64,000 bases of DNA from an uncultured Pseudomonadota bacterium (GTDB taxonomy: Bacteria > Pseudomonadota > Gammaproteobacteria > Steroidobacterales > Steroidobacteraceae): positions 62,001-126,000 of the forward strand of contig CAIOZU010000017.1 in assembly GCA_903862885.1 (NCBI GenBank), in the 5' to 3' direction. Position numbers and translations under genes: made by a program. The notes below the pieces were generated by a model. It did no database searches. It was not told the DNA's origin and saw only the letters and a list, made by a program, of their open reading frames with translations. Below are positions 1 through 64,000 of the stretch, piece by piece (within the stretch, counting starts at the first letter, position 1; the number at the start of each line of letters is the position of its first letter).

Positions 1-294
1 TAAGGGTTGCGATCGAAGGGATGGCCGCAAACCAGCGCTATAAATAATGAACCGCAAATTCACCATCAGCGCAGTCATCACCGACACCCAAATAGGCGCA
101 CCCACCACCAGCAGTGGCAAGGCAGCCAACTGAGCCGTCCCCGCATAGGCAAGCAATGAGTAGCTAATCGCTTGATGCAGTAATAGAGGCGACTTTGCCA
201 TCGCAATGCCAGTCACCAGTGACCAAGTCGCAATAGGCAATGCCACGGGGGCAATATCTGCACACCCTTTTAAGAAAAAGCTGCGTGCATTCAT
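1..294 (-). CDS. azlC: AzlC-family branched-chain amino acid permease, large subunit (partial)
   Basis: The 98 visible residues are the N-terminal part of an inner-membrane AzlC protein, which with small partner AzlD exports branched-chain amino acids. The sequence starts MNARSFFLKGCADIAP, followed by hydrophobic segments and the family-like stretches AYAGTAQLAALPLL and ALMVNLRFIIYSA, which correspond to the usual FAGSAQFA and LLVNLRHLLYS. The ATG at 294 was chosen because family homology begins there; a GTG at 306 is in frame and possible. The gene runs off the left edge, so AzlD, expected just downstream, cannot be seen. Family assignment is fairly sure; the substrate is inferred from the family. 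Confidence 0.75.
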   Translation of the reverse strand, partial: MNARSFFLKGCADIAPVALPIATWSLVTGIAMAKSPLLLHQAISYSLLAYAGTAQLAALPLLVVGAPIWVSVMTALMVNLRFIIYSAGLRPSLRSQPL

Positions 295-435
295 GGGCGT
301 TATCACGGATTCCAATAGAACGCCTCGGGGCTATAAGATGGGACAGCAGGCTAGCACTGTCTGGCTATCAAAACGAAGTGCAGCCGGTTGATGCCGGTTG
401 GAACATGCCTCACAAGAGCACTTAGCCGGTAACGA

Positions 436-1206
436 CTAATGAGGCACAGGGGGCGGTGGCCCATCCGTCCCCATCACCCACTCCTCAGGCGTCGCCCGTC
501 GATACACCGCATGAATCGATAGCGTTTTTATATTACGGGCTTTAAAAGTCACATGAGAGTCTAGACGATCATCCGTGAGGCGACTAAAACGCTCGCTCAC
601 ATCCAAGCGCTGACCGTCTTGACTTAAGATCACGAACGCACGCCCCTCCCAGCCCGCACGAACTTTTCGTGAGCCATAGCGATCCGTCATACTAAACGGC
701 GCCTCATCGCCAGGCGTGAGGTCACGGCGCCTCGCATCCCCTATGACTGTCACCTTGTTCAGTGTCTGCAAAAAATCAACGCGACTGGGTGGCGCAACAA
801 AAGCCGCTACGAAATCGTAAGGCCGGATCTTGCCCCAGGCGGTGGGTCGATTATCCATTGACATTGAATTGCTGCTATCGGCATCACTGCTCGCGCGGCC
901 GCCGCGACGGCCACCCTCACCGCCTTGTCGGCTATCGCTCGATGGAACCAGGGTCGGCGAATCACCGGTCGCCGTACTCGGCCGGAATGCCCGTGGCACA
1001 GGCAGCGCTTTGCGGATCATCGAACTGGCGTCGTCACTCGCGAGGGGATCTAAGAGCCAGTGGCCCGACAGATCAATGACAGGCGATGGCGTAGAGTCCA
1101 ATCGGGTCGCGGCACAGCCGGCCAAAAAAAACCCAAGGACGACGACCCCAAAGACCAGGAAGGCCGCTGTCCGATGGCCATCACCAACAGCCTGACTCAC
1201 AGTCAC
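436..1206 (-). CDS. Putative lipoprotein of unknown function
   Basis: From a GTG at 1206 the protein has 256 residues: an N-terminal hydrophobic segment ending in lipobox LAGC (Cys31), then a Ser/Gly/Arg-rich low-complexity stretch and a beta-rich C-terminal half. That suggests an outer-membrane or periplasmic lipoprotein. I do not recognise the family. The GTG overlaps the upstream gene's TGA as GTGA, typical of translational coupling; the frame stays open to a TTG at 1236, which is less convincing. It is the last gene of a three-gene minus-strand run of envelope proteins. The lipoprotein call rests on the lipobox; function is unknown. Confidence 0.6.
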   Translation of the reverse strand: MTVSQAVGDGHRTAAFLVFGVVVLGFFLAGCAATRLDSTPSPVIDLSGHWLLDPLASDDASSMIRKALPVPRAFRPSTATGDSPTLVPSSDSRQGGEGGRRGGRASSDADSSNSMSMDNRPTAWGKIRPYDFVAAFVAPPSRVDFLQTLNKVTVIGDARRRDLTPGDEAPFSMTDRYGSRKVRAGWEGRAFVILSQDGQRLDVSERFSRLTDDRLDSHVTFKARNIKTLSIHAVYRRATPEEWVMGTDGPPPPVPH

Positions 1207-1799
1207 TTGACGCTGTATCCCCGTCCCGTCAAACAAGCCGTCATCGCACGGTAGTAGTTCTCACGCTGAGCGCCCGCTTCTGTCGCGGTCACTGTCTGAT
1301 CCACCCGAGTGGGATCAAAGCCTGTTTTCCCATTGGCCCACCGGTGGCATTCATAACGATCGGTCGCAAGCTGTTCATCTGACTGCCGCTGACTGGGATA
1401 AACATATAACTCAGGTTCGGGTATGCCTTGCGATGCGGGCGTTGCTTGCTCCCTGACCACCCACTTCACAGGCGGCGCACTCAACCACAGACCGCTTGAA
1501 TCGTAATAAGGCCCCCAGCCCCACGGGGAACACGCCGTCGGACCCCATGACCAATCCCAGCCTGAGCCGCAACCATTCCAGAAGCCCACGCTGTAAAAAC
1601 CGTGGAAACCCGAATGACCGTAACCGCCCCGATAGTAACTCGGGTAGTAACCTGCTCCGTGACCTACTGGATACACTTGTGCATGTGAGACGGCATGGGG
1701 AGCACTGACCGCATGACCCGGCTGTGCTTTAACTGATAAAGCAATCAGCATGGCACTCGCCACAAAAACCCATGAACTGAATCGATGAGCCGATCGCAT
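1203..1799 (-). CDS. Secreted protein with YECHxWA...TGFDP C-terminal module
   Basis: A 198-residue exported protein. The N-terminus MRSAHRFSSWVFVASAMLI is a signal peptide, and a GGGAGA ribosome binding site sits just upstream of the ATG at 1799, which decides this start over the longer open frame. The middle is rich in Gly, Tyr, Trp and Ser. The C-terminal part contains RYECHRWANGKTGFDP and ends RGYSVK. The neighbour upstream (1816-2370) has the same C-terminal module (RYECHNWAVKQTGFDP, RGYTVK), so the two are paralogues, but this copy lacks the glycine zipper. Probably periplasmic or cell-surface; molecular role unknown. Confidence 0.65.
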   Translation of the reverse strand: MRSAHRFSSWVFVASAMLIALSVKAQPGHAVSAPHAVSHAQVYPVGHGAGYYPSYYRGGYGHSGFHGFYSVGFWNGCGSGWDWSWGPTACSPWGWGPYYDSSGLWLSAPPVKWVVREQATPASQGIPEPELYVYPSQRQSDEQLATDRYECHRWANGKTGFDPTRVDQTVTATEAGAQRENYYRAMTACLTGRGYSVK

Positions 1800-1815
1800 G
1801 ATTGCTCTCCCGATC

Positions 1816-2370
1816 TTACTTAACGGTGTAGCCACGCCCTTCAAGGCAGGCACTGATTGCCCGACGATAATTACTGGCGCGATCATGTATCGATGCATTG
1901 TCTGCCGCGACCTGCGCATCGACGCGATCCCGCGCTTGACGATTGGCCTCATTCTGCGACTCATCCGCCACGGCGCCTAATGTGGCGCCGGCCACCGCAC
2001 CAACCAAAGCGCCGACCCCTGCGCTATTGGGATTAGAGACTGTCGCCCCCAACATGGCGCCGATCACTCCGCCCGCCAATACATTCGAACCAGGCGGCGG
2101 ACCTGCCTGAATCACGTGCACCCGATATTGCGGCGCAAGGCCCGGCCGGCTCGGATCAAAACCTGTTTGCTTGACCGCCCAGTTATGACACTCATAGCGA
2201 TCCCGATCACTTTGCTCAGCCGTCTGGCCTTGCGCAGGATAAGCCACTAACTCGGCAGGTGCCGGTGCGGGCGCAGGTGGGGCTTGACGCACGATCACCC
2301 GCGTCGGACTCACGCACGCCGACAAACACAATGCCGCAGCCACTGCAGACAAACGAATTACAGCACGCAT
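1816..2370 (-). CDS. Glycine-zipper lipoprotein
   Basis: A 184-residue lipoprotein: signal peptide with lipobox LSAC (Cys19), then the shared module RYECHNWAVKQTGFDP, then a glycine-zipper hairpin (GGVIGAMLGATV and VGALVGAVAGATLGAV) and a helical C-terminus ending CLEGRGYTVK. Such zippers insert in or associate with the outer membrane (compare the SlyB/OsmB/Rick_17kDa families). The ATG at 2370 follows a GGGAGA ribosome binding site, favouring it over the longer frame to 2406. First gene of the minus-strand run, 16 bp before its paralogue. Stress induction is common for such proteins but no promoter was identified. Confidence 0.7.
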   Translation of the reverse strand: MRAVIRLSAVAAALCLSACVSPTRVIVRQAPPAPAPAPAELVAYPAQGQTAEQSDRDRYECHNWAVKQTGFDPSRPGLAPQYRVHVIQAGPPPGSNVLAGGVIGAMLGATVSNPNSAGVGALVGAVAGATLGAVADESQNEANRQARDRVDAQVAADNASIHDRASNYRRAISACLEGRGYTVK

Positions 2371-2694
2371 CAACTGTCTCCCAAAAAAAACCAACGCACT
2401 CACCAAACGCCGATGACCACCGATCGTTGACCTTCAACGCAAGCGACCCATGACCGCTTTGGCATTAGAGCCCGAGAATAGACTTAGGTTCCATTGTTTT
2501 ACAGTTCTTAACCTGAACCTCGTCCTTCAAAACACCGTACAGGACCGTCACCATCACCGCATCAGTCTTCATCACTATAGAACGGCAATCAGTCTAGAAT
2601 CCTCAAAATAATACGAATTTAGGTGTTTTTGTGCATCTTTCAGTCAATAGCCCCTTCCCACACCCTTTAGATCACCGATTTTTCGGGGGCCCCC
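2371..2694. other. Divergent intergenic region, no gene seen
   Basis: These 324 bases separate the minus-strand glycine-zipper gene from the plus-strand ABC exporter and must carry both promoters. The part nearest the exporter (about 2580-2650) is AT-rich relative to its surroundings. I could not pick out a convincing -35/-10 pair, operator or RNA. Confidence 0.4.
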
Positions 2695-4500
2695 ATGGCT
2701 GATCACTCCTCTGATAGGCCAAAAGCGCGCTCTTTGGCCCCCTTAGCGGCCTTAAAACCCTTCGCTCGCCCTTACCGCGCAAGAGTCATCGGGGCGCTTG
2801 CCGCACTGATCGTCGCCGCGGCCGCCATGCTGGCCCTTCCCCTAGCCTTGAGGCAGCTGATCGACCATGGATTGGCCGCCAACAGTGCCGCCACCATCGA
2901 TCAGTATTTTTGGGGGTTCCTGGCGGCTGCTGTGGCCTTCGGCGGATTTGCGGCACTGCGCTTTTATCACGTGACCTGGGTGGGCGAGCGCATCGTCGCC
3001 GATGTGCGCGCAGCCGTGTATGCCCGGGTCATCCGCATGGACCCCACTTTCTTTGAAGTAACCCGCACGGGCGAAGTGCTCTCTCGCCTCACCACCGACA
3101 CGACGCTGGTTCAAACCATTGCCGGCTCATCACTCTCCATCGCATTGCGCTCGGTGTTAAGCCTCGCCGGCGCGCTGGTATTGTTGGCCCTCACCAGTCC
3201 CAAACTCACCGGTGCGCTCGCCATCATGCTGCCGCTGGTGATCGTGCCGCTGATTGTGGTGGGTCGACGTGTCCGCGCGCTATCGCGCGCCTCCCAAGAT
3301 CGCATTGCTGATGCCAGCGGGCTGGCCGGTGAAACCCTCAACGCCATTCAAACGGTACAGGCATATACGCTTGAAGCACTACAAAGCGCGCGCTTCAACA
3401 AAGCCGTAGAAGACAGCTTTAACACGGGCATTGCACGCACCAAGGTGCGCGCACTGCTCACCGCACTCGGCACGATGCTGGTATTTGGCGCGATGACGGC
3501 GGTGTTATGGCTGGGGGCGCATGAGGTGTTGGCGGGGCGGATGACCGGTGGCGCGCTCAGTCAGTTTCTCCTGTATGCCGTCTATGTCGGCAGTGCCTCT
3601 GCCATGCTCTCCGAGACTTTTGGTGAGATCCAGCGCGGCGCAGGCGCGATGGAGCGTTTATCTGAATTGCTGGCCGCCACGCCAGCCATTCGTGAGCCAC
3701 ACACACCGGCCGCCTTCCCGCTGCGCGCTCAAGGTCGCATCCAATTAGACAATGTCTCATTCCGCTATCCATCCAGACCTGACACCCCGGCACTCGATCA
3801 AGTGACGATCGATATCGCCCCCGGCGAAACGGTGGCCTTAGTCGGGCCATCGGGCGCAGGCAAAAGCACACTGTTTCAGTTGCTGCTGCGTTTTTATGAT
3901 CCCTCCGTGGGCTCCGTGCGCGTCGATGGCATCGATATCTCAGCGGTCGCCCCGGAGACCTTGCGCCGCCAAATTGGACTCGTGCCCCAAGACACCGTGC
4001 TGTTTGGCGCCACTGCCCGAGAGAACATCGGTTACGGACGCCCGGGGGCCAGCGATCATGACATTACCCAGGCCGCGCACGCGGCAGCGGCTGATGAGTT
4101 CTTAAGCAAATTACCGCAAGGCTATGACAGCTTCTTAGGTGAGCGAGGACTCAGGCTATCCGGCGGTCAACGTCAACGCCTCGCGATTGCTCGAGCCGTG
4201 CTTAAGGATCCACCGATCCTGCTATTGGATGAAGCCACCAGTGCGTTAGATGCAGAAAGCGAGCGTCTCGTACAAGAGGCGCTTGAGAAACTGATGAAAA
4301 ACCGCACCACCATCATCATTGCGCATCGCTTAGCGACCGTGCAAAAAGCAGATCGCATCTTGGTCATGGATCAGGGGAAAATCGTCGGGCAGGGGACACA
4401 CGCTGAACTCATCAACAGTAACCCGCTGTATGCGCGCTTAGCGGCTTTGCAATTACAAGCGGCCAGCCCGCAACTCGCACCCAGTCACACGCTGGCTTAG
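2695..4500 (+). CDS. MsbA-like ABC exporter, fused permease/ATPase half-transporter
   Basis: This 601-residue protein has the full half-transporter layout: an N-terminal six-helix transmembrane domain (about residues 25-320) and a C-terminal nucleotide-binding domain. The ATPase shows Walker A GPSGAGKS (384-391), signature LSGGQ (488-492), Walker B ILLLDEATSALD and the switch histidine in IIAHR, so it should be catalytically competent as a homodimer. Length and order fit the MsbA/LmrA group (COG1132), which flips lipids or exports hydrophobic compounds. The ATG is preceded by GGGGGC. It stands alone; no lpxK or kdsB neighbour argues for true lipid A export, so the substrate is left open. Confidence 0.9.
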   Translation: MADHSSDRPKARSLAPLAALKPFARPYRARVIGALAALIVAAAAMLALPLALRQLIDHGLAANSAATIDQYFWGFLAAAVAFGGFAALRFYHVTWVGERIVADVRAAVYARVIRMDPTFFEVTRTGEVLSRLTTDTTLVQTIAGSSLSIALRSVLSLAGALVLLALTSPKLTGALAIMLPLVIVPLIVVGRRVRALSRASQDRIADASGLAGETLNAIQTVQAYTLEALQSARFNKAVEDSFNTGIARTKVRALLTALGTMLVFGAMTAVLWLGAHEVLAGRMTGGALSQFLLYAVYVGSASAMLSETFGEIQRGAGAMERLSELLAATPAIREPHTPAAFPLRAQGRIQLDNVSFRYPSRPDTPALDQVTIDIAPGETVALVGPSGAGKSTLFQLLLRFYDPSVGSVRVDGIDISAVAPETLRRQIGLVPQDTVLFGATARENIGYGRPGASDHDITQAAHAAAADEFLSKLPQGYDSFLGERGLRLSGGQRQRLAIARAVLKDPPILLLDEATSALDAESERLVQEALEKLMKNRTTIIIAHRLATVQKADRILVMDQGKIVGQGTHAELINSNPLYARLAALQLQAASPQLAPSHTLA

Positions 4501-4520
4501 ACGATTACTTAGGTAATCGT
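4501..4520. terminator. Perfect inverted repeat between convergent genes
   Basis: ACGATTAC and GTAATCGT form an 8-bp perfect stem with loop TTAG directly after the ABC exporter stop and overlapping the stop codon of the minus-strand fragment. It could serve as a bidirectional terminator, but there is no T-run on either side. Confidence 0.4.
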
Positions 4521-5060
4521 CAAGCTCACGGTCGCTGTCTTGGAGAGCGATCTACTAGTGCCATTCAGCGTGACGGTCACCGGAGAGCGAATGGTTTTTG
4601 CGTTAGATGACGCCTTAAAGGTCACCGTCGAACTGCCGGCACCACTCATCGAGCTCGGGCTAAAGCTTGCCGTCAAGCGACTTGGCAGACCGCTCGCTGA
4701 CAAATTCACCTCTGAGTTAAACTTATTAACGGCGACAGTCGAGAACGTCACCGTTCCCGTGTTACCACTTAGCCCATGCTTCACAGAGAGCATTGATGGC
4801 GAAACGGACACCGTAAAAAAAGGTGTCACAACTACGTTGACCGTAATCGAAAAAGCGTAGGTCAATCCGCCACCAGTAGCCACCAGCTGTGGACTGTAAG
4901 ACCCAACAACGGCGCTGGCTGATGCAGAGAAGGTCACAGTGCTCTTTCCAGAGCCCGGCGATGGAATCGAGCTCGAAGAAAATTGAGCTGTCACGCCACT
5001 AGGTAAGTTAGTAGCAGATAAAGCAACCGCTGCAGAAAAACCAAAGTGGCCATCCTCCGG
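4509..5060 (-). pseudogene. 5'-truncated Ig-like repeat protein (C-terminal remnant)
   Basis: The readable part is two tandem beta-sandwich repeats of the kind found at the C-terminus of secreted proteases and surface proteins: GFSAAVALSATNLPSGVTA then SEVNLSASGLPSRLTA, each followed by a Ser-rich FSxSS...STVTF strand pattern, ending VSLTIT. The homology begins in the middle of a repeat near 5050. Upstream the open frame continues to 5288 into Arg/Pro-rich translation with no resemblance to the repeats, no signal peptide and no believable start. I read this as the tail of a larger secreted protein whose 5' part was deleted or replaced. No function should be assigned. Confidence 0.6.
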
Positions 5061-5274
5061 ACGACTGGAATCAACTACTGGCAGAGGCGCGTACCGAGAG
5101 CGACCGACTTGAGCGCATCGCGGCAGGGGTCGCGCAGGTGCAGCCCTGAATTGGGAACGCGCTTGCCTTCCATGGCGAACAGAGAGACCGCCAACGTGCA
5201 AAAGCTGGTGCGGTAGCGCAGGTGCCGCGCGCGAGGCAATGACCGAAAACCGCGCCAACACTGGGGCTTCGGGC
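5061..5274. other. Unassigned segment between truncated gene and tRNA
   Basis: About 215 bases that match neither neighbour. All frames are open in short stretches only. One plus-strand frame reads DDWNQLLAEARTESDRLERI and then stops at about 5148, resembling a coiled-coil tail of an unknown protein. Its position next to a tRNA gene and a truncated gene suggests a recombination scar. Confidence 0.35.
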
Positions 5275-5307
5275 AAAAAAAATCCCAACCGATAAGAGTT
5301 GGGATTT
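5275..5307 (-). terminator. Rho-independent terminator of the tRNA gene
   Basis: On the minus strand AAATCCCAAC and GTTGGGATTT form a 10-bp stem with an 8-nt loop followed by a run of T residues, 8 bp past the tRNA CCA end. This is a textbook intrinsic terminator for the tRNA transcript. Confidence 0.85.
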
Positions 5308-5314
5308 CACATTT

Positions 5315-5660
5315 TGGTGGGCCCGCAGGGACTCGAACCCTGAACCAAGGGATTCACTGTTCCCCACGATTTCCCGTGGGAGTGGACTATCTCTTCACCC
5401 TCGCCGTTTTTTAAAACGACGGTCGGGTGCGGGACGCTCCTGCCTGTTATTAAGAGCATGTGGGGCCAAACCCCAGCTCTCAGGTAGTCTCTGCACCTTC
5501 CGGCGGTTCACCGCCGGCTTGGCTCAGGGTTGCCATCGGACCTAGTCCGGTCAGGGTTCCCTGAATTCATCCCGTCCACTTCACGCGTTACCCCGTGAAG
5601 GCACCTTCCCGACTGTTCGAGTCGATGAGTCCCCTGCTCTAACCGTTGAGCTACAGGCCC
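5315..5660 (-). tRNA. tRNA-Ile2 (CAU anticodon) gene interrupted by a group I intron
   Basis: Exon 1 is 5625-5660 and exon 2 is 5315-5354. Joined, they give a 76-nt tRNA: acceptor GGGCCTG pairs with CGGGCCC, D-arm GCTC/GAGC, anticodon stem GGGGA/TCCCT with loop CTCATAA, T-arm CAGGG-TTCGAGT-CCCTG, discriminator A and an encoded CCA. The anticodon is CAU. I favour the minor isoleucine tRNA, whose C34 is changed to lysidine by TilS, because the anticodon stem (GGxGA/TCxCT) resembles E. coli tRNA-Ile2 and the Azoarcus group I intron sits at the same place in tRNA-Ile(CAU). Elongator tRNA-Met is the alternative. The intron breaks the gene after the anticodon U, so splicing is needed for function. 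Confidence 0.85.
5355..5624 (-). ncRNA. Group I self-splicing intron (IC3-like), 270 nt
   Basis: The insertion has group I hallmarks in the right order on the minus strand. The 5' splice site follows CAU; an internal guide GUG (5602-5604) can pair with CAU to give the obligatory U-G pair. P2 is formed by CTTCACG/CGTGAAG. The core stretch GATGGCAACCCTGAGCCAAGC is very like Azoarcus. R is GTGCAGAGACTA (5485-5496) and S is GAAGAGATAGTCC (5384-5396), with GACTA/TAGTC forming P7. A P9 hairpin CCCACG/CGTGGG follows and the intron ends in G (position 5355). It encodes no homing endonuclease. The Azoarcus intron is about 205 nt; the extra length lies in the P1 loop and in the region between R and S. 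Confidence 0.88.
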
Positions 5661-5755
5661 ATTGCCAGTCTAGCAAGAGCGGCGGCCTCCCGCGCGTCTA
5701 CGCGGGCAACAAGGCCATACCCTAAGTGTCGCGTCGGCCTTACACTCTGACCCCT

Positions 5756-7189
5756 ATGAACACTCTTTTACTGGTGGGTCTGGGTGCACTCGCAATAGGC
5801 ACCCTCGTGGGGTTTTTAGTGGGCGGGAATCGCCGAGCCGCTCAATTTGAGCAACGCCTGCTCGATGAAACGCGCTTGAGAAGTGCGGCGGAGGCGGCCC
5901 TATTGCAACTGGATCGACTCAAAGAAGACCTCGCCCGCCGCGATCAAGAGCTATCCACGGTGCGAACCGAGGCCCGAACCCTCAGTGAAAACAGCCATAC
6001 GCTAGCGGCCCAATATGCCGCCCAAAGTGCCGCCCTCGCCGATGAACGAAAGCTCTTAGAAAGCGCCCAAGCACAGCTCACCGATGTCTTTAAATCCCTC
6101 GCCGCTGACACACTCAAGGCCAACAACCAGCAATTCATGGATTTAGCGAAATCCCAGTTTGAGACCCTACAAAAATCAGCCCAAGGCGATCTCGAAAGCC
6201 GCCAACAAAGCTTTGCCCAGCTGGTCCAGCCGGTGCGGGAGTCGCTTGAAAAGGTACAAACCAAGATAGGCGAGATCGAAAAAGACCGCGTGGGCGCTTA
6301 CAGCGCCCTGCTGACACAGGTCGAACATTTGGCGGTCGGCCAGTCGGACTTGAAACGCGAAACCGGCAACCTGGTCGGTGCCCTGCGTCGACCCACCGTC
6401 CGCGGCCGCTGGGGCGAATTGCAACTTCGCCGGGTAGTGGAACTGGCCGGCATGCTGGGCGAAGTGGATTTTGTGGAACAGGAAAATGTCTCCACTGAAA
6501 ACGGCGATTTGCGGCCGGATCTGGTGGTGAAGCTGCCCGGTGGTAAAAGCCTCATTGTCGACGCCAAAGCCCCGCTAGAAGCCTATCTGGACTCCCTAGA
6601 GCTCACCGATGAAACCGCACGTTCGGCGAAATTAGCTGATCATGCACGCCAAATTCGCGATCATATAAACAAATTGTCGCAAAAACAGTACTGGGGCCAG
6701 TTCGCCAACAGCCCAGAGTTTGTGGTGTTGTTTATCCCTGGGGAGGTGTTTTACAGCGCCGCCTTAGAGCAAGACCCGACTCTCATTGAGGCCGGGATCA
6801 ACAAAAAGGTGATTTTGGCGACACCAACCACACTGATCGCTTTACTGCGTACCGTGGCCTACGGCTGGCGACAAGAAGCCTTGGCTGACAATGCCCAGAA
6901 GATCGCAGACCTCGGCCAAGAACTGTATGAGCGCTTGCAGGTGATGGCCAGTCACTGGAACAGCATGGGGGCGGGTCTTAAGAAAGCGGTAAGCGCCTAT
7001 AACGATGCGGTCGGCTCATTGGAGTCGCGGGTACTACCGACGGCGCGCCGCTTTCGCGATCTGAATGTCGGTCGAGAGGCGAAAGAGATTGAGCTGGCCT
7101 CCCCCTTGGATGCGCTCCCTCGGGACGTGCAAGCAGAGGAGATGCGCACTCTACCCGGCCCCTCTGGACACGATCCCACCCGCAACTGA
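5756..7189 (+). CDS. rmuC: DNA recombination protein RmuC
   Basis: A 477-residue RmuC homologue, from a family whose loss affects recombination at inverted repeats in E. coli. It has an N-terminal membrane anchor (MNTLLLVGLGALAIGTLVGF), a long coiled coil (about residues 30-190) and the C-terminal nuclease-like domain. Conserved pieces are RGRWGELQLRRVVELAGM, LIVDAKAPLEAYLD and FVVLFIPGEVFYSAALEQDP. The start is set at the ATG at 5756 because the anchor begins there; a GTG at 5726 in the same frame has AAGG upstream and cannot be excluded. It is divergent from the intron-bearing tRNA gene, with about 95 bp between them. Confidence 0.9.
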   Translation: MNTLLLVGLGALAIGTLVGFLVGGNRRAAQFEQRLLDETRLRSAAEAALLQLDRLKEDLARRDQELSTVRTEARTLSENSHTLAAQYAAQSAALADERKLLESAQAQLTDVFKSLAADTLKANNQQFMDLAKSQFETLQKSAQGDLESRQQSFAQLVQPVRESLEKVQTKIGEIEKDRVGAYSALLTQVEHLAVGQSDLKRETGNLVGALRRPTVRGRWGELQLRRVVELAGMLGEVDFVEQENVSTENGDLRPDLVVKLPGGKSLIVDAKAPLEAYLDSLELTDETARSAKLADHARQIRDHINKLSQKQYWGQFANSPEFVVLFIPGEVFYSAALEQDPTLIEAGINKKVILATPTTLIALLRTVAYGWRQEALADNAQKIADLGQELYERLQVMASHWNSMGAGLKKAVSAYNDAVGSLESRVLPTARRFRDLNVGREAKEIELASPLDALPRDVQAEEMRTLPGPSGHDPTRN

Positions 7190-7293
7190 CCCCCTAACCC
7201 GTCTAGGCGCCTGCCCCCTGAGATAGCGAGACCCGACCCCGCTGTGAGAAGGTAGGCGACCCAGACTCGGAAGCACGCTATCCTTCGCCGCCG

Positions 7294-10008
7294 ATGGCCA
7301 CCTTAAAACTGCGACTCTCCGCGATCCTCATCGCGATCGTTTTTGCGATCGTGACCATCGGTACGTGGGCGTGGCTGAACCGACCGGAAACGGAACCCGA
7401 GTGGCCGCGAGAAGTGTGGGGCTTTGCCCTCTCCCCCTATCACCCAGGACAAAGCGCACTCAAAGGCGACTTCCCTACGCGTGAACAGATCATCGCGGAT
7501 CTGGATCTGCTGAAAGGCAAGACCAAAGCCATTCGCACCTACACGGTCGAAGACAGCATTGGCCTGATCCCCGAACTGGCTGAGGAGCGCGGCCTCAATG
7601 TCGCCATGGGCGCCTGGATCGATGCCCGACGCGATCACAATGAAGAAGAACTGAAACGCACCATTGAGTTAGCCGCCAAAAATCGCAATGTCGTTCGCGT
7701 CATCATTGGTAATGAATCCATCTTGCGCGGCGACCTACCGCTCACCGAGTTCTACGACTTACTCGATCGCGCCAACAAATCCATCGGACAGCCGATCAGC
7801 ACCGCCGAACCTTGGCACGTGTGGTTGAAGCACCCAGAACTGGCTGATCACGTCGATTACATTACGATCCATCTGCTGCCTTATTGGGAAGGCATCAATG
7901 TCGAACAGTCGGTGGGCTACTCCATCGATATTTATCACAAGATACAAGCGCGCTTCCCCAACAAACCCGTTGTCATCGGCGAAGTGGGCTGGCCCTCGAA
8001 TGGTCGCACCCGAGAAAAAGCGGTGGCCTCCCCGGGCAACGAAGCGCTTTTCTTGCGGCGCTTTTTATCGTGGGCCGAAAAAGAAAATGCCCCTTACTAC
8101 ATTATGGAAGCCTTCGATCAGCCTTGGAAAGCCGAAGAAGAAGGTGCCGTAGGCGCGTATTGGGGTGTATATGACGCTAACCGCCATGCAAAATTTGAGC
8201 TATTAAAGCCCATCACGCGCATGCCTCAGTGGCAGATGTTAGCAGCCGTGTCCGTGGTGCTGGCCGCCTCCATGCTCTTCTGGTTCTATCGCCACAGTGG
8301 CACTCTCAAAAATCGAGGCCGTAGTTTTCTGGCTGTGATCGTCTACGCCACCAGCGCACTCACCACATGGGTGATCTACAGTTACACCCAGCAATACTTA
8401 ACGGTGACTAGTATCACGGTCGGGGTGTGCTTATTTATTGGTATGTTGGGTGTCATTGCGGTGCTGTTAGCAGAGGCGCATGAGTGGGCCGAGGCGCACT
8501 GGGTCTGGTTGCGTCGTCGACTGCTGGTAGGGCCTGCCGCTGAGGGGTCAGATACGACTTATCGACCCAAAGTATCCATTCATGTGCCAGCCTATAACGA
8601 ACCGCCGGACATGCTCATTGAAACCCTCGACGCCCTCAGCCGACTCGACTATCCAAACTTTGAAGTCTTGGTGATCGACAACAACACGGTCGATGAGGCG
8701 GTTTGGCGTCCAGTCGAAGCGCACTGTCAGGTATTAGGTGATCGTTTTCGGTTTTTCCATGTCAGCCCCTTAGCGGGCTTTAAGGCGGGTGCGCTCAACT
8801 ACGCGTTACGCCAAACCGATCCAACGGTCGGCATTATTGCGGTGATTGATAGTGACTACTGCGTGTCATCTAACTGGCTAAAAGACTTAGTGCCGGTCTT
8901 CAGCGCAGAAAAAATTGCGATCGTGCAGGCACCTCAAGATTATCGTGACGAGAACCAGACGGCCTTTAAAGCCATGTGTCACGCCGAGTACCGTGGATTT
9001 TTTCACATCGGCATGGTGACTCGTAACGAACGCAACGCCATCATTCAGCACGGCACCATGACCATGGTGCGCCATCAGGTACTTAAAGACCTCAATGGGT
9101 GGGCAGAGTGGTGCATCACTGAAGACGCAGAGCTCGGACTGCGCGTTTTCGAACAAGGTTATGAGGCCACTTATATACCGCACAGCTATGGTCAGGGCTT
9201 AATGCCGGACACCTTCATCGACTTTAAGAAGCAACGCTTTCGATGGGCTTATGGCGCGATGCAGATCTTGCGCGCACACAAGGCACAGCTTTTTGGCACG
9301 AAGCCCATGCAATTAACGGCGGGGCAACGCTATCACTTCCTGGCGGGCTGGCTACCTTGGCTGGCCGATGGGCTCAATGTTATTTTTAACGTATCGGCAC
9401 TCATTTGGTCGGCTCTCATGGTGCTGTTTCCGTCCAAGATCGATCCTCCCTTGGCTATCTTCTCGGTGCTGCCGTTGTCATTGTTTGTGTTTAAGCTCGC
9501 GAAGCTCATGCATCTTTACAAGGTGCGCGTAGGCGCAGGCGTGCGACAAACCATCGCTGCCTCGATCGCAGGCTTAGGACTCGCCCACACCATTGGCATC
9601 GCCGTCCTCAAAGGACTCTTTACCCACAATGAGCCCTTCTTTCGCACCCCCAAACAAGCCGATTCGCATACGCTGATGGGTGCACTACAGGCCTGTCGTA
9701 TCGAGGCGGTGATGGCCGCGGGCTTACTGGCCAGTGGTGTCGCCGTCACGTATCACCTATCCAGTACCAGCTTAGATCGGATGCGCATGGACAGTCCCGA
9801 TCTTCGTGCCTGGGTGTTGGTCATGGTGGTCCAATCCATCCCCTACCTATCAGCGGTCGCCGCCTCTTTTGCCAGTGCGTTGAAAATCCCAGCCAACTGG
9901 ATCGGCGTAGGCTACATCCATCCGGAGTCTGATGAAGACTACGCGACCATCGTCGATGCACCGGCAGTGCCCTTCCATCACCCCGCGAGCCCGAAAGACC
10001 CCGTGTGA
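7294..10008 (+). CDS. GH17-GT2 fusion, NdvB-like beta-glucan synthase
   Basis: A 904-residue inner-membrane protein. After an N-terminal anchor comes a family GH17 glucanase/transglycosylase domain (about residues 40-300) with candidate acid/base Glu141 (GNE) and nucleophile Glu230 (GEVGWPS). Two or three membrane helices follow, then a family GT2 domain (about 425-680) with VHVPAYNEPPDM, DSDY, TEDAELGLR and QRFRW at 647-651, and further C-terminal helices. This architecture is known from rhizobial and pseudomonad NdvB-type enzymes that make periplasmic or cyclic beta-1,3(1,6)-glucans. The GT2 part would polymerise UDP-glucose; the GH17 part would branch or cyclise outside. The exact product is inferred. 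Monocistronic, 105 bp after rmuC. Confidence 0.85.
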   Translation: MATLKLRLSAILIAIVFAIVTIGTWAWLNRPETEPEWPREVWGFALSPYHPGQSALKGDFPTREQIIADLDLLKGKTKAIRTYTVEDSIGLIPELAEERGLNVAMGAWIDARRDHNEEELKRTIELAAKNRNVVRVIIGNESILRGDLPLTEFYDLLDRANKSIGQPISTAEPWHVWLKHPELADHVDYITIHLLPYWEGINVEQSVGYSIDIYHKIQARFPNKPVVIGEVGWPSNGRTREKAVASPGNEALFLRRFLSWAEKENAPYYIMEAFDQPWKAEEEGAVGAYWGVYDANRHAKFELLKPITRMPQWQMLAAVSVVLAASMLFWFYRHSGTLKNRGRSFLAVIVYATSALTTWVIYSYTQQYLTVTSITVGVCLFIGMLGVIAVLLAEAHEWAEAHWVWLRRRLLVGPAAEGSDTTYRPKVSIHVPAYNEPPDMLIETLDALSRLDYPNFEVLVIDNNTVDEAVWRPVEAHCQVLGDRFRFFHVSPLAGFKAGALNYALRQTDPTVGIIAVIDSDYCVSSNWLKDLVPVFSAEKIAIVQAPQDYRDENQTAFKAMCHAEYRGFFHIGMVTRNERNAIIQHGTMTMVRHQVLKDLNGWAEWCITEDAELGLRVFEQGYEATYIPHSYGQGLMPDTFIDFKKQRFRWAYGAMQILRAHKAQLFGTKPMQLTAGQRYHFLAGWLPWLADGLNVIFNVSALIWSALMVLFPSKIDPPLAIFSVLPLSLFVFKLAKLMHLYKVRVGAGVRQTIAASIAGLGLAHTIGIAVLKGLFTHNEPFFRTPKQADSHTLMGALQACRIEAVMAAGLLASGVAVTYHLSSTSLDRMRMDSPDLRAWVLVMVVQSIPYLSAVAASFASALKIPANWIGVGYIHPESDEDYATIVDAPAVPFHHPASPKDPV

Positions 10009-10184
10009 GTCGGATCAAGACTCGACACCGCACGCCTGCCTCTCGTGAGCAAGGCGGAGAGCACGTGACGATAAATACCTACCTGAATGACCAGACAAGC
10101 GCTGACAGCAGTATTAAACTGTCCGCGCTTGGCATAACCCTGTGCTGAGTGATTTCACTGTTTAAATCCCCGAGGAGTGAACTG

Positions 10185-10517
10185 ATGTTTGAACAGAAAA
10201 TAGGTCGCCGCCGTCTACTCACGGGCGCCCTGGCGGGACTCGCTGCCATTCCAGTCGTGGGTATGAGTATGCGAGCGGACGCAGCCAACGCCCCCTTAGA
10301 TCCCAATGATCCTCAGGCCAAGGCCTTAGGCTATGTCGCCGACAGTTCAAAAGTCGATGACAAGACCAACCCAAGCCATAAGCCTGAGCAGAAGTGCAAT
10401 AACTGCGTCCAGTACAAAGGGGTAGCGACCGACGCCAGTGGCGCCTGCAACCTGTTTGCCGGCAAATCAGTGGCATCGAATGGCTGGTGCAAGGTTTACA
10501 CCAAAAAACCCGCTTGA
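10185..10517 (+). CDS. High-potential iron-sulfur protein (HiPIP)
   Basis: A 110-residue precursor with a twin-arginine signal (GRRRLLTG) and an Ala-rich cleavage region near residue 33. The mature part holds four cysteines at 71, 74, 88 and 102 in the HiPIP pattern CNNC, GAC and GWC, which bind one [4Fe-4S] cluster. HiPIPs are soluble periplasmic electron carriers to cytochrome oxidases or photosynthetic reaction centres. The start is the ATG at 10185, 7 nt after GAGGAG; the longer frame to 10149 lacks support. It stands alone in a single-gene unit with a hairpin immediately after it. Confidence 0.92.
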   Translation: MFEQKIGRRRLLTGALAGLAAIPVVGMSMRADAANAPLDPNDPQAKALGYVADSSKVDDKTNPSHKPEQKCNNCVQYKGVATDASGACNLFAGKSVASNGWCKVYTKKPA

Positions 10518-10523
10518 TGACCC

Positions 10524-10555
10524 TTCACTCGAGGGTCGTTGGACCCTCGAGTGAA
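10524..10555 (+). terminator. Strong inverted repeat after HiPIP gene
   Basis: TTCACTCGAGGGTC and GACCCTCGAGTGAA form a perfect 14-bp stem with loop GTTG seven bases after the HiPIP stop. The trailing sequence is only modestly T-rich, so termination efficiency is uncertain; the stem may also protect the mRNA 3' end. Confidence 0.7.
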
Positions 10556-10686
10556 TGTCTCTCTGACCGTACCCACCAAGGCCACACCCGGTAGAACGCA
10601 TCCTTAGGAACCGAGGTGCCCCGCTACAGTGGCATAGTGGTGATCCCGCCCGTTGACTCGTTCGGCGGATCTTTGCAGGAGTCCCC

Positions 10687-12714
10687 ATGCCCAAACCCAT
10701 GCCGCTCATCGCCCTATTGGCAACCCTCTGGTCATTACCTCATCTCAGCCATGCAGCCACCATTGGCGAATTTGGACTAGATTTAGAGGGTCGTGACCTC
10801 AGCATTCGGCCAGGTGACGATTTTTTTAAATACGCCAATGGCCAGTGGCTAGCGCACACCGAACTCCCCGCTGATCGGACAAGTTACGGCACTTTCGTGC
10901 AGCTACTGGAGCGCTCGCAGTTACAAGTGCGCAGCATTTTAGAAGACGCAGCGACGCACACCCAAGCATCCGTCGACAGCCCCGAGCGAAAAATTGGGGA
11001 CTACTACACAAGCTTCCTAGATCTCGCCGCAATTGAAACCAAAGGCCTCGCGCCCGCACGCGCAGGCCTTGCCCGCATCCATGCCGCCAAGACCCATCAA
11101 GCGATTGCTCAACTGCTTGCCGAATCTGATCTTGGCCTTCCAGCACCCATTGATTTTGGTATTAGCCTAGACCAAAAAAATCCTGATCGCTATGTCGTGG
11201 TGATTCACCAAGGCGGCTTAGCCCTGCCAGATCGCGACTTTTACCTGCGAGACGATGCGCAGTTCCAAACGCTCCGCCAGCAATACCAAGCACATATCGA
11301 GAGATTCCTGACACTCGCTGGTCAGCCCCATGCGACTGACAGCGCGAAAAAAATTCTCGCGCTTGAGATAGAGATCGCCAAACGCCACTGGCCGAAGGCC
11401 GAGCGCCGCGATCGCGACAAAATGTATAACGCAAAAACGCGCGCGGAACTCGCAGCCCTTGCCCCACTCTATCCATGGGATGCGGGATTCAACGCAGCCC
11501 ACCTCGGCCAGATCACTGATGTCGTGGTGTCGGAAGTGACGGCCATGCAGCCACTCAGCCAGTTATTTATCCAAACGTCGGTCGATACCTGGAAACGCTA
11601 TGCCACCTTTCACTACCTACGCACTCGCGCCGCCGTCTTACCGGCAGCCCTTGATGCGGAAAATTTCGCATTTTTCGGTAAGGTACTGTCCGGTCAACCC
11701 GAACAGCGGGTGCGCTGGAAGCGGGCCGTAGAAAGCACCAACAGCGTACTCGGCGAAGCCGTCGGTCAGCTCTACGTGGCACGTCACTTCCCGCCGACCG
11801 CCAAAATGCAAATGCTGGCCCTCGTCGAGAATCTGCGCCGTGCTTACGGCGAACGAATTGCTCAGGCCGATTGGCTGAGCGCAGACACCAAACGGGCCGC
11901 TGCCGAGAAACTGGCGACATTCAGACCAAAAATTGGCTACCCAGATCACTGGCGTGACTACACCGCCTTATCCATCGATCGCGCAGACGCTTTTGGCAAC
12001 CAAACGCGCGGCCAGCGTGTTGAGTGGGAGCGCCAAGTGGCGCGACTCAACCAGCCCACCGATCGCGAAGAGTGGTCCATGGCGCCACAGACGGTGAACG
12101 CCTATTACAACTCGTCCTTCAATGAAATTGTCTTCCCCGCCGCCATTTTGCAGCCGCCGTTTTTTGATCCAACGGCGGATGCCGCGGTCAACTACGGAGG
12201 CATCGGTGGTGTCATCGGCCATGAGATGGGACATGGCTTTGATGATCAGGGTGCCAAATCCGATGCGCACGGTGTGCTGCAGGCTTGGTGGAAGGAGGCC
12301 GATGTCGCCGCTTTCAAAGCCCTCGGGGATCGACTGGCGGATCAGTACAGTCAGTTTGAGCCACTCCCACACATCCAGGTCAATGGTCGACTCACGTTGG
12401 GCGAGAACATCGGCGACTTGGGCGGACTCACCGTGGGCTATCGGGCGTATCAACTGTCCTTGGGTGAGCTACCCGCACCCACCTTGGCAGGTATCACCGC
12501 AGACCAGCGATTTTTCTTAAGTTGGGCGCAGGTGTGGCGCACGCTGTATCGGGATGAGAGCTTACGCAATCAAGTGCTGTCCGATCCACACAGTCCCGCG
12601 ATGTATCGGGTCAATGGCGTCGTTCGAAACGTAGACGCCTGGTATCGCGCCTTCGAGATTGCTCCCACCGATGCACTGTACTTAGCACCGAGCGATCGCG
12701 TGCATATTTGGTAA
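10687..12714 (+). CDS. M13-family zinc metalloendopeptidase (PepO/neprilysin-like)
   Basis: This 675-residue protein begins with a cleavable signal peptide ending LSHA, so it acts in the periplasm or outside. It has the M13 zinc site HEMGH with His512 and His516 as ligands and Glu513 catalytic, the third ligand Glu573 in GENIGDLGG, the substrate-binding stretch NAYYNSSFNEIVFPAAIL and a C-terminal Trp (VHIW). Length matches bacterial PepO-type oligopeptidases. The ATG has GCAGGA upstream. It is monocistronic and followed by a terminator. Role: degradation of small peptides; no specific substrate can be inferred. Confidence 0.93.
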   Translation: MPKPMPLIALLATLWSLPHLSHAATIGEFGLDLEGRDLSIRPGDDFFKYANGQWLAHTELPADRTSYGTFVQLLERSQLQVRSILEDAATHTQASVDSPERKIGDYYTSFLDLAAIETKGLAPARAGLARIHAAKTHQAIAQLLAESDLGLPAPIDFGISLDQKNPDRYVVVIHQGGLALPDRDFYLRDDAQFQTLRQQYQAHIERFLTLAGQPHATDSAKKILALEIEIAKRHWPKAERRDRDKMYNAKTRAELAALAPLYPWDAGFNAAHLGQITDVVVSEVTAMQPLSQLFIQTSVDTWKRYATFHYLRTRAAVLPAALDAENFAFFGKVLSGQPEQRVRWKRAVESTNSVLGEAVGQLYVARHFPPTAKMQMLALVENLRRAYGERIAQADWLSADTKRAAAEKLATFRPKIGYPDHWRDYTALSIDRADAFGNQTRGQRVEWERQVARLNQPTDREEWSMAPQTVNAYYNSSFNEIVFPAAILQPPFFDPTADAAVNYGGIGGVIGHEMGHGFDDQGAKSDAHGVLQAWWKEADVAAFKALGDRLADQYSQFEPLPHIQVNGRLTLGENIGDLGGLTVGYRAYQLSLGELPAPTLAGITADQRFFLSWAQVWRTLYRDESLRNQVLSDPHSPAMYRVNGVVRNVDAWYRAFEIAPTDALYLAPSDRVHIW

Positions 12715-12753
12715 ACGCTTCATGGGCTTAGCCAAAGGGATAGTCTGAGGCAC

Positions 12754-12791
12754 AAAAAAACCCCGCAAGACGAGGCCTTACGGGGTTTTTT
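12754..12791. terminator. Bidirectional intrinsic terminator
   Basis: A run of A, then CCCCGCAAG, a short loop, CTTACGGGG and a run of T make an imperfect stem with A and T tracts on both sides. It lies between the convergent M13 peptidase gene and the small secreted protein gene and can serve both. Confidence 0.85.
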
Positions 12792-12819
12792 CATCGATCG
12801 AATCGATAAGAGCAGGCGC

Positions 12820-13011
12820 TTACTTACCGGCGTCCGCGGCAGCGTCTTTCTTCTTCTTGGCATGCGATTTATGAGCATGCTTGGCTTTCTTGCTATGTTT
12901 CGCAGGCGCCGTCGAAGTAGCAGGATCAGCAGCACCGGCACCGCCCGTCTGTGCGAAGACCGGCATAGCGAGTGTCAAAGCAGCAATCAGCAGAGCGATC
13001 TTCTTAATCAT
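12820..13011 (-). CDS. Small secreted Lys/His-rich protein
   Basis: A 63-residue protein with a clear signal peptide (MIKKIALLIAALTLAMPVFA, cut before QT). The mature part is about 43 residues: a Gly/Ala/Thr linker, then a basic tract made of KHSKKAKHAHKSHAKKKK and an Ala/Asp tail. It resembles acid-shock or histone-like secreted basic peptides in composition only. The ATG at 13011 follows GGAGG at good spacing, which supports that this short frame is real. It could bind anionic surface polymers or metals through its His/Lys tract; this is inference. Confidence 0.65.
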   Translation of the reverse strand: MIKKIALLIAALTLAMPVFAQTGGAGAADPATSTAPAKHSKKAKHAHKSHAKKKKDAAADAGK

Positions 13012-13324
13012 GGCAGTAACCTCCAAAGTTCAGTGTCTAGCGTTTCGCCTTCAGTGGCGTCGCGTCGTAATGTTGCGACGAAGTGAGCTCATCTTCACAA
13101 GTATGAAGCACACTTAATTATGGTTTAGAGGCCAGCTCACGCGTGTTTCCTCCGACGAACCACCCCGACGGTGCGAGACGGATGCACCTAGGCGCCATCG
13201 GCTTGCAGCAAATGGGGGGGCTTAGTAAACGACGGACGTGCTCAACGCCGGTCGCCCCTATAAACTGCTCTACTGGCGTGAACCCTGACCGAACGTCACC
13301 CGAAGCCGCCGTCCGGAGACCCTG
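13012..13324. other. Divergent intergenic region
   Basis: 313 bases between the small secreted protein (minus) and the poly-gamma-glutamate hydrolase-like gene (plus). It contains a short hairpin CGTCG-(n8)-CGACG near 13065-13082 and a TATAAA box near 13258 that could be a plus-strand -10 element. No gene or known RNA was recognised. Confidence 0.35.
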
Positions 13325-13981
13325 TTGAAAATCCCAGATGCCAAGCTATACAACAGTTACGCCGATTTATCTGCAGCCCAACGACGCGGCCATGACTATG
13401 ACATCCAGATCCGACGTCGTCGTCACTCCCCCATTGCCATTATCGCTCCGCATGGTGGAAACATTGAGGACGGCACCTCCGAAGTGGCCAAGGACATCGC
13501 CGGAGATGACTTTAACCTCTATCTGTTTGAGGGTATTCGCTCTTGGCATAACTACACCGCACTGCACCTAACCAGCCACCGATTTGATGAACCCGAGTGT
13601 TTAGCCCTGATCTCCAACTGCACCCATGTCGTCGCCATTCATGGCTGCGGGGGCGAAGAGCCATCCGTTTTACTAGGCGGCCTTGACGTTGAACTGAAAA
13701 ATCAAATCGCCACAGCACTCAGAGAACGGCAGGTCGTGGCGCATGCGGCAGGCCATCGATTTCCAGCGACTCATCCTAACAATATCGTCAATCGGGGAGC
13801 GCGAGATCGCGGCGTGCAACTAGAGATTGCTCATCCGCTACGACGATCCACTGAGGTGACGCAGGTCGTTCAGGCGGTGAGGTCTATTTTATTGCCACTG
13901 CACGCGGCACATCCGCCACAGGCCCGCCGTCAACAGGTCAAGCACCGGGCAGACGCCCGCCGCCCGCAAAGCCTAAGATAA
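13325..13981 (+). CDS. Poly-gamma-glutamate hydrolase family protein (PghP/DUF867-like)
   Basis: A 218-residue protein with the signatures of phage-type poly-gamma-glutamate hydrolases, zinc peptidases that cut gamma-linked polyglutamate: APHGGNIEDGTSEVA (His43, Glu48), FNLYLFEG, LHLTSHRFDEP (His81, His85) and VVAIHGCGG (His106). These match the residues expected to bind zinc or catalyse. No signal peptide is seen. The last 30 residues are Arg/Gln-rich and overlap the 3' end of the convergent NlpC/P60 gene by 44 bp. Start is a TTG at 13325 preceded by GGAG. Related proteins occur in Bacillus phages and in chromosomes of soil bacteria; its substrate here is unproven. Confidence 0.75.
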   Translation: MKIPDAKLYNSYADLSAAQRRGHDYDIQIRRRRHSPIAIIAPHGGNIEDGTSEVAKDIAGDDFNLYLFEGIRSWHNYTALHLTSHRFDEPECLALISNCTHVVAIHGCGGEEPSVLLGGLDVELKNQIATALRERQVVAHAAGHRFPATHPNNIVNRGARDRGVQLEIAHPLRRSTEVTQVVQAVRSILLPLHAAHPPQARRQQVKHRADARRPQSLR

Positions 13982-14411
13982 AATAGGGCGAACTGAGCTT
14001 AGCGCGAGTCACTGTTTTGCCGGTCGCTGGCGCATGAATAAACTCGCCATTACCCAAATAAATCCCAACGTGATCAACGGACGTGTAAAAGAAAACGAGA
14101 TCGCCGGGTCGCAGCTGATCACCAGGAATAGACCGGGCGGCCGCGTGTTGCTGAGCGGCAGTCCGTGGTACCGAGACACCCAGCTCGCGATACACGAACC
14201 AGACCAAGCCACTACAGTCAAAACCGTCAGGTGACTGCCCCCCCAATCGATAGGGCACGCCCACGTAGCGAGTGGCCAACAAAGCGGCGCGCGCGCCGAC
14301 TGAATCCGCCTTGCCAACGGACGGCACAGCAGGAGACGGGCGAGGTGGCGGGCCACTAGAGCACCCCGCCAGCAGCATTAAAAAAACCAAACCCAGTCCT
14401 AGACAACGCAT
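13938..14411 (-). CDS. NlpC/P60-family peptidoglycan endopeptidase lipoprotein
   Basis: A 157-residue lipoprotein: lipobox LAGC (Cys17), a Pro-rich linker, then an NlpC/P60 domain with the triad Cys66 (FDCSG), His114 (DHVGIYLG) and His126 (FIHAP). This is the architecture of Spr/MepS- and NlpC-type D,L-endopeptidases that cleave stem-peptide cross-links in peptidoglycan from the outer membrane. It is convergent with, and overlaps by 44 bp, the poly-gamma-glutamate hydrolase-like gene. Both are hydrolases of D-amino-acid or gamma-linked peptides, but the overlap alone does not show a shared job. Confidence 0.9.
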   Translation of the reverse strand: MRCLGLGLVFLMLLAGCSSGPPPRPSPAVPSVGKADSVGARAALLATRYVGVPYRLGGQSPDGFDCSGLVWFVYRELGVSVPRTAAQQHAAARSIPGDQLRPGDLVFFYTSVDHVGIYLGNGEFIHAPATGKTVTRAKLSSPYFILGFAGGGRLPGA

Positions 14412-14570
14412 CGGCCCAGTCTAACGGACACCGTCATCCAGAGCACCCCCTAGGCAACCTAGGGAGAGACGCGCATACCGGTTGCTTACCATAGGACCTG
14501 CGACACGCACAAAGCTTTCCAAGCACACCTGCTATTCTTTGTGGGATCCCATGCGGCTGAGTCCCCTACC

Positions 14571-15515
14571 ATGACTAAAAGCACAGAAAGCCGGCTACGC
14601 GTGATTGACTCGCACACCGGTGGCGAGCCAACCCGCCTCATTGTTGCTGGAGGGCCTGTGTTGGCAGGCTCGTTCCACGAGCAGGTGACTGCCTTCAAAA
14701 CACAGCATGACCGACTACGGGTCGCGCTTTGTACGGAGCCTCGGGCGTCTGACATCTGTGTGGGTGGTCTCTTGTTGCCACCCACAGAGGCCACACTAGC
14801 GGCTGGCATTTTGTTCTTTAATAACGTGGGGTACCTAGGGATGTGTGGCCACGGCACCATCGGCTTAGTGACCACCCTCGCGTGGCTGGGACGGCTTTCT
14901 CCTGGCGTGCATCGCATTGAGACCCCAGTGGGCATCGTCACGGCCGAACTGCATCCTCACGGACCGGTGTCTGTCACCAATGTGGCCAGCTATCGATACG
15001 CCTACCGCGTGCAGGTTCACATGCCGGGCCATGGCCTAGTCACCGGTGATATCGCTTGGGGCGGAAACTGGTTTTTTATCTGTGAAGATCATCATCAAAT
15101 GCTTCACATCGATCACATTGACCGCTTAGTGGGTTTCAGCACTGATCTTCATCAGGCACTGATTGCATCCGGGATTACTGGGGCACACGGCGCAGCCATC
15201 GATCACATCGAATTATTGGGTCCTGCCGATGTAGGCTTTGACGCAAAAAACTTTGTACTCTGCCCTGGCAAAGTATATGACCGATCAGCCTGTGGCACCG
15301 GCACCAGCGCTCGGCTGGCATGCCTCGTTGCCGACGGCCGATGGGTCGAAGGACAACGCTATCGCGTGCAAAGCATCATCGGCAGCGTGTTGGAAGGCAC
15401 CGTAGAACTGATTAATGGCGAGGTCATTCCCACCCTCACGGGACAAGCGTGGGTAACGGCTGACAGCACAGTGATCCTAGACCCCGATGACCCTTATTGC
15501 TTTGGGCTGAAGTGA
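14571..15515 (+). CDS. Proline racemase superfamily: 4-hydroxyproline 2-epimerase-like
   Basis: A 314-residue cytosolic enzyme with the two catalytic cysteines of the superfamily, Cys92 in MCGHGTIG and Cys241 in SACGTGTSA. Two Cys point to racemase/epimerase activity; trans-3-hydroxyproline dehydratases have Thr at the second site. The opening RVIDSHTGGEPTRLI is typical of 4-hydroxyproline 2-epimerases. The ATG at 14571 starts just before this conserved block; a GTG at 14541 is also in frame. No hydroxyproline oxidase, deaminase or transporter lies nearby, so pathway use is uncertain. Confidence 0.85.
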   Translation: MTKSTESRLRVIDSHTGGEPTRLIVAGGPVLAGSFHEQVTAFKTQHDRLRVALCTEPRASDICVGGLLLPPTEATLAAGILFFNNVGYLGMCGHGTIGLVTTLAWLGRLSPGVHRIETPVGIVTAELHPHGPVSVTNVASYRYAYRVQVHMPGHGLVTGDIAWGGNWFFICEDHHQMLHIDHIDRLVGFSTDLHQALIASGITGAHGAAIDHIELLGPADVGFDAKNFVLCPGKVYDRSACGTGTSARLACLVADGRWVEGQRYRVQSIIGSVLEGTVELINGEVIPTLTGQAWVTADSTVILDPDDPYCFGLK

Positions 15516-15549
15516 ACGTGCCGCTCATAAGGCCTACTCGGCATCGCCT

Positions 15550-18075
15550 GTGATCTTAGTCCCCCAGCTACCAGATTTACCGATCTGCGAACTGCTGCCC
15601 GCGCTCACGCACGCTTTAGATAACACACAGGCAGTGGTCCTCGAAGCGCCCCCAGGTGCGGGCAAGAGCACCGTGATTCCGTTGGCTTTACTCAGCGCCT
15701 CGTGGCGAGCACATCGAAAAATTCTGATGCTTGAGCCGAGACGCTTAGCCGCACGCGCCGTCGCGCAACGCTTAGCTGCCACTTTAGGCGAGCGCGTGGG
15801 GCAAACGGTCGGCTATCGAATGCGCCTTGATACCCAAGTGAGTGCTGCCACACGGATTGAGGTCATTACCGACGGAATATTAATTCGTTTGCTGGAGTCT
15901 GATCCCGCACTGGAAGACACGGCCATCGTTATTTTTGATGAGTTTCATGAACGTAGTTTATCGGCTGATATGGGCTTAGCGCTGTGCCGTGACGCACAAC
16001 AGACCCTGCGGCCTGATCTTCGTCTCTTAGTGATGTCGGCCACCTTAGATGGTGCTGCGATCGCTCAATTACTTGATCAGGCTCCCCGCATCACGAGCGC
16101 CGGGCGGAGCTTCCCTGTGGAGATTCGCTACGCATCAAGGACGCCTGATCACTTAGAGCGAGAAGTGGCTATCACGATACGGCGTGCGCTCGCAGAAGAG
16201 CCAGGGGATGCTTTAGTCTTTTTGCCCGGTACCGCTGAAATCCGCCGACTTACCGAACAACTGAGCCGGGGCGATTTGCCTGAAAACACAGACCTCCTAC
16301 CGCTGTACGGCGAGTTATCGGCCGAGCAGCAAGACCGAGCCTTAATCCCCTCTGTGCCGGGGCGACGCAAGGTGGTTTTAGCCACCAGCATCGCGGAGAC
16401 CTCCCTGACCATTGAAGGAATTCGGATCGTGATTGATGCAGGGCTTGCGCGCCGTAGTCAGTTTGATCCGGGCAGTGGTATGAGTCGCTTAGAAACGATG
16501 CCGGTATCCAAGGCAGCAGCCGAGCAACGTCGTGGACGTGCCGGCCGAACACAACCGGGGGTGTGCTTTCGCGTCTACACCGAAGCGCAGCATCGACGAT
16601 TTCAAGCACACACGCCTCCCGAAATCATAGAAGCCGACTTGTCAGGCCTGGCGCTCGACCTGAGTGTCTGGGGCACCGAAGCCGGCGCGCTGCTTTGGCT
16701 CGACCCACCCCCACCAGCCCACTTGGCACAAGCGCGTGACTTACTCACCCGCTTAGGTGCACTGGCGGCAGATCGCATCACGCCCGTGGGTCGTGCGATG
16801 GCGCAACTCGGCGTACACCCACGCCTTGCGCGCATGCTGCTGGCGGCACGTGGGACAGTAACGATTCGAATGGCCTGCGATCTGGCTGCACTACTGACCG
16901 AACGTGATTTCGTCAGAATGCCACCCCATGAGCGCGATAGCAGCTTAGAGAAGCGCCTTGAGCTATTGGCAGGTCGATCGGTCATCGGCCTAGAGGCGGA
17001 TCGGGGCGCCCTCCATCGCATTCGACGGCTCAGCGATCTGTGGCAAGCAGCGCTGCGACGACGCCCAGAAAAAACGGCTGGCGCCAGCTACACAGAAGAC
17101 GCCGACGCTGGACAATTACTGGCCTTCGCTTATCCCGACCGCATTGCACGTCGGCGTGGTGAGGGCGCGCGCTACCTGATGAGTAACGGCCGCGGCGCTT
17201 TGTTCGCAGGACCGGACGGACTCTCACAGCACGAGTTTTTAGTGATCGCGGATCTGGATGGCGCCGAACGGGAAGCGAGAATTTATCGTGCCGCACCACT
17301 GAGTCGCTCTTGCTTACTTCACTTATTCGAAAAACAGGTCACTACTTCGGAGCGAATTGAGTGGAATGCCAAAGATGAGCTTGTTACTGCATTAAAAGAG
17401 TGGCGCCTCGATGCGTTACCGCTTATGGAAGAGCCCCTCAAGGCATTAACCGCCGAGGCTACTCACAACGCGATGCTGGCCGGTATCCGAGCCTTAGGTT
17501 TGTACGCACTGCCTTGGACCCCCGCTGCGCGCAACCTGCAGGCGCGCATCCTATTTTTACGAGCCGTCTTGCCCCCCGAGGAACGCATCGCGTGGCCTGA
17601 CGTATCTGATGAGGCCTTAATGGCGGACCTTGAACGATGGCTAGGACCTTTTCTTGATGGCATCACTCGCCGCGATCACTTGGCACGACTTGATATGACC
17701 ATGATGCTAGGCCAGTGTTTGTCATACCCCCTGACGCAGGCACTTGCCACACTCGCACCCACGCATCTACTTGTGCCGAGTGGCTCCAGTATCCCCATCG
17801 ACTATGCCAAAGACCCACCACGCATCTCGGTGAGATTGCAGGAAGTCTTTGGCTTGCTCAAAACACCCAGAGTCGCAAACCAGCGCGTCTCCTTAGCAAT
17901 TGAATTGCTATCGCCCGCACGAAGACCGGTACAAATCACGCGGGATTTAGAGAGTTTCTGGTCTAAAGGCTATGAGGAGGTGCGACGCGAACTCAAGGGT
18001 CGTTACCCAAAACACTTCTGGCCTGATGACCCAAAGCAAGCGCTGGCGACCGCACGCGCGAAGCCGCGCACTTAA
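15550..18075 (+). CDS. hrpB: ATP-dependent helicase HrpB
   Basis: An 841-residue DEAH-family helicase of the HrpB group. Walker A is APPGAGKST (33-41), motif II is DEFH (130-133), and later come SATLDG, ATSIAETSLTIEGIRIVIDAG and the QRRGRAGRTQPG motif VI. The HrpB-specific C-terminal domain is present, ending PKHFWPDDP. Length equals the usual 800-850. The start is a GTG at 15550. The in vivo RNA substrate of HrpB is poorly known. It follows the epimerase gene by 34 bp and may share its transcript. Confidence 0.93.
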   Translation: MILVPQLPDLPICELLPALTHALDNTQAVVLEAPPGAGKSTVIPLALLSASWRAHRKILMLEPRRLAARAVAQRLAATLGERVGQTVGYRMRLDTQVSAATRIEVITDGILIRLLESDPALEDTAIVIFDEFHERSLSADMGLALCRDAQQTLRPDLRLLVMSATLDGAAIAQLLDQAPRITSAGRSFPVEIRYASRTPDHLEREVAITIRRALAEEPGDALVFLPGTAEIRRLTEQLSRGDLPENTDLLPLYGELSAEQQDRALIPSVPGRRKVVLATSIAETSLTIEGIRIVIDAGLARRSQFDPGSGMSRLETMPVSKAAAEQRRGRAGRTQPGVCFRVYTEAQHRRFQAHTPPEIIEADLSGLALDLSVWGTEAGALLWLDPPPPAHLAQARDLLTRLGALAADRITPVGRAMAQLGVHPRLARMLLAARGTVTIRMACDLAALLTERDFVRMPPHERDSSLEKRLELLAGRSVIGLEADRGALHRIRRLSDLWQAALRRRPEKTAGASYTEDADAGQLLAFAYPDRIARRRGEGARYLMSNGRGALFAGPDGLSQHEFLVIADLDGAEREARIYRAAPLSRSCLLHLFEKQVTTSERIEWNAKDELVTALKEWRLDALPLMEEPLKALTAEATHNAMLAGIRALGLYALPWTPAARNLQARILFLRAVLPPEERIAWPDVSDEALMADLERWLGPFLDGITRRDHLARLDMTMMLGQCLSYPLTQALATLAPTHLLVPSGSSIPIDYAKDPPRISVRLQEVFGLLKTPRVANQRVSLAIELLSPARRPVQITRDLESFWSKGYEEVRRELKGRYPKHFWPDDPKQALATARAKPRT

Positions 18076-18093
18076 GCCGACCATCTATTGGCA

Positions 18094-18705
18094 TCAGTGG
18101 CGGCGCATGGGCCGATAGACGAAGACACCATAAAGAATGCCTAAGGCCACTAACCCACCCGCACACCATAAAGTGATGCGATGGACATCTCCCGCAAGCA
18201 GAGCTGCGTCCTGCCCCGCCGTCACTCCGATCCAACACAGCACAACAGACCACAGCAGCGCACCCAGTACGGTTGCCAAACTGAACCAACCATAATGCAT
18301 TCGCAGGATCCCTACCGGAATGCCAATGAGATGGCGAATCACCGGTAACAAACGGGCCGCAAATACGCCATAAGGGCCGACCTGCGCGGTCCAACGCTCT
18401 GCAGCCGCTAATTTGGCTTCCGTCAGAAAAAAGAATCGCCCAAAGCGTAGCAGCAGCGGCCGTCCCAGATAACGCGCGAGCCCATACATCACACTCGCAC
18501 CGATCCAAGACCCGACGGTGCCCGCGATCACTACCCCCAGCAAGGTCATTTTCCCGGTGGTGATAGCCAAGTAAGCAGCGGGTGGAATCACGACCTCAGA
18601 AGGCAACGGGACAATAGAGCTTTCTACTGCCATCAGTAGCGCCACCAGCGCATAGCCACCGGTATCTAAGGCCTGTAAATACCAGTTAACAAATGAGGTC
18701 AGCAT
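18094..18705 (-). CDS. DedA/SNARE-associated family membrane protein
   Basis: A 203-residue polytopic protein with the DedA pattern: ALLMAVESSIVPLPSEVVIPPAAYLA near the N-terminus, GSWIGASVMYGLARYLGRP, and the signature FAARLLPVIRHLIGIPVGILRM with conserved Arg residues. DedA proteins include undecaprenyl-phosphate and phospholipid flippases/scramblases and are needed for normal envelope energetics. About five membrane segments are visible. The start at 18705 opens directly with the amphipathic re-entrant region. It converges with hrpB and is divergent from the phosphoesterase gene. Confidence 0.9.
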   Translation of the reverse strand: MLTSFVNWYLQALDTGGYALVALLMAVESSIVPLPSEVVIPPAAYLAITTGKMTLLGVVIAGTVGSWIGASVMYGLARYLGRPLLLRFGRFFFLTEAKLAAAERWTAQVGPYGVFAARLLPVIRHLIGIPVGILRMHYGWFSLATVLGALLWSVVLCWIGVTAGQDAALLAGDVHRITLWCAGGLVALGILYGVFVYRPMRRH

Positions 18706-18789
18706 TCATACCCCCTAACCGCCGTGCAAAATGGCACCATGGTGTGGCGTTATTATAGATCAGACTGACCCACATCCCCGTGTCTCCCC

Positions 18790-20598
18790 ATGCGAGTCCG
18801 ACTCATGCAGCATCGACCGACTGACTGGTGGCTAGCGGCATTGACCGTCTTCTACATAACTGTCGCACGGGGGCAGGCTTCGCCAGGCGCCGATGCTATT
18901 TTTGAGCAAACCAATGCGGTCGACTGGCGCGCCACCAGCAGCGCCGTCGAACCCGTATCAGTTCATCTGGTCGGCTTCAATGACTTGCATGGCCGTCTGT
19001 CTCAGCCTCCCGGCACGACCAGCAAAAAACCAGCCCATGTCAGTGGCGGTGCGGCGGTACTTGCCGCGTACCTTGAGACCGAACGAGAGGCACTTCCCAA
19101 GCGAACATTAACGTTGATTGCTGGCGACTCTTGGGGTGCTAGTACACTCATGTCGAGTGCGCTACATGAGGAACCGACTCTATCAGTCCTCAATGCACTG
19201 GCGGATGGCGATTGCCCCACCTTACAACCCTATAGTCCGCCGGCTGCCACATTTGCCGTGACGCGTTGCCGGATAATCGCTACCTTAGGTGAACATGAAT
19301 TAGAGGGAGGCTCTACCGAGCTTGCGCGCCTGCTCTATGGGGCGGTGGACAAAAAAAATTCGTCGCCCACCTCTGTCTGGGGCGGCGCTCATGTCCCTTT
19401 TATCAGCGCCAATATTCTGCACGCTGACACCCTTGAGTTATTACTCCCGGCAGCCATCATCGTGGATCTGGATGGCATCCGTATCGGGGTCATCGGCGCT
19501 ATCACCGAAGACGCGCCGACTCTCTTAAGCCCGGGCCGTATCGCTGATTTGGCCATTACCACCGCAGCCACCGCCGTCAATACCGCCGTCCAAGCGCTAC
19601 ACGCGCAAGGCGTCAACGTCATTGTGCTGGTTATCCATGAGGGGCTTACCGATCCGATCACTCTACAAACGATTCCTCGTCAGCTCAATCAAGTCCATGG
19701 TGGACTAAAACAGGTATTGGAAGGTATCCACGGCGGCGTCGATGTGGTGATCGCCGGTCACACGCACGCACTCAATGCCGTCCTATTGCCTCTAGCGGAT
19801 GGCAGCATGACGCTGGTCACTCAGGCACGAATGGGGGGCTCTGCTCTGAGCTCCATCGATCTGACTATTGATCGACGTACCGGCAAGGTCACTGCCAAAT
19901 CCGCTCGTCTCATTACGACCTGGGCGGATGATAGGCCTGGACAAAAACCCGTCAAAAAGATCGCTCACCTAGTGGCGGCGGCAGAGCAGGCAACGGCTGC
20001 GACCAGCGCGAGCGTACTCAATCACAATCCCATGATGTTACTACGTGGAAAACCCTCTGACGCCGCCTCATCCTTGGGCTTTCTATTAGCCGATGCGGCT
20101 CGCACCATCGCTGGCACCGACTTTGCTTTTGTGGACGCTAATGACATCCGTGACGACCTGCTGGCTGGCCCCATTACCAAGGGGTCGCTTTTTGCGGTGC
20201 AGCCATCGAATCATCAACTGATCAAAATAACCCTCGATGGCGAGCAGATCTATCGACTGTTAGAGCAGCAGTGGCATGGCAATGAGCGCATCGCTGAATT
20301 CTTACGTGTGTCTGGCCTCACTTTTACTTATGACAACTTACGCCTCGCCGGTCACCATGTGGACAGCATCAAAACGGCATCCGGCGATATGCTCGAGCGC
20401 ACACGGACCTATACGGTGGCTGCATCCGATGTATTGAGTGCGCAGGGCAGTCGCTATGGCGTGCTCAGCGAAGGAAAAAATCGCTCCGTGGTTGCGATCG
20501 ACCTCGCAGCCACTGAGCAATACATACGTCAATTAGCAGATCCGATCGCTCCCCCCGCCGAATCACGCGCCCACCTGTCTACAGAAAGACCGGATTAG
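18790..20598 (+). CDS. 5'-nucleotidase/UshA-like metallophosphoesterase
   Basis: A 602-residue exported protein with an N-terminal signal segment ending near residue 30. The metallophosphoesterase domain shows FNDLHGRL, GDSWGAS, VIHEG and GHTHALN, and a C-terminal 5'-nucleotidase domain contains TKGSLFAVQPSNHQLIKITLDGEQI. The order matches UshA-type periplasmic nucleotidases. The usual GNHE motif reads GEHE here, Glu168 replacing the metal-binding Asn, so activity may be altered. The gene is monocistronic. UDP-sugar hydrolase versus other phosphoesterase activity cannot be told from sequence. Confidence 0.85.
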   Translation: MRVRLMQHRPTDWWLAALTVFYITVARGQASPGADAIFEQTNAVDWRATSSAVEPVSVHLVGFNDLHGRLSQPPGTTSKKPAHVSGGAAVLAAYLETEREALPKRTLTLIAGDSWGASTLMSSALHEEPTLSVLNALADGDCPTLQPYSPPAATFAVTRCRIIATLGEHELEGGSTELARLLYGAVDKKNSSPTSVWGGAHVPFISANILHADTLELLLPAAIIVDLDGIRIGVIGAITEDAPTLLSPGRIADLAITTAATAVNTAVQALHAQGVNVIVLVIHEGLTDPITLQTIPRQLNQVHGGLKQVLEGIHGGVDVVIAGHTHALNAVLLPLADGSMTLVTQARMGGSALSSIDLTIDRRTGKVTAKSARLITTWADDRPGQKPVKKIAHLVAAAEQATAATSASVLNHNPMMLLRGKPSDAASSLGFLLADAARTIAGTDFAFVDANDIRDDLLAGPITKGSLFAVQPSNHQLIKITLDGEQIYRLLEQQWHGNERIAEFLRVSGLTFTYDNLRLAGHHVDSIKTASGDMLERTRTYTVAASDVLSAQGSRYGVLSEGKNRSVVAIDLAATEQYIRQLADPIAPPAESRAHLSTERPD

Positions 20599-20693
20599 GT
20601 GTGCCGATCCATAATCTCGGGTGAACTGATAGCATTACGCTGTGCAATGAACCCTCACCCGCATGCCTTGAAAATAGATCGCATGGAGTACCG

Positions 20694-21035
20694 ATGAATC
20701 CAAAAACAGTCCTGTACGTGATCTTCAGCTGCATTTTGATCACTCTTGTCTCAGTGACTCTCTGGGCCTCCACCCAACAGCCGGTCTGGGCGTGGACCGG
20801 CCTTATCGTCTCACCGAATCGCGCTTGGACCATTGCCACACTAGCCGATGCCTACGGTGGGTTTCTGACTTTCTACACCTGGGTTTTTTACAAGGAGCGT
20901 GTCAGCGGTCGCATCCTATGGTTTTTTCTGATCATGGCACTCGGCAATATCGCGATGGCTACATTTATGCTGCGGGAGATCCGTCGCCTGCCGGCCGGGG
21001 CGCCCGTGAGTGATCTGTTGAAGCGAGCCAAGTAA
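20694..21035 (+). CDS. DUF1475 small membrane protein
   Basis: A 113-residue protein with three hydrophobic segments: an N-terminal one (about 6-26), one around 45-65 containing ADAYGGFLTFYTWVFYKE, and a third around 73-92. The second segment is the recognisable part of DUF1475. GGAG precedes the ATG at good spacing. It lies 48 bp upstream of a Cfa-like methyltransferase on the same strand, and in other bacteria DUF1475 genes are found in fatty-acid-modification clusters with Cfa and DUF1295 genes, so a helper role in lipid modification is plausible but unproven. Confidence 0.75.
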   Translation: MNPKTVLYVIFSCILITLVSVTLWASTQQPVWAWTGLIVSPNRAWTIATLADAYGGFLTFYTWVFYKERVSGRILWFFLIMALGNIAMATFMLREIRRLPAGAPVSDLLKRAK

Positions 21036-21083
21036 GCTCACTTCACTCGCGACCCAATCGACTTTGCGTCTTATAATGCACTG

Positions 21084-22232
21084 ATGAGCTCACCCTTAAT
21101 GAACACGCCAGAGAGTCCGCCACGATCGTCTCTCCTCGACCAGTTACTGGAACGAGATCTCGTTCCGGATGCGCTTATTAGAATCGGTATTCGTCGTCTT
21201 CTTAGAGAGCGTTTATCGGAAGAAAATAAGGGCGACCCGGAGTCACAACAGGCGCATCTGATGCGCCTTATCGAACAACTTAAAGCGAGCCCAATTGCTG
21301 TCCACACGGCTGAAGCCAACGAGCAGCACTATGAACTGCCAGCGGCCTTTTTCGGCTTTATACTCGGTAAACACCGCAAGTATTCCTGCGGCTATTATCG
21401 TTTAGATAGTGCCCCAACCGAGCGCGCAACAGCGGGGGGGCATCACTTAGATGAAGCCGAAGAGGCCATGCTGTCTCTAACCTGCCAACGCGCCCGTCTG
21501 GTTGATGGAGACCGGATTCTCGAACTCGGATGTGGCTGGGGTAGCCTCACTTTATATATGGCAGCTCGCTATCCAGCAGCGCGTATTGTTGCGGTATCAA
21601 ACTCACGATCGCAGCGCGAATATATTGAGAACGAAGCCAAAAAGCGTGGCTTAAGCAACATACGAGTCATCACCTGCGACATGAACGCACTGACATTCCC
21701 CGCAGGAACTTCGTTTGATCGAGTCGTGTCGGTAGAAATGTTTGAGCATATGCGTAACTACGAGCTACTGCTGAGTCGCATTGCAACGTGGTTGGCAGAT
21801 ACCGGCACACTGTTTGTGCACATATTTTCTCATCGAGATTTTGCTTATCCTTTTGAGACGCAAAGTAATAATGATTGGATGGCACGACATTTTTTTACAG
21901 GTGGCATTATGCCGAGTGATGACCTGTTTTTCTATTTTCAGAAGCATCTGACCATTTGTGATCATTGGCATATTGATGGTCGCCACTATCAGCGGACCGC
22001 TGAAGACTGGCTGAAGAAGATGGATCAGCATCGTATTGAGATTGAGCCATTACTCGCAGAAACCTACGGTGAGACAGATATGCGCCGGTGGTGGGTGCGT
22101 TGGCGCGTCTTTTTTATGGCTTGTGCTGAACTTTGGGGCTTTCGTCGTGGCCAAGAGTGGATCGTGTCGCACTATCTCTTCGAAAAGACGCGACCGAGCT
22201 CATTCCCGCCTAAGGAGACGGCGCAAGGCTGA
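21084..22232 (+). CDS. Cyclopropane-fatty-acid synthase family methyltransferase
   Basis: A 382-residue SAM-dependent methyltransferase of the Cfa/coclaurine N-methyltransferase-like group (COG2230). The region [24 protein letters not shown] is the family's substrate-binding entrance; motif I is [13 protein letters not shown], and [16 protein letters not shown] follows. These enzymes methylate lipid double bonds or small amines. The divergence from E. coli Cfa and the fused-ring-like C-terminus ([12 protein letters not shown]) favour the branch often annotated as coclaurine N-methyltransferase-like. It sits directly downstream of the DUF1475 gene; probably one operon. Confidence 0.85.
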
Positions 22233-22524
22233 CGTCGCTACTGCGCTGAGCCCATTGGCCGTCCCGCAAAGAGTCGTTTAGACAACGGAATGACCCCAGG
22301 GGCCCAAAATGGGCGCCGAGGCACCCAAAATCGCCGTCATGGCAGCGACCATAGACCAATGCCGGACGGTCATTCAGCGATGCCGGCTAGTTTTGCTCAC
22401 TCAAGGGCTCTTGCACCGACCCTTTGTCTACCCGACGAGACCGGTTATTGACCGACTCGGAGCGAGTGGGCCAACTCACTCCGCGACAATATCTTCGGCT
22501 ACGGGGTGTTAGCTGACAGGCCAA
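22233..22524. promoter_or_regulatory. Intergenic region with inverted repeat before ABC importer
   Basis: 292 bases without a believable gene. A hairpin with arms CGGAG-c-GAGT and ACTC-a-CTCCG (22459-22484) lies about 40 bp upstream of the ABC permease start. It could be a terminator for the methyltransferase transcript, without a T-run, or an operator/leader structure for the transporter. Confidence 0.35.
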
Positions 22525-24312
22525 ATGTGGCAGACTGCGTCGCGTCCCCAGACTCCAGAGCCACCTTTATTAGTACCCCCCGCCGCCATGCCTCAGACCA
22601 CCACCGCTTGGAGCACAGGAAGCCGCGGCGCGCCATCGCGCTTTGATCTTATTGCCATTCTATTGGTGGTTGGTTTCCTTGCGTTTTTAGGCGCAGCCAG
22701 TCGTGGGGTGCTGGCACCGATCACCACTTTAGATGCAAGCCCCGTCTCTCTTGAGCCCGCGTTTCTCCCGGGCTATGTCGCTCGTACCACGTTACGAATG
22801 TTCGCGGCCCTGGGTCTATCGCTCTTATTTACTTTTACCTACGCCACCTGGGCGGCCAAAAGCCCGCGCGCTGAGCGCATATTGGTGCCGATTCTAGACA
22901 TTCTGCAGTCCGTGCCCATTCTCGGCTTCATTTCGGTCACCATCCTGTTTTTTCTATCCTTGGCACCTGGTCGGGTGCTTGGCGCTGAATTTGCCGCGGT
23001 GTTCGCCATCTTCACGAGTCAAGCGTGGAACATGGCCTTCAGCTTTTACCAGAGCCTGCGTACCGTGCCCACTGAACTGACCGAGGCCGCGCGCAGCTTC
23101 CGGCTGTCTGGCTGGGCACGCTTTTGGCGACTTGAAGTGCCGTTTGCCATGCCTCCACTTATCTGGAACATGATGATGTCGATGTCCGGCGGCTGGTTCT
23201 TCGTCGTGGCCTCAGAAGCGTTCAGTGTCGGCTCGACCACGGTCACCCTACCAGGCGTCGGCGCCTACATTGCCTTAGCCATTGCGCAAAAGGATTTGCG
23301 CGCAGTGGCCTATGCGATCGCCGCCATGTTTGCAGTCATTCTGCTATACGACCAACTCTTCTTTAGACCCTTAGTCGCTTGGGCGGATCGCTTTCGATTC
23401 GAACAAGAGGTCAACGCCAAGCCACCTACCTCCTGGGTATTTGATGTACTGAGCCGGTCGGCCTGGGTAGCCCGCTTTCGACGACAGTTACGTCGTGGCT
23501 GGGCAAACACTGCGGCTATCGTGAAATCAGCACCCAAAGCCATACGCTTCGAAAGCCGTGAGCACACGCGCAGACTTGATTTGCTGGCGACCCTTTTTGT
23601 ACTGACCGTGGTCATCGTGTCGGTGTGGAAGACCGCGGTCTTTCTAGCACCAGAGCTCACTTGGCATGATATCGGCACCACCTTTGGTCAGGGGGCGATC
23701 ACCATGGTGAGAGTCTTCGTTCTTATTTTAATCGCTAGCCTTTTCTGGGTGCCCATTGGAGTCTACGTCGGCTTGCGTCCAGAAGTGGCACGGGTGGTAC
23801 AACCCGTCGCGCAGTTCATGGCCGCCTTCCCTACTAACCTGCTGTTCCCAGTTGCCGTCATGGGGATCGTCACCTGGAAACTTAATCCTAATATTTGGTT
23901 AAGTCCGCTCATGATATTAGGTACGCAGTGGTACATCTTATTTAATGTTATCGCGGGCGCTTCAGCCATCCCTGGCGAAATGCGTGCCGTCGGCACTAAT
24001 TTGCGCGTTCGCGGCTGGCTGTGGTGGAAGCGTATTGCTCTGCCTGCCGTATTTCCGTACTACGTGACTGGCGCGTTGACCGCTTCCGGCGGTTCATGGA
24101 ATGCGAGTATCGCCGCAGAAGTCGCCACTTGGGGAGAGGACCACGTAAAAGCCAGTGGTCTAGGCGCCTACATCACGGATGCAACTGTGGCAGGCGACTT
24201 TCATCGCATTGTACTGGGCGTGGTCACCATGAGCCTGTATGTGTTAATTATTAATCGGTTGCTTTGGCGTCCCCTTTACTACTACGCGGAACGAAAGTTT
24301 CGTCTGGCATAA
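22525..24312 (+). CDS. NitT/TauT-type ABC transporter, duplicated fused permease
   Basis: A 595-residue membrane protein carrying two permease domains (BPD_transp_1) in one chain. Two EAA cytoplasmic loops are visible, ELTEAARSFRLSGW near residues 183-200 and GEMRAVGTNLRVRGW near 484-500, separated by a charged linker around 290-345. Each half has about six helices. It resembles SsuC/TauC-like permeases for nitrate, sulfonate or bicarbonate-type solutes, but in single-chain pseudo-dimeric form. The ATPase gene begins 4 bp later. No substrate-binding protein gene is present on either side. The start may alternatively be the ATG at 22588. Confidence 0.87.
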   Translation: MWQTASRPQTPEPPLLVPPAAMPQTTTAWSTGSRGAPSRFDLIAILLVVGFLAFLGAASRGVLAPITTLDASPVSLEPAFLPGYVARTTLRMFAALGLSLLFTFTYATWAAKSPRAERILVPILDILQSVPILGFISVTILFFLSLAPGRVLGAEFAAVFAIFTSQAWNMAFSFYQSLRTVPTELTEAARSFRLSGWARFWRLEVPFAMPPLIWNMMMSMSGGWFFVVASEAFSVGSTTVTLPGVGAYIALAIAQKDLRAVAYAIAAMFAVILLYDQLFFRPLVAWADRFRFEQEVNAKPPTSWVFDVLSRSAWVARFRRQLRRGWANTAAIVKSAPKAIRFESREHTRRLDLLATLFVLTVVIVSVWKTAVFLAPELTWHDIGTTFGQGAITMVRVFVLILIASLFWVPIGVYVGLRPEVARVVQPVAQFMAAFPTNLLFPVAVMGIVTWKLNPNIWLSPLMILGTQWYILFNVIAGASAIPGEMRAVGTNLRVRGWLWWKRIALPAVFPYYVTGALTASGGSWNASIAAEVATWGEDHVKASGLGAYITDATVAGDFHRIVLGVVTMSLYVLIINRLLWRPLYYYAERKFRLA

Positions 24313-24316
24313 CAGC

Positions 24317-25642
24317 ATGAATACTCAACTGAATCTGCAGCATAGTGGTGGCATGTTGCTTGATGTGAAGCACATCCAAAAAACGTTTCCGCGCGGTGAT
24401 GGCAACGAACTATTAGTCCTTGATGATGTCAACCTGAGTCTGAAATCTGGAGAAATTGTGGGGCTGCTCGGCCGCTCCGGCTCTGGGAAGTCAACGTTGC
24501 TGCGCCTAATCGCTGGTCTTGCCGATCCGACCGGCGGCAATATTAATTACCTAGGCAAGGCAATCGATGGCCCGGCTGCTGGCATCTCGATGGTATTTCA
24601 AAGTTTTGCGCTATTCCCGTGGCTCACGGTCTATGAAAACGTCACCCTAGGTCTCGAGGCGTTGGAGTTACCACGTGATGAAATTCGGCGCCGGTCTCTG
24701 GCGGCGATCGACCTCATTGGTCTGGACGGATTTGAGTCTGCCTACCCACGCGAGCTTTCGGGCGGTATGCGTCAGCGAGTGGGCGTTGCCCGCGCCATCG
24801 TCGTACATCCCAACATTTTGTTAATGGATGAACCGTTCTCGGCGCTAGATGTGCTCACCGCTGAAACGTTACGTACCGACTTTCTAGACTTGTGGTCCGA
24901 AGGGAAAATGCCCATCAAGGGCGTTGTGCTGGTCACCCACAATATTGAAGAGGCCGTACAGATGTGCGATCGCATCTTGGTGTTTGCAACCAACCCTGGG
25001 CGTATTGTCTCTAGTATTGAAGTCACTATTCCCAGACCCCGCGACCGACTCGACCCGGCATTCGCTGCCATGGTCGAGCGCATTTACGTCGAGATGACGG
25101 CAAAGCCAGGACGCGGTAGTACACCGCGATTTGAGCGTGTGCTAGGGTCTGGCATTGATACATTCCTACCTCACGTATCAACCAACCTCATCTCTGGATT
25201 AATAGAGACCGTGGCGGCAGCGCCTTTCTTAGGCAAAGCCGATCTTCCGGAGATCGCCTCCGAACTGTCACTCGAAATCGACGACCTATTCCCGGTGGTT
25301 GAAACCTTACAGATGATGCGCTTAGCTGATGTGGAAGGTGGCGACCTTCGACTCACACAAGAGGGCATGGCATTTGCAGATTCGGCAGTCGATGAGCGCA
25401 AGCGAATGTTCTCGCGACTGCTTCTGACGCATGTGCCTTTAGCGGCTCACATCCGACGCATATTGGATGAGCGTACAAGCCACTCTGCGCCTAAAAGTCG
25501 CTTCCTCGATGAACTGGAGGACCACATGTCACCGGCTTCCGCAGAGGAGACGCTGCGTGCCATCATCAGTTGGGCGCGTTACGCAGAGGCATTCGCGTAT
25601 GACGATGCGGCAACGTCCTTTAGCCTTGAGAACCCAGCCTAG
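24317..25642 (+). CDS. NitT/TauT-type ABC ATPase with C-terminal AAA-associated domain
   Basis: A 441-residue ATPase: Walker A GRSGSGKST (52-60), LSGGMRQR beginning at 147, Walker B ILLMDEPFSALD and TAETLRTDFLDLW typical of SsuB/TauB proteins. It is longer than the usual 260 residues because a C-terminal domain (about 290-441) of the AAA_assoc_C type is attached, beginning around FLPHVSTNLISGLIE. That domain looks like a winged-helix sensor or regulator. It partners with the fused permease immediately upstream. The 3' end overlaps the convergent MFS gene by 4 bp. Confidence 0.88.
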   Translation: MNTQLNLQHSGGMLLDVKHIQKTFPRGDGNELLVLDDVNLSLKSGEIVGLLGRSGSGKSTLLRLIAGLADPTGGNINYLGKAIDGPAAGISMVFQSFALFPWLTVYENVTLGLEALELPRDEIRRRSLAAIDLIGLDGFESAYPRELSGGMRQRVGVARAIVVHPNILLMDEPFSALDVLTAETLRTDFLDLWSEGKMPIKGVVLVTHNIEEAVQMCDRILVFATNPGRIVSSIEVTIPRPRDRLDPAFAAMVERIYVEMTAKPGRGSTPRFERVLGSGIDTFLPHVSTNLISGLIETVAAAPFLGKADLPEIASELSLEIDDLFPVVETLQMMRLADVEGGDLRLTQEGMAFADSAVDERKRMFSRLLLTHVPLAAHIRRILDERTSHSAPKSRFLDELEDHMSPASAEETLRAIISWARYAEAFAYDDAATSFSLENPA

Positions 25643-26901
25643 CGCCCCGCGCTTGATCCGCTGGGCGCTGGAAACCGATCCATGTGACGGAGTGTCGGGA
25701 AGAACCGCGCCCATAATCCAGCAATGGCCATCGTCGCAGCCCCACCCACAACCACTGCCGGCACAATTCCCCACCACGCAGCGGTGGCGCCGGACTCAAA
25801 TTCGCCCAGCTCATTTGACGCGCCGATGAACATAGCGCTCACGGCGCCGACGCGGCCTCGCATGTCATCAGGCGTATCAAGCTGAACCAGCAGCTGCCGG
25901 ACAAACACACTGATCATGTCAGCACCACCCAAGACGACAAGGGCCACCAAGGACAGCCAAAAGCTATGTGATAGCCCGAAAAAAATCGTTGCGGCTCCAA
26001 ACACGGCGACGCTTGAAAACAGCACCCAGCCCACATCCCGAGCCAAGGGTCGGTACGCCAAAACAACGGCCATCAAAGCCGCTCCGATGCCTGGCGCTGC
26101 ACGTAACCAGCCAAGTCCCTGTGGACCGACAAATAAGATGTCAGTTGCATACGCAGGCAATAGTGCGGTGGCGCCACCGAACAGAACCGCGAACAAATCC
26201 AAGGAGGTGGCACCAAGCAAAATCGGACGTCGAAACACAAACTGCACGCCATGCAGTAGAGTGCGCCAAGTGGCTTGACCCACCGGCGCTAACTGTGGGG
26301 GCGAGGCCATACGAGTGAGCGCCACAATGGATAAGGTCGTTAAACCGATCACACACCCATAGACATAGAGTGGCCCGTACAAACCGTACACGAGCCCCCC
26401 CACTGCAGGACCGGCAATGGTAGCGATTTGCCAAGTAGAGGAATTCACCACAATAGCTTTTCGAAACAAGGAGCGCGGAATAAGATTAGGCGCAAGCGCC
26501 TGGCTGGCTGGCATCACTGACGCACGTGCCGCGCCAAACACGCACATTACAACAAAGACTGGCCACACCTGTGGTATCCGCCAGTAAGTAAGAAGGCAGA
26601 GTGTCGCTGCGCACAGCCACTGCACGATGAAACAACCCAGCACAATATATTTCCGTGTCCAGCGATCGGCTGCCTGTCCTGCAAAAAGAATAAACAAGAG
26701 AAAAGGCGCAAACTGGGACAGGCCCACCCACCCCAAGTCCAACGGATCGTGTGTCTGGCTATACACCTGCAAACCCACTGCGACGGTCTGCATTTGGATG
26801 CCAATCGCAGAGAGAAATCGCGCAGTCAGAAAACGCCGGAAAGACACTTCTGCCAATAGCGCTTTGAGCGAGTTGTCATCAGCACTAGGTAGCTCAGACA
26901 T
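25639..26901 (-). CDS. MFS transporter, EntS-like (MFS_3)
   Basis: A 420-residue major facilitator with about 12 membrane segments. The early stretch FRRFLTARFLSAIGIQMQTVAVGLQVY and the motif AGQAADRWTRKYIVL place it in the MFS_3 group, whose best known member EntS exports enterobactin. No siderophore genes are nearby, so the substrate is unknown. The ATG at 26901 (MSELPSADDN) is preferred; the frame extends to a TTG at 26922. Convergent with, and overlapping by 4 bp, the ABC ATPase gene. Confidence 0.83.
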   Translation of the reverse strand: MSELPSADDNSLKALLAEVSFRRFLTARFLSAIGIQMQTVAVGLQVYSQTHDPLDLGWVGLSQFAPFLLFILFAGQAADRWTRKYIVLGCFIVQWLCAATLCLLTYWRIPQVWPVFVVMCVFGAARASVMPASQALAPNLIPRSLFRKAIVVNSSTWQIATIAGPAVGGLVYGLYGPLYVYGCVIGLTTLSIVALTRMASPPQLAPVGQATWRTLLHGVQFVFRRPILLGATSLDLFAVLFGGATALLPAYATDILFVGPQGLGWLRAAPGIGAALMAVVLAYRPLARDVGWVLFSSVAVFGAATIFFGLSHSFWLSLVALVVLGGADMISVFVRQLLVQLDTPDDMRGRVGAVSAMFIGASNELGEFESGATAAWWGIVPAVVVGGAATMAIAGLWARFFPTLRHMDRFPAPSGSSAGR

Positions 26902-26988
26902 GACGGGCAGCCAGTCGCACAAAAAGTGAAGCCATTATAACGACAGGCAGCGCGCCCGCTGTGAAAGTTCACTAAACCACAGCGCGCT

Positions 26989-27867
26989 CTAAGAACTAAT
27001 GAATGTATCAATCAGCTCAGCGACCGCCTCTGGCTGCTCGTGATGCATCATATGCCCCGCGTCTTTTAAGGTCTGTAATTGAACTTGTGGGAATAGCGAG
27101 CGAAAGTACTCATCCACAACGGCCCCACCAAAGGCGGCGCGTTCCAGTGAGTCTTCACCAAATACGCAGAGGACAGGGGCCGTGACTCGTCGGCAGCACG
27201 CCTCCGCTTCAGCACGCCGATAAAGGACAGGGTTGATCCACTTATGAGCGGGATCTGCATTCACCGTATAGCGGCCATCAGGCAGTGCTCGGGACCAACA
27301 GCCAGCGATGTACTCTGCTCGCTCAGCGGTCAATCGCCGATTCTTGCGCCGCAAGACCTCAGCAAACCGCTCAACCGATTCAAAAATAGCGAAGCTCGGT
27401 ACCTCGGCTAACCCATTTAACCACTGACGATAGCGATCTGGGGCGCTTTCTGGCTCCATATTTTTGGAACCCAATCCCTCCAAATTGATCAGTCGACTCA
27501 CTCGCTCTGGGCGTACGCCTGCGTACAGGCACGCCACATTGCCTCCCATACTGTGGCCGATCAGCGTCACCGGCGCGGAGGGCGACACCGCGTCCAACAA
27601 TGCGTCAAGGTCGGCCAAGTAGTCTGGAAACCAATAAGGTGACTGCTGCCACTGACTGCGGCCGAAACCACGCCAATCAGGTGCCACGATCACGCGCTCG
27701 CCCTGCAGCGCATCGACTACAAATTGAAAAGTAGCCCCCGTATCCACCCAACCATGTAGTAGTACAACCGGCGCTGACTCGCCTGAACCCCACCAGGTCA
27801 AATGCATTTCCATATCTCGCAACAAGCGACGCTCATATCGAGGGGTTCGCTTAGGAACATAGCTCAT
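26989..27867 (-). CDS. Alpha/beta-fold hydrolase
   Basis: A 292-residue hydrolase with a canonical catalytic set: oxyanion-loop HGW (39-40 region), nucleophile Ser106 in GHSMGG, an acid in VFGED and His in DAGHMMHHE. It has no signal peptide, so it is cytosolic. The cap region around 125-220 is helical and charged. It could be an esterase, lipase or haloalkane-dehalogenase-like hydrolase; the substrate cannot be told. It is read 43 bp after ilvA on the same strand and may be co-transcribed with it. Confidence 0.85.
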   Translation of the reverse strand: MSYVPKRTPRYERRLLRDMEMHLTWWGSGESAPVVLLHGWVDTGATFQFVVDALQGERVIVAPDWRGFGRSQWQQSPYWFPDYLADLDALLDAVSPSAPVTLIGHSMGGNVACLYAGVRPERVSRLINLEGLGSKNMEPESAPDRYRQWLNGLAEVPSFAIFESVERFAEVLRRKNRRLTAERAEYIAGCWSRALPDGRYTVNADPAHKWINPVLYRRAEAEACCRRVTAPVLCVFGEDSLERAAFGGAVVDEYFRSLFPQVQLQTLKDAGHMMHHEQPEAVAELIDTFISS

Positions 27868-27909
27868 GGAAAAGATCTCAAATAAGGCAACCGTGCCGTG
27901 GGACGACTA

Positions 27910-29436
27910 CTAAGCGTCGGGGTTTCCAAGGAAAATTCGGTACGCTGGATTGTCTGTCTCTTCAATGTAGTTGAAGCCGAGCTCATCAAGATGAGCACGA
28001 AACTCATTGCTGCCCTCTGTCGGCACCTGAATGCCCGCAAGCACACGCCCATAGTCTGACCCATGGTTGCGGTAGTGGAATAAGCTGATATTCCATCGAT
28101 TACCGACCGCCGTTAGAAAGCGCAGCAGAGCACCTGGACGCTCCGGAAACTCAAACCGAAATAGTCGCTCGTCTTTTAAGGAACGCCCCGGACCACCCAC
28201 CATGTACCTTACATGGAGTTTAGCGACCTCGTTGTCTGTCAAATCAACAACCGAACAACCCGTTGCCGATATGGCAGTACGCACCTGCTCACGCTCTATT
28301 GCGCCATTTGTTAAAGCAAGGCCAACAAATATCTTCGCACGCTGTTTATCCGCATACCGATAATTAAATTCAGTCACGCTGCGATTACCAATCGTTTTGC
28401 AGAAAGCCAGGAAGCTGCCAGGCGCTTCGTCGATTTCAACTGCAAATAGGGCTTCGCGGCTTTGTCCTATGTCAGCACGCTCCGCCACGTGCCGCAATCG
28501 ATCAAAGTTCATATTTGCACCGCAATTGAGTGTAACCAAGGACTTCCCCGTTACCTTCTCGCGAGCGACCCACTTTTTAAGACCGGCCACTGCTAGGGCG
28601 CCCGCCGGCTCTACAATGGCGCGGGTATCTTCAAAGATGTCTTGAATCGCTGCACAGGCTTCGTCAGTGGACACCAAGATAATCTCATCGACATAGGCCT
28701 TCGCCAGCTTAAACGTCTCCTCGCCGACACGTTTCACAGCGACGCCGTCCGCAAATATTCCGACACGCTCTAGCGTGACGCGCTCACCCGCCTGTAGAGA
28801 AGCATGCATACTGGCCGCGTCGATCGGCTCGACACCAATGATGCGCGTGGTCGGACTGACGGCTTTAAAGTAGCAAGCAATGCCCGCAATCAGTCCACCA
28901 CCGCCGATCGGCACGAAGACGGCGTCTATAGGCGATGGATGCTGCTTAATGATTTCGATCGCAACAGTACCTTGCCCTGCGATCACTTCAGGATCATCAA
29001 ATGGGTGGACGAAAGTGAGTGCGTGCTGCCGACCGTAGCTCACAGCGTATTCATAGGCAGCATCAAAGTCGTCGCCGACTAACTCAATGTGGCCACCTAA
29101 ATCACGGACCGCCTCTACCTTGATCGGTGGCGTATTGCGCGGCATAACGATGTAAGCGGGTATTCCACGTGTGCGGGCCGCAAGGGCAACGCCCTGAGCA
29201 TGATTGCCCGCAGATGCACAGATGACACCCTTAGCCGCTTCTGCGTCTGACAAATTGATAATTTTATTGTAAGCGCCACGCAGTTTGAAAGAGAAGATCG
29301 GCTGTAAGTCTTCTCTTTTAAAGAAGACGCTATTGTCTAAGCGACGCGACAGCCGCTTGGCAGGCTCAAGGGGCGTTTCAATGGCAACGTCATAGACGCG
29401 TGCAGCCCGGATGCGCTCTAAGTATTTCGATTTCAT
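27910..29436 (-). CDS. ilvA: Threonine ammonia-lyase, biosynthetic
   Basis: A 508-residue IlvA that deaminates L-threonine to 2-oxobutanoate, the first step toward isoleucine. The PLP lysine lies in FSFKLRGAYNK and the phosphate-binding loop in GGGGLIAGIA. Two C-terminal regulatory ACT-like domains follow (around residues 335-410 and 425-500, the latter opening RLFRFEFPERPGALLRFL), so feedback inhibition by isoleucine is expected. Length matches E. coli IlvA (514). ilvI and ilvH lie about 5 kb away rather than in one operon. Confidence 0.95.
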   Translation of the reverse strand: MKSKYLERIRAARVYDVAIETPLEPAKRLSRRLDNSVFFKREDLQPIFSFKLRGAYNKIINLSDAEAAKGVICASAGNHAQGVALAARTRGIPAYIVMPRNTPPIKVEAVRDLGGHIELVGDDFDAAYEYAVSYGRQHALTFVHPFDDPEVIAGQGTVAIEIIKQHPSPIDAVFVPIGGGGLIAGIACYFKAVSPTTRIIGVEPIDAASMHASLQAGERVTLERVGIFADGVAVKRVGEETFKLAKAYVDEIILVSTDEACAAIQDIFEDTRAIVEPAGALAVAGLKKWVAREKVTGKSLVTLNCGANMNFDRLRHVAERADIGQSREALFAVEIDEAPGSFLAFCKTIGNRSVTEFNYRYADKQRAKIFVGLALTNGAIEREQVRTAISATGCSVVDLTDNEVAKLHVRYMVGGPGRSLKDERLFRFEFPERPGALLRFLTAVGNRWNISLFHYRNHGSDYGRVLAGIQVPTEGSNEFRAHLDELGFNYIEETDNPAYRIFLGNPDA

Positions 29437-29557
29437 ACGGTCATCTTGAGGGCATTAGGTACGAGATCGCAACTAAATCATTGATTTTTTTCAAGGAGAC
29501 GCTTTATTCGTCTGACCCACCGTTGGGTGGAAAACGCTCACCAGTGGTGCAGGCCGA

Positions 29558-30361
29558 TCAGCGATCTAAGAACCGTCGCAAGGAGGCATCGAGCGCACCC
29601 GGCGTCAGTCCTGACAGGCCGCGACTAAGGGTTGGCAACTCCTCGGTCAGCGCCCCCATAGGCAACGCTGTTTGCTTTACATCAGCCAACTCGTTAGTTG
29701 CGCCTAAGACTAAAGTAGCTGCTTTAACGGTACTTAGCCGACCTGATCGTACCCACGCGGCCATCGCGGTGAGCGCTCGATCACCTTCGAGGCCTGCATG
29801 CAGTTCATCGGCCAGCCCAGAAGTTAGGCTGTCGGGTGACTCTGCCGAACCACGACCCACCGTACTTCGATACCAAAGTTTCAGTAAATGACTGCCATCC
29901 GCTTTCGCATTCAGCCAACGATAGTCGTCACCTGCTTGGTTCATTGGCGGATGAATCATGACCAGACGACGCACAGAACTTGCCTCTACTAGAGCGAGCT
30001 CGGCCGCGATCGCAGCACCCATACCCACACCGAGCACATCGACCGTTCGCAGTCTGAGACCGCGAATGAGATCGTCAATCGCACTCGCATAGTTCTCTAT
30101 TGAGATCGTGCCCTGTAATGGGTCGCTCTCACCAAAACCAGGTATGTCGCACGCGTAAATAGATCGATTAGCCGACAGATTATTTATAAAGGGCAGGAAA
30201 CTACGGCTCGAGCGCGGCATTTCGTGCAAACAAATAAGCGGGGGTTGCTCATCAAAGCCACCTGTCGAGGGGAAAGCCGTGCGCACATGCAGCTGCCCAT
30301 GACGGCAGGAAAAGTAGACGCGGCGGAGATTGCGAGTCGTCACTTCAGCTAGGAGGCTCAT
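29558..30361 (-). CDS. Alpha/beta-fold hydrolase-like protein lacking the Ser nucleophile
   Basis: A 267-residue alpha/beta-hydrolase fold protein: LICLHEMPRSSRSFLPFI holds the oxyanion strand and DIPGFGESD follows. The nucleophile elbow reads LGVGMGAA, so residue 113, normally Ser (GxSxG), is Gly, with codon GGT at 30023-30025. A hydrolytic mechanism of the usual type is therefore unlikely unless another residue takes over; related non-hydrolytic members exist. Tail residues carry a possible late Asp/His but nothing compelling. It lies between ilvA and msrB on the same strand. Confidence 0.75.
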   Translation of the reverse strand: MSLLAEVTTRNLRRVYFSCRHGQLHVRTAFPSTGGFDEQPPLICLHEMPRSSRSFLPFINNLSANRSIYACDIPGFGESDPLQGTISIENYASAIDDLIRGLRLRTVDVLGVGMGAAIAAELALVEASSVRRLVMIHPPMNQAGDDYRWLNAKADGSHLLKLWYRSTVGRGSAESPDSLTSGLADELHAGLEGDRALTAMAAWVRSGRLSTVKAATLVLGATNELADVKQTALPMGALTEELPTLSRGLSGLTPGALDASLRRFLDR

Positions 30362-30438
30362 CTGGCGAGCCTACGATGTTCAGACGCAGACGCAACACAT
30401 ACGCCCTAAAGTCGCGACTCAGTTCTCACTTTGCCAGG

Positions 30439-30849
30439 TTAAGGGGTGTCCGATGGCTCGAATCGTAAAACCACCCCATTGATGCAATAACGAAGCCCAC
30501 TGGGGGCTGGTCCATCTGGAAATACGTGGCCTAAGTGCCCCTGACACCGTGCGCACTGTACTTCGGTGCGGCGCATGCCGTAGCTGTCATCGGGCACATT
30601 GATAATTGCATCCGGTATGGGTTGGAAGAAACTGGGCCAGCCTGTACCGCTATTAAATTTGGTGCTTGATTCAAAAAGCGTCAGCCCGCACCCTACGCAA
30701 TGATATTGACCCGAACGATATTCTTTATCCAACGGACTAGAACGAGGTGGCTCAGTTCCATGCTCTCGGAGGACACGCTGCTGCTCAGGACTCAATGTCC
30801 CGCAAAATGCCCCGAGAGGCGGAGAACGATGATCGCTAGAATGACTCAC
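30439..30849 (-). CDS. msrB: Peptide-methionine (R)-S-oxide reductase MsrB
   Basis: A 136-residue MsrB that reduces methionine-R-sulfoxide in damaged proteins. Zinc ligands are Cys51/Cys54 (CVGC) and Cys99/Cys102 (CARC); the catalytic Cys122 lies in GLRYCINGVVLRF. Motifs GTGWPSFFQP and GHLGHVFPDGP are fully conserved. No signal peptide, so it is cytosolic. It is divergent from the M23 peptidase gene with only about 26 bp between the proposed starts. Confidence 0.96.
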   Translation of the reverse strand: MSHSSDHRSPPLGAFCGTLSPEQQRVLREHGTEPPRSSPLDKEYRSGQYHCVGCGLTLFESSTKFNSGTGWPSFFQPIPDAIINVPDDSYGMRRTEVQCARCQGHLGHVFPDGPAPSGLRYCINGVVLRFEPSDTP

Positions 30850-30875
30850 TCACAAACTCCTTGGTTGTCTCCTCC

Positions 30876-31823
30876 ATGAGATTAAACCATCGACAGGCAG
30901 GACGATACACAGGTATTGCTGTTGGCGGTGCTGCGCGGCCAAGACACGAAACCGGCAGGTCCTCTTGGATACGTGGGGTTTGGCTCAGCGTGATCGGGCT
31001 AACCGTCGCAGGCGGCGCGCTAGGGTATGCCGAAAATCTGCCCATGCCCTCGGCGGTGCCGGGTGGGGTCGACATCATTGATCTGGGTAGCAACACACCG
31101 GACCCTCCCACCGTGCTGAGCGGCTCCATTCCTGTCCTTGTCCGACAGATGGCCTCCCGCTGGGTCGCGATCATCGGCATTCCACTCAGCGCCACGCCTG
31201 GGCCTGCCCGAGTTCAGGTCCAAGAAGGAGCCGCCAACCGCTTAGTCGAATACACGATTGCTACTAAGGTATACCGATCCCAAGCGCTCACGGTGTCCCC
31301 AAAGCACGTGGACCTGTCTGCCCGTGATGTTGCGCGCTACGAACGCGAACGTGTCGAGCTACAAAACGCATGGCTGACCTACAGCACCACACCACCCAAC
31401 AGCCTACGATTAGTTGCCCCCGTCGGCGGAAAGCAATCAGATTCCTTTGGTGCTCGGCGAACCTTTAATGGCGAGGCGCGACAGCCTCATACAGGAATGG
31501 ACATCACCGCACACATTGGCGACCCGGTGTACTCCGCTGCAGATGGCCACGTGCTCTTAACGGGCAATTACTTTTTTAACGGCAACACAGTAATCGTTGA
31601 TCACGGTCAGGGGTTTCTAACGCTCTACTGCCACTTACTAGATATGTCTGTGCGCCCGGGTGATGCAGTAAAATCTAGTCAGATGTTAGGTCACGTTGGT
31701 CTATCCGGCCGATCCACCGGACCGCACTTACACTTCGCTGTCATGCTGAATCAGACTTGGGTGGATCCGGCCTTGTTTTTAAACCAAGCAAAGATTAGCC
31801 CAAGTACGCGCACTCACCAGTGA
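30876..31823 (+). CDS. M23-family zinc peptidase (LytM-type, membrane anchored)
   Basis: A 315-residue protein with an N-terminal basic region, one hydrophobic segment (VWLSVIGLTVAGGALGYA) acting as signal/anchor, a beta-rich middle and a C-terminal LytM domain. Zinc ligands His205 and Asp209 (HTGMDI) and the HxH pair His284/His286 (GPHLHF) are intact, so it should be an active peptidoglycan endopeptidase rather than a degenerate LytM activator. The ATG at 30876 is used; a TTG at 30861 is in frame. It ends 5 bp before the convergent S1/P1 nuclease gene. Confidence 0.88.
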   Translation: MRLNHRQAGRYTGIAVGGAARPRHETGRSSWIRGVWLSVIGLTVAGGALGYAENLPMPSAVPGGVDIIDLGSNTPDPPTVLSGSIPVLVRQMASRWVAIIGIPLSATPGPARVQVQEGAANRLVEYTIATKVYRSQALTVSPKHVDLSARDVARYERERVELQNAWLTYSTTPPNSLRLVAPVGGKQSDSFGARRTFNGEARQPHTGMDITAHIGDPVYSAADGHVLLTGNYFFNGNTVIVDHGQGFLTLYCHLLDMSVRPGDAVKSSQMLGHVGLSGRSTGPHLHFAVMLNQTWVDPALFLNQAKISPSTRTHQ

Positions 31824-31828
31824 GCGTA

Positions 31829-32659
31829 CTAAAGGGCATGATTCAAGACATCGGCGAGTCGCAAGCTTGCCCTAAGTAACTGTTTTTTGATGACCGCTGT
31901 GGCAGTTTTCATGTACTGAGATGGCAAAGCAATTCTCGTTGGCGAATCGACTGAGCACGCAAATCCTGGCAATTGGCCATAGGCTACCGACCGCGACAAA
32001 TCATGAGACTCCATTAACCAGCTCTTGATATCTCCCCGCTCGATCTCATCAACATCGGCATTGGTCTGGGCCAACCATTCCTCAGCGACTTGATGAAGTG
32101 GTCTGCCGTTAGTTAAGACTTTTACGAATTCGGTATCCCACGCAGAATGTAACGACCCGGATCGACCACTGGACCCCCATCGCACTGAAATTTCGTTACC
32201 ACCACGATCTGCGTGATCTGCGGCGTGTAAGGGCTGATGAATATCTTCTAAAACATGCACCACGACACGCAACGCATTTAGACGAATCACCGGAGGCGCT
32301 TCACTATCACGCAAGATGATCAGTGATCGGGCATAAGCCTGCGACGCGCAATTGCCATCTTGGCAGTACGCTACGGGAGAGTCATCTACCTCGCAGACTG
32401 GCCAATTATCATAGTGCCAGCGCTCGGAACCAGGATGCTGTCGACGCAAAGTCAGCCGCTCTTCGTCTAGCCACACGCTGACATCAGCCAGAGACTGCTC
32501 ACCGATCAGCGCGCGCAAAACCTGCTGGCTGTGAGCGGTGAGTCGCTGCTCAGCCATGTCGCCGATCAGCCGGTGCCCTAACGCGCCCCAGGCACCCGCT
32601 TCGGCGGACAGTAACAGCAGGCAAAAAATAGCAGCGGGTTTCGAAACACGACGTCTCAC
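31829..32659 (-). CDS. S1/P1-type nuclease
   Basis: A 276-residue secreted nuclease. After a signal peptide ending AGA the mature protein starts with Trp24, whose amino and carbonyl groups bind zinc in this family. Other ligand motifs are GALGHR, LEDIHQPLHAADHADRGGN and HSAWDTEFV. Such trinuclear-zinc enzymes degrade single-stranded DNA and RNA outside the cytoplasm, mainly for nutrient scavenging. Length is normal for bacterial members. The neighbours are unrelated; the gene converges with the M23 peptidase gene. Confidence 0.92.
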   Translation of the reverse strand: MRRRVSKPAAIFCLLLLSAEAGAWGALGHRLIGDMAEQRLTAHSQQVLRALIGEQSLADVSVWLDEERLTLRRQHPGSERWHYDNWPVCEVDDSPVAYCQDGNCASQAYARSLIILRDSEAPPVIRLNALRVVVHVLEDIHQPLHAADHADRGGNEISVRWGSSGRSGSLHSAWDTEFVKVLTNGRPLHQVAEEWLAQTNADVDEIERGDIKSWLMESHDLSRSVAYGQLPGFACSVDSPTRIALPSQYMKTATAVIKKQLLRASLRLADVLNHAL

Positions 32660-32690
32660 ACCTAACCCCTATCACTGCCTGCCTACTTCG

Positions 32691-33110
32691 TCACCACTCC
32701 CCAACATTGGGCATCGATTGCCATGGCTCGGCAGGGGCTTTCGCTGGCCCTCTTTGCAGCAACTCAATTGACACTCGATCCGGTGAACGCACAAATGCCA
32801 TATGCCCATCTCTGGGGGGGCGATTAATGACGACGCCACTTTTCATCAAGCGATCACACAAAGCGTAAATGTCCTCTACCTCGTAGGCCAGATGCCCGAA
32901 CGCTCGACCCATCGTATAGGGCTCAGGATCCCAGTTATGGGTAAGCTCTAACTGGACGTCCGGATTGTCCGGAGCACCCAAATACACCAACGTAAAGCGA
33001 CCGCGCTCGTAATCCTTGCGCCCGCTAAGGACCAAACCGAGCTGCTCACAGTAAAAATACAGGGATGCCTCAAGGTCAGTCACCCGAACCATGGTATGCA
33101 AAAATTTCAT
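32691..33110 (-). CDS. gloA: Lactoylglutathione lyase (glyoxalase I)
   Basis: A 139-residue glyoxalase I that converts the methylglyoxal-glutathione hemithioacetal to S-lactoylglutathione. The four metal ligands are His5, Glu55 (VQLELTHNW), His73 (FGHLAYEV) and Glu116 (SIELLQ). Length and lack of long insertions suggest the nickel-dependent bacterial type. The ATG at 33110 (MKFLHTMVRV) is the family start; the longer frame to 33161 is ignored. The pathway is consistent with gshA elsewhere in the window. Same strand as the S1/P1 nuclease, 31 bp upstream of it. Confidence 0.95.
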   Translation of the reverse strand: MKFLHTMVRVTDLEASLYFYCEQLGLVLSGRKDYERGRFTLVYLGAPDNPDVQLELTHNWDPEPYTMGRAFGHLAYEVEDIYALCDRLMKSGVVINRPPRDGHMAFVRSPDRVSIELLQRGPAKAPAEPWQSMPNVGEW

Positions 33111-33236
33111 GAAATTAGACCTCCGCGGGTAGCGCCTATAATGCCTCGTTCTGCAGCCCATTTCACGTCGGCATTTGCCATTGTGGTAATCTCTTCAAAT
33201 CTGGATTAAAAGCCAGTGGTCATCAGCGGAGCGAAC

Positions 33237-33968
33237 GTGAGAAAATTGAGTTTCCTCATCACGGTCAGCGTGTTTTATCTCTTGGGATGTACAACACAAC
33301 CTGGCATATCGGGAATGAGCGCATCACAGGGAGAGACTATTCTTGCGGAACTACGTGATCTCAAGCGGCTCATCATTGAACAGCAATCGGCGCCTAAGCC
33401 GACAGCTGAGGCCGCGCCCGTCAAGCTAAGCGACTCGGGTAACTTCAGTTTGGGAGCGGCTGATGCACCCGTGACCTTGTTTGAATTCGCAGATTATCAG
33501 TGCCCATTCTGCAAGAGATTCCATGAAAGCAGCTTTCCGGAACTAAAAACCAAGTACATTGATACGGGCAAAGTCCGCTATGTGGTGCGCGATATGCCAC
33601 TGAGCTTTCATGATAAGGCGATGCCTGCAGCCATCGCCACGCGATGTGCAGGCGCTCAAGGCAAGTTTTGGCCGGTATTTAATGCGCTCTTTGCGGCACA
33701 AGCCTTGTCAGCCGAACTGACTCATCAAGTAGCGATACAAGCAGGTGTCAATGAAAAGCTATTTGAGGCGTGCCTGACTAACCCAAGCATTAGTAAATCC
33801 ATTGAAGCAGATATTGCCGAAGCGGAACGCTTAGGCGTCACTGGCACACCCGGATTTATCATTGCTGAGCGCCAAGGATCAGAATTTGTGGGCAGTGTGC
33901 TCTTAGGTGCCCAGCCGGTGAGTGTTTTTATCGATAAAATTAACTCATTATTAGAAGCGCATAAATAG
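33237..33968 (+). CDS. DsbA/DsbG-like thioredoxin-fold lipoprotein
   Basis: A 243-residue protein: signal peptide with lipobox LLGC (Cys18), a short coiled-coil-like linker (about 30-60), then a thioredoxin fold with active site CPFC (Cys89, Cys92) in FADYQCPFCKRFH and a cis-Pro region GVTGTPGFIIA. This matches the DSBA-like Thioredoxin_4 group that acts in disulfide formation or isomerisation in the periplasm. The GTG at 33237 has GCGGAG upstream, which decides the start; another GTG at 33216 exists. It is divergent from gloA. Confidence 0.87.
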   Translation: MRKLSFLITVSVFYLLGCTTQPGISGMSASQGETILAELRDLKRLIIEQQSAPKPTAEAAPVKLSDSGNFSLGAADAPVTLFEFADYQCPFCKRFHESSFPELKTKYIDTGKVRYVVRDMPLSFHDKAMPAAIATRCAGAQGKFWPVFNALFAAQALSAELTHQVAIQAGVNEKLFEACLTNPSISKSIEADIAEAERLGVTGTPGFIIAERQGSEFVGSVLLGAQPVSVFIDKINSLLEAHK

Positions 33969-33985
33969 ACTCATTGACTCTATTT
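33963..33985. terminator. Short inverted repeat between convergent genes
   Basis: AAATAGA and TCTATTT form a 7-bp stem around a 9-nt loop at the stop codon of the DsbA-like gene, which converges with ilvI. It is weak and AT-rich, so its function as a terminator is tentative. Confidence 0.3.
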
Positions 33986-34065
33986 GCCTCAGACAACCGG
34001 ATGCGGTGTCCAAGAGCCTTCTCGTGATGTCTGGATGGCTTGTACTCTTGCGGTCAGCACCGCTC

Positions 34066-35883
34066 TCAGAACATCCCCGAGGTGGACGGCGGCTCGCTAG
34101 GGCCGATAGCGCGCGAAGCGATCCAGTCACCGGTGATCATTTCTTCATATGACTGGCCGGGACCCACCATTGGGTAGACCCCAGCGTCGGGATCAATCAA
34201 CACTTCAAGAAAAGCGGGTCCATTAAAAGCGATGAATTCGGCGATGACAGCCGGCACATCTTCCTTTCGATCCAATCGGCGTACCCAAGGGAACTGGTCG
34301 GCTTCGGCGGCTTTTACGAAGTCTTTCTTATGCAATGACTTATCACTGGCAGACAAGCGGCCTTTAAAAAATAACTTCTGCCACTGCTTCACCATGCCAT
34401 CGCCAAAATTATTAAGAACGACGACTTTCACAGGCAAGTCATAGGTCGTCACGGTTTCCAGTTCTCCTAAGTTCATGCGAATACTGGCATCGCCGTCGAT
34501 ATCTATAACCAGGCGTTTTGGATGAGCAAATTGCGCTCCTATAGCGGCGGGCAACCCAAATCCCATGGTGCCCATACTCCCGGAGGTAAGCCACAAACGA
34601 GGGCTCTTAAAATCAAAATACTGGGCAGCCCACATCTGATGCTGCCCGACGCCTGTAGAGATAATAGCCTCTCCTTTGGTGAGTCGATTGATTTCCTCCA
34701 ACACATAATAAGGCTGAATAAGATCGCTATTTCGATCATAGTTCATGGCATACGTATGCTTAAGTTCTGCGCAATGAGCATGCCAAGGCCGCCAATCGCG
34801 CTTAAATGCCTTAGTCTTTCCGTAGGCAGTTAACTGAGACAGTGCGTCAGCCATGACACCCACATGACTCCAGTGCACTGCTTTAACCTTGCCAATCTCA
34901 GACACGTCAACATCAAGATGAGCGATATGCTTAGCGCCTGGCGCAAACCGAGGTGGCACAGCGGCGACGCGATCATCAAAGCGCGCGCCAACTGCTAAAA
35001 GAAAATCACAGTCATCCACAGCATAGTTCGCAAAAGCGGCACCATGCATACCTAACATTCTCATACAACGCGCATCGGTTGTATCCACCGATCCAAGACC
35101 CATCAGGGTGGTCACAACGGGTATCTGAAAAGTGTCTGCGAAATCCCGTAAAGCCGCTGTCGCCTCGCCGGCGATTACGCCGCCACCCGCATAGATCAAT
35201 GGCCGCTCACTCTGTGCCAGCATCGCAAAGAACGCTCCCAGCGCTGCCTCATCCAGACGCCGTGCAGAAACTGCCCGCAGCCGATTTCGGTAGCCCGGTA
35301 AAGACAAGTTGCCTTGGCCTTTGAAAACGCCTGACCAGTTCTGGACGTCTTTCGGGATATCGAGCACCACCGGACCAGGACGGCCAGTACGGGCGATTTC
35401 AAACGCAGTGCGGACGGTTTGCTCCAGACGAGTGGGATCGGTAATCAAAAAGACGTGTTTGGCCACCGATCCCATAATCGCTGAGACGGGAGCCTCCTGG
35501 AAGGCGTCCGTGCCAATGGCGGCGGTCGGCACCTGACCGCAGATGACCACCATCGGAATGGAGTCAGCCATGGAGTCCCGGATCGGCGTAACCGTATTGG
35601 TCGCTCCAGGGCCGGAGGTGACCATACAGACCCCCACCCGACCACTGGCCCGGGCGTAACCCGCCGCCATAAACCCAGCTCCTTGCTCATTAGCCGGCAC
35701 AATCAGCGGAATGGGCCGCTTTTTGGCGTCGGAATTGTGTACAAAAATTGCATCATAGGTGGGCAGAATAGCCCCACCGGAATACCCAAACACCACATCG
35801 ACACCCTCATCAGCGAGGATTTGCACAATCATCTCGGCCCCAGTCAATTGCTGGCCAGCCCGCGGGTGTTCCGTCGTCGTCAC
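34066..35883 (-). CDS. ilvI: Acetolactate synthase large (catalytic) subunit
   Basis: A 605-residue ThDP-dependent enzyme of valine/isoleucine synthesis. The N-terminal domain has the activating Glu region VPANEQGAGFMAAGYARASG, the FAD-binding middle domain follows, and the C-terminal ThDP motif is GDASIRMN...VVVLNN. Length is close to E. coli IlvB/IlvI (about 565-575) with a longer tail. The small subunit is not downstream, as is usual, but is encoded head-to-head on the other strand from 36021. The symbol is a choice among ilvB/ilvI/ilvG isozyme names. Confidence 0.95.
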   Translation of the reverse strand: MTTTEHPRAGQQLTGAEMIVQILADEGVDVVFGYSGGAILPTYDAIFVHNSDAKKRPIPLIVPANEQGAGFMAAGYARASGRVGVCMVTSGPGATNTVTPIRDSMADSIPMVVICGQVPTAAIGTDAFQEAPVSAIMGSVAKHVFLITDPTRLEQTVRTAFEIARTGRPGPVVLDIPKDVQNWSGVFKGQGNLSLPGYRNRLRAVSARRLDEAALGAFFAMLAQSERPLIYAGGGVIAGEATAALRDFADTFQIPVVTTLMGLGSVDTTDARCMRMLGMHGAAFANYAVDDCDFLLAVGARFDDRVAAVPPRFAPGAKHIAHLDVDVSEIGKVKAVHWSHVGVMADALSQLTAYGKTKAFKRDWRPWHAHCAELKHTYAMNYDRNSDLIQPYYVLEEINRLTKGEAIISTGVGQHQMWAAQYFDFKSPRLWLTSGSMGTMGFGLPAAIGAQFAHPKRLVIDIDGDASIRMNLGELETVTTYDLPVKVVVLNNFGDGMVKQWQKLFFKGRLSASDKSLHKKDFVKAAEADQFPWVRRLDRKEDVPAVIAEFIAFNGPAFLEVLIDPDAGVYPMVGPGQSYEEMITGDWIASRAIGPSEPPSTSGMF

Positions 35884-36020
35884 TACACTATTCCCCTATT
35901 CTCAACACTATGTTTTGCCCGTTTCTACGAGAGAGTAGCAATCAGGCGCGTCGGCGTCTATGCACCGCAAAATGAACCGCGGTATGCTGCTCGGCGAAAC
36001 CTCGAACTACCGGTCATTTC
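35884..36020. promoter_or_regulatory. Divergent promoter region between ilvI and ilvH
   Basis: These 137 bases must contain the promoters of both acetolactate synthase subunits, firing in opposite directions. The segment next to ilvI is AT-rich. I see no attenuator-like leader peptide with Ile/Val/Leu codon runs. Confidence 0.45.
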
Positions 36021-36488
36021 ATGCGTCACATCATCACTATTTTGCTGCAAAACGAAGCAGGCGCCCTCAGCCGAGTCGCCAATCTTTTTTCTACACGGGC
36101 CTATAACATAGAGTCATTGGCAGTCGCCCCCACCCTAGATGGGGCTGTTTCTAAAGTGACCTTGGTTACTACCGGAGATGACCTCGTCATAAGTCAATTA
36201 ATCAGCCAACTCCGAAAGCTCGTGGATGTGGTATCGGTTGAAGACATCACACAAACTCGTCATGCAGAACGTGAGTTGTTGTTAATTAAGCTACGCGCCA
36301 CCTCAACTAATGTCGCTGCTGTCAAAAAACTAATCGGCCAAACAGATGGCCATATTTTGTCAACATCCGATACGCAACTGGTTGCCGAAGTGATCGGCGA
36401 TGAAGCGAGCATTTCTACTTTTTTAACTAATGTATCCGCTCTGGCCGATATTGTTGACGCCGTTCGAAGCGGAACACTCGCGATCTAG
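36021..36488 (+). CDS. ilvH: Acetolactate synthase small (regulatory) subunit
   Basis: A 155-residue IlvH that binds valine and controls the large subunit. The N-terminal ACT domain is MRHIITILLQNEAGALSRVA, and the linker ERELLLIKLRA opens the C-terminal domain. Length fits E. coli IlvH (163). It is placed divergently from its catalytic partner ilvI, so the two subunits cannot come from one transcript and must be balanced through the shared 137-bp promoter region. Confidence 0.95.
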   Translation: MRHIITILLQNEAGALSRVANLFSTRAYNIESLAVAPTLDGAVSKVTLVTTGDDLVISQLISQLRKLVDVVSVEDITQTRHAERELLLIKLRATSTNVAAVKKLIGQTDGHILSTSDTQLVAEVIGDEASISTFLTNVSALADIVDAVRSGTLAI

Positions 36489-36534
36489 GCGTCATTCACA
36501 TACAGCGACGCATATCTTAAGGTCAGGGAAAATA

Positions 36535-37509
36535 TCAGAGCGTCAAAACGGTCTGGCCAGTTGTCACCCTCGCCTCTAAATCACGGTGAGCTTGTGCTGC
36601 ATTTGATAGCGCATAACGTTGGCCAATTTGGATCTTAACTACACCGCGCTCAACGATATCAAATAGCTCCCTTGAAGCGCGATTGAGTTCTGCCCGGGAG
36701 GCGATGTAGTCAAACAAGCTGGGTCGCGTGACAAATAATGATCCGCGCTTGGCCAGTTCAGATACAGAAAAAGGCGTGACCGGACCCGACGCATTGCCAT
36801 AACTGACCATTACACCTAAGCGACGAAGGCAATCTAGTGATTGGAAAAACGTGTCTTTACCGACTGCATCATAAACAATCGAGACCCCCTTCCCTCGCGT
36901 TAGCTCACGTACGCGACTCACTAAATCCTCACGTGGAGTCACAATCACTTCATGGGCACCATCAGCTCGCGCTAACGCAGCCTTAGCATCGCTACTGACA
37001 ACGCCAATTACCTCTGCACCCAGCGCACTCGCCCATTGACACAACAGCAGCCCAACTCCGCCCGCAGCTGCATGCACTAAGATCTGATCACCCTTCCGAA
37101 CCTTGCTCGTCCTGCGCAATAAATACTGGGCAGTTAAGCCTTTCAGCATCATCGCGGCACCTTGCTCGTCCGTGATACTTGCTGGCAATTTAACTAATTT
37201 TTCCGCGGGAACGTGCCGCACTTCAGCATATGAGCCGGGTGATGCGAGAACGTAAGCCACGCGCTCCCCCACCACCACGGAGGTCACTCCACTGCCCACC
37301 TCTTCAACCACCCCCGCAGCCTCACGACCCAGACCCGAAGGCAACGGTCGCGAATAAAGACCGGTGCGATCGTAAACATCAATGTAGTTGACACCCACCA
37401 CTGTATGCCGCACACGCACTTCATTCCGTTTCAGACGGGGCAATGAAATCTCAGACCACTGAAGCACCTCTGGGCCACCGGTCGTCAGCATGACGATGCC
37501 ATGAGTCAT
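36535..37509 (-). CDS. NADPH:quinone oxidoreductase, zinc-independent
   Basis: A 324-residue member of the medium-chain dehydrogenase superfamily, quinone oxidoreductase branch. Landmarks are HTVVGVNYIDVYDRTGLY, GREAAGVVEEVGSGV and the nucleotide-binding turn VHAAAGGVGLLLCQWA (AxxGGVG). The catalytic zinc cysteines of alcohol dehydrogenases are absent, as expected for QorA. It reduces quinones or enals with NADPH in the cytosol. The gene is convergent with ilvH and downstream of the ferredoxin gene on the same strand. Confidence 0.92.
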   Translation of the reverse strand: MTHGIVMLTTGGPEVLQWSEISLPRLKRNEVRVRHTVVGVNYIDVYDRTGLYSRPLPSGLGREAAGVVEEVGSGVTSVVVGERVAYVLASPGSYAEVRHVPAEKLVKLPASITDEQGAAMMLKGLTAQYLLRRTSKVRKGDQILVHAAAGGVGLLLCQWASALGAEVIGVVSSDAKAALARADGAHEVIVTPREDLVSRVRELTRGKGVSIVYDAVGKDTFFQSLDCLRRLGVMVSYGNASGPVTPFSVSELAKRGSLFVTRPSLFDYIASRAELNRASRELFDIVERGVVKIQIGQRYALSNAAQAHRDLEARVTTGQTVLTL

Positions 37510-37564
37510 TGTCTTCTACCTCACCACAATTCGCTGTTAACCCTGTCTATCGACCGTCATAGCG

Positions 37565-37951
37565 CTATGGGTCGAGCGGACTATGACCAATCTGCAAATC
37601 TTTGACCGGTTGGCCACCGATTAGATGTTCTTCAATGATGCGCTCAAGATTGTCCGGCGTGCAGGTGCCATACCAAATGCCCTCTGGATACACCACAGCG
37701 ACCGGTCCACGCCGGCAAATTCTTAAGCAACCCACTTTCGTTCTAAGTACAGCGCCCACCACATCCACTAATTGCCGATCTCTCAGGCGTTTTTTCAGGT
37801 ACATCCAGCTCGTTTGACAGGCTTCTAGCGGCGCACACTTACCCTCTCCGACACACAAGAATATGTGTCGCTTAGCGGAGTCAAGGCATAGGCCATCAAC
37901 AACTCGAGCGAGCGCCTCGTCGTCCATCTCCATGGGAGGCGCGCTGTTCAA
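37565..37951 (-). CDS. Thioredoxin-like [2Fe-2S] ferredoxin
   Basis: A 128-residue protein with the cysteine pattern of thioredoxin-fold [2Fe-2S] ferredoxins: Cys33 in [11 protein letters not shown] with Cys45, then Cys75 and Cys79 in [11 protein letters not shown]. The region [11 protein letters not shown] is typical of the family. It begins only 6 bp after the PII gene stop, from a TTG at 37951 or the ATG at 37933, so both are likely on one nitrogen-regulated transcript. Its redox partner is unknown. Confidence 0.82.
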
Positions 37952-37957
37952 ATGAGA

Positions 37958-38323
<366 letters not shown>

Positions 38324-38353
38324 TTAGCGAAAATACGCTTCGTCTGCCTGACC

Positions 38354-38371
38354 TTGCAGTTTTCGTGCCGT
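38354..38371 (-). promoter_or_regulatory. Sigma-54 (-24/-12) promoter of the PII gene
   Basis: On the minus strand the sequence CGGCACGAAAACTGCA has the invariant GG and GC exactly 10 nt apart, matching TGGCACG-N4-TTGCA with two changes. It lies about 60 bp upstream of the PII start, leaving a normal leader. Such promoters need RpoN and an activator. Confidence 0.75.
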
Positions 38372-38420
38372 CTATTATATATAATAAAATCAATGAGTTG
38401 AACTTTGTCCGCAGAGGTTT

Positions 38421-38437
38421 TGCACCCAAGCGGCGCA
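38421..38437 (-). promoter_or_regulatory. NtrC-like enhancer site
   Basis: TGCACC-N5-GGCGCA differs by one base from the NtrC dyad TGCACC-N5-GGTGCA. It is centred about 65-70 bp upstream of the -24 box, the usual distance for an NtrC enhancer. Together with the -24/-12 box it argues for nitrogen-starvation control of the PII gene and probably of the ferredoxin gene. Confidence 0.65.
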
Positions 38438-38534
38438 CGCTGGCGCCATCCTGCCCGAGTTTAGTGCCAAACCATGACGGGATGAGGCAAAACAGGCTGC
38501 CACTGGTAAAGTGCGCCATCAGCTAGGAAATGAC

Positions 38535-39764
38535 ATGACAGACACGATTGCGATCGTCGGCGCCGGACAAGCGGCCTTGCAGACCGCTGAGAGCCTACGC
38601 CGCGGTGGCTTTGCCGGACACCTGGTGATGGTCAGCGACGAGCCGCATCCCGCTTATCAACGTCCACCTCTATCAAAAAAGTATCTGGCAGGTGAATTAC
38701 CCTTAGAAAGGATGTGGCTTAAGCCAGCAGCCTTTTACGAGAGCCATCAGGTAGATCTGAGGCTCAACGTCCGCGCCACCGCCATCCATCGTGACCGCCA
38801 GCAGCTCGAGCTGTCACAGGGTGAGCCCATACAATATTCCCAGCTGCTACTCGCCACGGGCGCTTCTCCGCGTCAATCAACGGCTCCCGGTGTTTCTCTT
38901 CAGGGCATTCATGCCCTGAGATCCATTAGCGATGCCGATCTCATCCGCGCTCGATTAAAGCCAGGCAGTCGCGTAGTCATCGTCGGTGGCGGTTATATGG
39001 GCCTTGAGGTTGCTGCCACCTGTCGCGGCCTAGGCTGCCAAGTGGACGTACTTGAAATGGGTGCGCGGGTAATGAATCGCGTAGTTGCCCCAGTGATTTC
39101 AGACTTTTTCACGGCAGAACACCGTCGGGCAGGCGTCAGCATTCACCTTGGCACGACGGTCACTGGGTTTCTGGCGGCCGCCTCTGACCCGACGCGCGTC
39201 GCTACGGTACTGGCATCCGATGGCAAAGAATACCCAGCCGATGAGGTCATTATTGCGATGGGCGTTCAACCCAATATAGATCTAGCCACACGCGCCGGCC
39301 TTGATTGCGAGAACGGCATCGCCGTGGACGAAACCTGCCGAACCAACGACCCACTTATCTTTTCTGCAGGTGACTGCTGTAGTCAGGTGAATCATCGCTA
39401 TGCAAAGCGCATCCGCTTAGAGTCAGTGGATAACGCCTTTGAGCAGGCTAAAACCGTCGCGTCCAATATGCTGGGTACGCGCACCGTCCATGACAAACTG
39501 CCTTGGTTCTGGTCAGACCAATATGACCTTAAAATACTCATCGTCGGACTCAATATTGACTATGACCAAGTGGTACTACGCGGCACCCCCGACAGTCGCA
39601 GCTTCTCTTGCGCGTATCTACGCGATGCGCGCCTCATTGCAATGGACTGTATTAACAACGCTAAAGATTATATGGCCGCTAAAAAACTCATCGCGGATAA
39701 ACCACTCTGTGATCTGTCGCGATTAGCTGACCCGACGATACCCCTAAAAGATACCGTCGCTTAA
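38535..39764 (+). CDS. FAD-dependent ferredoxin/rubredoxin reductase-like enzyme
   Basis: A 409-residue flavoprotein with two Rossmann dinucleotide folds: IAIVGAGQAALQTAESLR for FAD at the N-terminus and VVIVGGGYMGLEVAA for NAD(P)H around residue 150, then FSAGDC and a Reductase_C domain. The early PHPAYQRPPLSKKYLAG is characteristic of ferredoxin reductases serving P450 or dioxygenase systems. Start ATG at 38535 follows AGGAAA. No P450 or oxygenase lies nearby; the thioredoxin-like ferredoxin across the shared promoter region is a possible but unproven partner. Confidence 0.88.
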   Translation: MTDTIAIVGAGQAALQTAESLRRGGFAGHLVMVSDEPHPAYQRPPLSKKYLAGELPLERMWLKPAAFYESHQVDLRLNVRATAIHRDRQQLELSQGEPIQYSQLLLATGASPRQSTAPGVSLQGIHALRSISDADLIRARLKPGSRVVIVGGGYMGLEVAATCRGLGCQVDVLEMGARVMNRVVAPVISDFFTAEHRRAGVSIHLGTTVTGFLAAASDPTRVATVLASDGKEYPADEVIIAMGVQPNIDLATRAGLDCENGIAVDETCRTNDPLIFSAGDCCSQVNHRYAKRIRLESVDNAFEQAKTVASNMLGTRTVHDKLPWFWSDQYDLKILIVGLNIDYDQVVLRGTPDSRSFSCAYLRDARLIAMDCINNAKDYMAAKKLIADKPLCDLSRLADPTIPLKDTVA

Positions 39765-39808
39765 GCCATTCTGCAAACCATGGCCGCCAAACACAGGCGC
39801 GCCAATAA

Positions 39809-42800
39809 TTACTTCATGATCATCAAGAGGTCTTTAGCATCCACCTGCTGGCCAGGAACGATCAAGACTGACGAAACGACTGAGTCTTGCTCAGCCCGCA
39901 CCGCCGTTTCCATTTTCATCGCCTCAATGGTCACTAATGTATCGCCGCACGCCACCTTCTGACCTTCCACAGCATTGACTGTAATCACATGCCCGGGCAT
40001 CGGAGCGCCAATTTGCTTCGGATCAGAAATGTCCGCTTTGCGCGTCGGCGGCTTAGTAGCGACGTGGCTGCGGTCTGCCACTCGCACCGATCGCGGCTGT
40101 CCATTTAACTCAAAAAATACGGTGCGTGACCCGTCATCAGCCACCTCACTGGCGGCAATAAAACGGATGATCAAACTTTTGCCTCGCTCCAAATCAACCG
40201 TGATTTCATCACCCACCTGCATTCCATAAAAGAATGCTCCGGTCGGTAGCGCAGCCACATTGCCAAATCTCAGCCTATCCTTGGCATATTCAACAAACAC
40301 CTTGGGATACATTAAGTAAGAGGCCAACTCCGCATCCGTCACATCGCGACCGACTAATCTTTGCGCAGTAGCTTTTTGCAGACCCAGATCCAAAGCTGCC
40401 AACGCATCGCCTGGGCGACCCACCAGAGGCTGCCGACCTCTTAAAACCTTGCGCTGCAACGCTTCTGGAAAACCACCATAAGGCTGACCAATATCGCCAT
40501 GCAAAAACTGCACAACCGACTCCGGGAACGCCACCTCAACACTAGGATCCTCAACCTGCGCTCTCGTTAAGCCGCTTGTGACCATCTTGATCGCTAGGTC
40601 ACCGACCATTTTAGAGCTCGGTGTCACCTTAATCAGGTCGCCAAACATATCGTTCACTTCAGCATAAGCGCGCGCCACTTCAGGCCAACGATAGTCGGGT
40701 ATGCCAAGTGCACGAGCCTGCTCACGCAGGTTGGTGTACTGGCCGCCTGGCATACCATGCAGATACACCTCACTCGTACCCGCGCGGATATCGCTTTCAA
40801 ATGCGATATATCCATGCCGCACTTGTTCCCAGTAACCAGAGATCATCCGTATTTGGTCAGCGTCTAATTCCGTGTCAGTCGGCCCATAGCGTAAAGCCTC
40901 AACGACAGAGCCCAAATTAGGCTGCGATGTCAGCCCACTCATAGCGTCCATCGCGGTATCCACGGCATGACAGCCGGCCGCTACCGCTGCGAGCACGCTC
41001 GCACTTCCGATCCCACTCGTATCATGAGTATGAAAATGCAACGGCAGGCCCACTTCCTCTCTTAAGGCGGCAATTAAGGTGCTCGCTGCTTGTGGACGGC
41101 ATAGTCCGGCCATATCTTTTATGCAAAGCACATGCGCGCCTGCTCTCTCGAGTTCCTTGGCGAGTGACACATAATATTTCAGGTTGTACTTTGTCTCGTT
41201 TGGGTTCGCCAGATTGCCCGTATAGCAGATAGCCGCCTCTATCACCTTGCCTGATGAACCCACCGCATCGATCGCCACCCGCATATTTTCGACCCAGTTC
41301 AAAGGGTCAAATACTCTAAAAATGTCTACTCCGGCGGCGGCCGCCTGTTCAATAAAATAACGAACTACATTGTCAGGATAGTTTGTATAGCCAACGGCAT
41401 TCGCTGAGCGGAAAAGCATCTGGAGAAGCAAGTTAGGCATGGCCGTTCGCAACGCCGCCAGTCGCTCCCATGGATCCTCCTTTAAAAATCGCATCGCCAC
41501 GTCAAAAGTGGCGCCACCCCAGCATTCCACTGAGAACAATTCAGGTAAGCAGCTTGCGTAGTAAGGAGCAATGGCAACCATGTCGCGCGAACGCATACGG
41601 GTAGCCAGCAAGGATTGATGCGCATCGCGCATCGTGGTGTCAGTAATTAACGTTCGCTTCGACGCCAGCATCCAGTCGGCCAGCCCCTTCGGACCGACTC
41701 TATCGAGCACTTGCTTGGAGCCCTCAGGCAGCGGCTTCACTAAGGTGAGTTTTGGCAAGCGTACATCCGTCATGCGACTCGGTCGTTGGCGGCCACGCAC
41801 CTCAGCATTGCCGTTTACAATGATGTCACCGATAAAGTTCAGCAAGCGCGTCGCGCGATCACGACGTTTTGGAAAATTAAATAGCTCGGGGGTCGTGTCT
41901 ATGAAACGGGTCGTATAGTCGCCACTTTGAAACTGAGGATGAGAGATCACTTGATCAAGAAAGCGCAAGTTGGTCATCACTCCCCGAATTCTAAATTCCC
42001 ATAACGCGCGATGCATACGACGCTGCGTCTCTTCTGCAGTGGGGGCCCATGCAGTGACTTTTACAAGCAGCGAATCATACGATCGGCCAATAAAGGCGCC
42101 CGCGTAGGCGGTTCCTGCATCGAGACGAATACCAAATCCGGCAGGGCTGCGGTACGCAGTAATCTGGCCATAGTCAGGGCTGAATCCACTCTCGGGGTCT
42201 TCCGTAGTGACTCTGCACTGCAAGGCATGTCCGGAGACTCTTATGTCTGCCTGTGCTGGTACGCCGGACTCCAGCGTCCCAATATGATGGCCTTCCGCAA
42301 TGCGGATCTGCGCCTTCACAATGTCGATACCAGTGACTTCTTCGGTGACCGTATGCTCTACTTGAATACGCGGATTGACTTCAATGAAATAAAGCTTCCG
42401 AGTCTCTGCATCCTGCAGAAACTCAACCGTACCTGCGTTCTGATATTCTGCCGCTTGGCCGATGCGCACACCTAGATCGCACAGTTGTTGTCGCTCAGCG
42501 TCACTCATAAAAACGGCGGGCGCTCTCTCAACTACTTTCTGATTGCGGCGCTGTACGGTGCAATCACGCTCCCACAAGTGCACTAAGTTTCCGTGCCGAT
42601 CACCTAGCAACTGCACCTCAACATGGCGCGCGCGACGAATGAGCTTCTCAAGGTAAACCTCATCATTGCCGAATGCTGATTTCGCCTCTCGCCGAGCGGC
42701 CGGCACAAGATCTGCAAGCTCTGATTCAGTCTCAATCGTGCGCATACCACGACCGCCACCACCCCAGCTAGCCTTCAACATCAAGGGGTAGCCAACCTCG

Positions 42801-43276
42801 GCCGCAAGCTTCGCTACCTGCTTCATATCTGAAGGGAGCGGGCCAGTCGCCGGCATCACGGGAACGCCTGCTCGAACAGCGAGCTCGCGCGCTGACACTT
42901 TATTACCGAGGAGTCGCATCCTGTCTGGCGATGGACCTATAAAGATAATACCTGCTACAGCACACGCATCGGCGAAGTCAGGGTTCTCAGCGAGAAACCC
43001 ATATCCTGGGTGTATGGCCTGGCATTGGGATTCAACTGCAATACGGATAACGTCGTCTATATCTAAGTAGGCTTCAATCGGTCCTTTGCCAATACCGACT
43101 TGGTAACTCTCATCCGCTTTTGCACGATGTAATGAGAAACGATCCTCTTGTGAGTAGATCGCAATCGTACTAATGCCTAACTCGTTTGCCGCGCGCATGA
43201 CGCGAATAGCGATCTCACCTCGGTTAGCGATGAGCAGGCGGCGGATGGGGGTCGCCACCGGTAATTGACTTGACAT
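39809..43276 (-). CDS. pyc: Pyruvate carboxylase, single-chain
   Basis: A 1155-residue biotin enzyme that makes oxaloacetate from pyruvate and bicarbonate. Domains in order: biotin carboxylase (about 12-460, starting RRLLIANRGEIAIRV), carboxyltransferase (about 535-810, with LITDTTMRDAHQSL), the PYC/OADA allosteric region, and a C-terminal biotinyl domain with EAMKME, biotin on Lys1121. All are intact. The single-chain form is common in Alphaproteobacteria and Firmicutes but less so in Gammaproteobacteria, which often use PEP carboxylase or the two-subunit form. It is anaplerotic. It converges with the ferredoxin reductase gene. Confidence 0.96.
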   Translation of the reverse strand: MSSQLPVATPIRRLLIANRGEIAIRVMRAANELGISTIAIYSQEDRFSLHRAKADESYQVGIGKGPIEAYLDIDDVIRIAVESQCQAIHPGYGFLAENPDFADACAVAGIIFIGPSPDRMRLLGNKVSARELAVRAGVPVMPATGPLPSDMKQVAKLAAEVGYPLMLKASWGGGGRGMRTIETESELADLVPAARREAKSAFGNDEVYLEKLIRRARHVEVQLLGDRHGNLVHLWERDCTVQRRNQKVVERAPAVFMSDAERQQLCDLGVRIGQAAEYQNAGTVEFLQDAETRKLYFIEVNPRIQVEHTVTEEVTGIDIVKAQIRIAEGHHIGTLESGVPAQADIRVSGHALQCRVTTEDPESGFSPDYGQITAYRSPAGFGIRLDAGTAYAGAFIGRSYDSLLVKVTAWAPTAEETQRRMHRALWEFRIRGVMTNLRFLDQVISHPQFQSGDYTTRFIDTTPELFNFPKRRDRATRLLNFIGDIIVNGNAEVRGRQRPSRMTDVRLPKLTLVKPLPEGSKQVLDRVGPKGLADWMLASKRTLITDTTMRDAHQSLLATRMRSRDMVAIAPYYASCLPELFSVECWGGATFDVAMRFLKEDPWERLAALRTAMPNLLLQMLFRSANAVGYTNYPDNVVRYFIEQAAAAGVDIFRVFDPLNWVENMRVAIDAVGSSGKVIEAAICYTGNLANPNETKYNLKYYVSLAKELERAGAHVLCIKDMAGLCRPQAASTLIAALREEVGLPLHFHTHDTSGIGSASVLAAVAAGCHAVDTAMDAMSGLTSQPNLGSVVEALRYGPTDTELDADQIRMISGYWEQVRHGYIAFESDIRAGTSEVYLHGMPGGQYTNLREQARALGIPDYRWPEVARAYAEVNDMFGDLIKVTPSSKMVGDLAIKMVTSGLTRAQVEDPSVEVAFPESVVQFLHGDIGQPYGGFPEALQRKVLRGRQPLVGRPGDALAALDLGLQKATAQRLVGRDVTDAELASYLMYPKVFVEYAKDRLRFGNVAALPTGAFFYGMQVGDEITVDLERGKSLIIRFIAASEVADDGSRTVFFELNGQPRSVRVADRSHVATKPPTRKADISDPKQIGAPMPGHVITVNAVEGQKVACGDTLVTIEAMKMETAVRAEQDSVVSSVLIVPGQQVDAKDLLMIMK

Positions 43277-43414
43277 GACTTAGCCTCTCGAGAACACAGC
43301 CGCAAATGGCGGGACTCGAATTCCTGCCCAGTGGCAGCGGCATAATATCAGCGACTGTGCCTTATCGTGAGCCCAAGCGGGACTTTAGGCGCACCGCCAG
43401 CATAAACGCCGGCT

Positions 43415-44728
43415 TCACGCTCTACGGTTAATCCTAAAGATGCCCGTTTTCAGGGAGTCGTAGGCCGTATTATTCGACACGGAACGGTCTCGGCCCTCTT
43501 CTTTGGCTTGGTATAGAGACTGGTCTGCCAACTGCACGAATCCTTGCGCGCTTCTGTGAAGCGAAGGCACGACATGAGCGATACCAATACTCACCGTCAC
43601 TCGCTTAGCCGCCTGCGAGTTGCCATGTGGTAACGCCAATGCTGCAATATTTTTATGAATTTGTGCGGCCGTATCGGTGACGTACGCACGGCTCGCATTG
43701 TACAAGATGACAGCGAATTCCTCGCCGCCATATCGGGCAGTGAAGTCCAACGGCCGACGCGCGGCATCACGCATAGCAGCGGCGACTTTCTGGATACACT
43801 CATCGCCTGCTTGGTGCCCGTACCAATCGTTGTAAGCCTTAAAGAAATCAATATCGACTAACAATAGCGCCAGCGGCACACCATCTCGTTGCGCCAATGG
43901 CCAAACTGTACTCAAGTGTTCGTCGAATCGGCGCCGATTATTAAGTGCTGTTAAACCGTCTCTACTCGCTGTCGCTACCAATAAGCGTCGCTCCATAAAG
44001 TGAGCGCGCTGCTCGCGCTCAATGTGGAAGCACAATGTCGCGCCCACCGCGTTGACTAGGGCGAGGGCAAATAAGGTGGTTGCCAGTGCACCGACGGACA
44101 AGCCAGCGTGATAGCCGATCACGCCACAACACAGGAAAATGATTGCATTTGCCCGGACCGCCTGCCAGAAGCGCAGACCCAGCAGATGATAGCTATACAG
44201 CACCACCAGCATGACCCGCGTCATGGTCACAGGCCCTGAAATGGCACCAGCAAACAGCTCGCCTAGCGCAGCGACCAAACCAAGACCGATCGCCATGGCT
44301 TCCGCTATCTTTAAATAGTGCGTCAAGCCGTCGCGCCTTTGCGTCACAGCAATCGCGGCACCGAGAATGGCCATAATCAGGAGGACACTGGCATTTGCCC
44401 ATACGGCGCCAGCAAACGAGGTGACCGCGCTGACATCAAGAATGCCGAAGCCGATGGCCATCAGCAAGCCTAAGCAGAGTGTCAAGCGAACTCTAGTCAG
44501 CCGCTTCTCACCACTGTGGAGCTCAAACTCACGCTCTAAGTCATCACCAAAGCGGAGCCGCAAGGCCGACGCGTGCTTGGCGTCGTTTGGTACCGCCTCG
44601 CTTGGGAACAGGATGATGGGTGATTTGGAATTCAAAGTGCGTACGACCCTAAGGGGGAGGCCTCGTGTGAGCACCACCGGATGATTAGTACACATGGAAC
44701 TAGACAAATAATCTGCGCGACTGCGCAC
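43415..44728 (-). CDS. Membrane diguanylate cyclase
   Basis: A 437-residue protein with about six N-terminal membrane helices (residues 75-240) and a C-terminal GGDEF domain. The active site is GGEEF at 334-338, and the inhibitory site RxxD (RPLD, 325-328) is exactly five residues before it, so it should make cyclic di-GMP under product feedback control. The start is uncertain: the frame opens at a GTG at 44728 and an ATG lies at 44695. The unclassified helical part may sense a membrane or small-molecule signal. No EAL partner is adjacent. Confidence 0.9.
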   Translation of the reverse strand: MRSRADYLSSSMCTNHPVVLTRGLPLRVVRTLNSKSPIILFPSEAVPNDAKHASALRLRFGDDLEREFELHSGEKRLTRVRLTLCLGLLMAIGFGILDVSAVTSFAGAVWANASVLLIMAILGAAIAVTQRRDGLTHYLKIAEAMAIGLGLVAALGELFAGAISGPVTMTRVMLVVLYSYHLLGLRFWQAVRANAIIFLCCGVIGYHAGLSVGALATTLFALALVNAVGATLCFHIEREQRAHFMERRLLVATASRDGLTALNNRRRFDEHLSTVWPLAQRDGVPLALLLVDIDFFKAYNDWYGHQAGDECIQKVAAAMRDAARRPLDFTARYGGEEFAVILYNASRAYVTDTAAQIHKNIAALALPHGNSQAAKRVTVSIGIAHVVPSLHRSAQGFVQLADQSLYQAKEEGRDRSVSNNTAYDSLKTGIFRINRRA

Positions 44729-44816
44729 GAAATTAGGCGGGCGCGCTAGGGCCTAGCGTAGAAAATCGTGACCTCGCTCACACATTGTCGGTTACCCCCT
44801 AACTGACGACTATCTG

Positions 44817-46430
44817 CTATTTTTTTAGATAGTGTTGCAAGTAGTCAGCAAAGGATTGCTTATCAGAGCCCTCTAGACGAGCTTGCGCCTCTATGGACTC
44901 GCTCGCCTCGTTTGTAAACTCACCTAGGCGCGTACCTTCCAACTCAGTCAGCGCTGTAAAATATGATTGATAAGACGTTGACAGCCGCATGCCCATTTCA
45001 AAAAACGACTCGCCAGTGTCCGCCATGTCTTTAAGAATACGCGCTGACGGCGTCGCACTCACGTCAATAAGTTTTTGTTTTTGAAGAGCGAGCGCCTCTG
45101 AATAGGGCCGCTTTAAGTCGCCCTGATCAAGCAACTCACAGGTGCCCTCCATAGCATCCAAAATTTCGCGGCCCCACGTCAGCATATCTGTATCGCGCCC
45201 GTCAAAGCGTAATTGAAGACCCGGTTCGCGGCCGCGACGCGCGACGGCGACGTGATTCGAATCGAACTCCCGTTGCTCGCTATAAGTAATCGGCTCACTC
45301 GGAGCAACCGCGCAAAAGGCAGCGAAGCTCTCTAAGAAGCGCAACTTGTTCTGATTGACGCCAACAGGATCGAGTGGACTGACGTCCAACGAGCGCATCT
45401 CTACGTACTCAACACCTGCTCTACGCAATGCTTTTGATGGTCTTTCGCCTGAGCGAGCGACTCGCTTGGGTCGGATAAATGCGTAGTACTCATTTTCTAT
45501 TTGTAGGCGATTGGCATTTAACTGACGCCATTCACCATCGACATGTACCCCCAACTGCTCGTACTCGGCACTAGGGCTATAGACGGCATTTTCCATATCA
45601 CGCAGGTAATCGTCTAGAGAATTGACGGAAATAGAGAAATCGGCTTGTTGCTTATTCCGATAGCCAAGATCACTCATTCTCAGAGACGTGGCGTAAGGAC
45701 CGATGAGCGTCCCCCGGCCTCCGTCGACTAGGCCATGATCCTCATTACCATCAACAAACGATCGACAAACAGCTGGCGATACGCCAAAAAGATAATGAAT
45801 AATCCATCCATGCCGATGGTAGTTCCGAAGCAGTGAGAAATACGTTTCAGAAATGAGCCCTTGGCCTATATCCGAGCGCTTTAAAACGTCTCCGAGGATC
45901 GGCCAGAACTGCTCTGGAAATGAGTAATTAAAGTGCACACCCGAAATCGCCTGCATGATTCGGCCGTAGCGCAAACTCAAGCCATTGCGATAAATGGTTT
46001 TCATTCGTCCAATATTTGAGGATCCATATTGGGCAATGGGAATGCTGGCATCCCCTTTCAGGCGGCATGGCATGCTGGCACACCAGAGCAGCTCTTCGTC
46101 GAGGTGGCTATAAACAAACTGATGAAGGTCAGTGAGATACTGCAGCAGCTCCCAACTGGTGGTGAACGTCGGCGTCACTAACTCCAGCAAAGCTTCCGAG
46201 TAGTCAGTGGTTAGGTGAGGATGGGTCAAAGCGGAACCGAGCGCACGGGGGTGCTCACGGCGGGAGATCAAACCGTCAAGAGTGACGCGAAGTGATTCCT
46301 TTTCCACGCCCTTCTGGCCGCCAAGCAATACCCTGCGTTCGCCGGAGTTGATTAATCCAGCGAGACGTTTCTCATAGCGGCGGTCGATGCGAAGTGAGGA
46401 CACGGCGGACACCCTCCGAGGGGCCGACAT
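44817..46430 (-). CDS. gshA: Glutamate-cysteine ligase
   Basis: A 537-residue class I (E. coli-type) enzyme that makes gamma-glutamylcysteine, the first step of glutathione synthesis. Recognisable stretches are GQKGVEKESLRVTLDG, YSEALLELVTPTF, CSMPCRL-like CASMPCRL, ISGVHFNYSFP and YVEMRSLDVSPLDPVG. Length is close to the E. coli 518. gloA elsewhere in the window uses its product. No gshB is adjacent. Confidence 0.96.
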   Translation of the reverse strand: MSAPRRVSAVSSLRIDRRYEKRLAGLINSGERRVLLGGQKGVEKESLRVTLDGLISRREHPRALGSALTHPHLTTDYSEALLELVTPTFTTSWELLQYLTDLHQFVYSHLDEELLWCASMPCRLKGDASIPIAQYGSSNIGRMKTIYRNGLSLRYGRIMQAISGVHFNYSFPEQFWPILGDVLKRSDIGQGLISETYFSLLRNYHRHGWIIHYLFGVSPAVCRSFVDGNEDHGLVDGGRGTLIGPYATSLRMSDLGYRNKQQADFSISVNSLDDYLRDMENAVYSPSAEYEQLGVHVDGEWRQLNANRLQIENEYYAFIRPKRVARSGERPSKALRRAGVEYVEMRSLDVSPLDPVGVNQNKLRFLESFAAFCAVAPSEPITYSEQREFDSNHVAVARRGREPGLQLRFDGRDTDMLTWGREILDAMEGTCELLDQGDLKRPYSEALALQKQKLIDVSATPSARILKDMADTGESFFEMGMRLSTSYQSYFTALTELEGTRLGEFTNEASESIEAQARLEGSDKQSFADYLQHYLKK

Positions 46431-46645
46431 TGTAGTAGAACGGCGCAGTCATCTCGTAGCGTTCGCGCGGGACGCACCCACACAGCCCGCGGCGACCGTC
46501 TGCGGTGCCCACGGTTCTCCGCAGAAGGATTGCCCGCTTAGGAGGCGATATTTATACAACTCTCTGATAAGATTGACTATTATTTTAGTTCGGGGGCACT
46601 CTGGGGGCGACCTCAAGTGATCCGCCGGACCCATGAAGGAATGCC
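46431..46645. other. Divergent intergenic region between gshA and dienelactone hydrolase
   Basis: 215 bases that must hold both promoters. The stretch 46551-46590 is markedly AT-rich (TTTATACAACT, TGACTATTATTTTAG) and is the best place for plus-strand promoter elements. Nothing else recognised. Confidence 0.35.
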
Positions 46646-47317
46646 ATGCCGAACTTACTCACGGAGACCATTCAGCTGAAAGCCGCTGATGGACATCATC
46701 TTGGCGCGTACCGTGCAACCCCGCTGCAACCCGCACGACGGGCCATGGTGGTATTACAAGAGGCAATGGGTGTCAATGCACATGTCCAGTCAGTTGTACG
46801 GCAGTACGCAGCGGAGGGTTACCTTGCCATCGCGCCCGCATTATTTGATCGAATCACTCCTGGTGTAGATGTGCCTTACTCTGACATCGAACGGGCTATC
46901 GGACTCATTCGGAAGATGACTGATCCGCAAAGCCTCTTAGACATAGAGGCCGCGGTTAAGGCGGTGTCGCACGTCGGTCCGGTGGGGCTTGTTGGCTATT
47001 GTTTAGGAGGAACGTTAGCTTATTTGGCAGCGGCTCACTTACCTATCAGTGCGGCCGCATCATATTACGGTGGGCGCATCTGCCAATATCTACAGCATCA
47101 ACCTCAGTGTCCTATGATTTTTCACTTTGGCGAAAGAGACGTGTACATCTCACCAGCCGACATTGACCAAATTAAGGCCGCCTACCCAGCCGGTCAGTAC
47201 CACCTATACTCTGCCGATCACGGGTTTAATTGCCCCGATCGGCCCGCGTATGATGAGCACAGTGCATCCTTGGCTTTCAAGCGTACCTTAAGTTTTTTTA
47301 ACACCTACCTACCTTGA
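46646..47317 (+). CDS. Dienelactone hydrolase family protein
   Basis: A 223-residue alpha/beta hydrolase of the dienelactone hydrolase type, with the characteristic Cys nucleophile: Cys119 in GYCLGG, Asp165 (GERDVYI) and His192 (ADHGFNC). Cytosolic. Classical members open the lactone ring in chlorocatechol breakdown, but many paralogues have other ester or lactone substrates, and no ring-cleavage genes are here. AAGGA precedes the ATG. It starts a plus-strand run with gabD (36 bp gap) and an MFS pump, likely one operon. Confidence 0.92.
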   Translation: MPNLLTETIQLKAADGHHLGAYRATPLQPARRAMVVLQEAMGVNAHVQSVVRQYAAEGYLAIAPALFDRITPGVDVPYSDIERAIGLIRKMTDPQSLLDIEAAVKAVSHVGPVGLVGYCLGGTLAYLAAAHLPISAAASYYGGRICQYLQHQPQCPMIFHFGERDVYISPADIDQIKAAYPAGQYHLYSADHGFNCPDRPAYDEHSASLAFKRTLSFFNTYLP

Positions 47318-47353
47318 ATAGCTTGCCCTACAACACATTCCAGAGACCTCAAC

Positions 47354-48823
47354 ATGCCATTGCCACTCAAACTCACCGACCCGTCTTTGCTCAAAAACCA
47401 CTGTTTTGTGAATGGTAAATGGGTAGATGCTGAGAATGGCAGCACGTTCGATATCACTAACCCCGCCAATGGCGCGGTACTAGGAACCGCTCCTAACTGC
47501 GGCGCAACGGAGACCCGTCGAGCCATCGCGGCAGCAAAAGAGGCATTCCCAGCATGGGCAGCCACGCCGGCGAAAGAACGCGGAAAAATGTTGAGGAAAC
47601 TCGCCGATTTGATGTTAGAAAATGCAGAAGACTTAGCGCGCCTGATGACCGCAGAGCAAGGTAAGCCGCTCGCTGAAGCACGTGGCGAAGTGAATTATGC
47701 CGCCTCTTTTTATGAATGGTTTGCGGAAGAAGGGCGTCGGCTATACGGCGATATTATTCCCTCAGGTCAAAGAGACAAGCGCATCCTGGTCATGCGCCAG
47801 CCCGTCGGCGTTGTCGGTGCCATCACGCCGTGGAATTTCCCCGCCGCTATGATTACCCGCAAAGCGGGCGCCGCCTTAGCGGCAGGCTGTACGTTTATTG
47901 TAAAACCCGCTGAATCCACGCCGTTCTCCGCGCTCGCACAAGCAGAGCTGGCCCATCGCGCTGGCTTCCCACCTGGCGTATTTAACGTCATCACCGGTAA
48001 GGCACGCGCCATCGGCGGGGAAATGACCTCCAATCCATTGGTCGCCAAAATCACTTTTACGGGATCGACGGAAGTCGGCAAGCTGCTGATGTCGCAGTGT
48101 GCGAGTACCGTTAAGAAAATATCTCTGGAACTCGGTGGCAATGCGCCATTCATTGTATTCGACGACGCAAACTTGGACGCTGCGGTCGCGGGAGCGATGG
48201 CGAGCAAGTATCGAAATGCTGGACAAACTTGCGTTTGCGCGAACCGTTTATTAGTACAAGCAGGCGTTCATGACGCCTTCGTTGCGAAAATTATCGAAGC
48301 CACCAAGAAACTGCGCGTTGGAGATGGGCTACAAGGCATCACCGATCAAGGCCCGCTAATCGATGCGCAGGCAGTTAATAAAGTGGCTGAACACATTGCT
48401 GACGCGCTCAGTAAGGGCGCAACGTTGGCATTAGGCGGTAAACCGCATGCACTGGGCGGCACTTTTTTCGAACCGACAGTGCTCACGGGCGTGACGCCTG
48501 CGATGAAGGTGGCGCGTGAAGAGACTTTTGGTCCCGTCGCACCCATTTTTAAATTCAGCACAGAAGCGGAAGCCATCCAGATGGCTAATGACACAGAGTT
48601 TGGCTTAGCAGCGTACTTTTACACCCGAGACCTCGCTCGGTCGTGGCGCGTCTCCGAAGCGCTTGAGTATGGGATCGTTGGTTTGAACACCGGCATCATC
48701 TCAACAGAAGAAGCGCCCTTTGGTGGCTGGAAAGAATCGGGTACGGGCCGCGAGGGATCCAAGTACGGCATTCTGGATTACACAGAGCTCAAATACCTGT
48801 GTATCGGTGGCATGGACACTTGA
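47354..48823 (+). CDS. gabD: Succinate-semialdehyde dehydrogenase, NADP-type
   Basis: A 489-residue aldehyde dehydrogenase, close to GabD: GVVGAITPWNFPAAMITRK, FTGSTEVGKLLM, catalytic base Glu259 (SLELGGNAPF), nucleophile Cys293 (GQTCVCANR) and the C-terminal APFGGWKESGTGREGS. It oxidises succinate semialdehyde (or glutarate semialdehyde) to the diacid. No gabT is adjacent, so the source of the semialdehyde is open. The 3' end overlaps the start of the MFS gene by a few bases, implying coupled translation. Confidence 0.93.
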   Translation: MPLPLKLTDPSLLKNHCFVNGKWVDAENGSTFDITNPANGAVLGTAPNCGATETRRAIAAAKEAFPAWAATPAKERGKMLRKLADLMLENAEDLARLMTAEQGKPLAEARGEVNYAASFYEWFAEEGRRLYGDIIPSGQRDKRILVMRQPVGVVGAITPWNFPAAMITRKAGAALAAGCTFIVKPAESTPFSALAQAELAHRAGFPPGVFNVITGKARAIGGEMTSNPLVAKITFTGSTEVGKLLMSQCASTVKKISLELGGNAPFIVFDDANLDAAVAGAMASKYRNAGQTCVCANRLLVQAGVHDAFVAKIIEATKKLRVGDGLQGITDQGPLIDAQAVNKVAEHIADALSKGATLALGGKPHALGGTFFEPTVLTGVTPAMKVAREETFGPVAPIFKFSTEAEAIQMANDTEFGLAAYFYTRDLARSWRVSEALEYGIVGLNTGIISTEEAPFGGWKESGTGREGSKYGILDYTELKYLCIGGMDT

Positions 48824-50004
48824 ACCAGCAGCCGCGGTCCGAACGCGCTCTCATCATCTTATTGGCGGCGATCACGGCAGTTGGCCCTGTCGCCTTAAAT
48901 ATTTATGCGCCCGCCGTGCCACTGGCGAGAGCCGCGTTCGGAGTAAGCGTCGCGGCCGCGAGCACGACCGTCAGCGCGCCACTGATCGCTTTTGCCATCG
49001 GACTTTTTTTCTATGGGCCTTTGTCAGATCACTTTGGGCGGCGCCCAGTGATCTTAACTGGCCTAAGCATATATATTATCGGCACGACGCTCGCATTTTT
49101 TTCTACCACTATTCATATGCTGATTATTGGTCGAGTGATTACCGCCCTCGGTGCGGGTGCAGGTGTCACTATCGCCAGAGCAATACTTGGTGATCTCTAT
49201 ACTGCCGAGCGGATGACGAAAACACTCGCCTCTTTGACGATGGTCATGGTAATCACGAATGCGACTGCGCCGGTAACTGGCGGCTTGCTGGCTGAGGCAT
49301 TTGGCTGGCGCTCTGTCTTTGTTGTGCTTTTCGCTCTTGGCTCTGTTGCATTAGCCGTTGCGTGGCGGTTTCTACCCGAAACACGAATTATAAATCCGCA
49401 GCGGTACTTCAAACAGATCGCGCTTGCCACTTGGAATTTGCTAAAAACACCACGCTTTTTCGATTACGCGCTGCAGTGTGCAGTGGTTTACTCCGCTTTC
49501 TTTGTCTTCGTCGCTTTGATGCCACACGTTCTAACACACCTCGGTCGCTCTACAGCTGAATACGGATTTTGGTATCTCAGCATCTCGCTCGGCTACTTCA
49601 TTGGCAATTGGGTGGTCACTCGATCACCGGATCGACATAACCTTCGCCGATTGTTGACGCGTGGCATTTTGATTCAAGCTATAGGAGGCTGCTTAGGGCT
49701 CGCAGCTGCGCTCCTCGGATGGTGGCACCCGTTCTGGATTTTCGCGCCTTGGGCCATTATGGCTTTCGGTCAAGGCTATATTCTGCCAACGGTCACAGCC
49801 AATGTCGTTGCGCTTGCACCTGCCTTTGCAGGCGCCGCCTCTGGCCTGCTAGGCTTTAGCCAACAGATGGCCGGAGCACTGGCCGTTCAATTAATGGCTT
49901 CTACTTCGACCGCAACACCAATACCGGTGACTGCATTTGTGGCCTCTGTGACCGCACTTGGCTGGCTTGCCTTTCGACTGCGTCGTTATCACGTCGCCAG
50001 CTAG
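48820..50004 (+). CDS. Bcr/CflA-family MFS efflux transporter
   Basis: A 394-residue 12-helix transporter. Motifs ITAVGPVALNIYAPAVPLA and GPLSDHFGRRPVILTGLSIY (MFS motif A) followed by AGVTIARAILGDLYT are typical of Bcr/CflA drug-resistance pumps. The start is probably the TTG at 48820, overlapping the gabD stop as TTGA; a GTG at 48799 is the alternative. It likely exports a compound linked to the preceding two enzymes, but this is inference from operon order only. Confidence 0.83.
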   Translation: MNQQPRSERALIILLAAITAVGPVALNIYAPAVPLARAAFGVSVAAASTTVSAPLIAFAIGLFFYGPLSDHFGRRPVILTGLSIYIIGTTLAFFSTTIHMLIIGRVITALGAGAGVTIARAILGDLYTAERMTKTLASLTMVMVITNATAPVTGGLLAEAFGWRSVFVVLFALGSVALAVAWRFLPETRIINPQRYFKQIALATWNLLKTPRFFDYALQCAVVYSAFFVFVALMPHVLTHLGRSTAEYGFWYLSISLGYFIGNWVVTRSPDRHNLRRLLTRGILIQAIGGCLGLAAALLGWWHPFWIFAPWAIMAFGQGYILPTVTANVVALAPAFAGAASGLLGFSQQMAGALAVQLMASTSTATPIPVTAFVASVTALGWLAFRLRRYHVAS

Positions 50005-50050
50005 TTGCCTCAAGAGAGCACCTACGTATCGAAACCGGCCCTTACCTCGG

Positions 50051-50953
50051 TCAATAGTAAGTGGCTACTGCTTTTGATATGCGATCAGCCTGATGGCGGA
50101 GCATTGGACCAAACCCAGCGCGATCATAAAACAAGGCAAGGTCCTCCCTAAGAACAGGTTGGCACCGCAGGCGATTTTCGCTGACTAGCAGTGGCATATC
50201 GCAGGCAATGCGCGTGAGCTCGCGAGCAAGGTAAGCAGCATCGCGGTGCTCTGCGAGCTTCGCGCCGAGGCTACGCGCGCCACGAATAGAAAGCTCTGAC
50301 ACGAGAGAGAGGTCGCCATAGAGCTCATCAAGCGATGCAAAGCGCGTAAGCAGTGCGGCCGCAGTTTTTTTACCGACACCTGGCACCCCCGGAATGTTAT
50401 CTACGGGGTCCCCCGTGAGCGCTAAGAAATCGGCCATCCGCTCCGGCCGCACGCCGAAACGCGTCGCAATATCTGCATATGCAATGCGTTCATCGGCCAT
50501 GTAATCCCAAAATTCGTCGCCCACATGAACGAGTTGCGCCAGGTCCTTATCACGGGTGACGATAGTCGATACGAATCCGGTGGCACGCATACGAGTAGCT
50601 ATTGTGCCGATGATGTCATCGGCTTCGTACTCGGCACTGCTGAAGGTCGCGAGACCAAGGCAGTTACATAACTCGCGGCAGCGAGAAAATTGTTCCTTAA
50701 GCTCTGGCGGAGGCGGATCGCGATTGGCCTTGTACGGCGGATAGAGACGATTTCGAAATGAGCTCGACAGACTTTCGTCGAATGCCATCGCCAAGTGTGT
50801 CGGTCGTTCACGCTCTAATAGGTCAGAAAGAAATCTCGCGAATCCATATACCGCATTCACGGGCCGGCCGTCGCTATCGACCATGTGATTAGGAATGGAA
50901 TAATAGGCGCGGAATATGAAGAAACTGGCATCGACGAGATGAACCGCCGGCAT
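50051..50953 (-). CDS. 5'-3' exonuclease/flap endonuclease-like (Xni/Pol I N-domain type)
   Basis: A 300-residue stand-alone homologue of the DNA polymerase I 5' nuclease domain. Acidic metal-binding residues are visible in LVDASFFIFRA, AMAFDES, EYEADDIIGT, VTRDKDLAQL and LTGDPVDNIPGVPGVGKKTAA, the last being the helix-3-turn-helix DNA-binding motif. It should cut 5' flaps in replication or repair. It follows an HNH endonuclease gene by only 4 bp on the same strand, so the two are probably co-translated. It converges with the MFS gene. Confidence 0.9.
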   Translation of the reverse strand: MPAVHLVDASFFIFRAYYSIPNHMVDSDGRPVNAVYGFARFLSDLLERERPTHLAMAFDESLSSSFRNRLYPPYKANRDPPPPELKEQFSRCRELCNCLGLATFSSAEYEADDIIGTIATRMRATGFVSTIVTRDKDLAQLVHVGDEFWDYMADERIAYADIATRFGVRPERMADFLALTGDPVDNIPGVPGVGKKTAAALLTRFASLDELYGDLSLVSELSIRGARSLGAKLAEHRDAAYLARELTRIACDMPLLVSENRLRCQPVLREDLALFYDRAGFGPMLRHQADRISKAVATYY

Positions 50954-50957
50954 TGCG

Positions 50958-51638
50958 TTAGTGAGCCCAACTATGCAGTCGAGCGTGCAAAGGACTTGAG
51001 CGGGGGAAGTGGGCGAGCAGATACTCCATTTGGTCAGTCAGCACGCGCCGCCCTTTTAAGTAAATATACTCAGCAAAAGTCGGTATGAATGGCACCGCCC
51101 GCAAATGCATGCCTGCCTCTTCAGGCGTACGTGACGCTTTTGCATTGTTACATCGACGACATGCAGTGATGACATTAGCCCAGGTGTCCTGACCACCCCG
51201 AGAAAACGGTTTAATGTGGTCGCGGGATAGTAAATGCGAAGGGAATCGTGCCCCGCAGTACATGCACAGATACCCATCGCGCTTGAATAGCGTCTCATTA
51301 TTCAGAGGGGGCAAGTAGGCTCCACGCCGGGCGCCCGGACTGTGAGTATGCCCAACGGTCGCGATGATGGAATTTACATCCACCTGGGTTTGTAGACCGG
51401 TACGCGCGTTGGTGCCGCCGAACAGACGGTAAAGCGCACTTCCACAGGTATAAGCCACTTGGCCGGTATGATAAAGCCTGACCGCCTCGCGATAGTCGAT
51501 CCACTCGAGAGGCATGCCAGAGATATCCGTGCGAAGCAGCTGTTGGCTAAGACGGGACACAGGAACTGCCCCATCAGCACCAACGGGCGCCTCCGCTTGT
51601 GGCTGTGATGCGTGGACTGAGTGAGGCGACGTATCCAT
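50958..51638 (-). CDS. HNH endonuclease
   Basis: A protein of about 226 residues with a C-terminal HNH domain: zinc knuckle LCMYCG, RDHIKPFSRGGQDTW with the catalytic His and conserved Asn in ANVITACRRCNNAKAS. The N-terminal block GMPLEWIDYREAVRLYHTGQ and VDVNSIIATVG is shared by a widespread proteobacterial HNH family whose job is not established. Start uncertain: ATG at 51638 is used, but the frame runs to an ATG at 51713. Operon partner is the 5'-3' exonuclease. Confidence 0.82.
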   Translation of the reverse strand: MDTSPHSVHASQPQAEAPVGADGAVPVSRLSQQLLRTDISGMPLEWIDYREAVRLYHTGQVAYTCGSALYRLFGGTNARTGLQTQVDVNSIIATVGHTHSPGARRGAYLPPLNNETLFKRDGYLCMYCGARFPSHLLSRDHIKPFSRGGQDTWANVITACRRCNNAKASRTPEEAGMHLRAVPFIPTFAEYIYLKGRRVLTDQMEYLLAHFPRSSPLHARLHSWAH

Positions 51639-51779
51639 ATAATATGAGTATAAGATACGAAACCCCTGAGAGATAATCAAATGGCAGGGTAGACGTACCG
51701 GGTCGTTTACCATGAACTGTGCTCAGCACATGATCAGCCAAGAGCCCGCGCCCAGAACGTTTTCAGCAAGAGGTCGAAC

Positions 51780-52931
51780 ATGTCTGAAATGCCCACTGCG
51801 AACTCGGGATTTGTTATCGGAGTCGCCCGGGAGACCCAGGCCGGAGAGCACCGCGTCGCCTTAGTGCCCGAGGTGGCTAATAAGCTGCTTGCCGCCGGCG
51901 CGACCATTGTGATGGAGCGCGGCGCCGGCGTCGCCGCGCAGTTCCCGGACAACCTGTTCAAGAATGTTCGGTTCGTTGACTCCGCAGCTGAGGTATACGC
52001 CCAGGCGCAACTGCTGCTTAAAGTCCAGCCTCTCACACCAACAGAAGCTCGCATGCTCAATGTAGGAGCCACTCATTGCGGATTCATGCAGCCACACAAT
52101 AATCTGGAAGCTGTCACCATTCTGAAGGAAAGGCAGATCACTAGCTTCGCTATGGAATTGGTGCCACGCATTTCCCGCGCCCAATCTATGGATGCGTTGT
52201 CGTCTCAGGCGTCTATCGCCGGATACAAGGCCGTCCTCATCGGTGCCAACGCATTAGATCGCTTTCTGCCCATGTTGACTACCGCAGCAGGCACGATCCG
52301 ACCCGCACAGGTACTCGTGATCGGGGTCGGGGTTGCTGGCCTTCAAGCGATCGCAACTGCCAAGCGCCTAGGCGCTATCGTTGAGGCATATGACGTCCGT
52401 AGCGCGACACGCGACCAAGTAAAGTCGCTAGGCGCCAAATTTATTGAAACCGGCGTAACGGCAGAAGGCACCGGAGGGTACGCGCGCGAACTCACTGCAG
52501 AAGAGAAAGACAAACAAAAAGCGGTGCTCGATGCGCGAATTGTGGTGGCAGACATTGTCATTACCACGGCCGGCGTGCCGGGTCGCACCGCCCCTAAAAT
52601 AATTTCACGCTCAACAGTCGAGAAAATGAAAACTGGCTCAGTGATTGTCGATATCTTAGCCGAGAACGGCGGTAACTGTGAACTCAGTGTCGCCGGCGAG
52701 ACCATTCAACATGGCGCCGTTCGTATCATTGGCCCAATCAACTTGCCTGCGCAACTCGCCTATCATGCCAGCGAAATGTATGCGCGCAACTTGTTCAATC
52801 TATTAAATCCAGCTATCAAGGCAGGCGCGCTCAGCATCGACTGGGCGGACGAAGTGTTTTCCGGGACTGTGCTAACGCATGCGGGCCAGATCAAGCACGA
52901 GCCCACTGCCAAGCTACTCGCACACGCTTAA
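51780..52931 (+). CDS. pntAA: NAD(P) transhydrogenase alpha subunit part 1 (domain dI)
   Basis: A 383-residue soluble NAD(H)-binding subunit of the proton-pumping transhydrogenase. It starts FVIGVARETQAGEHRVALVP and has RAQSMDALSSQASIAGYKAVL and the Rossmann turn VLVIGVGVAGLQAIATAKRLGA. AAGAGGTCG precedes the ATG. In E. coli PntA this domain is fused to membrane helices; here it is separate, as in Rhodospirillum and Xanthomonas-type systems. First of three genes, followed by pntAB after 11 bp. Confidence 0.96.
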   Translation: MSEMPTANSGFVIGVARETQAGEHRVALVPEVANKLLAAGATIVMERGAGVAAQFPDNLFKNVRFVDSAAEVYAQAQLLLKVQPLTPTEARMLNVGATHCGFMQPHNNLEAVTILKERQITSFAMELVPRISRAQSMDALSSQASIAGYKAVLIGANALDRFLPMLTTAAGTIRPAQVLVIGVGVAGLQAIATAKRLGAIVEAYDVRSATRDQVKSLGAKFIETGVTAEGTGGYARELTAEEKDKQKAVLDARIVVADIVITTAGVPGRTAPKIISRSTVEKMKTGSVIVDILAENGGNCELSVAGETIQHGAVRIIGPINLPAQLAYHASEMYARNLFNLLNPAIKAGALSIDWADEVFSGTVLTHAGQIKHEPTAKLLAHA

Positions 52932-52942
52932 AGGAACCCATC

Positions 52943-53251
52943 ATGATCGACGGATTCATAGCAATTTATATTTTTATGCTGGCGGCGTTTACAGGCTATG
53001 AGGTCATCTCACGCGTGCCTGTTATTTTGCACACGCCCCTGATGTCAGGCAGTAATTTCGTGCACGGTATCGTTTTAGTCGGAGCGATGTACGCTTTGTT
53101 TCATGCTAATTCAACCCTAGAACAAGTCATCGGTTTTATCGGCGTGGTGCTGGCAGCCGGCAACGCGGTAGGTGGTTACGTAGTAACAGAAAGAATGCTT
53201 GAGATGTTTAAATCAAGCGGCCAGAAAAAACGCGCTGGAGGCCACCACTAA
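52943..53251 (+). CDS. pntAB: NAD(P) transhydrogenase alpha subunit part 2 (membrane)
   Basis: A 102-residue membrane protein with three helices, matching the membrane part of PntA. Early IFMLAAFTGYEVISRVP and HTPLMSGSNFVHGIVLVGAM are highly conserved in dII. It lies between pntAA and pntB; its stop codon overlaps the pntB ATG, so the three subunits are translated together and assemble as the dII proton channel. Confidence 0.95.
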   Translation: MIDGFIAIYIFMLAAFTGYEVISRVPVILHTPLMSGSNFVHGIVLVGAMYALFHANSTLEQVIGFIGVVLAAGNAVGGYVVTERMLEMFKSSGQKKRAGGHH

Positions 53252-54672
53252 TGGGCACATTATCCCCTGAGCTCGCTAAGTGGGTCGTTGATGCCGCCTA
53301 TATCCTAGTGGCGTTCCTATTTATTAGTGGGCTCAAGAAAATGAGCTCCCCAGTCAGTGCACGTGGCGGCATTGTGTGGGCGGGCATCGGCATGATTATC
53401 GCCACGTTGGTGACGTTTCTCGCGCCAGCCTCCGAACACACTCTCCCGACATATCTCGCCACCAATTTTGGGCTAGTCATTATCGCCATTATTCTAGGCG
53501 GGACCCTCGCCTGGTGGTCCGGACGGCGAGTTGCCATGACCGACATGCCGCAAATGATTGCGCTTTACAATGGTATGGGCGGCGGTGCGGCGGCTGCGAT
53601 CGCCGCGGTCGAACTATACGCCGGAAAATCCCACAGCCTGGTATTCACCACGCTGGCAGTCATCGGCGCACTCATCGGTGCCATATCGTTCTCTGGATCT
53701 GGCATTGCTTTTGGGAAATTGCAGGGCCTGATTAAGAAGTCCTTCCGCTTTCGGGGTCAACAGGTTTTTAATTTATTACTTTTGGCAAGCGTCGTGGTCA
53801 TTGGGATTGCGCTGGTCAGTGGTTTCAATGCGACGCCAACCGCAGTCACGCTGTTTTTTGTAGTGGCACTAATTTTAGGCATCACCATGACCGTACCTAT
53901 TGGCGGTGCTGACATGCCGGTAGTGATCTCGCTGTACAACGCACTCACCGGCTTGGCAGTCGCTTTTGAAGGTCTCGTCTTACAGAATCCAGCGATGATT
54001 ATCGCGGGTACTGTCGTTGGGTCTGCCGGCACATTACTGACTCAGTTAATGGCGAAAGCTATGAATCGTTCTTTGGCCAACGTCTTGTTTGCTGGCTTCG
54101 GCGAGTCCAGTGGCGCAGCGAGTGGTCCAGTGACTGGCACACAAAAACCGATCGAAGCCAGTGATGCCGGGGTCATGATGGCTTTCGGCCAGAAGGTCAT
54201 CATCGTGCCGGGCTATGGTTTAGCGGTAGCCCAAGCTCAGCACAAAGTGTGGGAGTTAGCACAGCTACTGCAGAGTCGGGGCGTAACAGTCAAGTTTGCA
54301 ATCCATCCGGTCGCCGGTCGCATGCCAGGACATATGAACGTACTCTTAGCCGAGGCAGGTGTACCTTACGATCTGATCGCCGATCTTGAAGAAATAAACG
54401 CCGAATTTGAGACAGCAGACGTCGCGCTGATTATTGGCGCGAACGATGTTGTCAACCCGGTTGCGAGAACCGACAAGTCGAGCCCCATTTACGGCATGCC
54501 GATTCTGAACGCTGACAAGGCAAATAACGTGATCGTCATCAAGCGCGGTCAGGGCCAGGGATTTTCAGGCATTGAGAATGGTCTTTTTTATCTCGACAAT
54601 ACACGCATGCTGTATGGCGATGCGCAGGGAGCAGTTAACCAGCTCATTCAGGCTGTGAAGTCAGTCGGCTGA
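53251..54672 (+). CDS. pntB: NAD(P) transhydrogenase beta subunit
   Basis: A 473-residue subunit with about nine helices followed by the NADP(H)-binding dIII domain. Recognisable parts are YNGMGGGAAAAIAAVELY, PIGGADMPVVISLYNALTGLA and IIVPGYGLAVAQAQHKVWEL with RMPGHMNVLLAEA. With PntAA and PntAB it couples proton entry to NADPH formation, supporting glutathione and biosynthesis. Length matches E. coli PntB (462). Confidence 0.97.
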   Translation: MGTLSPELAKWVVDAAYILVAFLFISGLKKMSSPVSARGGIVWAGIGMIIATLVTFLAPASEHTLPTYLATNFGLVIIAIILGGTLAWWSGRRVAMTDMPQMIALYNGMGGGAAAAIAAVELYAGKSHSLVFTTLAVIGALIGAISFSGSGIAFGKLQGLIKKSFRFRGQQVFNLLLLASVVVIGIALVSGFNATPTAVTLFFVVALILGITMTVPIGGADMPVVISLYNALTGLAVAFEGLVLQNPAMIIAGTVVGSAGTLLTQLMAKAMNRSLANVLFAGFGESSGAASGPVTGTQKPIEASDAGVMMAFGQKVIIVPGYGLAVAQAQHKVWELAQLLQSRGVTVKFAIHPVAGRMPGHMNVLLAEAGVPYDLIADLEEINAEFETADVALIIGANDVVNPVARTDKSSPIYGMPILNADKANNVIVIKRGQGQGFSGIENGLFYLDNTRMLYGDAQGAVNQLIQAVKSVG

Positions 54673-54677
54673 GCGAC

Positions 54678-55943
54678 GTGCGACGCCTCAGTCGAACGCT
54701 GTACTTCTGGGTACTCATCGCGGTCATCGGTGGCGCTGTGCTCGGTGTGCTGTTACCGAGCACAGCAGTCGCTTTAAAGCCATTGGGTGATGGTTTCATT
54801 AAGCTCATCAGAATGGTGGTTGCGCCGATCGTTTTTTGTACGATAGTCACAGGCATCGCTCAGGTGCGGGATTTGCCCCGCGTGGGTCGCGTCGGGCTAA
54901 AGGCGCTGATTTACTTCGAAGTAACATCCACTTTGGCGTTGGCTCTTGGCCTGTTGGTCGCTAATCTGGCACGACCCGGCGATGGTTTCCACATTGACCC
55001 GGCGGGACTCGATGCCACCGCGGTCAGCCAATATGCGAGTGCGGCCCATGACCACTCACTGGTTGAGTTCCTGCTGAATATCATCCCCAACACGGCCGGT
55101 GCCGCGCTGAGCTCGGGCGAGATACTGCAGGTATTGCTACTTGCATTACTCACGGGTTTTGGGGTCGCCCTTACTGGATCCAAGGGCGAGCCTTTTGTCG
55201 CGTTCATCGACGCCACGTTGCAAGTCCTTTATAAAGTGGTCGGCTTTATCATGTGGTTAGCACCGATTGGCGCATTCGGCGCCATGGCATTCACGATCGG
55301 CAAGTTTGGTTGGGCAAGCCTCGGCCCGCTGGCTCGGTTTATGGGCCTTTTCTACTTCACTTGTGTCGTTTTTGTCTTTGGCATTCTTGGGCTAGTAAGC
55401 AAATGTGCTGGCTTCAGCATCTTCCGACTCGCCAACTATTTAAAGACAGAGCTATTTACTGTTCTTGGCACGTCCTCTTCGGAAAGCGTACTCGCGCAGC
55501 TGATTGAGCGTCTGGAACGATTAGGCTGCCGACGCACCACCGTGGGTCTTGTCGTGCCCACCGGTTATTCTTTCAATCTGGATGGTACTGCCATCTATAT
55601 GTCTCTGGCTGCCATTTTCTTGGCACAAGCCATCGATGCGCCGCTCACCGCGGGGCAGCAACTCGCTGTGCTGCTCGTTGCAATGGTCAGCTCAAAAGGC
55701 GCCGCGACCGTGACCGGCGGTGGCTTTATCACCCTGGCCGCCACACTCGCCGTAATCCCGAGCGTGCCTGTTGCGGCACTTGCGATTATTTTAGGCATTG
55801 ACCGATTTATGAGCGAGGCGCGTTCGCTGACTAATCTGATGGGCAACGCCGTGGCTACCTTAGTCGTGTCTCGACTTGAAGGCGAAGTGACCGGCGAGCA
55901 GCTGAAAACGGCGCTTTCCCTAGGTGAGCCGTCGACCTCCTAA
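54678..55943 (+). CDS. Dicarboxylate/amino acid:cation symporter (DAACS)
   Basis: A 421-residue secondary transporter of the GltP/DctA family. Typical motifs are FIKLIRMVVAPIVFCTIVTGIAQ, GTSSSESVLAQLIERLE, PTGYSFNLDGTAIYMSLAAIFLAQA and the substrate-site region RFMSEARSLTNLMGNAVATLVV. Cargo is glutamate/aspartate or C4-dicarboxylates. The GTG start lies 5 bp after the pntB stop, so it may be transcribed with the pnt genes. Its 3' end overlaps the convergent cyclophilin gene by 4 bp. Confidence 0.93.
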   Translation: MRRLSRTLYFWVLIAVIGGAVLGVLLPSTAVALKPLGDGFIKLIRMVVAPIVFCTIVTGIAQVRDLPRVGRVGLKALIYFEVTSTLALALGLLVANLARPGDGFHIDPAGLDATAVSQYASAAHDHSLVEFLLNIIPNTAGAALSSGEILQVLLLALLTGFGVALTGSKGEPFVAFIDATLQVLYKVVGFIMWLAPIGAFGAMAFTIGKFGWASLGPLARFMGLFYFTCVVFVFGILGLVSKCAGFSIFRLANYLKTELFTVLGTSSSESVLAQLIERLERLGCRRTTVGLVVPTGYSFNLDGTAIYMSLAAIFLAQAIDAPLTAGQQLAVLLVAMVSSKGAATVTGGGFITLAATLAVIPSVPVAALAIILGIDRFMSEARSLTNLMGNAVATLVVSRLEGEVTGEQLKTALSLGEPSTS

Positions 55944-56875
55944 CGCGGTAGCCTAGAGACTGCTTTTTCACCATGCTCAACATGCTCGCGAATCGGCAGC
56001 GGGACGTTGCAAACATCAATGCGGCCCACTGACGTTTTATACCATTCGTCTTTCCGATTTCGCCTCAGCTCTATCAGCTGCTCAAAGGTTGCCGTATCTG
56101 TTCTCATCACGTCGTAGTTTTTGCGCTCAGCCAGCGGCACATCGGAGGCCAAGCGGATAGCCTGAATAGGCTCGCGCTGTTCTGGCTGCTCATAAAACCC
56201 AAGCTCCCCGGTCCCTCTTGGTAGAGAAGACAAGTGCTCCATACCCATCACTACGCGACCAACCACAGCGATATTTCGATCTAACTGGCGTGGAGAGTGG
56301 CCAATCACCACATAGAGCTCCGTGCCAATCGCGGTGGCTGGGTCATTGTCACGACCGACACCTAATGTCCCGTAACAATGCACCGGCCAGGCCTCACCAT
56401 CAGCGGAATTTCGCGCGGCCGGTAAGCCACCCGCGAACCCTACTTGCGGCGCGTACGTATCAACATCTTTTAAGCGTGTAAACGGCAAGCCAGCCGCGCT
56501 GCGAACGAACTCCGCCGGCAAGTGCTTTTCTCCGATTTCTGGCTTGGAATTTAGCGGGTCTCCCCACTGTGCCACGAAGTTATCCTGTAATCGGGTGATC
56601 GCCAAGCCATCATACCAGTGCGCATGAGCGAGCTTTTCTATGTTAGCAACATGGCGCGGCGCAAATGCCGGCGCGAGCTCAATGACTACACGACCGGTTG
56701 CGAGTTCTAAGTACAGCGTATGTGCTGGATCTAAGAGACGCCAGTCCTCAGGCTTTGAGGCGGCGATTAACTCTCGAATGGTCGTCGGCTGGGCAAAGCG
56801 CTTGGGTGGTGTCTGGGCATTGACTGCAAGACTAGCAAAAACAGCGAGAGAAACTAACCAGCGGCGATGCAACAT
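55940..56875 (-). CDS. Periplasmic cyclophilin-type peptidyl-prolyl isomerase
   Basis: A 311-residue protein with signal peptide (cut near VNA-QT) and a divergent cyclophilin domain. [28 protein letters not shown] is the domain opening; [15 protein letters not shown] carries the Arg and Gln of the active site, and [11 protein letters not shown] and [14 protein letters not shown] follow. It is longer than PpiA (about 190) because of a large insertion and a C-terminal extension of about 60 residues. It helps fold exported proteins. Overlaps the symporter gene end to end by 4 bp. Confidence 0.85.
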
Positions 56876-56888
56876 GAGAACGGCCTTC

Positions 56889-57611
56889 TTACACTAACGT
56901 GTGAAATACTTTTTGGACATCATCGTCCTGTTCCAGCTTGTCAATCAGCTCAAGCACTTCTTTGGCTTGTTCATCGAGCAGTTCGGTAGGCGTATTGCAT
57001 ACAAACTCTCTTTCTGCGGACAAAGGCGCGATGCCGCGATCTTCGAGCGCTTTTTGCATGATGCCGAAGTGAGGCAACACACAGCGAATCACTAACTGGG
57101 GCTCACCGCTCTCACCAGTGCTCTCACCCATTTCTTCTAGACCGTGGTCTATCAAATAGAGTTCTAGGTCATCGACATTGAGCCCCTCTGGCTTCAGACG
57201 GAACACGCCCATCTCGTTAAATTGGAAGCTGACGCTACCCGAGGTACCCATGTGGCCTCCGCCTTTTGAAAAGATATGCCTCACATTGCCAATGGTGCGG
57301 GTCGGATTATCTGTTGCGGTCTCAACCAGAATGGCTACGCCATGTGGCGCGTAGCCCTCATAAATGGCTAATTGAAAATTAGTCGCATCCTTGCCACTCG
57401 CACGCTTAATGGCGGCATCCACTTTATCTTTTGGCATGTTGATCGCACGGGCATTTTGAATGCATCGACGCAACACGGGATTTGCGGCCGGGTCACTGCC
57501 GCCCGATTTGACCGCGATACTGATGTCTTTAGCGATGCGATGGAATTGCTTCGCCATGCGATTCCAGCGAGCAAACATCGCATGCTTGCGGACTTCAAAT
57601 ATACGACCCAT
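56889..57611 (-). CDS. YebC/PmpR-family protein
   Basis: A 240-residue YebC-family protein; members act as transcription regulators and, as shown recently for the family, as ribosome-associated factors. The core [25 protein letters not shown] and the [13 protein letters not shown] block are standard. The N-terminus [21 protein letters not shown] differs from the common MAGHSKWANIKHRK and resembles the form seen in Bacteroidetes. The ATG at 57611, preceded by AGGAT, fits this family start; the frame to 57644 is ignored. It sits 13 bp upstream of the cyclophilin gene, same strand. Confidence 0.9.
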
Positions 57612-57757
57612 AAACAGCGCGATCCTAGAAGGGAGTGAGCCCACGTATGGACATGAACGCCTAGTTTAATCGGTCTGGGGGTCCGCCGTCGCCCCCTATA
57701 GCCAGACGCCTTGGTCGTGGGCGACCCTTTCCTTCACGTTGGCGGGTCGGGCGTCTA

Positions 57758-58264
57758 TTACTGTTCAGCACCGTCGGGGGCCGGCGTCCTGCGTAGCTCG
57801 GCCTGTGCGCCACGCCTCTGGTCTGGCGTCAGGGCATGCCACCGTGCTTTGAGACGCTGCCGCTGCTCGGCGGAGAGATGGGAGAAGCGCTGAAAGTGGG
57901 CGCGTATCTGCTCTTGAGCCTGCGGCGGTAGTGACCGAAACTCACGCACGCGGTCTCGAATTTGAGTGCGCTGCTCAGGTGGCAAAGCATGCCAGTGCGC
58001 CAACTGCTGTTGGGAGCGAGCGCGCTCGTCAGGGGTCATGGCTAACCAGTGCTGTGCGCCGTTTGCTAAATTCATCTGGCGATCGGGTGGCAACTGACTC
58101 CAACGTGCCTCAAAACGCTTTAGAAAATCCTGCTGCGGCGGCGTGAGGGTCGCCCACTCAATGCCTGACGATGCGGGCAGCTCTCCCGCAAAAGCAACTG
58201 GCCCAGTCAAGCAGCTAATAAGCACCAACGTCCACAGGTAGGTAGGACTGATTTTGAAACGCAT
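57758..58264 (-). CDS. DUF3106 periplasmic protein
   Basis: A 168-residue exported protein: signal peptide MRFKISPTYLWTLVLISCLT, then four or five repeats of the DUF3106 type, each around LPPxQRxQxRxxxxxxxxL (for example LTPPQQDFLKRFEARWSQLP and LPPEQRTQIRDRVREFRSLP). The repeats form Gln/Arg/Trp-rich helices. It is the third gene of the sigma factor-DUF3619-DUF3106 cluster. GAGGG precedes the ATG at 58264; a TTG at 58333 would be the long alternative. Function unknown; envelope stress is a reasonable guess. Confidence 0.8.
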   Translation of the reverse strand: MRFKISPTYLWTLVLISCLTGPVAFAGELPASSGIEWATLTPPQQDFLKRFEARWSQLPPDRQMNLANGAQHWLAMTPDERARSQQQLAHWHALPPEQRTQIRDRVREFRSLPPQAQEQIRAHFQRFSHLSAEQRQRLKARWHALTPDQRRGAQAELRRTPAPDGAEQ

Positions 58265-58333
58265 ACGGGCCCTCAATCCAGAGGTGCAAACATGCGGTTT
58301 CGCCGTGACTAAAGACACGCGCGAGTTACTCAA

Positions 58334-58735
58334 TTAGCCTCCTGAGTTATTCTCAGCATTTACCCACTCATAAAAAGCCGCATCCTCATTATAAAGATCA
58401 GGCTCCTCATTTGAGGCGAGCACTTCTGCGTCTTCCATTGCATTCATGTCGGCGGGACCATAACCCACTGACGTTGAAGGTCTGACAATCCATACCGCAA
58501 CAGCCAGTGCCACCGATGCGACCAGTACACCCATCGGCAACCAAGCACTGGGCACGCGAAACACCGGGGCAGAGAGACGGGAACGATGGCTGGCAAGAGC
58601 TTCCTGACGTGCCATCGCGAGCCGTCGGCGCACAACGGGCGCTATAGCCTCTTCATCGGTCAACAACGCACGAGCCCGCCGCTCAATCTGAGCGAGTTGA
58701 AAGTCTTCCGTATCCAAGGGACTGTGCCGCGTCAT
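58334..58735 (-). CDS. DUF3619-like single-pass membrane protein
   Basis: A 133-residue protein with an N-terminal Arg-rich cytoplasmic part (IERRARALLTDEEAIAPVVRRRL), one membrane helix (WLPMGVLVASVALAVAVWI) and an acidic periplasmic tail. The shape and its place directly after an ECF sigma gene (ATGA overlap at 58732-58735) are what an anti-sigma factor would show, but it most resembles DUF3619. Translation is coupled to the sigma gene. Confidence 0.72.
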   Translation of the reverse strand: MTRHSPLDTEDFQLAQIERRARALLTDEEAIAPVVRRRLAMARQEALASHRSRLSAPVFRVPSAWLPMGVLVASVALAVAVWIVRPSTSVGYGPADMNAMEDAEVLASNEEPDLYNEDAAFYEWVNAENNSGG

Positions 58736-59277
58736 AACCAATGCTCACCTAGTTTTTCCCGGAGTGCTTTGAGTGCTCGGAAGTAATGCGTTTTCACACT
58801 GCCATCAGAACATCCCATCACTGCTGCGGTGTCGGCCACATTCATTCCCTCTAATAAGCGCAAACAAAATACTTCGCGCTGTCGGTGTGGTAGCTCGCGC
58901 AGCGCCTGACTGAGTGCCGCCATCGCTTGCTCATTTTCTAGTCTCTGCGCTGGGCCTGTATCCGGCGAGGGCGCCTCATCGACAACACTTGCGAATGTGC
59001 CTTCGTCATCCGCTGAACCCATCGGCCACCAAGCGATTACTTTTGAGCGAGTCCGACGGCGACGCTGACAGTCACGAATTCTGTTTTTCAGAATTCTGTA
59101 AAACAAGGGCTTCCATTCTAACGGGGGGCGCGCCACATATTTCGTTGCTAACTGGATCATTGCGTCTTGAACCACATCAAGCGCATCCTGCGAATCACGC
59201 AACGCGATGTCAGCCATCCGAAATGCACGCCCCTCGACCGCTTTTAAAAACACCTGTAGTTCATACGCCGCGTCCAG
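58732..59277 (-). CDS. ECF-type sigma-70 family RNA polymerase sigma factor
   Basis: A sigma factor of about 182 residues with region 2 (DALDVVQDAMIQLATKY, FYRILKNRIRDCQRRR) and region 4 (LPHRQREVFCLRLLEGMNVADTAAVMGCSDGSVKTHYFRALKALR). It should direct transcription of a small regulon, often including its own cluster. The start is unusual: family homology begins at about LDAAYELQVFL, where a CTG (59275-59277) lies 5 nt after a perfect AGGAGG; the frame opens further up at a TTG at 59325 and a GTG is at 59253. Translation is coupled to the DUF3619-like gene. Confidence 0.82.
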   Translation of the reverse strand: MDAAYELQVFLKAVEGRAFRMADIALRDSQDALDVVQDAMIQLATKYVARPPLEWKPLFYRILKNRIRDCQRRRRTRSKVIAWWPMGSADDEGTFASVVDEAPSPDTGPAQRLENEQAMAALSQALRELPHRQREVFCLRLLEGMNVADTAAVMGCSDGSVKTHYFRALKALREKLGEHWL

Positions 59278-59377
59278 AATGTCCTCCTGCGCACAGCCAA
59301 AGGACCGCTTTGGCCAACACGTCAATCATGGTGCGGCAGCGTAACAGAGCACTCCGTGCGGGCGCCTAGGCATCAGG

Positions 59378-59493
59378 CCCGCAGCCCGTTTTTGCACAGG
59401 GCCACCGACAATACTGGCAGCCTACGCCCTCGCCGGTATAACGTGGCGTGCGCGCCGCCGTTGACGACCCCGTGTGACAAACGGGCTGCAGGC
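59378..59493. other. Long-range inverted repeat in the sigma-priA intergenic region
   Basis: GCCCGCAGCCCGTTT (59378-59392) and AAACGGGCTGCAGGC (59479-59493) are complementary at 14 of 15 positions with 86 nt between them. The 267-bp region lies between the sigma gene and priA. A folded RNA of about 116 nt or paired operator sites are possible; I do not recognise a known RNA family. Confidence 0.35.
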
Positions 59494-59544
59494 AGCCGTC
59501 GTATTACAGGATTACCATTTTAAGTTGTTGATTTTAAATAAATA

Positions 59545-61764
59545 ATGGATCTTTTTCCCCTTATTGCTGAGCCGGTCTTCAGAGTGGCCCTCGATGCGCC
59601 TTTACGGCGGCTTTTTGATTACTTAGCGCCCGCCGACACAGACCCCACGCAGATCCGGCCAGGCTTTCGAGTACGGGTTCCCTTTGGAAAGCAGTCCATC
59701 GTGGGTGTGGTCGCGGACATCGTCGTCACCTCCAGCGTGCCCGCAAACCGCTTAAAGCGTGCTCATGCCGTATTGGATAGCGAGTCAGCGCTAGATCCCG
59801 TCACCTTGGCGCTGGTGAGGTGGGCGGCTGACTATTATCACCATCCGATAGGCGAAGCCTTTGCGGCGGCTCTCCCGTCTGCACTGCGTGCGGGGGCCCC
59901 TTTGAGGGCGACGGAGACCCGCTGGCACTTACTGGCCGATGCGGCGGCCGCTATGGCCCAGACCCCGCGCCTTGGACCCAAGCAGCGAGCGTTATTGGCG
60001 ATTCTGCAAGCACAAGAGTCCATCGGTGAGGCGGAACTTGCGGCCGACGGCACAGGGTATCGGGATACGTTGCGCGGTTTGAGTGCTCGCGGTTGGGTCA
60101 GTCAATTTCAGCGCGAGTTGCCGCCTCTGGCCGCCGCCCTTGCCACGGTTGCACAAGGGCACGTATTAACCGCCGCTCAAACGCTGGCGGTCGATGACAT
60201 CCGCGCTCACTTGGGCGAATTTTCTCCCCACCTTTTGCATGGAGTGACCGGCAGCGGCAAGACAGAAGTCTATTTACGGGTCATCGAGGCCGTGCTGGCA
60301 CGGAACGAACAAGCTTTAGTATTAGTCCCTGAGATTGCTTTAACACCCCAAGCCATTGAGCGCTTTCAAGCGCGTTTCTCTGTTCCGCTGGCTGTTTTGC
60401 ATTCCGGCATGAGCGATACCGAGCGCCTTGCCATGTGGCGCGCCGCTCGATCCGGTGCTGCACCCGTGATTATTGGCACGCGCTCAGCCATCTTTGTCCC
60501 ACTGGCCCGCCCAGGTATTTTAATCGTCGACGAAGAGCACGACAGCTCCTACAAACAGCAGGAAGGGTTCCGCTACTCGGCCCGTGATCTCGCCTTACGC
60601 CGCGCACAGCAGCATGGCATTCCGGTGATTCTAGGCTCTGCCACGCCCGCTCTAGAGAGCTTGCACCAAGCCAATATAGGCCGCTACCGGCGCATCAGTC
60701 TCCCAGAACGGACCGGTGCAGCCGGGGCACCGAAGCTTTCCCTTGTTGATCTTCGTGTCCATGAAGAACGCCACGGCATGGCGACCCCCAGCGTTGCTGC
60801 CATCACGCGCCACCTGAACGACGGCAATCAGGTGCTTTTATATATTAACCGTCGTGGTTACGCGCCCACCTTGTTTTGCCCCGGTTGCCGCTGGAGTGCG
60901 CCCTGCAAAGCCTGCGACGCTCGCATGACCGTCCATCTCAAACACCATCAGCTGGTGTGTCATCACTGCGGCGCGCAACAACCCGTTCCCTATGCGTGCC
61001 CCCTTTGCGCGACTGAAGTGCGCCCCGTCGGGCAAGGCACCGAGCGTATTGAAGATGGTCTAGACGAGCTCTTTCCACGAATCCCTGTGGTGCGGATCGA
61101 CCGCGACACTATTCATACCCGCGGCCAAATCGAAGCAGCGCTTGCACGGGTACACAGCAAAGAGGCCAGGCTATTAGTTGGCACGCAAATGCTGACCAAG
61201 GGGCATGATTTTCCTGATGTGACGTTGGTAGTAATACTCAATGCCGACCAAGGCCTATTTGGCACCGACTTCCGAGCCGCTGAGCGGCTGGCACAGAGCA
61301 TTGTCCAAGTCGCCGGTCGTGCAGGGCGTGCGGACAAACCAGGCGAAGTGCTGATTCAGACCGCCTGTCCCGATCACCCGCTGTTACAACGGTTACTGGA
61401 GTCCGGATACACAGGCTTTGCAGACGCGGCGCTAGCAGAACGGGCGGCCGCTGGCTGGCCACCGTTTAGCCATCTCGCCGTCCTCCGAGCAGAGGCCGCC
61501 ACCCGCGAGCAAGCCCTGCTGTTCTTAACGGAAGCGCGCGATCAAACTCCTCTGTCAGATCGGGGTCAGGTCCGCCTACTAGGACCTGCCCCCGCCGTCA
61601 TGGAACGTCGCGCCGGCCGGTTTCGGGCACAGCTTCTTGTGGAATGTGCCCAGCGAGCACCTTTGCATCAGCTGCTAGCCCGCTGGCTACCCCTCGTTGA
61701 AGCACTTCCCAGTGCCCGACGGGTTCGCTGGACCTTGGACGTAGATCCGCTGGAAGTCTCCTAG
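59545..61764 (+). CDS. priA: Primosomal replication restart helicase PriA
   Basis: A 739-residue superfamily 2 helicase that reloads the replisome at stalled forks. The N-terminal 3'-DNA-binding domain starts FRVALDAPLRRLFDYLAP; Walker A is GVTGSGKT (233-240), DEEH is at 329-332, the zinc-binding cluster LFCPGCRWSAPCKACDA...CHHCG...CPLC follows, and GTQMLTKGHDFPDVTLV plus QVAGRAGRADKPG complete the motor. No good ribosome binding site precedes the ATG. Upstream of argS by about 100 bp. Confidence 0.97.
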   Translation: MDLFPLIAEPVFRVALDAPLRRLFDYLAPADTDPTQIRPGFRVRVPFGKQSIVGVVADIVVTSSVPANRLKRAHAVLDSESALDPVTLALVRWAADYYHHPIGEAFAAALPSALRAGAPLRATETRWHLLADAAAAMAQTPRLGPKQRALLAILQAQESIGEAELAADGTGYRDTLRGLSARGWVSQFQRELPPLAAALATVAQGHVLTAAQTLAVDDIRAHLGEFSPHLLHGVTGSGKTEVYLRVIEAVLARNEQALVLVPEIALTPQAIERFQARFSVPLAVLHSGMSDTERLAMWRAARSGAAPVIIGTRSAIFVPLARPGILIVDEEHDSSYKQQEGFRYSARDLALRRAQQHGIPVILGSATPALESLHQANIGRYRRISLPERTGAAGAPKLSLVDLRVHEERHGMATPSVAAITRHLNDGNQVLLYINRRGYAPTLFCPGCRWSAPCKACDARMTVHLKHHQLVCHHCGAQQPVPYACPLCATEVRPVGQGTERIEDGLDELFPRIPVVRIDRDTIHTRGQIEAALARVHSKEARLLVGTQMLTKGHDFPDVTLVVILNADQGLFGTDFRAAERLAQSIVQVAGRAGRADKPGEVLIQTACPDHPLLQRLLESGYTGFADAALAERAAAGWPPFSHLAVLRAEAATREQALLFLTEARDQTPLSDRGQVRLLGPAPAVMERRAGRFRAQLLVECAQRAPLHQLLARWLPLVEALPSARRVRWTLDVDPLEVS

Positions 61765-61863
61765 TCGGGCACGCCCGAACCTTGGATGAATAGGCGAACC
61801 ACACTGAGAATCCGGTAAACTTTACGCTTCTTTTTTACTCGGCATCAGCCGGCGGATTGTCGC

Positions 61864-63642
61864 TTGAGATCGACACTAGAAACATTAGTCAGTCAGGCGT
61901 TGGCCGCTTTACCAGCAGGCCTACTGAGCGACGAACTGCGTAGCCTCCCCCCTGAACTGGAGCGCACCCGAGATCTGAGCCATGGCGACTATGCCACGAA
62001 TGTGGCACTGCGGCACGCGAAAGCCGCTCGCCAAAATCCACGTCAACTGGCGAGCATGATCGTGGCATTACTGCCCGCCGACCCCGCAGTCGCCAAAGTC
62101 GACATTGCAGGTCCGGGCTTTATTAATTTTCACCTCACCCCAGCGGCTTATCACGCAGAGCTCGAATCGCTACTCGATCTAGCAGCCAACTACGGTCGAA
62201 AAGCGGCTCATAGCGGCGAAAAAATTCTCCTTGAGTTCGTATCGGCTAACCCCACTGGGCCCTTACACGTCGGACATGGTCGCCATGCCGCCTATGGTGC
62301 TGCACTAGCCAACTTACTGGTCGCTGCCGGACACACGGTGAGTCGTGAGTTTTATATCAACGATGCGGGCCGTCAGGTCGATATTCTGGCGGTCAGCATT
62401 TGGATTCGTTACCTTGAGCGTCTCGAAGAATTAGTGCCTTTCCCCACTAACGGCTATCGAGGCGAGTATCTGCTCCCCATCGCAGCCTCCTTAGAAGCGT
62501 CAGTCCATCACGCCTTACGCCACCCCGCCGCTGCCGTACTCATAGGTCTTCCGCCTGACGAGCCGCAGGGTGGTAATAAAGACACCTACATCGACGCGCT
62601 CATTCTGCGTGCCCGTGAGTTACTCGGCGTCGATGGCTTCGAACAGGTAATCAAGCATTCGCTTGCCGGGATGTTATCTGATATCAGAGAAGACCTTGCT
62701 GAGATGGGCGTGACCTTCGATCGTTGGTATTCAGAGAAGGCACTCACAACCACTGGTGCGATCGATGAAGCACTGCGTCGATTAGACACCCATCATCACA
62801 CCTATCGCAAAGATGGCGCGCTTTGGTTTCGCGCTCAATCTTTCGGGGACGACGAGGACCGCGTGGTGGAGCGCGAAAATGGCGCACGCACTTACTTTGC
62901 ATCTGACATCGCCTATCATCTCGATAAGCGCCTGCGCGGATTTGACCAACTTATCGATGTCCTTGGCGCCGATCATCACGGCTATGTCGCACGCGTTCGT
63001 GCGGGCTTGCAAGCAATGGGTGAACCGCCTGATTGCCTCGAAGTGGTGCTGCTTCAGTTGGTCAATCTACACCGAGGCGGCGAGAAGATTGCCATGGGGA
63101 AGCGCGAAGGCAACTTTGTGACCCTGCGCCAGCTACGCCACGAAGTCGGTAACGATGCGTGCCGCTTCTACTACGTGATGCGATCACACGATCAACAGCT
63201 AGACTTTGACCTGGAACTTGCCAAGACTCGGAGTGCCGAGAATCCGGTATTTTATATCCAATATGCGCATGCTCGGGTTGCTAGCATCCTCCGTCAACTG
63301 GCCGACCGAGGCCTAAGCTACGACGCCACTGTTGGCCGACGATCGCTGCCTCTACTGATTGAGGCCCACGAACGCAGACTCATTGTTGCTATTACGCGAT
63401 ACCCCGAGGTGCTCGAACTCGCTGCTGCGACGCGTGCGCCACACGCGCTAGTAAACTATCTACGCGAGTTAGCCACTGACTTTCATGGGGCTTATGCAGC
63501 TGGCAATGAAAACCCAGCGTATCGCACCATTATCGATGATGAGGCATTGCGCAATGGGCGCATAACACTCGCTCTGGCAGCACAGCAAGTGCTGCGAAAT
63601 GGACTGTCCATGTTGGGCGTCTCGGCACCTGAGACGATGTGA
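61864..63642 (+). CDS. argS: Arginine--tRNA ligase
   Basis: A 592-residue class I synthetase. The N-terminal Add-1 domain and LLEFVSANPTGPLHVGHGRHAAYG carry the HIGH motif as HVGH (135-138). The KMSK loop reads AMGKREGN, a common ArgRS variation. The C-terminal anticodon-binding region ends with EDN-like GNENPAYR. Start is a TTG at 61864. It is followed after 2 bp by the SPOR gene, an order common in Gammaproteobacteria, implying one operon. Confidence 0.96.
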   Translation: MRSTLETLVSQALAALPAGLLSDELRSLPPELERTRDLSHGDYATNVALRHAKAARQNPRQLASMIVALLPADPAVAKVDIAGPGFINFHLTPAAYHAELESLLDLAANYGRKAAHSGEKILLEFVSANPTGPLHVGHGRHAAYGAALANLLVAAGHTVSREFYINDAGRQVDILAVSIWIRYLERLEELVPFPTNGYRGEYLLPIAASLEASVHHALRHPAAAVLIGLPPDEPQGGNKDTYIDALILRARELLGVDGFEQVIKHSLAGMLSDIREDLAEMGVTFDRWYSEKALTTTGAIDEALRRLDTHHHTYRKDGALWFRAQSFGDDEDRVVERENGARTYFASDIAYHLDKRLRGFDQLIDVLGADHHGYVARVRAGLQAMGEPPDCLEVVLLQLVNLHRGGEKIAMGKREGNFVTLRQLRHEVGNDACRFYYVMRSHDQQLDFDLELAKTRSAENPVFYIQYAHARVASILRQLADRGLSYDATVGRRSLPLLIEAHERRLIVAITRYPEVLELAAATRAPHALVNYLRELATDFHGAYAAGNENPAYRTIIDDEALRNGRITLALAAQQVLRNGLSMLGVSAPETM

Positions 63643-63644
63643 AT

Positions 63645-64000
63645 ATGCGCGACTATAGAAAAACCCCCGTTCGCCGCAGCCGAAGTGCCGGCAGCATGCC
63701 TGGATGGCTAGGTCTATTAGTTGGTTTAGCCATTGGCTTGTCGGTTGCTGGCGGTGTATGGCTGCACAAACCCAAAGTGTCGAGTGAGGTCGTCGCTGCT
63801 GCGCCTAAAAAACCCGCACCGCAATCAGCGCGCGACGAGTCCAGTGACCAGCAAAACCCAAATGCGACTGAATACACCTTTTACAAAGCCTTAAAGAACT
63901 TTGAAGTCATCATTCCGGAAAAAGAAAAAGACGTCCATCGGGACATTAAGCCAGCGCCGGAGACGCGCCCCGGCGCTTACATACTGCAGGCAGGGTCTTT
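63645..64000 (+). CDS. FtsN-like SPOR-domain protein (partial, 3' end missing)
   Basis: The first 118 residues of a bitopic membrane protein: a short basic cytoplasmic tail (MRDYRKTPVRRSRSAGS), one transmembrane helix (WLGLLVGLAIGLSVAGGVWL), then a Lys/Pro-rich linker and the beginning of a SPOR domain at GAYILQAGSF. Such proteins bind denuded glycan strands at the division septum; FtsN activates septal synthesis. The ATG at 63645 is 2 bp after the argS stop. The gene runs off the right edge. Confidence 0.85.
   Translation, partial: MRDYRKTPVRRSRSAGSMPGWLGLLVGLAIGLSVAGGVWLHKPKVSSEVVAAAPKKPAPQSARDESSDQQNPNATEYTFYKALKNFEVIIPEKEKDVHRDIKPAPETRPGAYILQAGS

Follow-up and report, generated by a model that had tools for sequence, protein, structure and literature searches.

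Results

A tRNA-Ile2 gene split by an intron

The window analyzed here is a 64,000-nt stretch of DNA from an uncultured member of the Steroidobacteraceae, and thus from a gammaproteobacterium, as the first-pass annotation had read from the letters alone. Its minus strand carries a tRNA-Ile2(CAU) gene (5660-5315) that measures 346 nt in its interrupted form and 76 nt once the exons are joined, the interruption lying between positions 36 and 37 of the tRNA, directly 3' of the anticodon (Table 1). The divergent gene rmuC (5726-7189) lies upstream and neighbors the split gene in relatives of the genus as well; a scan for a consensus promoter gave no match. The exons had been proposed to fold into a complete tRNA with an encoded CCA, and ARAGORN, applied to the spliced sequence, returned just such a 76-nt tRNA(cat). 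At its default settings (introns off) the program found no tRNA gene in the window. Its intron mode offered a tRNA-Gln(ctg) with the intron placed two bases early, a solution that was overruled by the boundary rules of group I introns (a U-G pair at the 5' site and a terminal G) together with the intact relatives, which place the site after CAU. The spliced exons differ from the intact tRNA-Ile2 of two relatives (L236, L237) at a single base, in the T loop.

Table 1. Features of the split tRNA-Ile2(CAU) gene, in window coordinates
Feature	Position	Strand	Evidence
5' exon, 36 nt, ends in CAU (acceptor 5' strand, D arm, anticodon arm 5' side, anticodon)	5625-5660	-	ARAGORN on spliced sequence; conserved in relatives
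Group I intron, 270 nt, ends in G, no notable ORF	5355-5624	-	RF00028, 68.3 bits, E 3.3e-15
Extension of P1	C5624/G5605	-	
P1-loop hairpin, nearly limited to host genus	5608-5621	-	Compensatory CG/UA changes; length of splice site-GUG stretch
Internal guide GUG, pairs with CAU (P1, U-G at splice site)	5602-5604	-	P1 invariant in 35/35 relatives
P2, GUAA tetraloop	5579-5600	-	Compensatory changes at 8/9 pairs
P3 5' strand, GGACG	5573-5577	-	Invariant in genus; 83% in wide alignment (gap placement)
P4-P5-P6-P6a domain	5495-5564	-	P6a 100% paired, with compensatory changes
R element GTGCAGAGACTA, contains P7 5' strand	5485-5496	-	RF00028 match; relatives
Extra P7.1-like stem-loop domain between P7-5' and P3-3' (CCUG...CAGG base, covarying inner helix)	5443-5484	-	In 35/35 aligned relatives; compensatory changes
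P3 3' strand, CGUCC	5432-5436	-	Genus alignment
P8	5397-5428	-	Genus and wide alignments
S element GAAGAGATAGTCC, contains P7 3' strand, guanosine-binding site	5384-5396	-	RF00028 match; relatives
P9.0, ACU (5383-5381) with AGU (5358-5356)	5356-5383	-	Compensatory changes at 2/3 pairs
P9, GAAA tetraloop	5363-5380	-	Compensatory changes at 5/6 pairs
Terminal guanosine of intron	5355	-	Invariant in relatives
3' exon, 40 nt, CCA encoded	5315-5354	-	ARAGORN on spliced sequence
Intrinsic terminator right behind tRNA gene (12-bp stem, then U run)	5275-5308	-	Fold -15.2 kcal/mol, z -4.3

The intron and the support for its fold

A covariance search with cmscan bore out the proposed group I intron, matching RF00028 from end to end (model positions 1-253) with 68.3 bits against a gathering score of 50, and the tRNA-Ile2 intron is the sole RF00028 match in the 2.79-Mb genome. 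All helices from P1 through P9.0 can be drawn, including a P1 with U-G at the 5' splice site and P3-P9 with the guanosine site in P7, and the guide GUG, R, S, P7, P9, P9.0 and terminal G lie on the minus strand where the first-pass annotation had set them. Judged by this anatomy, the element is a group I intron that very probably excises itself.

Among the 13 members of a genus alignment, the drawn structure is 99.2% paired, with 15 pairs changed on both sides compared with 5.8 in shuffles. A wider alignment of 35 relatives reaches 96.5% pairing; shuffling of columns lowers this to 87.0% and sliding of partners to 33-46%. Cells changed on both sides number 200 in this alignment, compared with 53 after shuffling and 20-46 after sliding. 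In these 35 relatives covariation is seen in P2, P6a, the P7.1-like stem, P8, P9.0 and P9; P3, P4 and P7 are nearly invariant, and are accordingly conserved rather than probed by covariation. The lower pairing of P3 in the wide alignment reflects gap placement, mainly in one column.

Two further elements had been noted as additions to an Azoarcus-like plan. The hairpin within the P1 loop can be drawn in the window in two overlapping registers, CGACT/AGTCG (5624-5610) or CUCG/CGGG, the latter being the consensus of the genus, where two of the four consensus pairs alternate between CG and UA or UG. These compensatory changes show the hairpin to be real, and it is nearly restricted to the host genus, since the stretch from splice site to GUG measures 19-22 nt in all 16 genus introns and 6-13 nt in 118 of the 120 other introns of the lineage. 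The longer insertion between R and S likewise proved to be a stem-loop of its own, with an invariant CCUG/CAGG base and an inner helix that covaries across genera. Since it is present in every one of the 35 aligned introns of the lineage, it is not peculiar to the window intron.

A single detected gene for reading AUA

The tRNA genes of the genome were surveyed with RF00005. In this 99.3%-complete genome the split gene is the only tRNA-Ile2 gene detected, the remaining CAU tRNAs being elongator Met and fMet, and the same survey detected no tRNA-Ile(UAU). Its identity as tRNA-Ile2 follows from the CAU anticodon, a body one base off that of the intact relatives, and the presence of tilS in the genome (137.8 bits). 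AUA is in use, accounting for 73 of 15,594 codons and 73 of 812 isoleucine codons in the long ORFs of the window. With one detected tRNA-Ile2, no detected tRNA-Ile(UAU), tilS present and AUA used, decoding of AUA very probably depends on the ribozyme, as had been suggested for the case that this gene were the only one. The assembly, in 73 contigs, is missing several tRNA genes, Ile-GAU and Ala-UGC among them, so a second tRNA-Ile2 copy could sit in an unassembled stretch, though none is found in relatives.

Distribution of the split gene

The split arrangement is not unusual; roughly every second genome of the family has it. Among 217 Steroidobacteraceae genomes, 102 carry the split pattern, 76 an intact gene, 3 both and 42 neither. 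The two patterns are largely exclusive (99 genomes split only, 73 intact only), and 3 genomes with both stand against about 36 expected by chance; in these three (G157, G187, G205) one copy is a 3' fragment from which the 5' half of the tRNA is missing. In the host genus 13 of 15 genomes have the split pattern and none has an intact gene; in one further genome of the genus (G100) an RF00028 match (L199) is cut by a contig end. The split pattern occurs in 12 of 276 genomes of a class sample, and a scan of about 85,000 species genomes yielded at least 120 further loci in Lysobacterales, Woeseiaceae, Steroidobacteraceae, Burkholderiales, Planctomycetes and an Opitutia MAG. In the loci tested (L094, L064, L214), Azoarcus-like introns fall under the RF00028 gathering score, so that surveys relying on this threshold undercount them.

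Group I introns were also seen in other genes of the host's family. Three appear to lie in the T loop of the tmRNA gene (L222, L225, L232), with GGGGTTCGATT before and CCCCGCCTCCACCA after the intron; others lie in 23S rRNA genes near AACTATAACGGTCCTAAGGTAGCG (L200, L201, L209, L211, L213, L215), where L209 has two close together in one gene and L213 has one of 651 nt; and seven loci have introns in tRNA-Leu (L218, L220, L221, L224, L226, L229, L235).

Two intron lineages at one site

Relatives resembling the Azoarcus intron (L046, L053, L064, L094, L214) share with the window intron the insertion between positions 36 and 37 of tRNA-Ile(CAU), the 3-nt guide GUG that pairs with CAU, a similar P4-P6 and P7, the R element AGAGACUA and the terminal G; position and guide logic are thus as first described. 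The Azoarcus tRNA-Ile(CAU) intron itself belongs to subgroup IC3 and is about 205 nt long. The 15 Azoarcus-like introns found at the tRNA-Ile2 site, on which the measured comparison rests, span 198-224 nt (median 212), begin with A or G, have the S element GAAGGCATAGTCC and keep R and S a short distance apart. By either yardstick the estimate that the 270-nt window intron is about 65 nt longer holds. Introns of the window type measure 225-319 nt in Proteobacteria and 252-382 nt in Planctomycetes, and all but two begin with C. The window intron carries GAAGAGATAGTCC in place of GAAGGCATAGTCC, lacks the receptor-like P8 motif CCTAAG...TATGG, and has a stem-loop where Azoarcus-like introns have a short, stemless junction between P7-5' and P3-3'. 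The IC3 layout has no stem at this junction, and introns of subgroup IA carry P7.1/P7.2 there. These two stems have been named as characters that separate the classes (PMC3984707).

In a tree built on 170 core columns, the Azoarcus-like introns form a clade (bootstrap/SH-aLRT 100/98) that excludes the window intron, and the window type groups with introns of Planctomycetes and Comamonadaceae, including L048 and L108 of the latter (97/85); within the window type, Gammaproteobacteria (98/93) and the host genus (100/98) are recovered. Because the program flagged converging long branches and bootstrap values that had not settled, the deep branches are to be read as rough. One Opitutia intron (L087) falls on the Azoarcus-like side despite a longer R-S stretch. 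Within Gammaproteobacteria the intron tree follows the host groups. In the Steroidobacteraceae the site is also occupied by an Azoarcus-like intron (L214/L245), and the presence of both types in one bacterial family points to at least two arrivals there. From these comparisons, we take the window lineage, common to many Gammaproteobacteria, Comamonadaceae and Planctomycetes, to be related to, yet distinct from, the Azoarcus-like lineage.

Fragments of the 3' half

Several genomes hold fragments of the tRNA 3' half, some including the intron and some not, either downstream of the real gene or at another place. In G205 (L244, L245; G205:C4) an Azoarcus-like intron interrupts the real gene, which is followed by two 3'-half repeats that start at CTCAT and are intronless; in G187 (L243; G187:C2) the real gene is intact and a fragment starting at CTCAT, 1.5 kb downstream, has the intron. 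Some fragments start at CTCAT and hold a whole Azoarcus-like intron (L058, L072, L115, L243), and others start inside the intron core (L142, L114, L066, L137). Partial copies of the split gene beside unrelated genes, starting at the anticodon or in the intron core, occur in Polynucleobacter and other Burkholderiaceae (L058, L072, L115, L142, L114, L079) and in Gammaproteobacteria (L066, L137). That of L058 adjoins a transposase-like ORF and a pair of genes that, judged by eye, resemble AbiE. Second copies of the intron's 3' part with the 3' exon stand at contig ends in two cases (L246, G104:C41; L242, G157:C34), a hint that 3' halves may be duplicated in genomes with the window type too. Read by eye, the ORFs beside the 3' fragments at 10 loci included no clear integrase in the flanking stretches covered. 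Among phages, the only match was a weak one to the core (Klebsiella phage phiKp_21, LC768485.1:2137-2226; 91 nt, 77% identical to the P2-P6 core, and unannotated there), and the plasmids searched with the intron gave none; there is hence no sign of a current vector.

Discussion

We propose that the host reads AUA by means of a split tRNA-Ile2 that would splice itself and be completed by TilS, and that its intron belongs to a lineage distinct from the Azoarcus-like one, mostly inherited vertically and retained because it is nearly neutral; we give this explanation as a whole a probability of roughly 0.93. Transcription of the pre-tRNA would run to the terminator behind the gene. The guide GUG and the anticodon CAU would form P1 with its U-G pair at the splice site, and, following established group I chemistry, a guanosine bound in P7 would attack after U36, whose freed 3'-OH would then attack behind the last G of the intron, kept in place by P9.0, and so ligate U36 and A37. 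TilS would then turn C34 into lysidine, allowing the tRNA to read AUA as isoleucine. Given the single detected tRNA-Ile2 gene, AUA reading in this host probably depends on the splicing of the intron. Efficient splicing would leave the intron nearly neutral, and its loss would require precise removal, which may account for its retention. The guide-tag logic has been described for the Azoarcus tRNA-Ile intron (PMC6274277).

Several other readings deserve consideration. The absence of some tRNA genes from the assembly would be in keeping with a tRNA pseudogene that harbors a degenerate intron, the true AUA-reading tRNA being encoded elsewhere. We regard this as highly improbable, as the exons and all core helices are intact, relatives show compensatory changes, the arrangement is conserved throughout the genus, and neither a tRNA-Ile(UAU) nor another tRNA-Ile2 was detected. 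The P1 hairpin and the P7.1-like domain might modulate splicing, in response to growth or temperature for instance; both stems are structurally conserved, and the former is nearly limited to one genus. Peripheral stems of group I introns usually stabilize the fold, however, and we consider a regulatory role improbable.

Somewhat less remote, though still unlikely, is an Azoarcus-type IC3 intron that was acquired horizontally and grew extra hairpins, which was close to the view of the first-pass annotation. The shared insertion site, guide pairing and similar P4-P6 and P7 sequences agree with it, and to that extent the likeness to Azoarcus stands. The window intron nevertheless falls outside the Azoarcus-like clade, and the two lineages show consistent differences in S, in P8 and at the P7-P3 junction, which speaks against a simple Azoarcus type with additions. 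The proposed horizontal spread of such introns fares similarly: it finds a place in the Azoarcus-like intron at the same site in the host's own family, and is opposed by the host-wise grouping of the intron tree within Gammaproteobacteria. Inheritance thus looks mostly vertical, with independent colonizations of one site. The 3'-half fragments look like the products of repeated recombination at the split gene, which could move introns in and out. A bolder proposal, which we advance tentatively and with some doubt, is that the two lineages colonized the anticodon-loop site of tRNA-Ile2 independently and that one route in or out is site-specific recombination at the anticodon (CTCAT), with modules swapping the tRNA 3' half together with the intron and no need of a homing endonuclease.

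Group I introns in tRNA-Ile2 are already known, and the window case is one of a known kind. In Acidovorax and Burkholderia they hide the tRNA-Ile2 gene from tRNA finders, as here, and 36 genomes have been reported in which an fMet or Ile2 gene is hidden in this way (tRNAscan-SE 2.0, PMC8450103); those hosts are Betaproteobacteria, unlike that of the window. Cyanobacteria likewise carry, as published, a group I intron in the anticodon loop of a tRNA with CAU, here tRNA-fMet; both tRNA and host differ from those of the window (PMC8450103, PMC4033280). A review of tRNA group I introns covers cyanobacteria and a few alpha- and betaproteobacteria (PMC4033280), and in the largely open-access literature that we searched, neither tRNA-Ile introns of Gammaproteobacteria nor a two-lineage pattern turned up as the subject of a paper.

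The present work contributes a well-supported case in which an essential decoding function very probably rests on a ribozyme, together with a large set of loci for comparison. Common tRNA finders miss such genes, as default ARAGORN did here, and many genomes will therefore seem to be without tRNA-Ile2. A bacterial family in which two intron lineages occupy the same site offers a natural setting for testing the arrival and persistence of tRNA introns.
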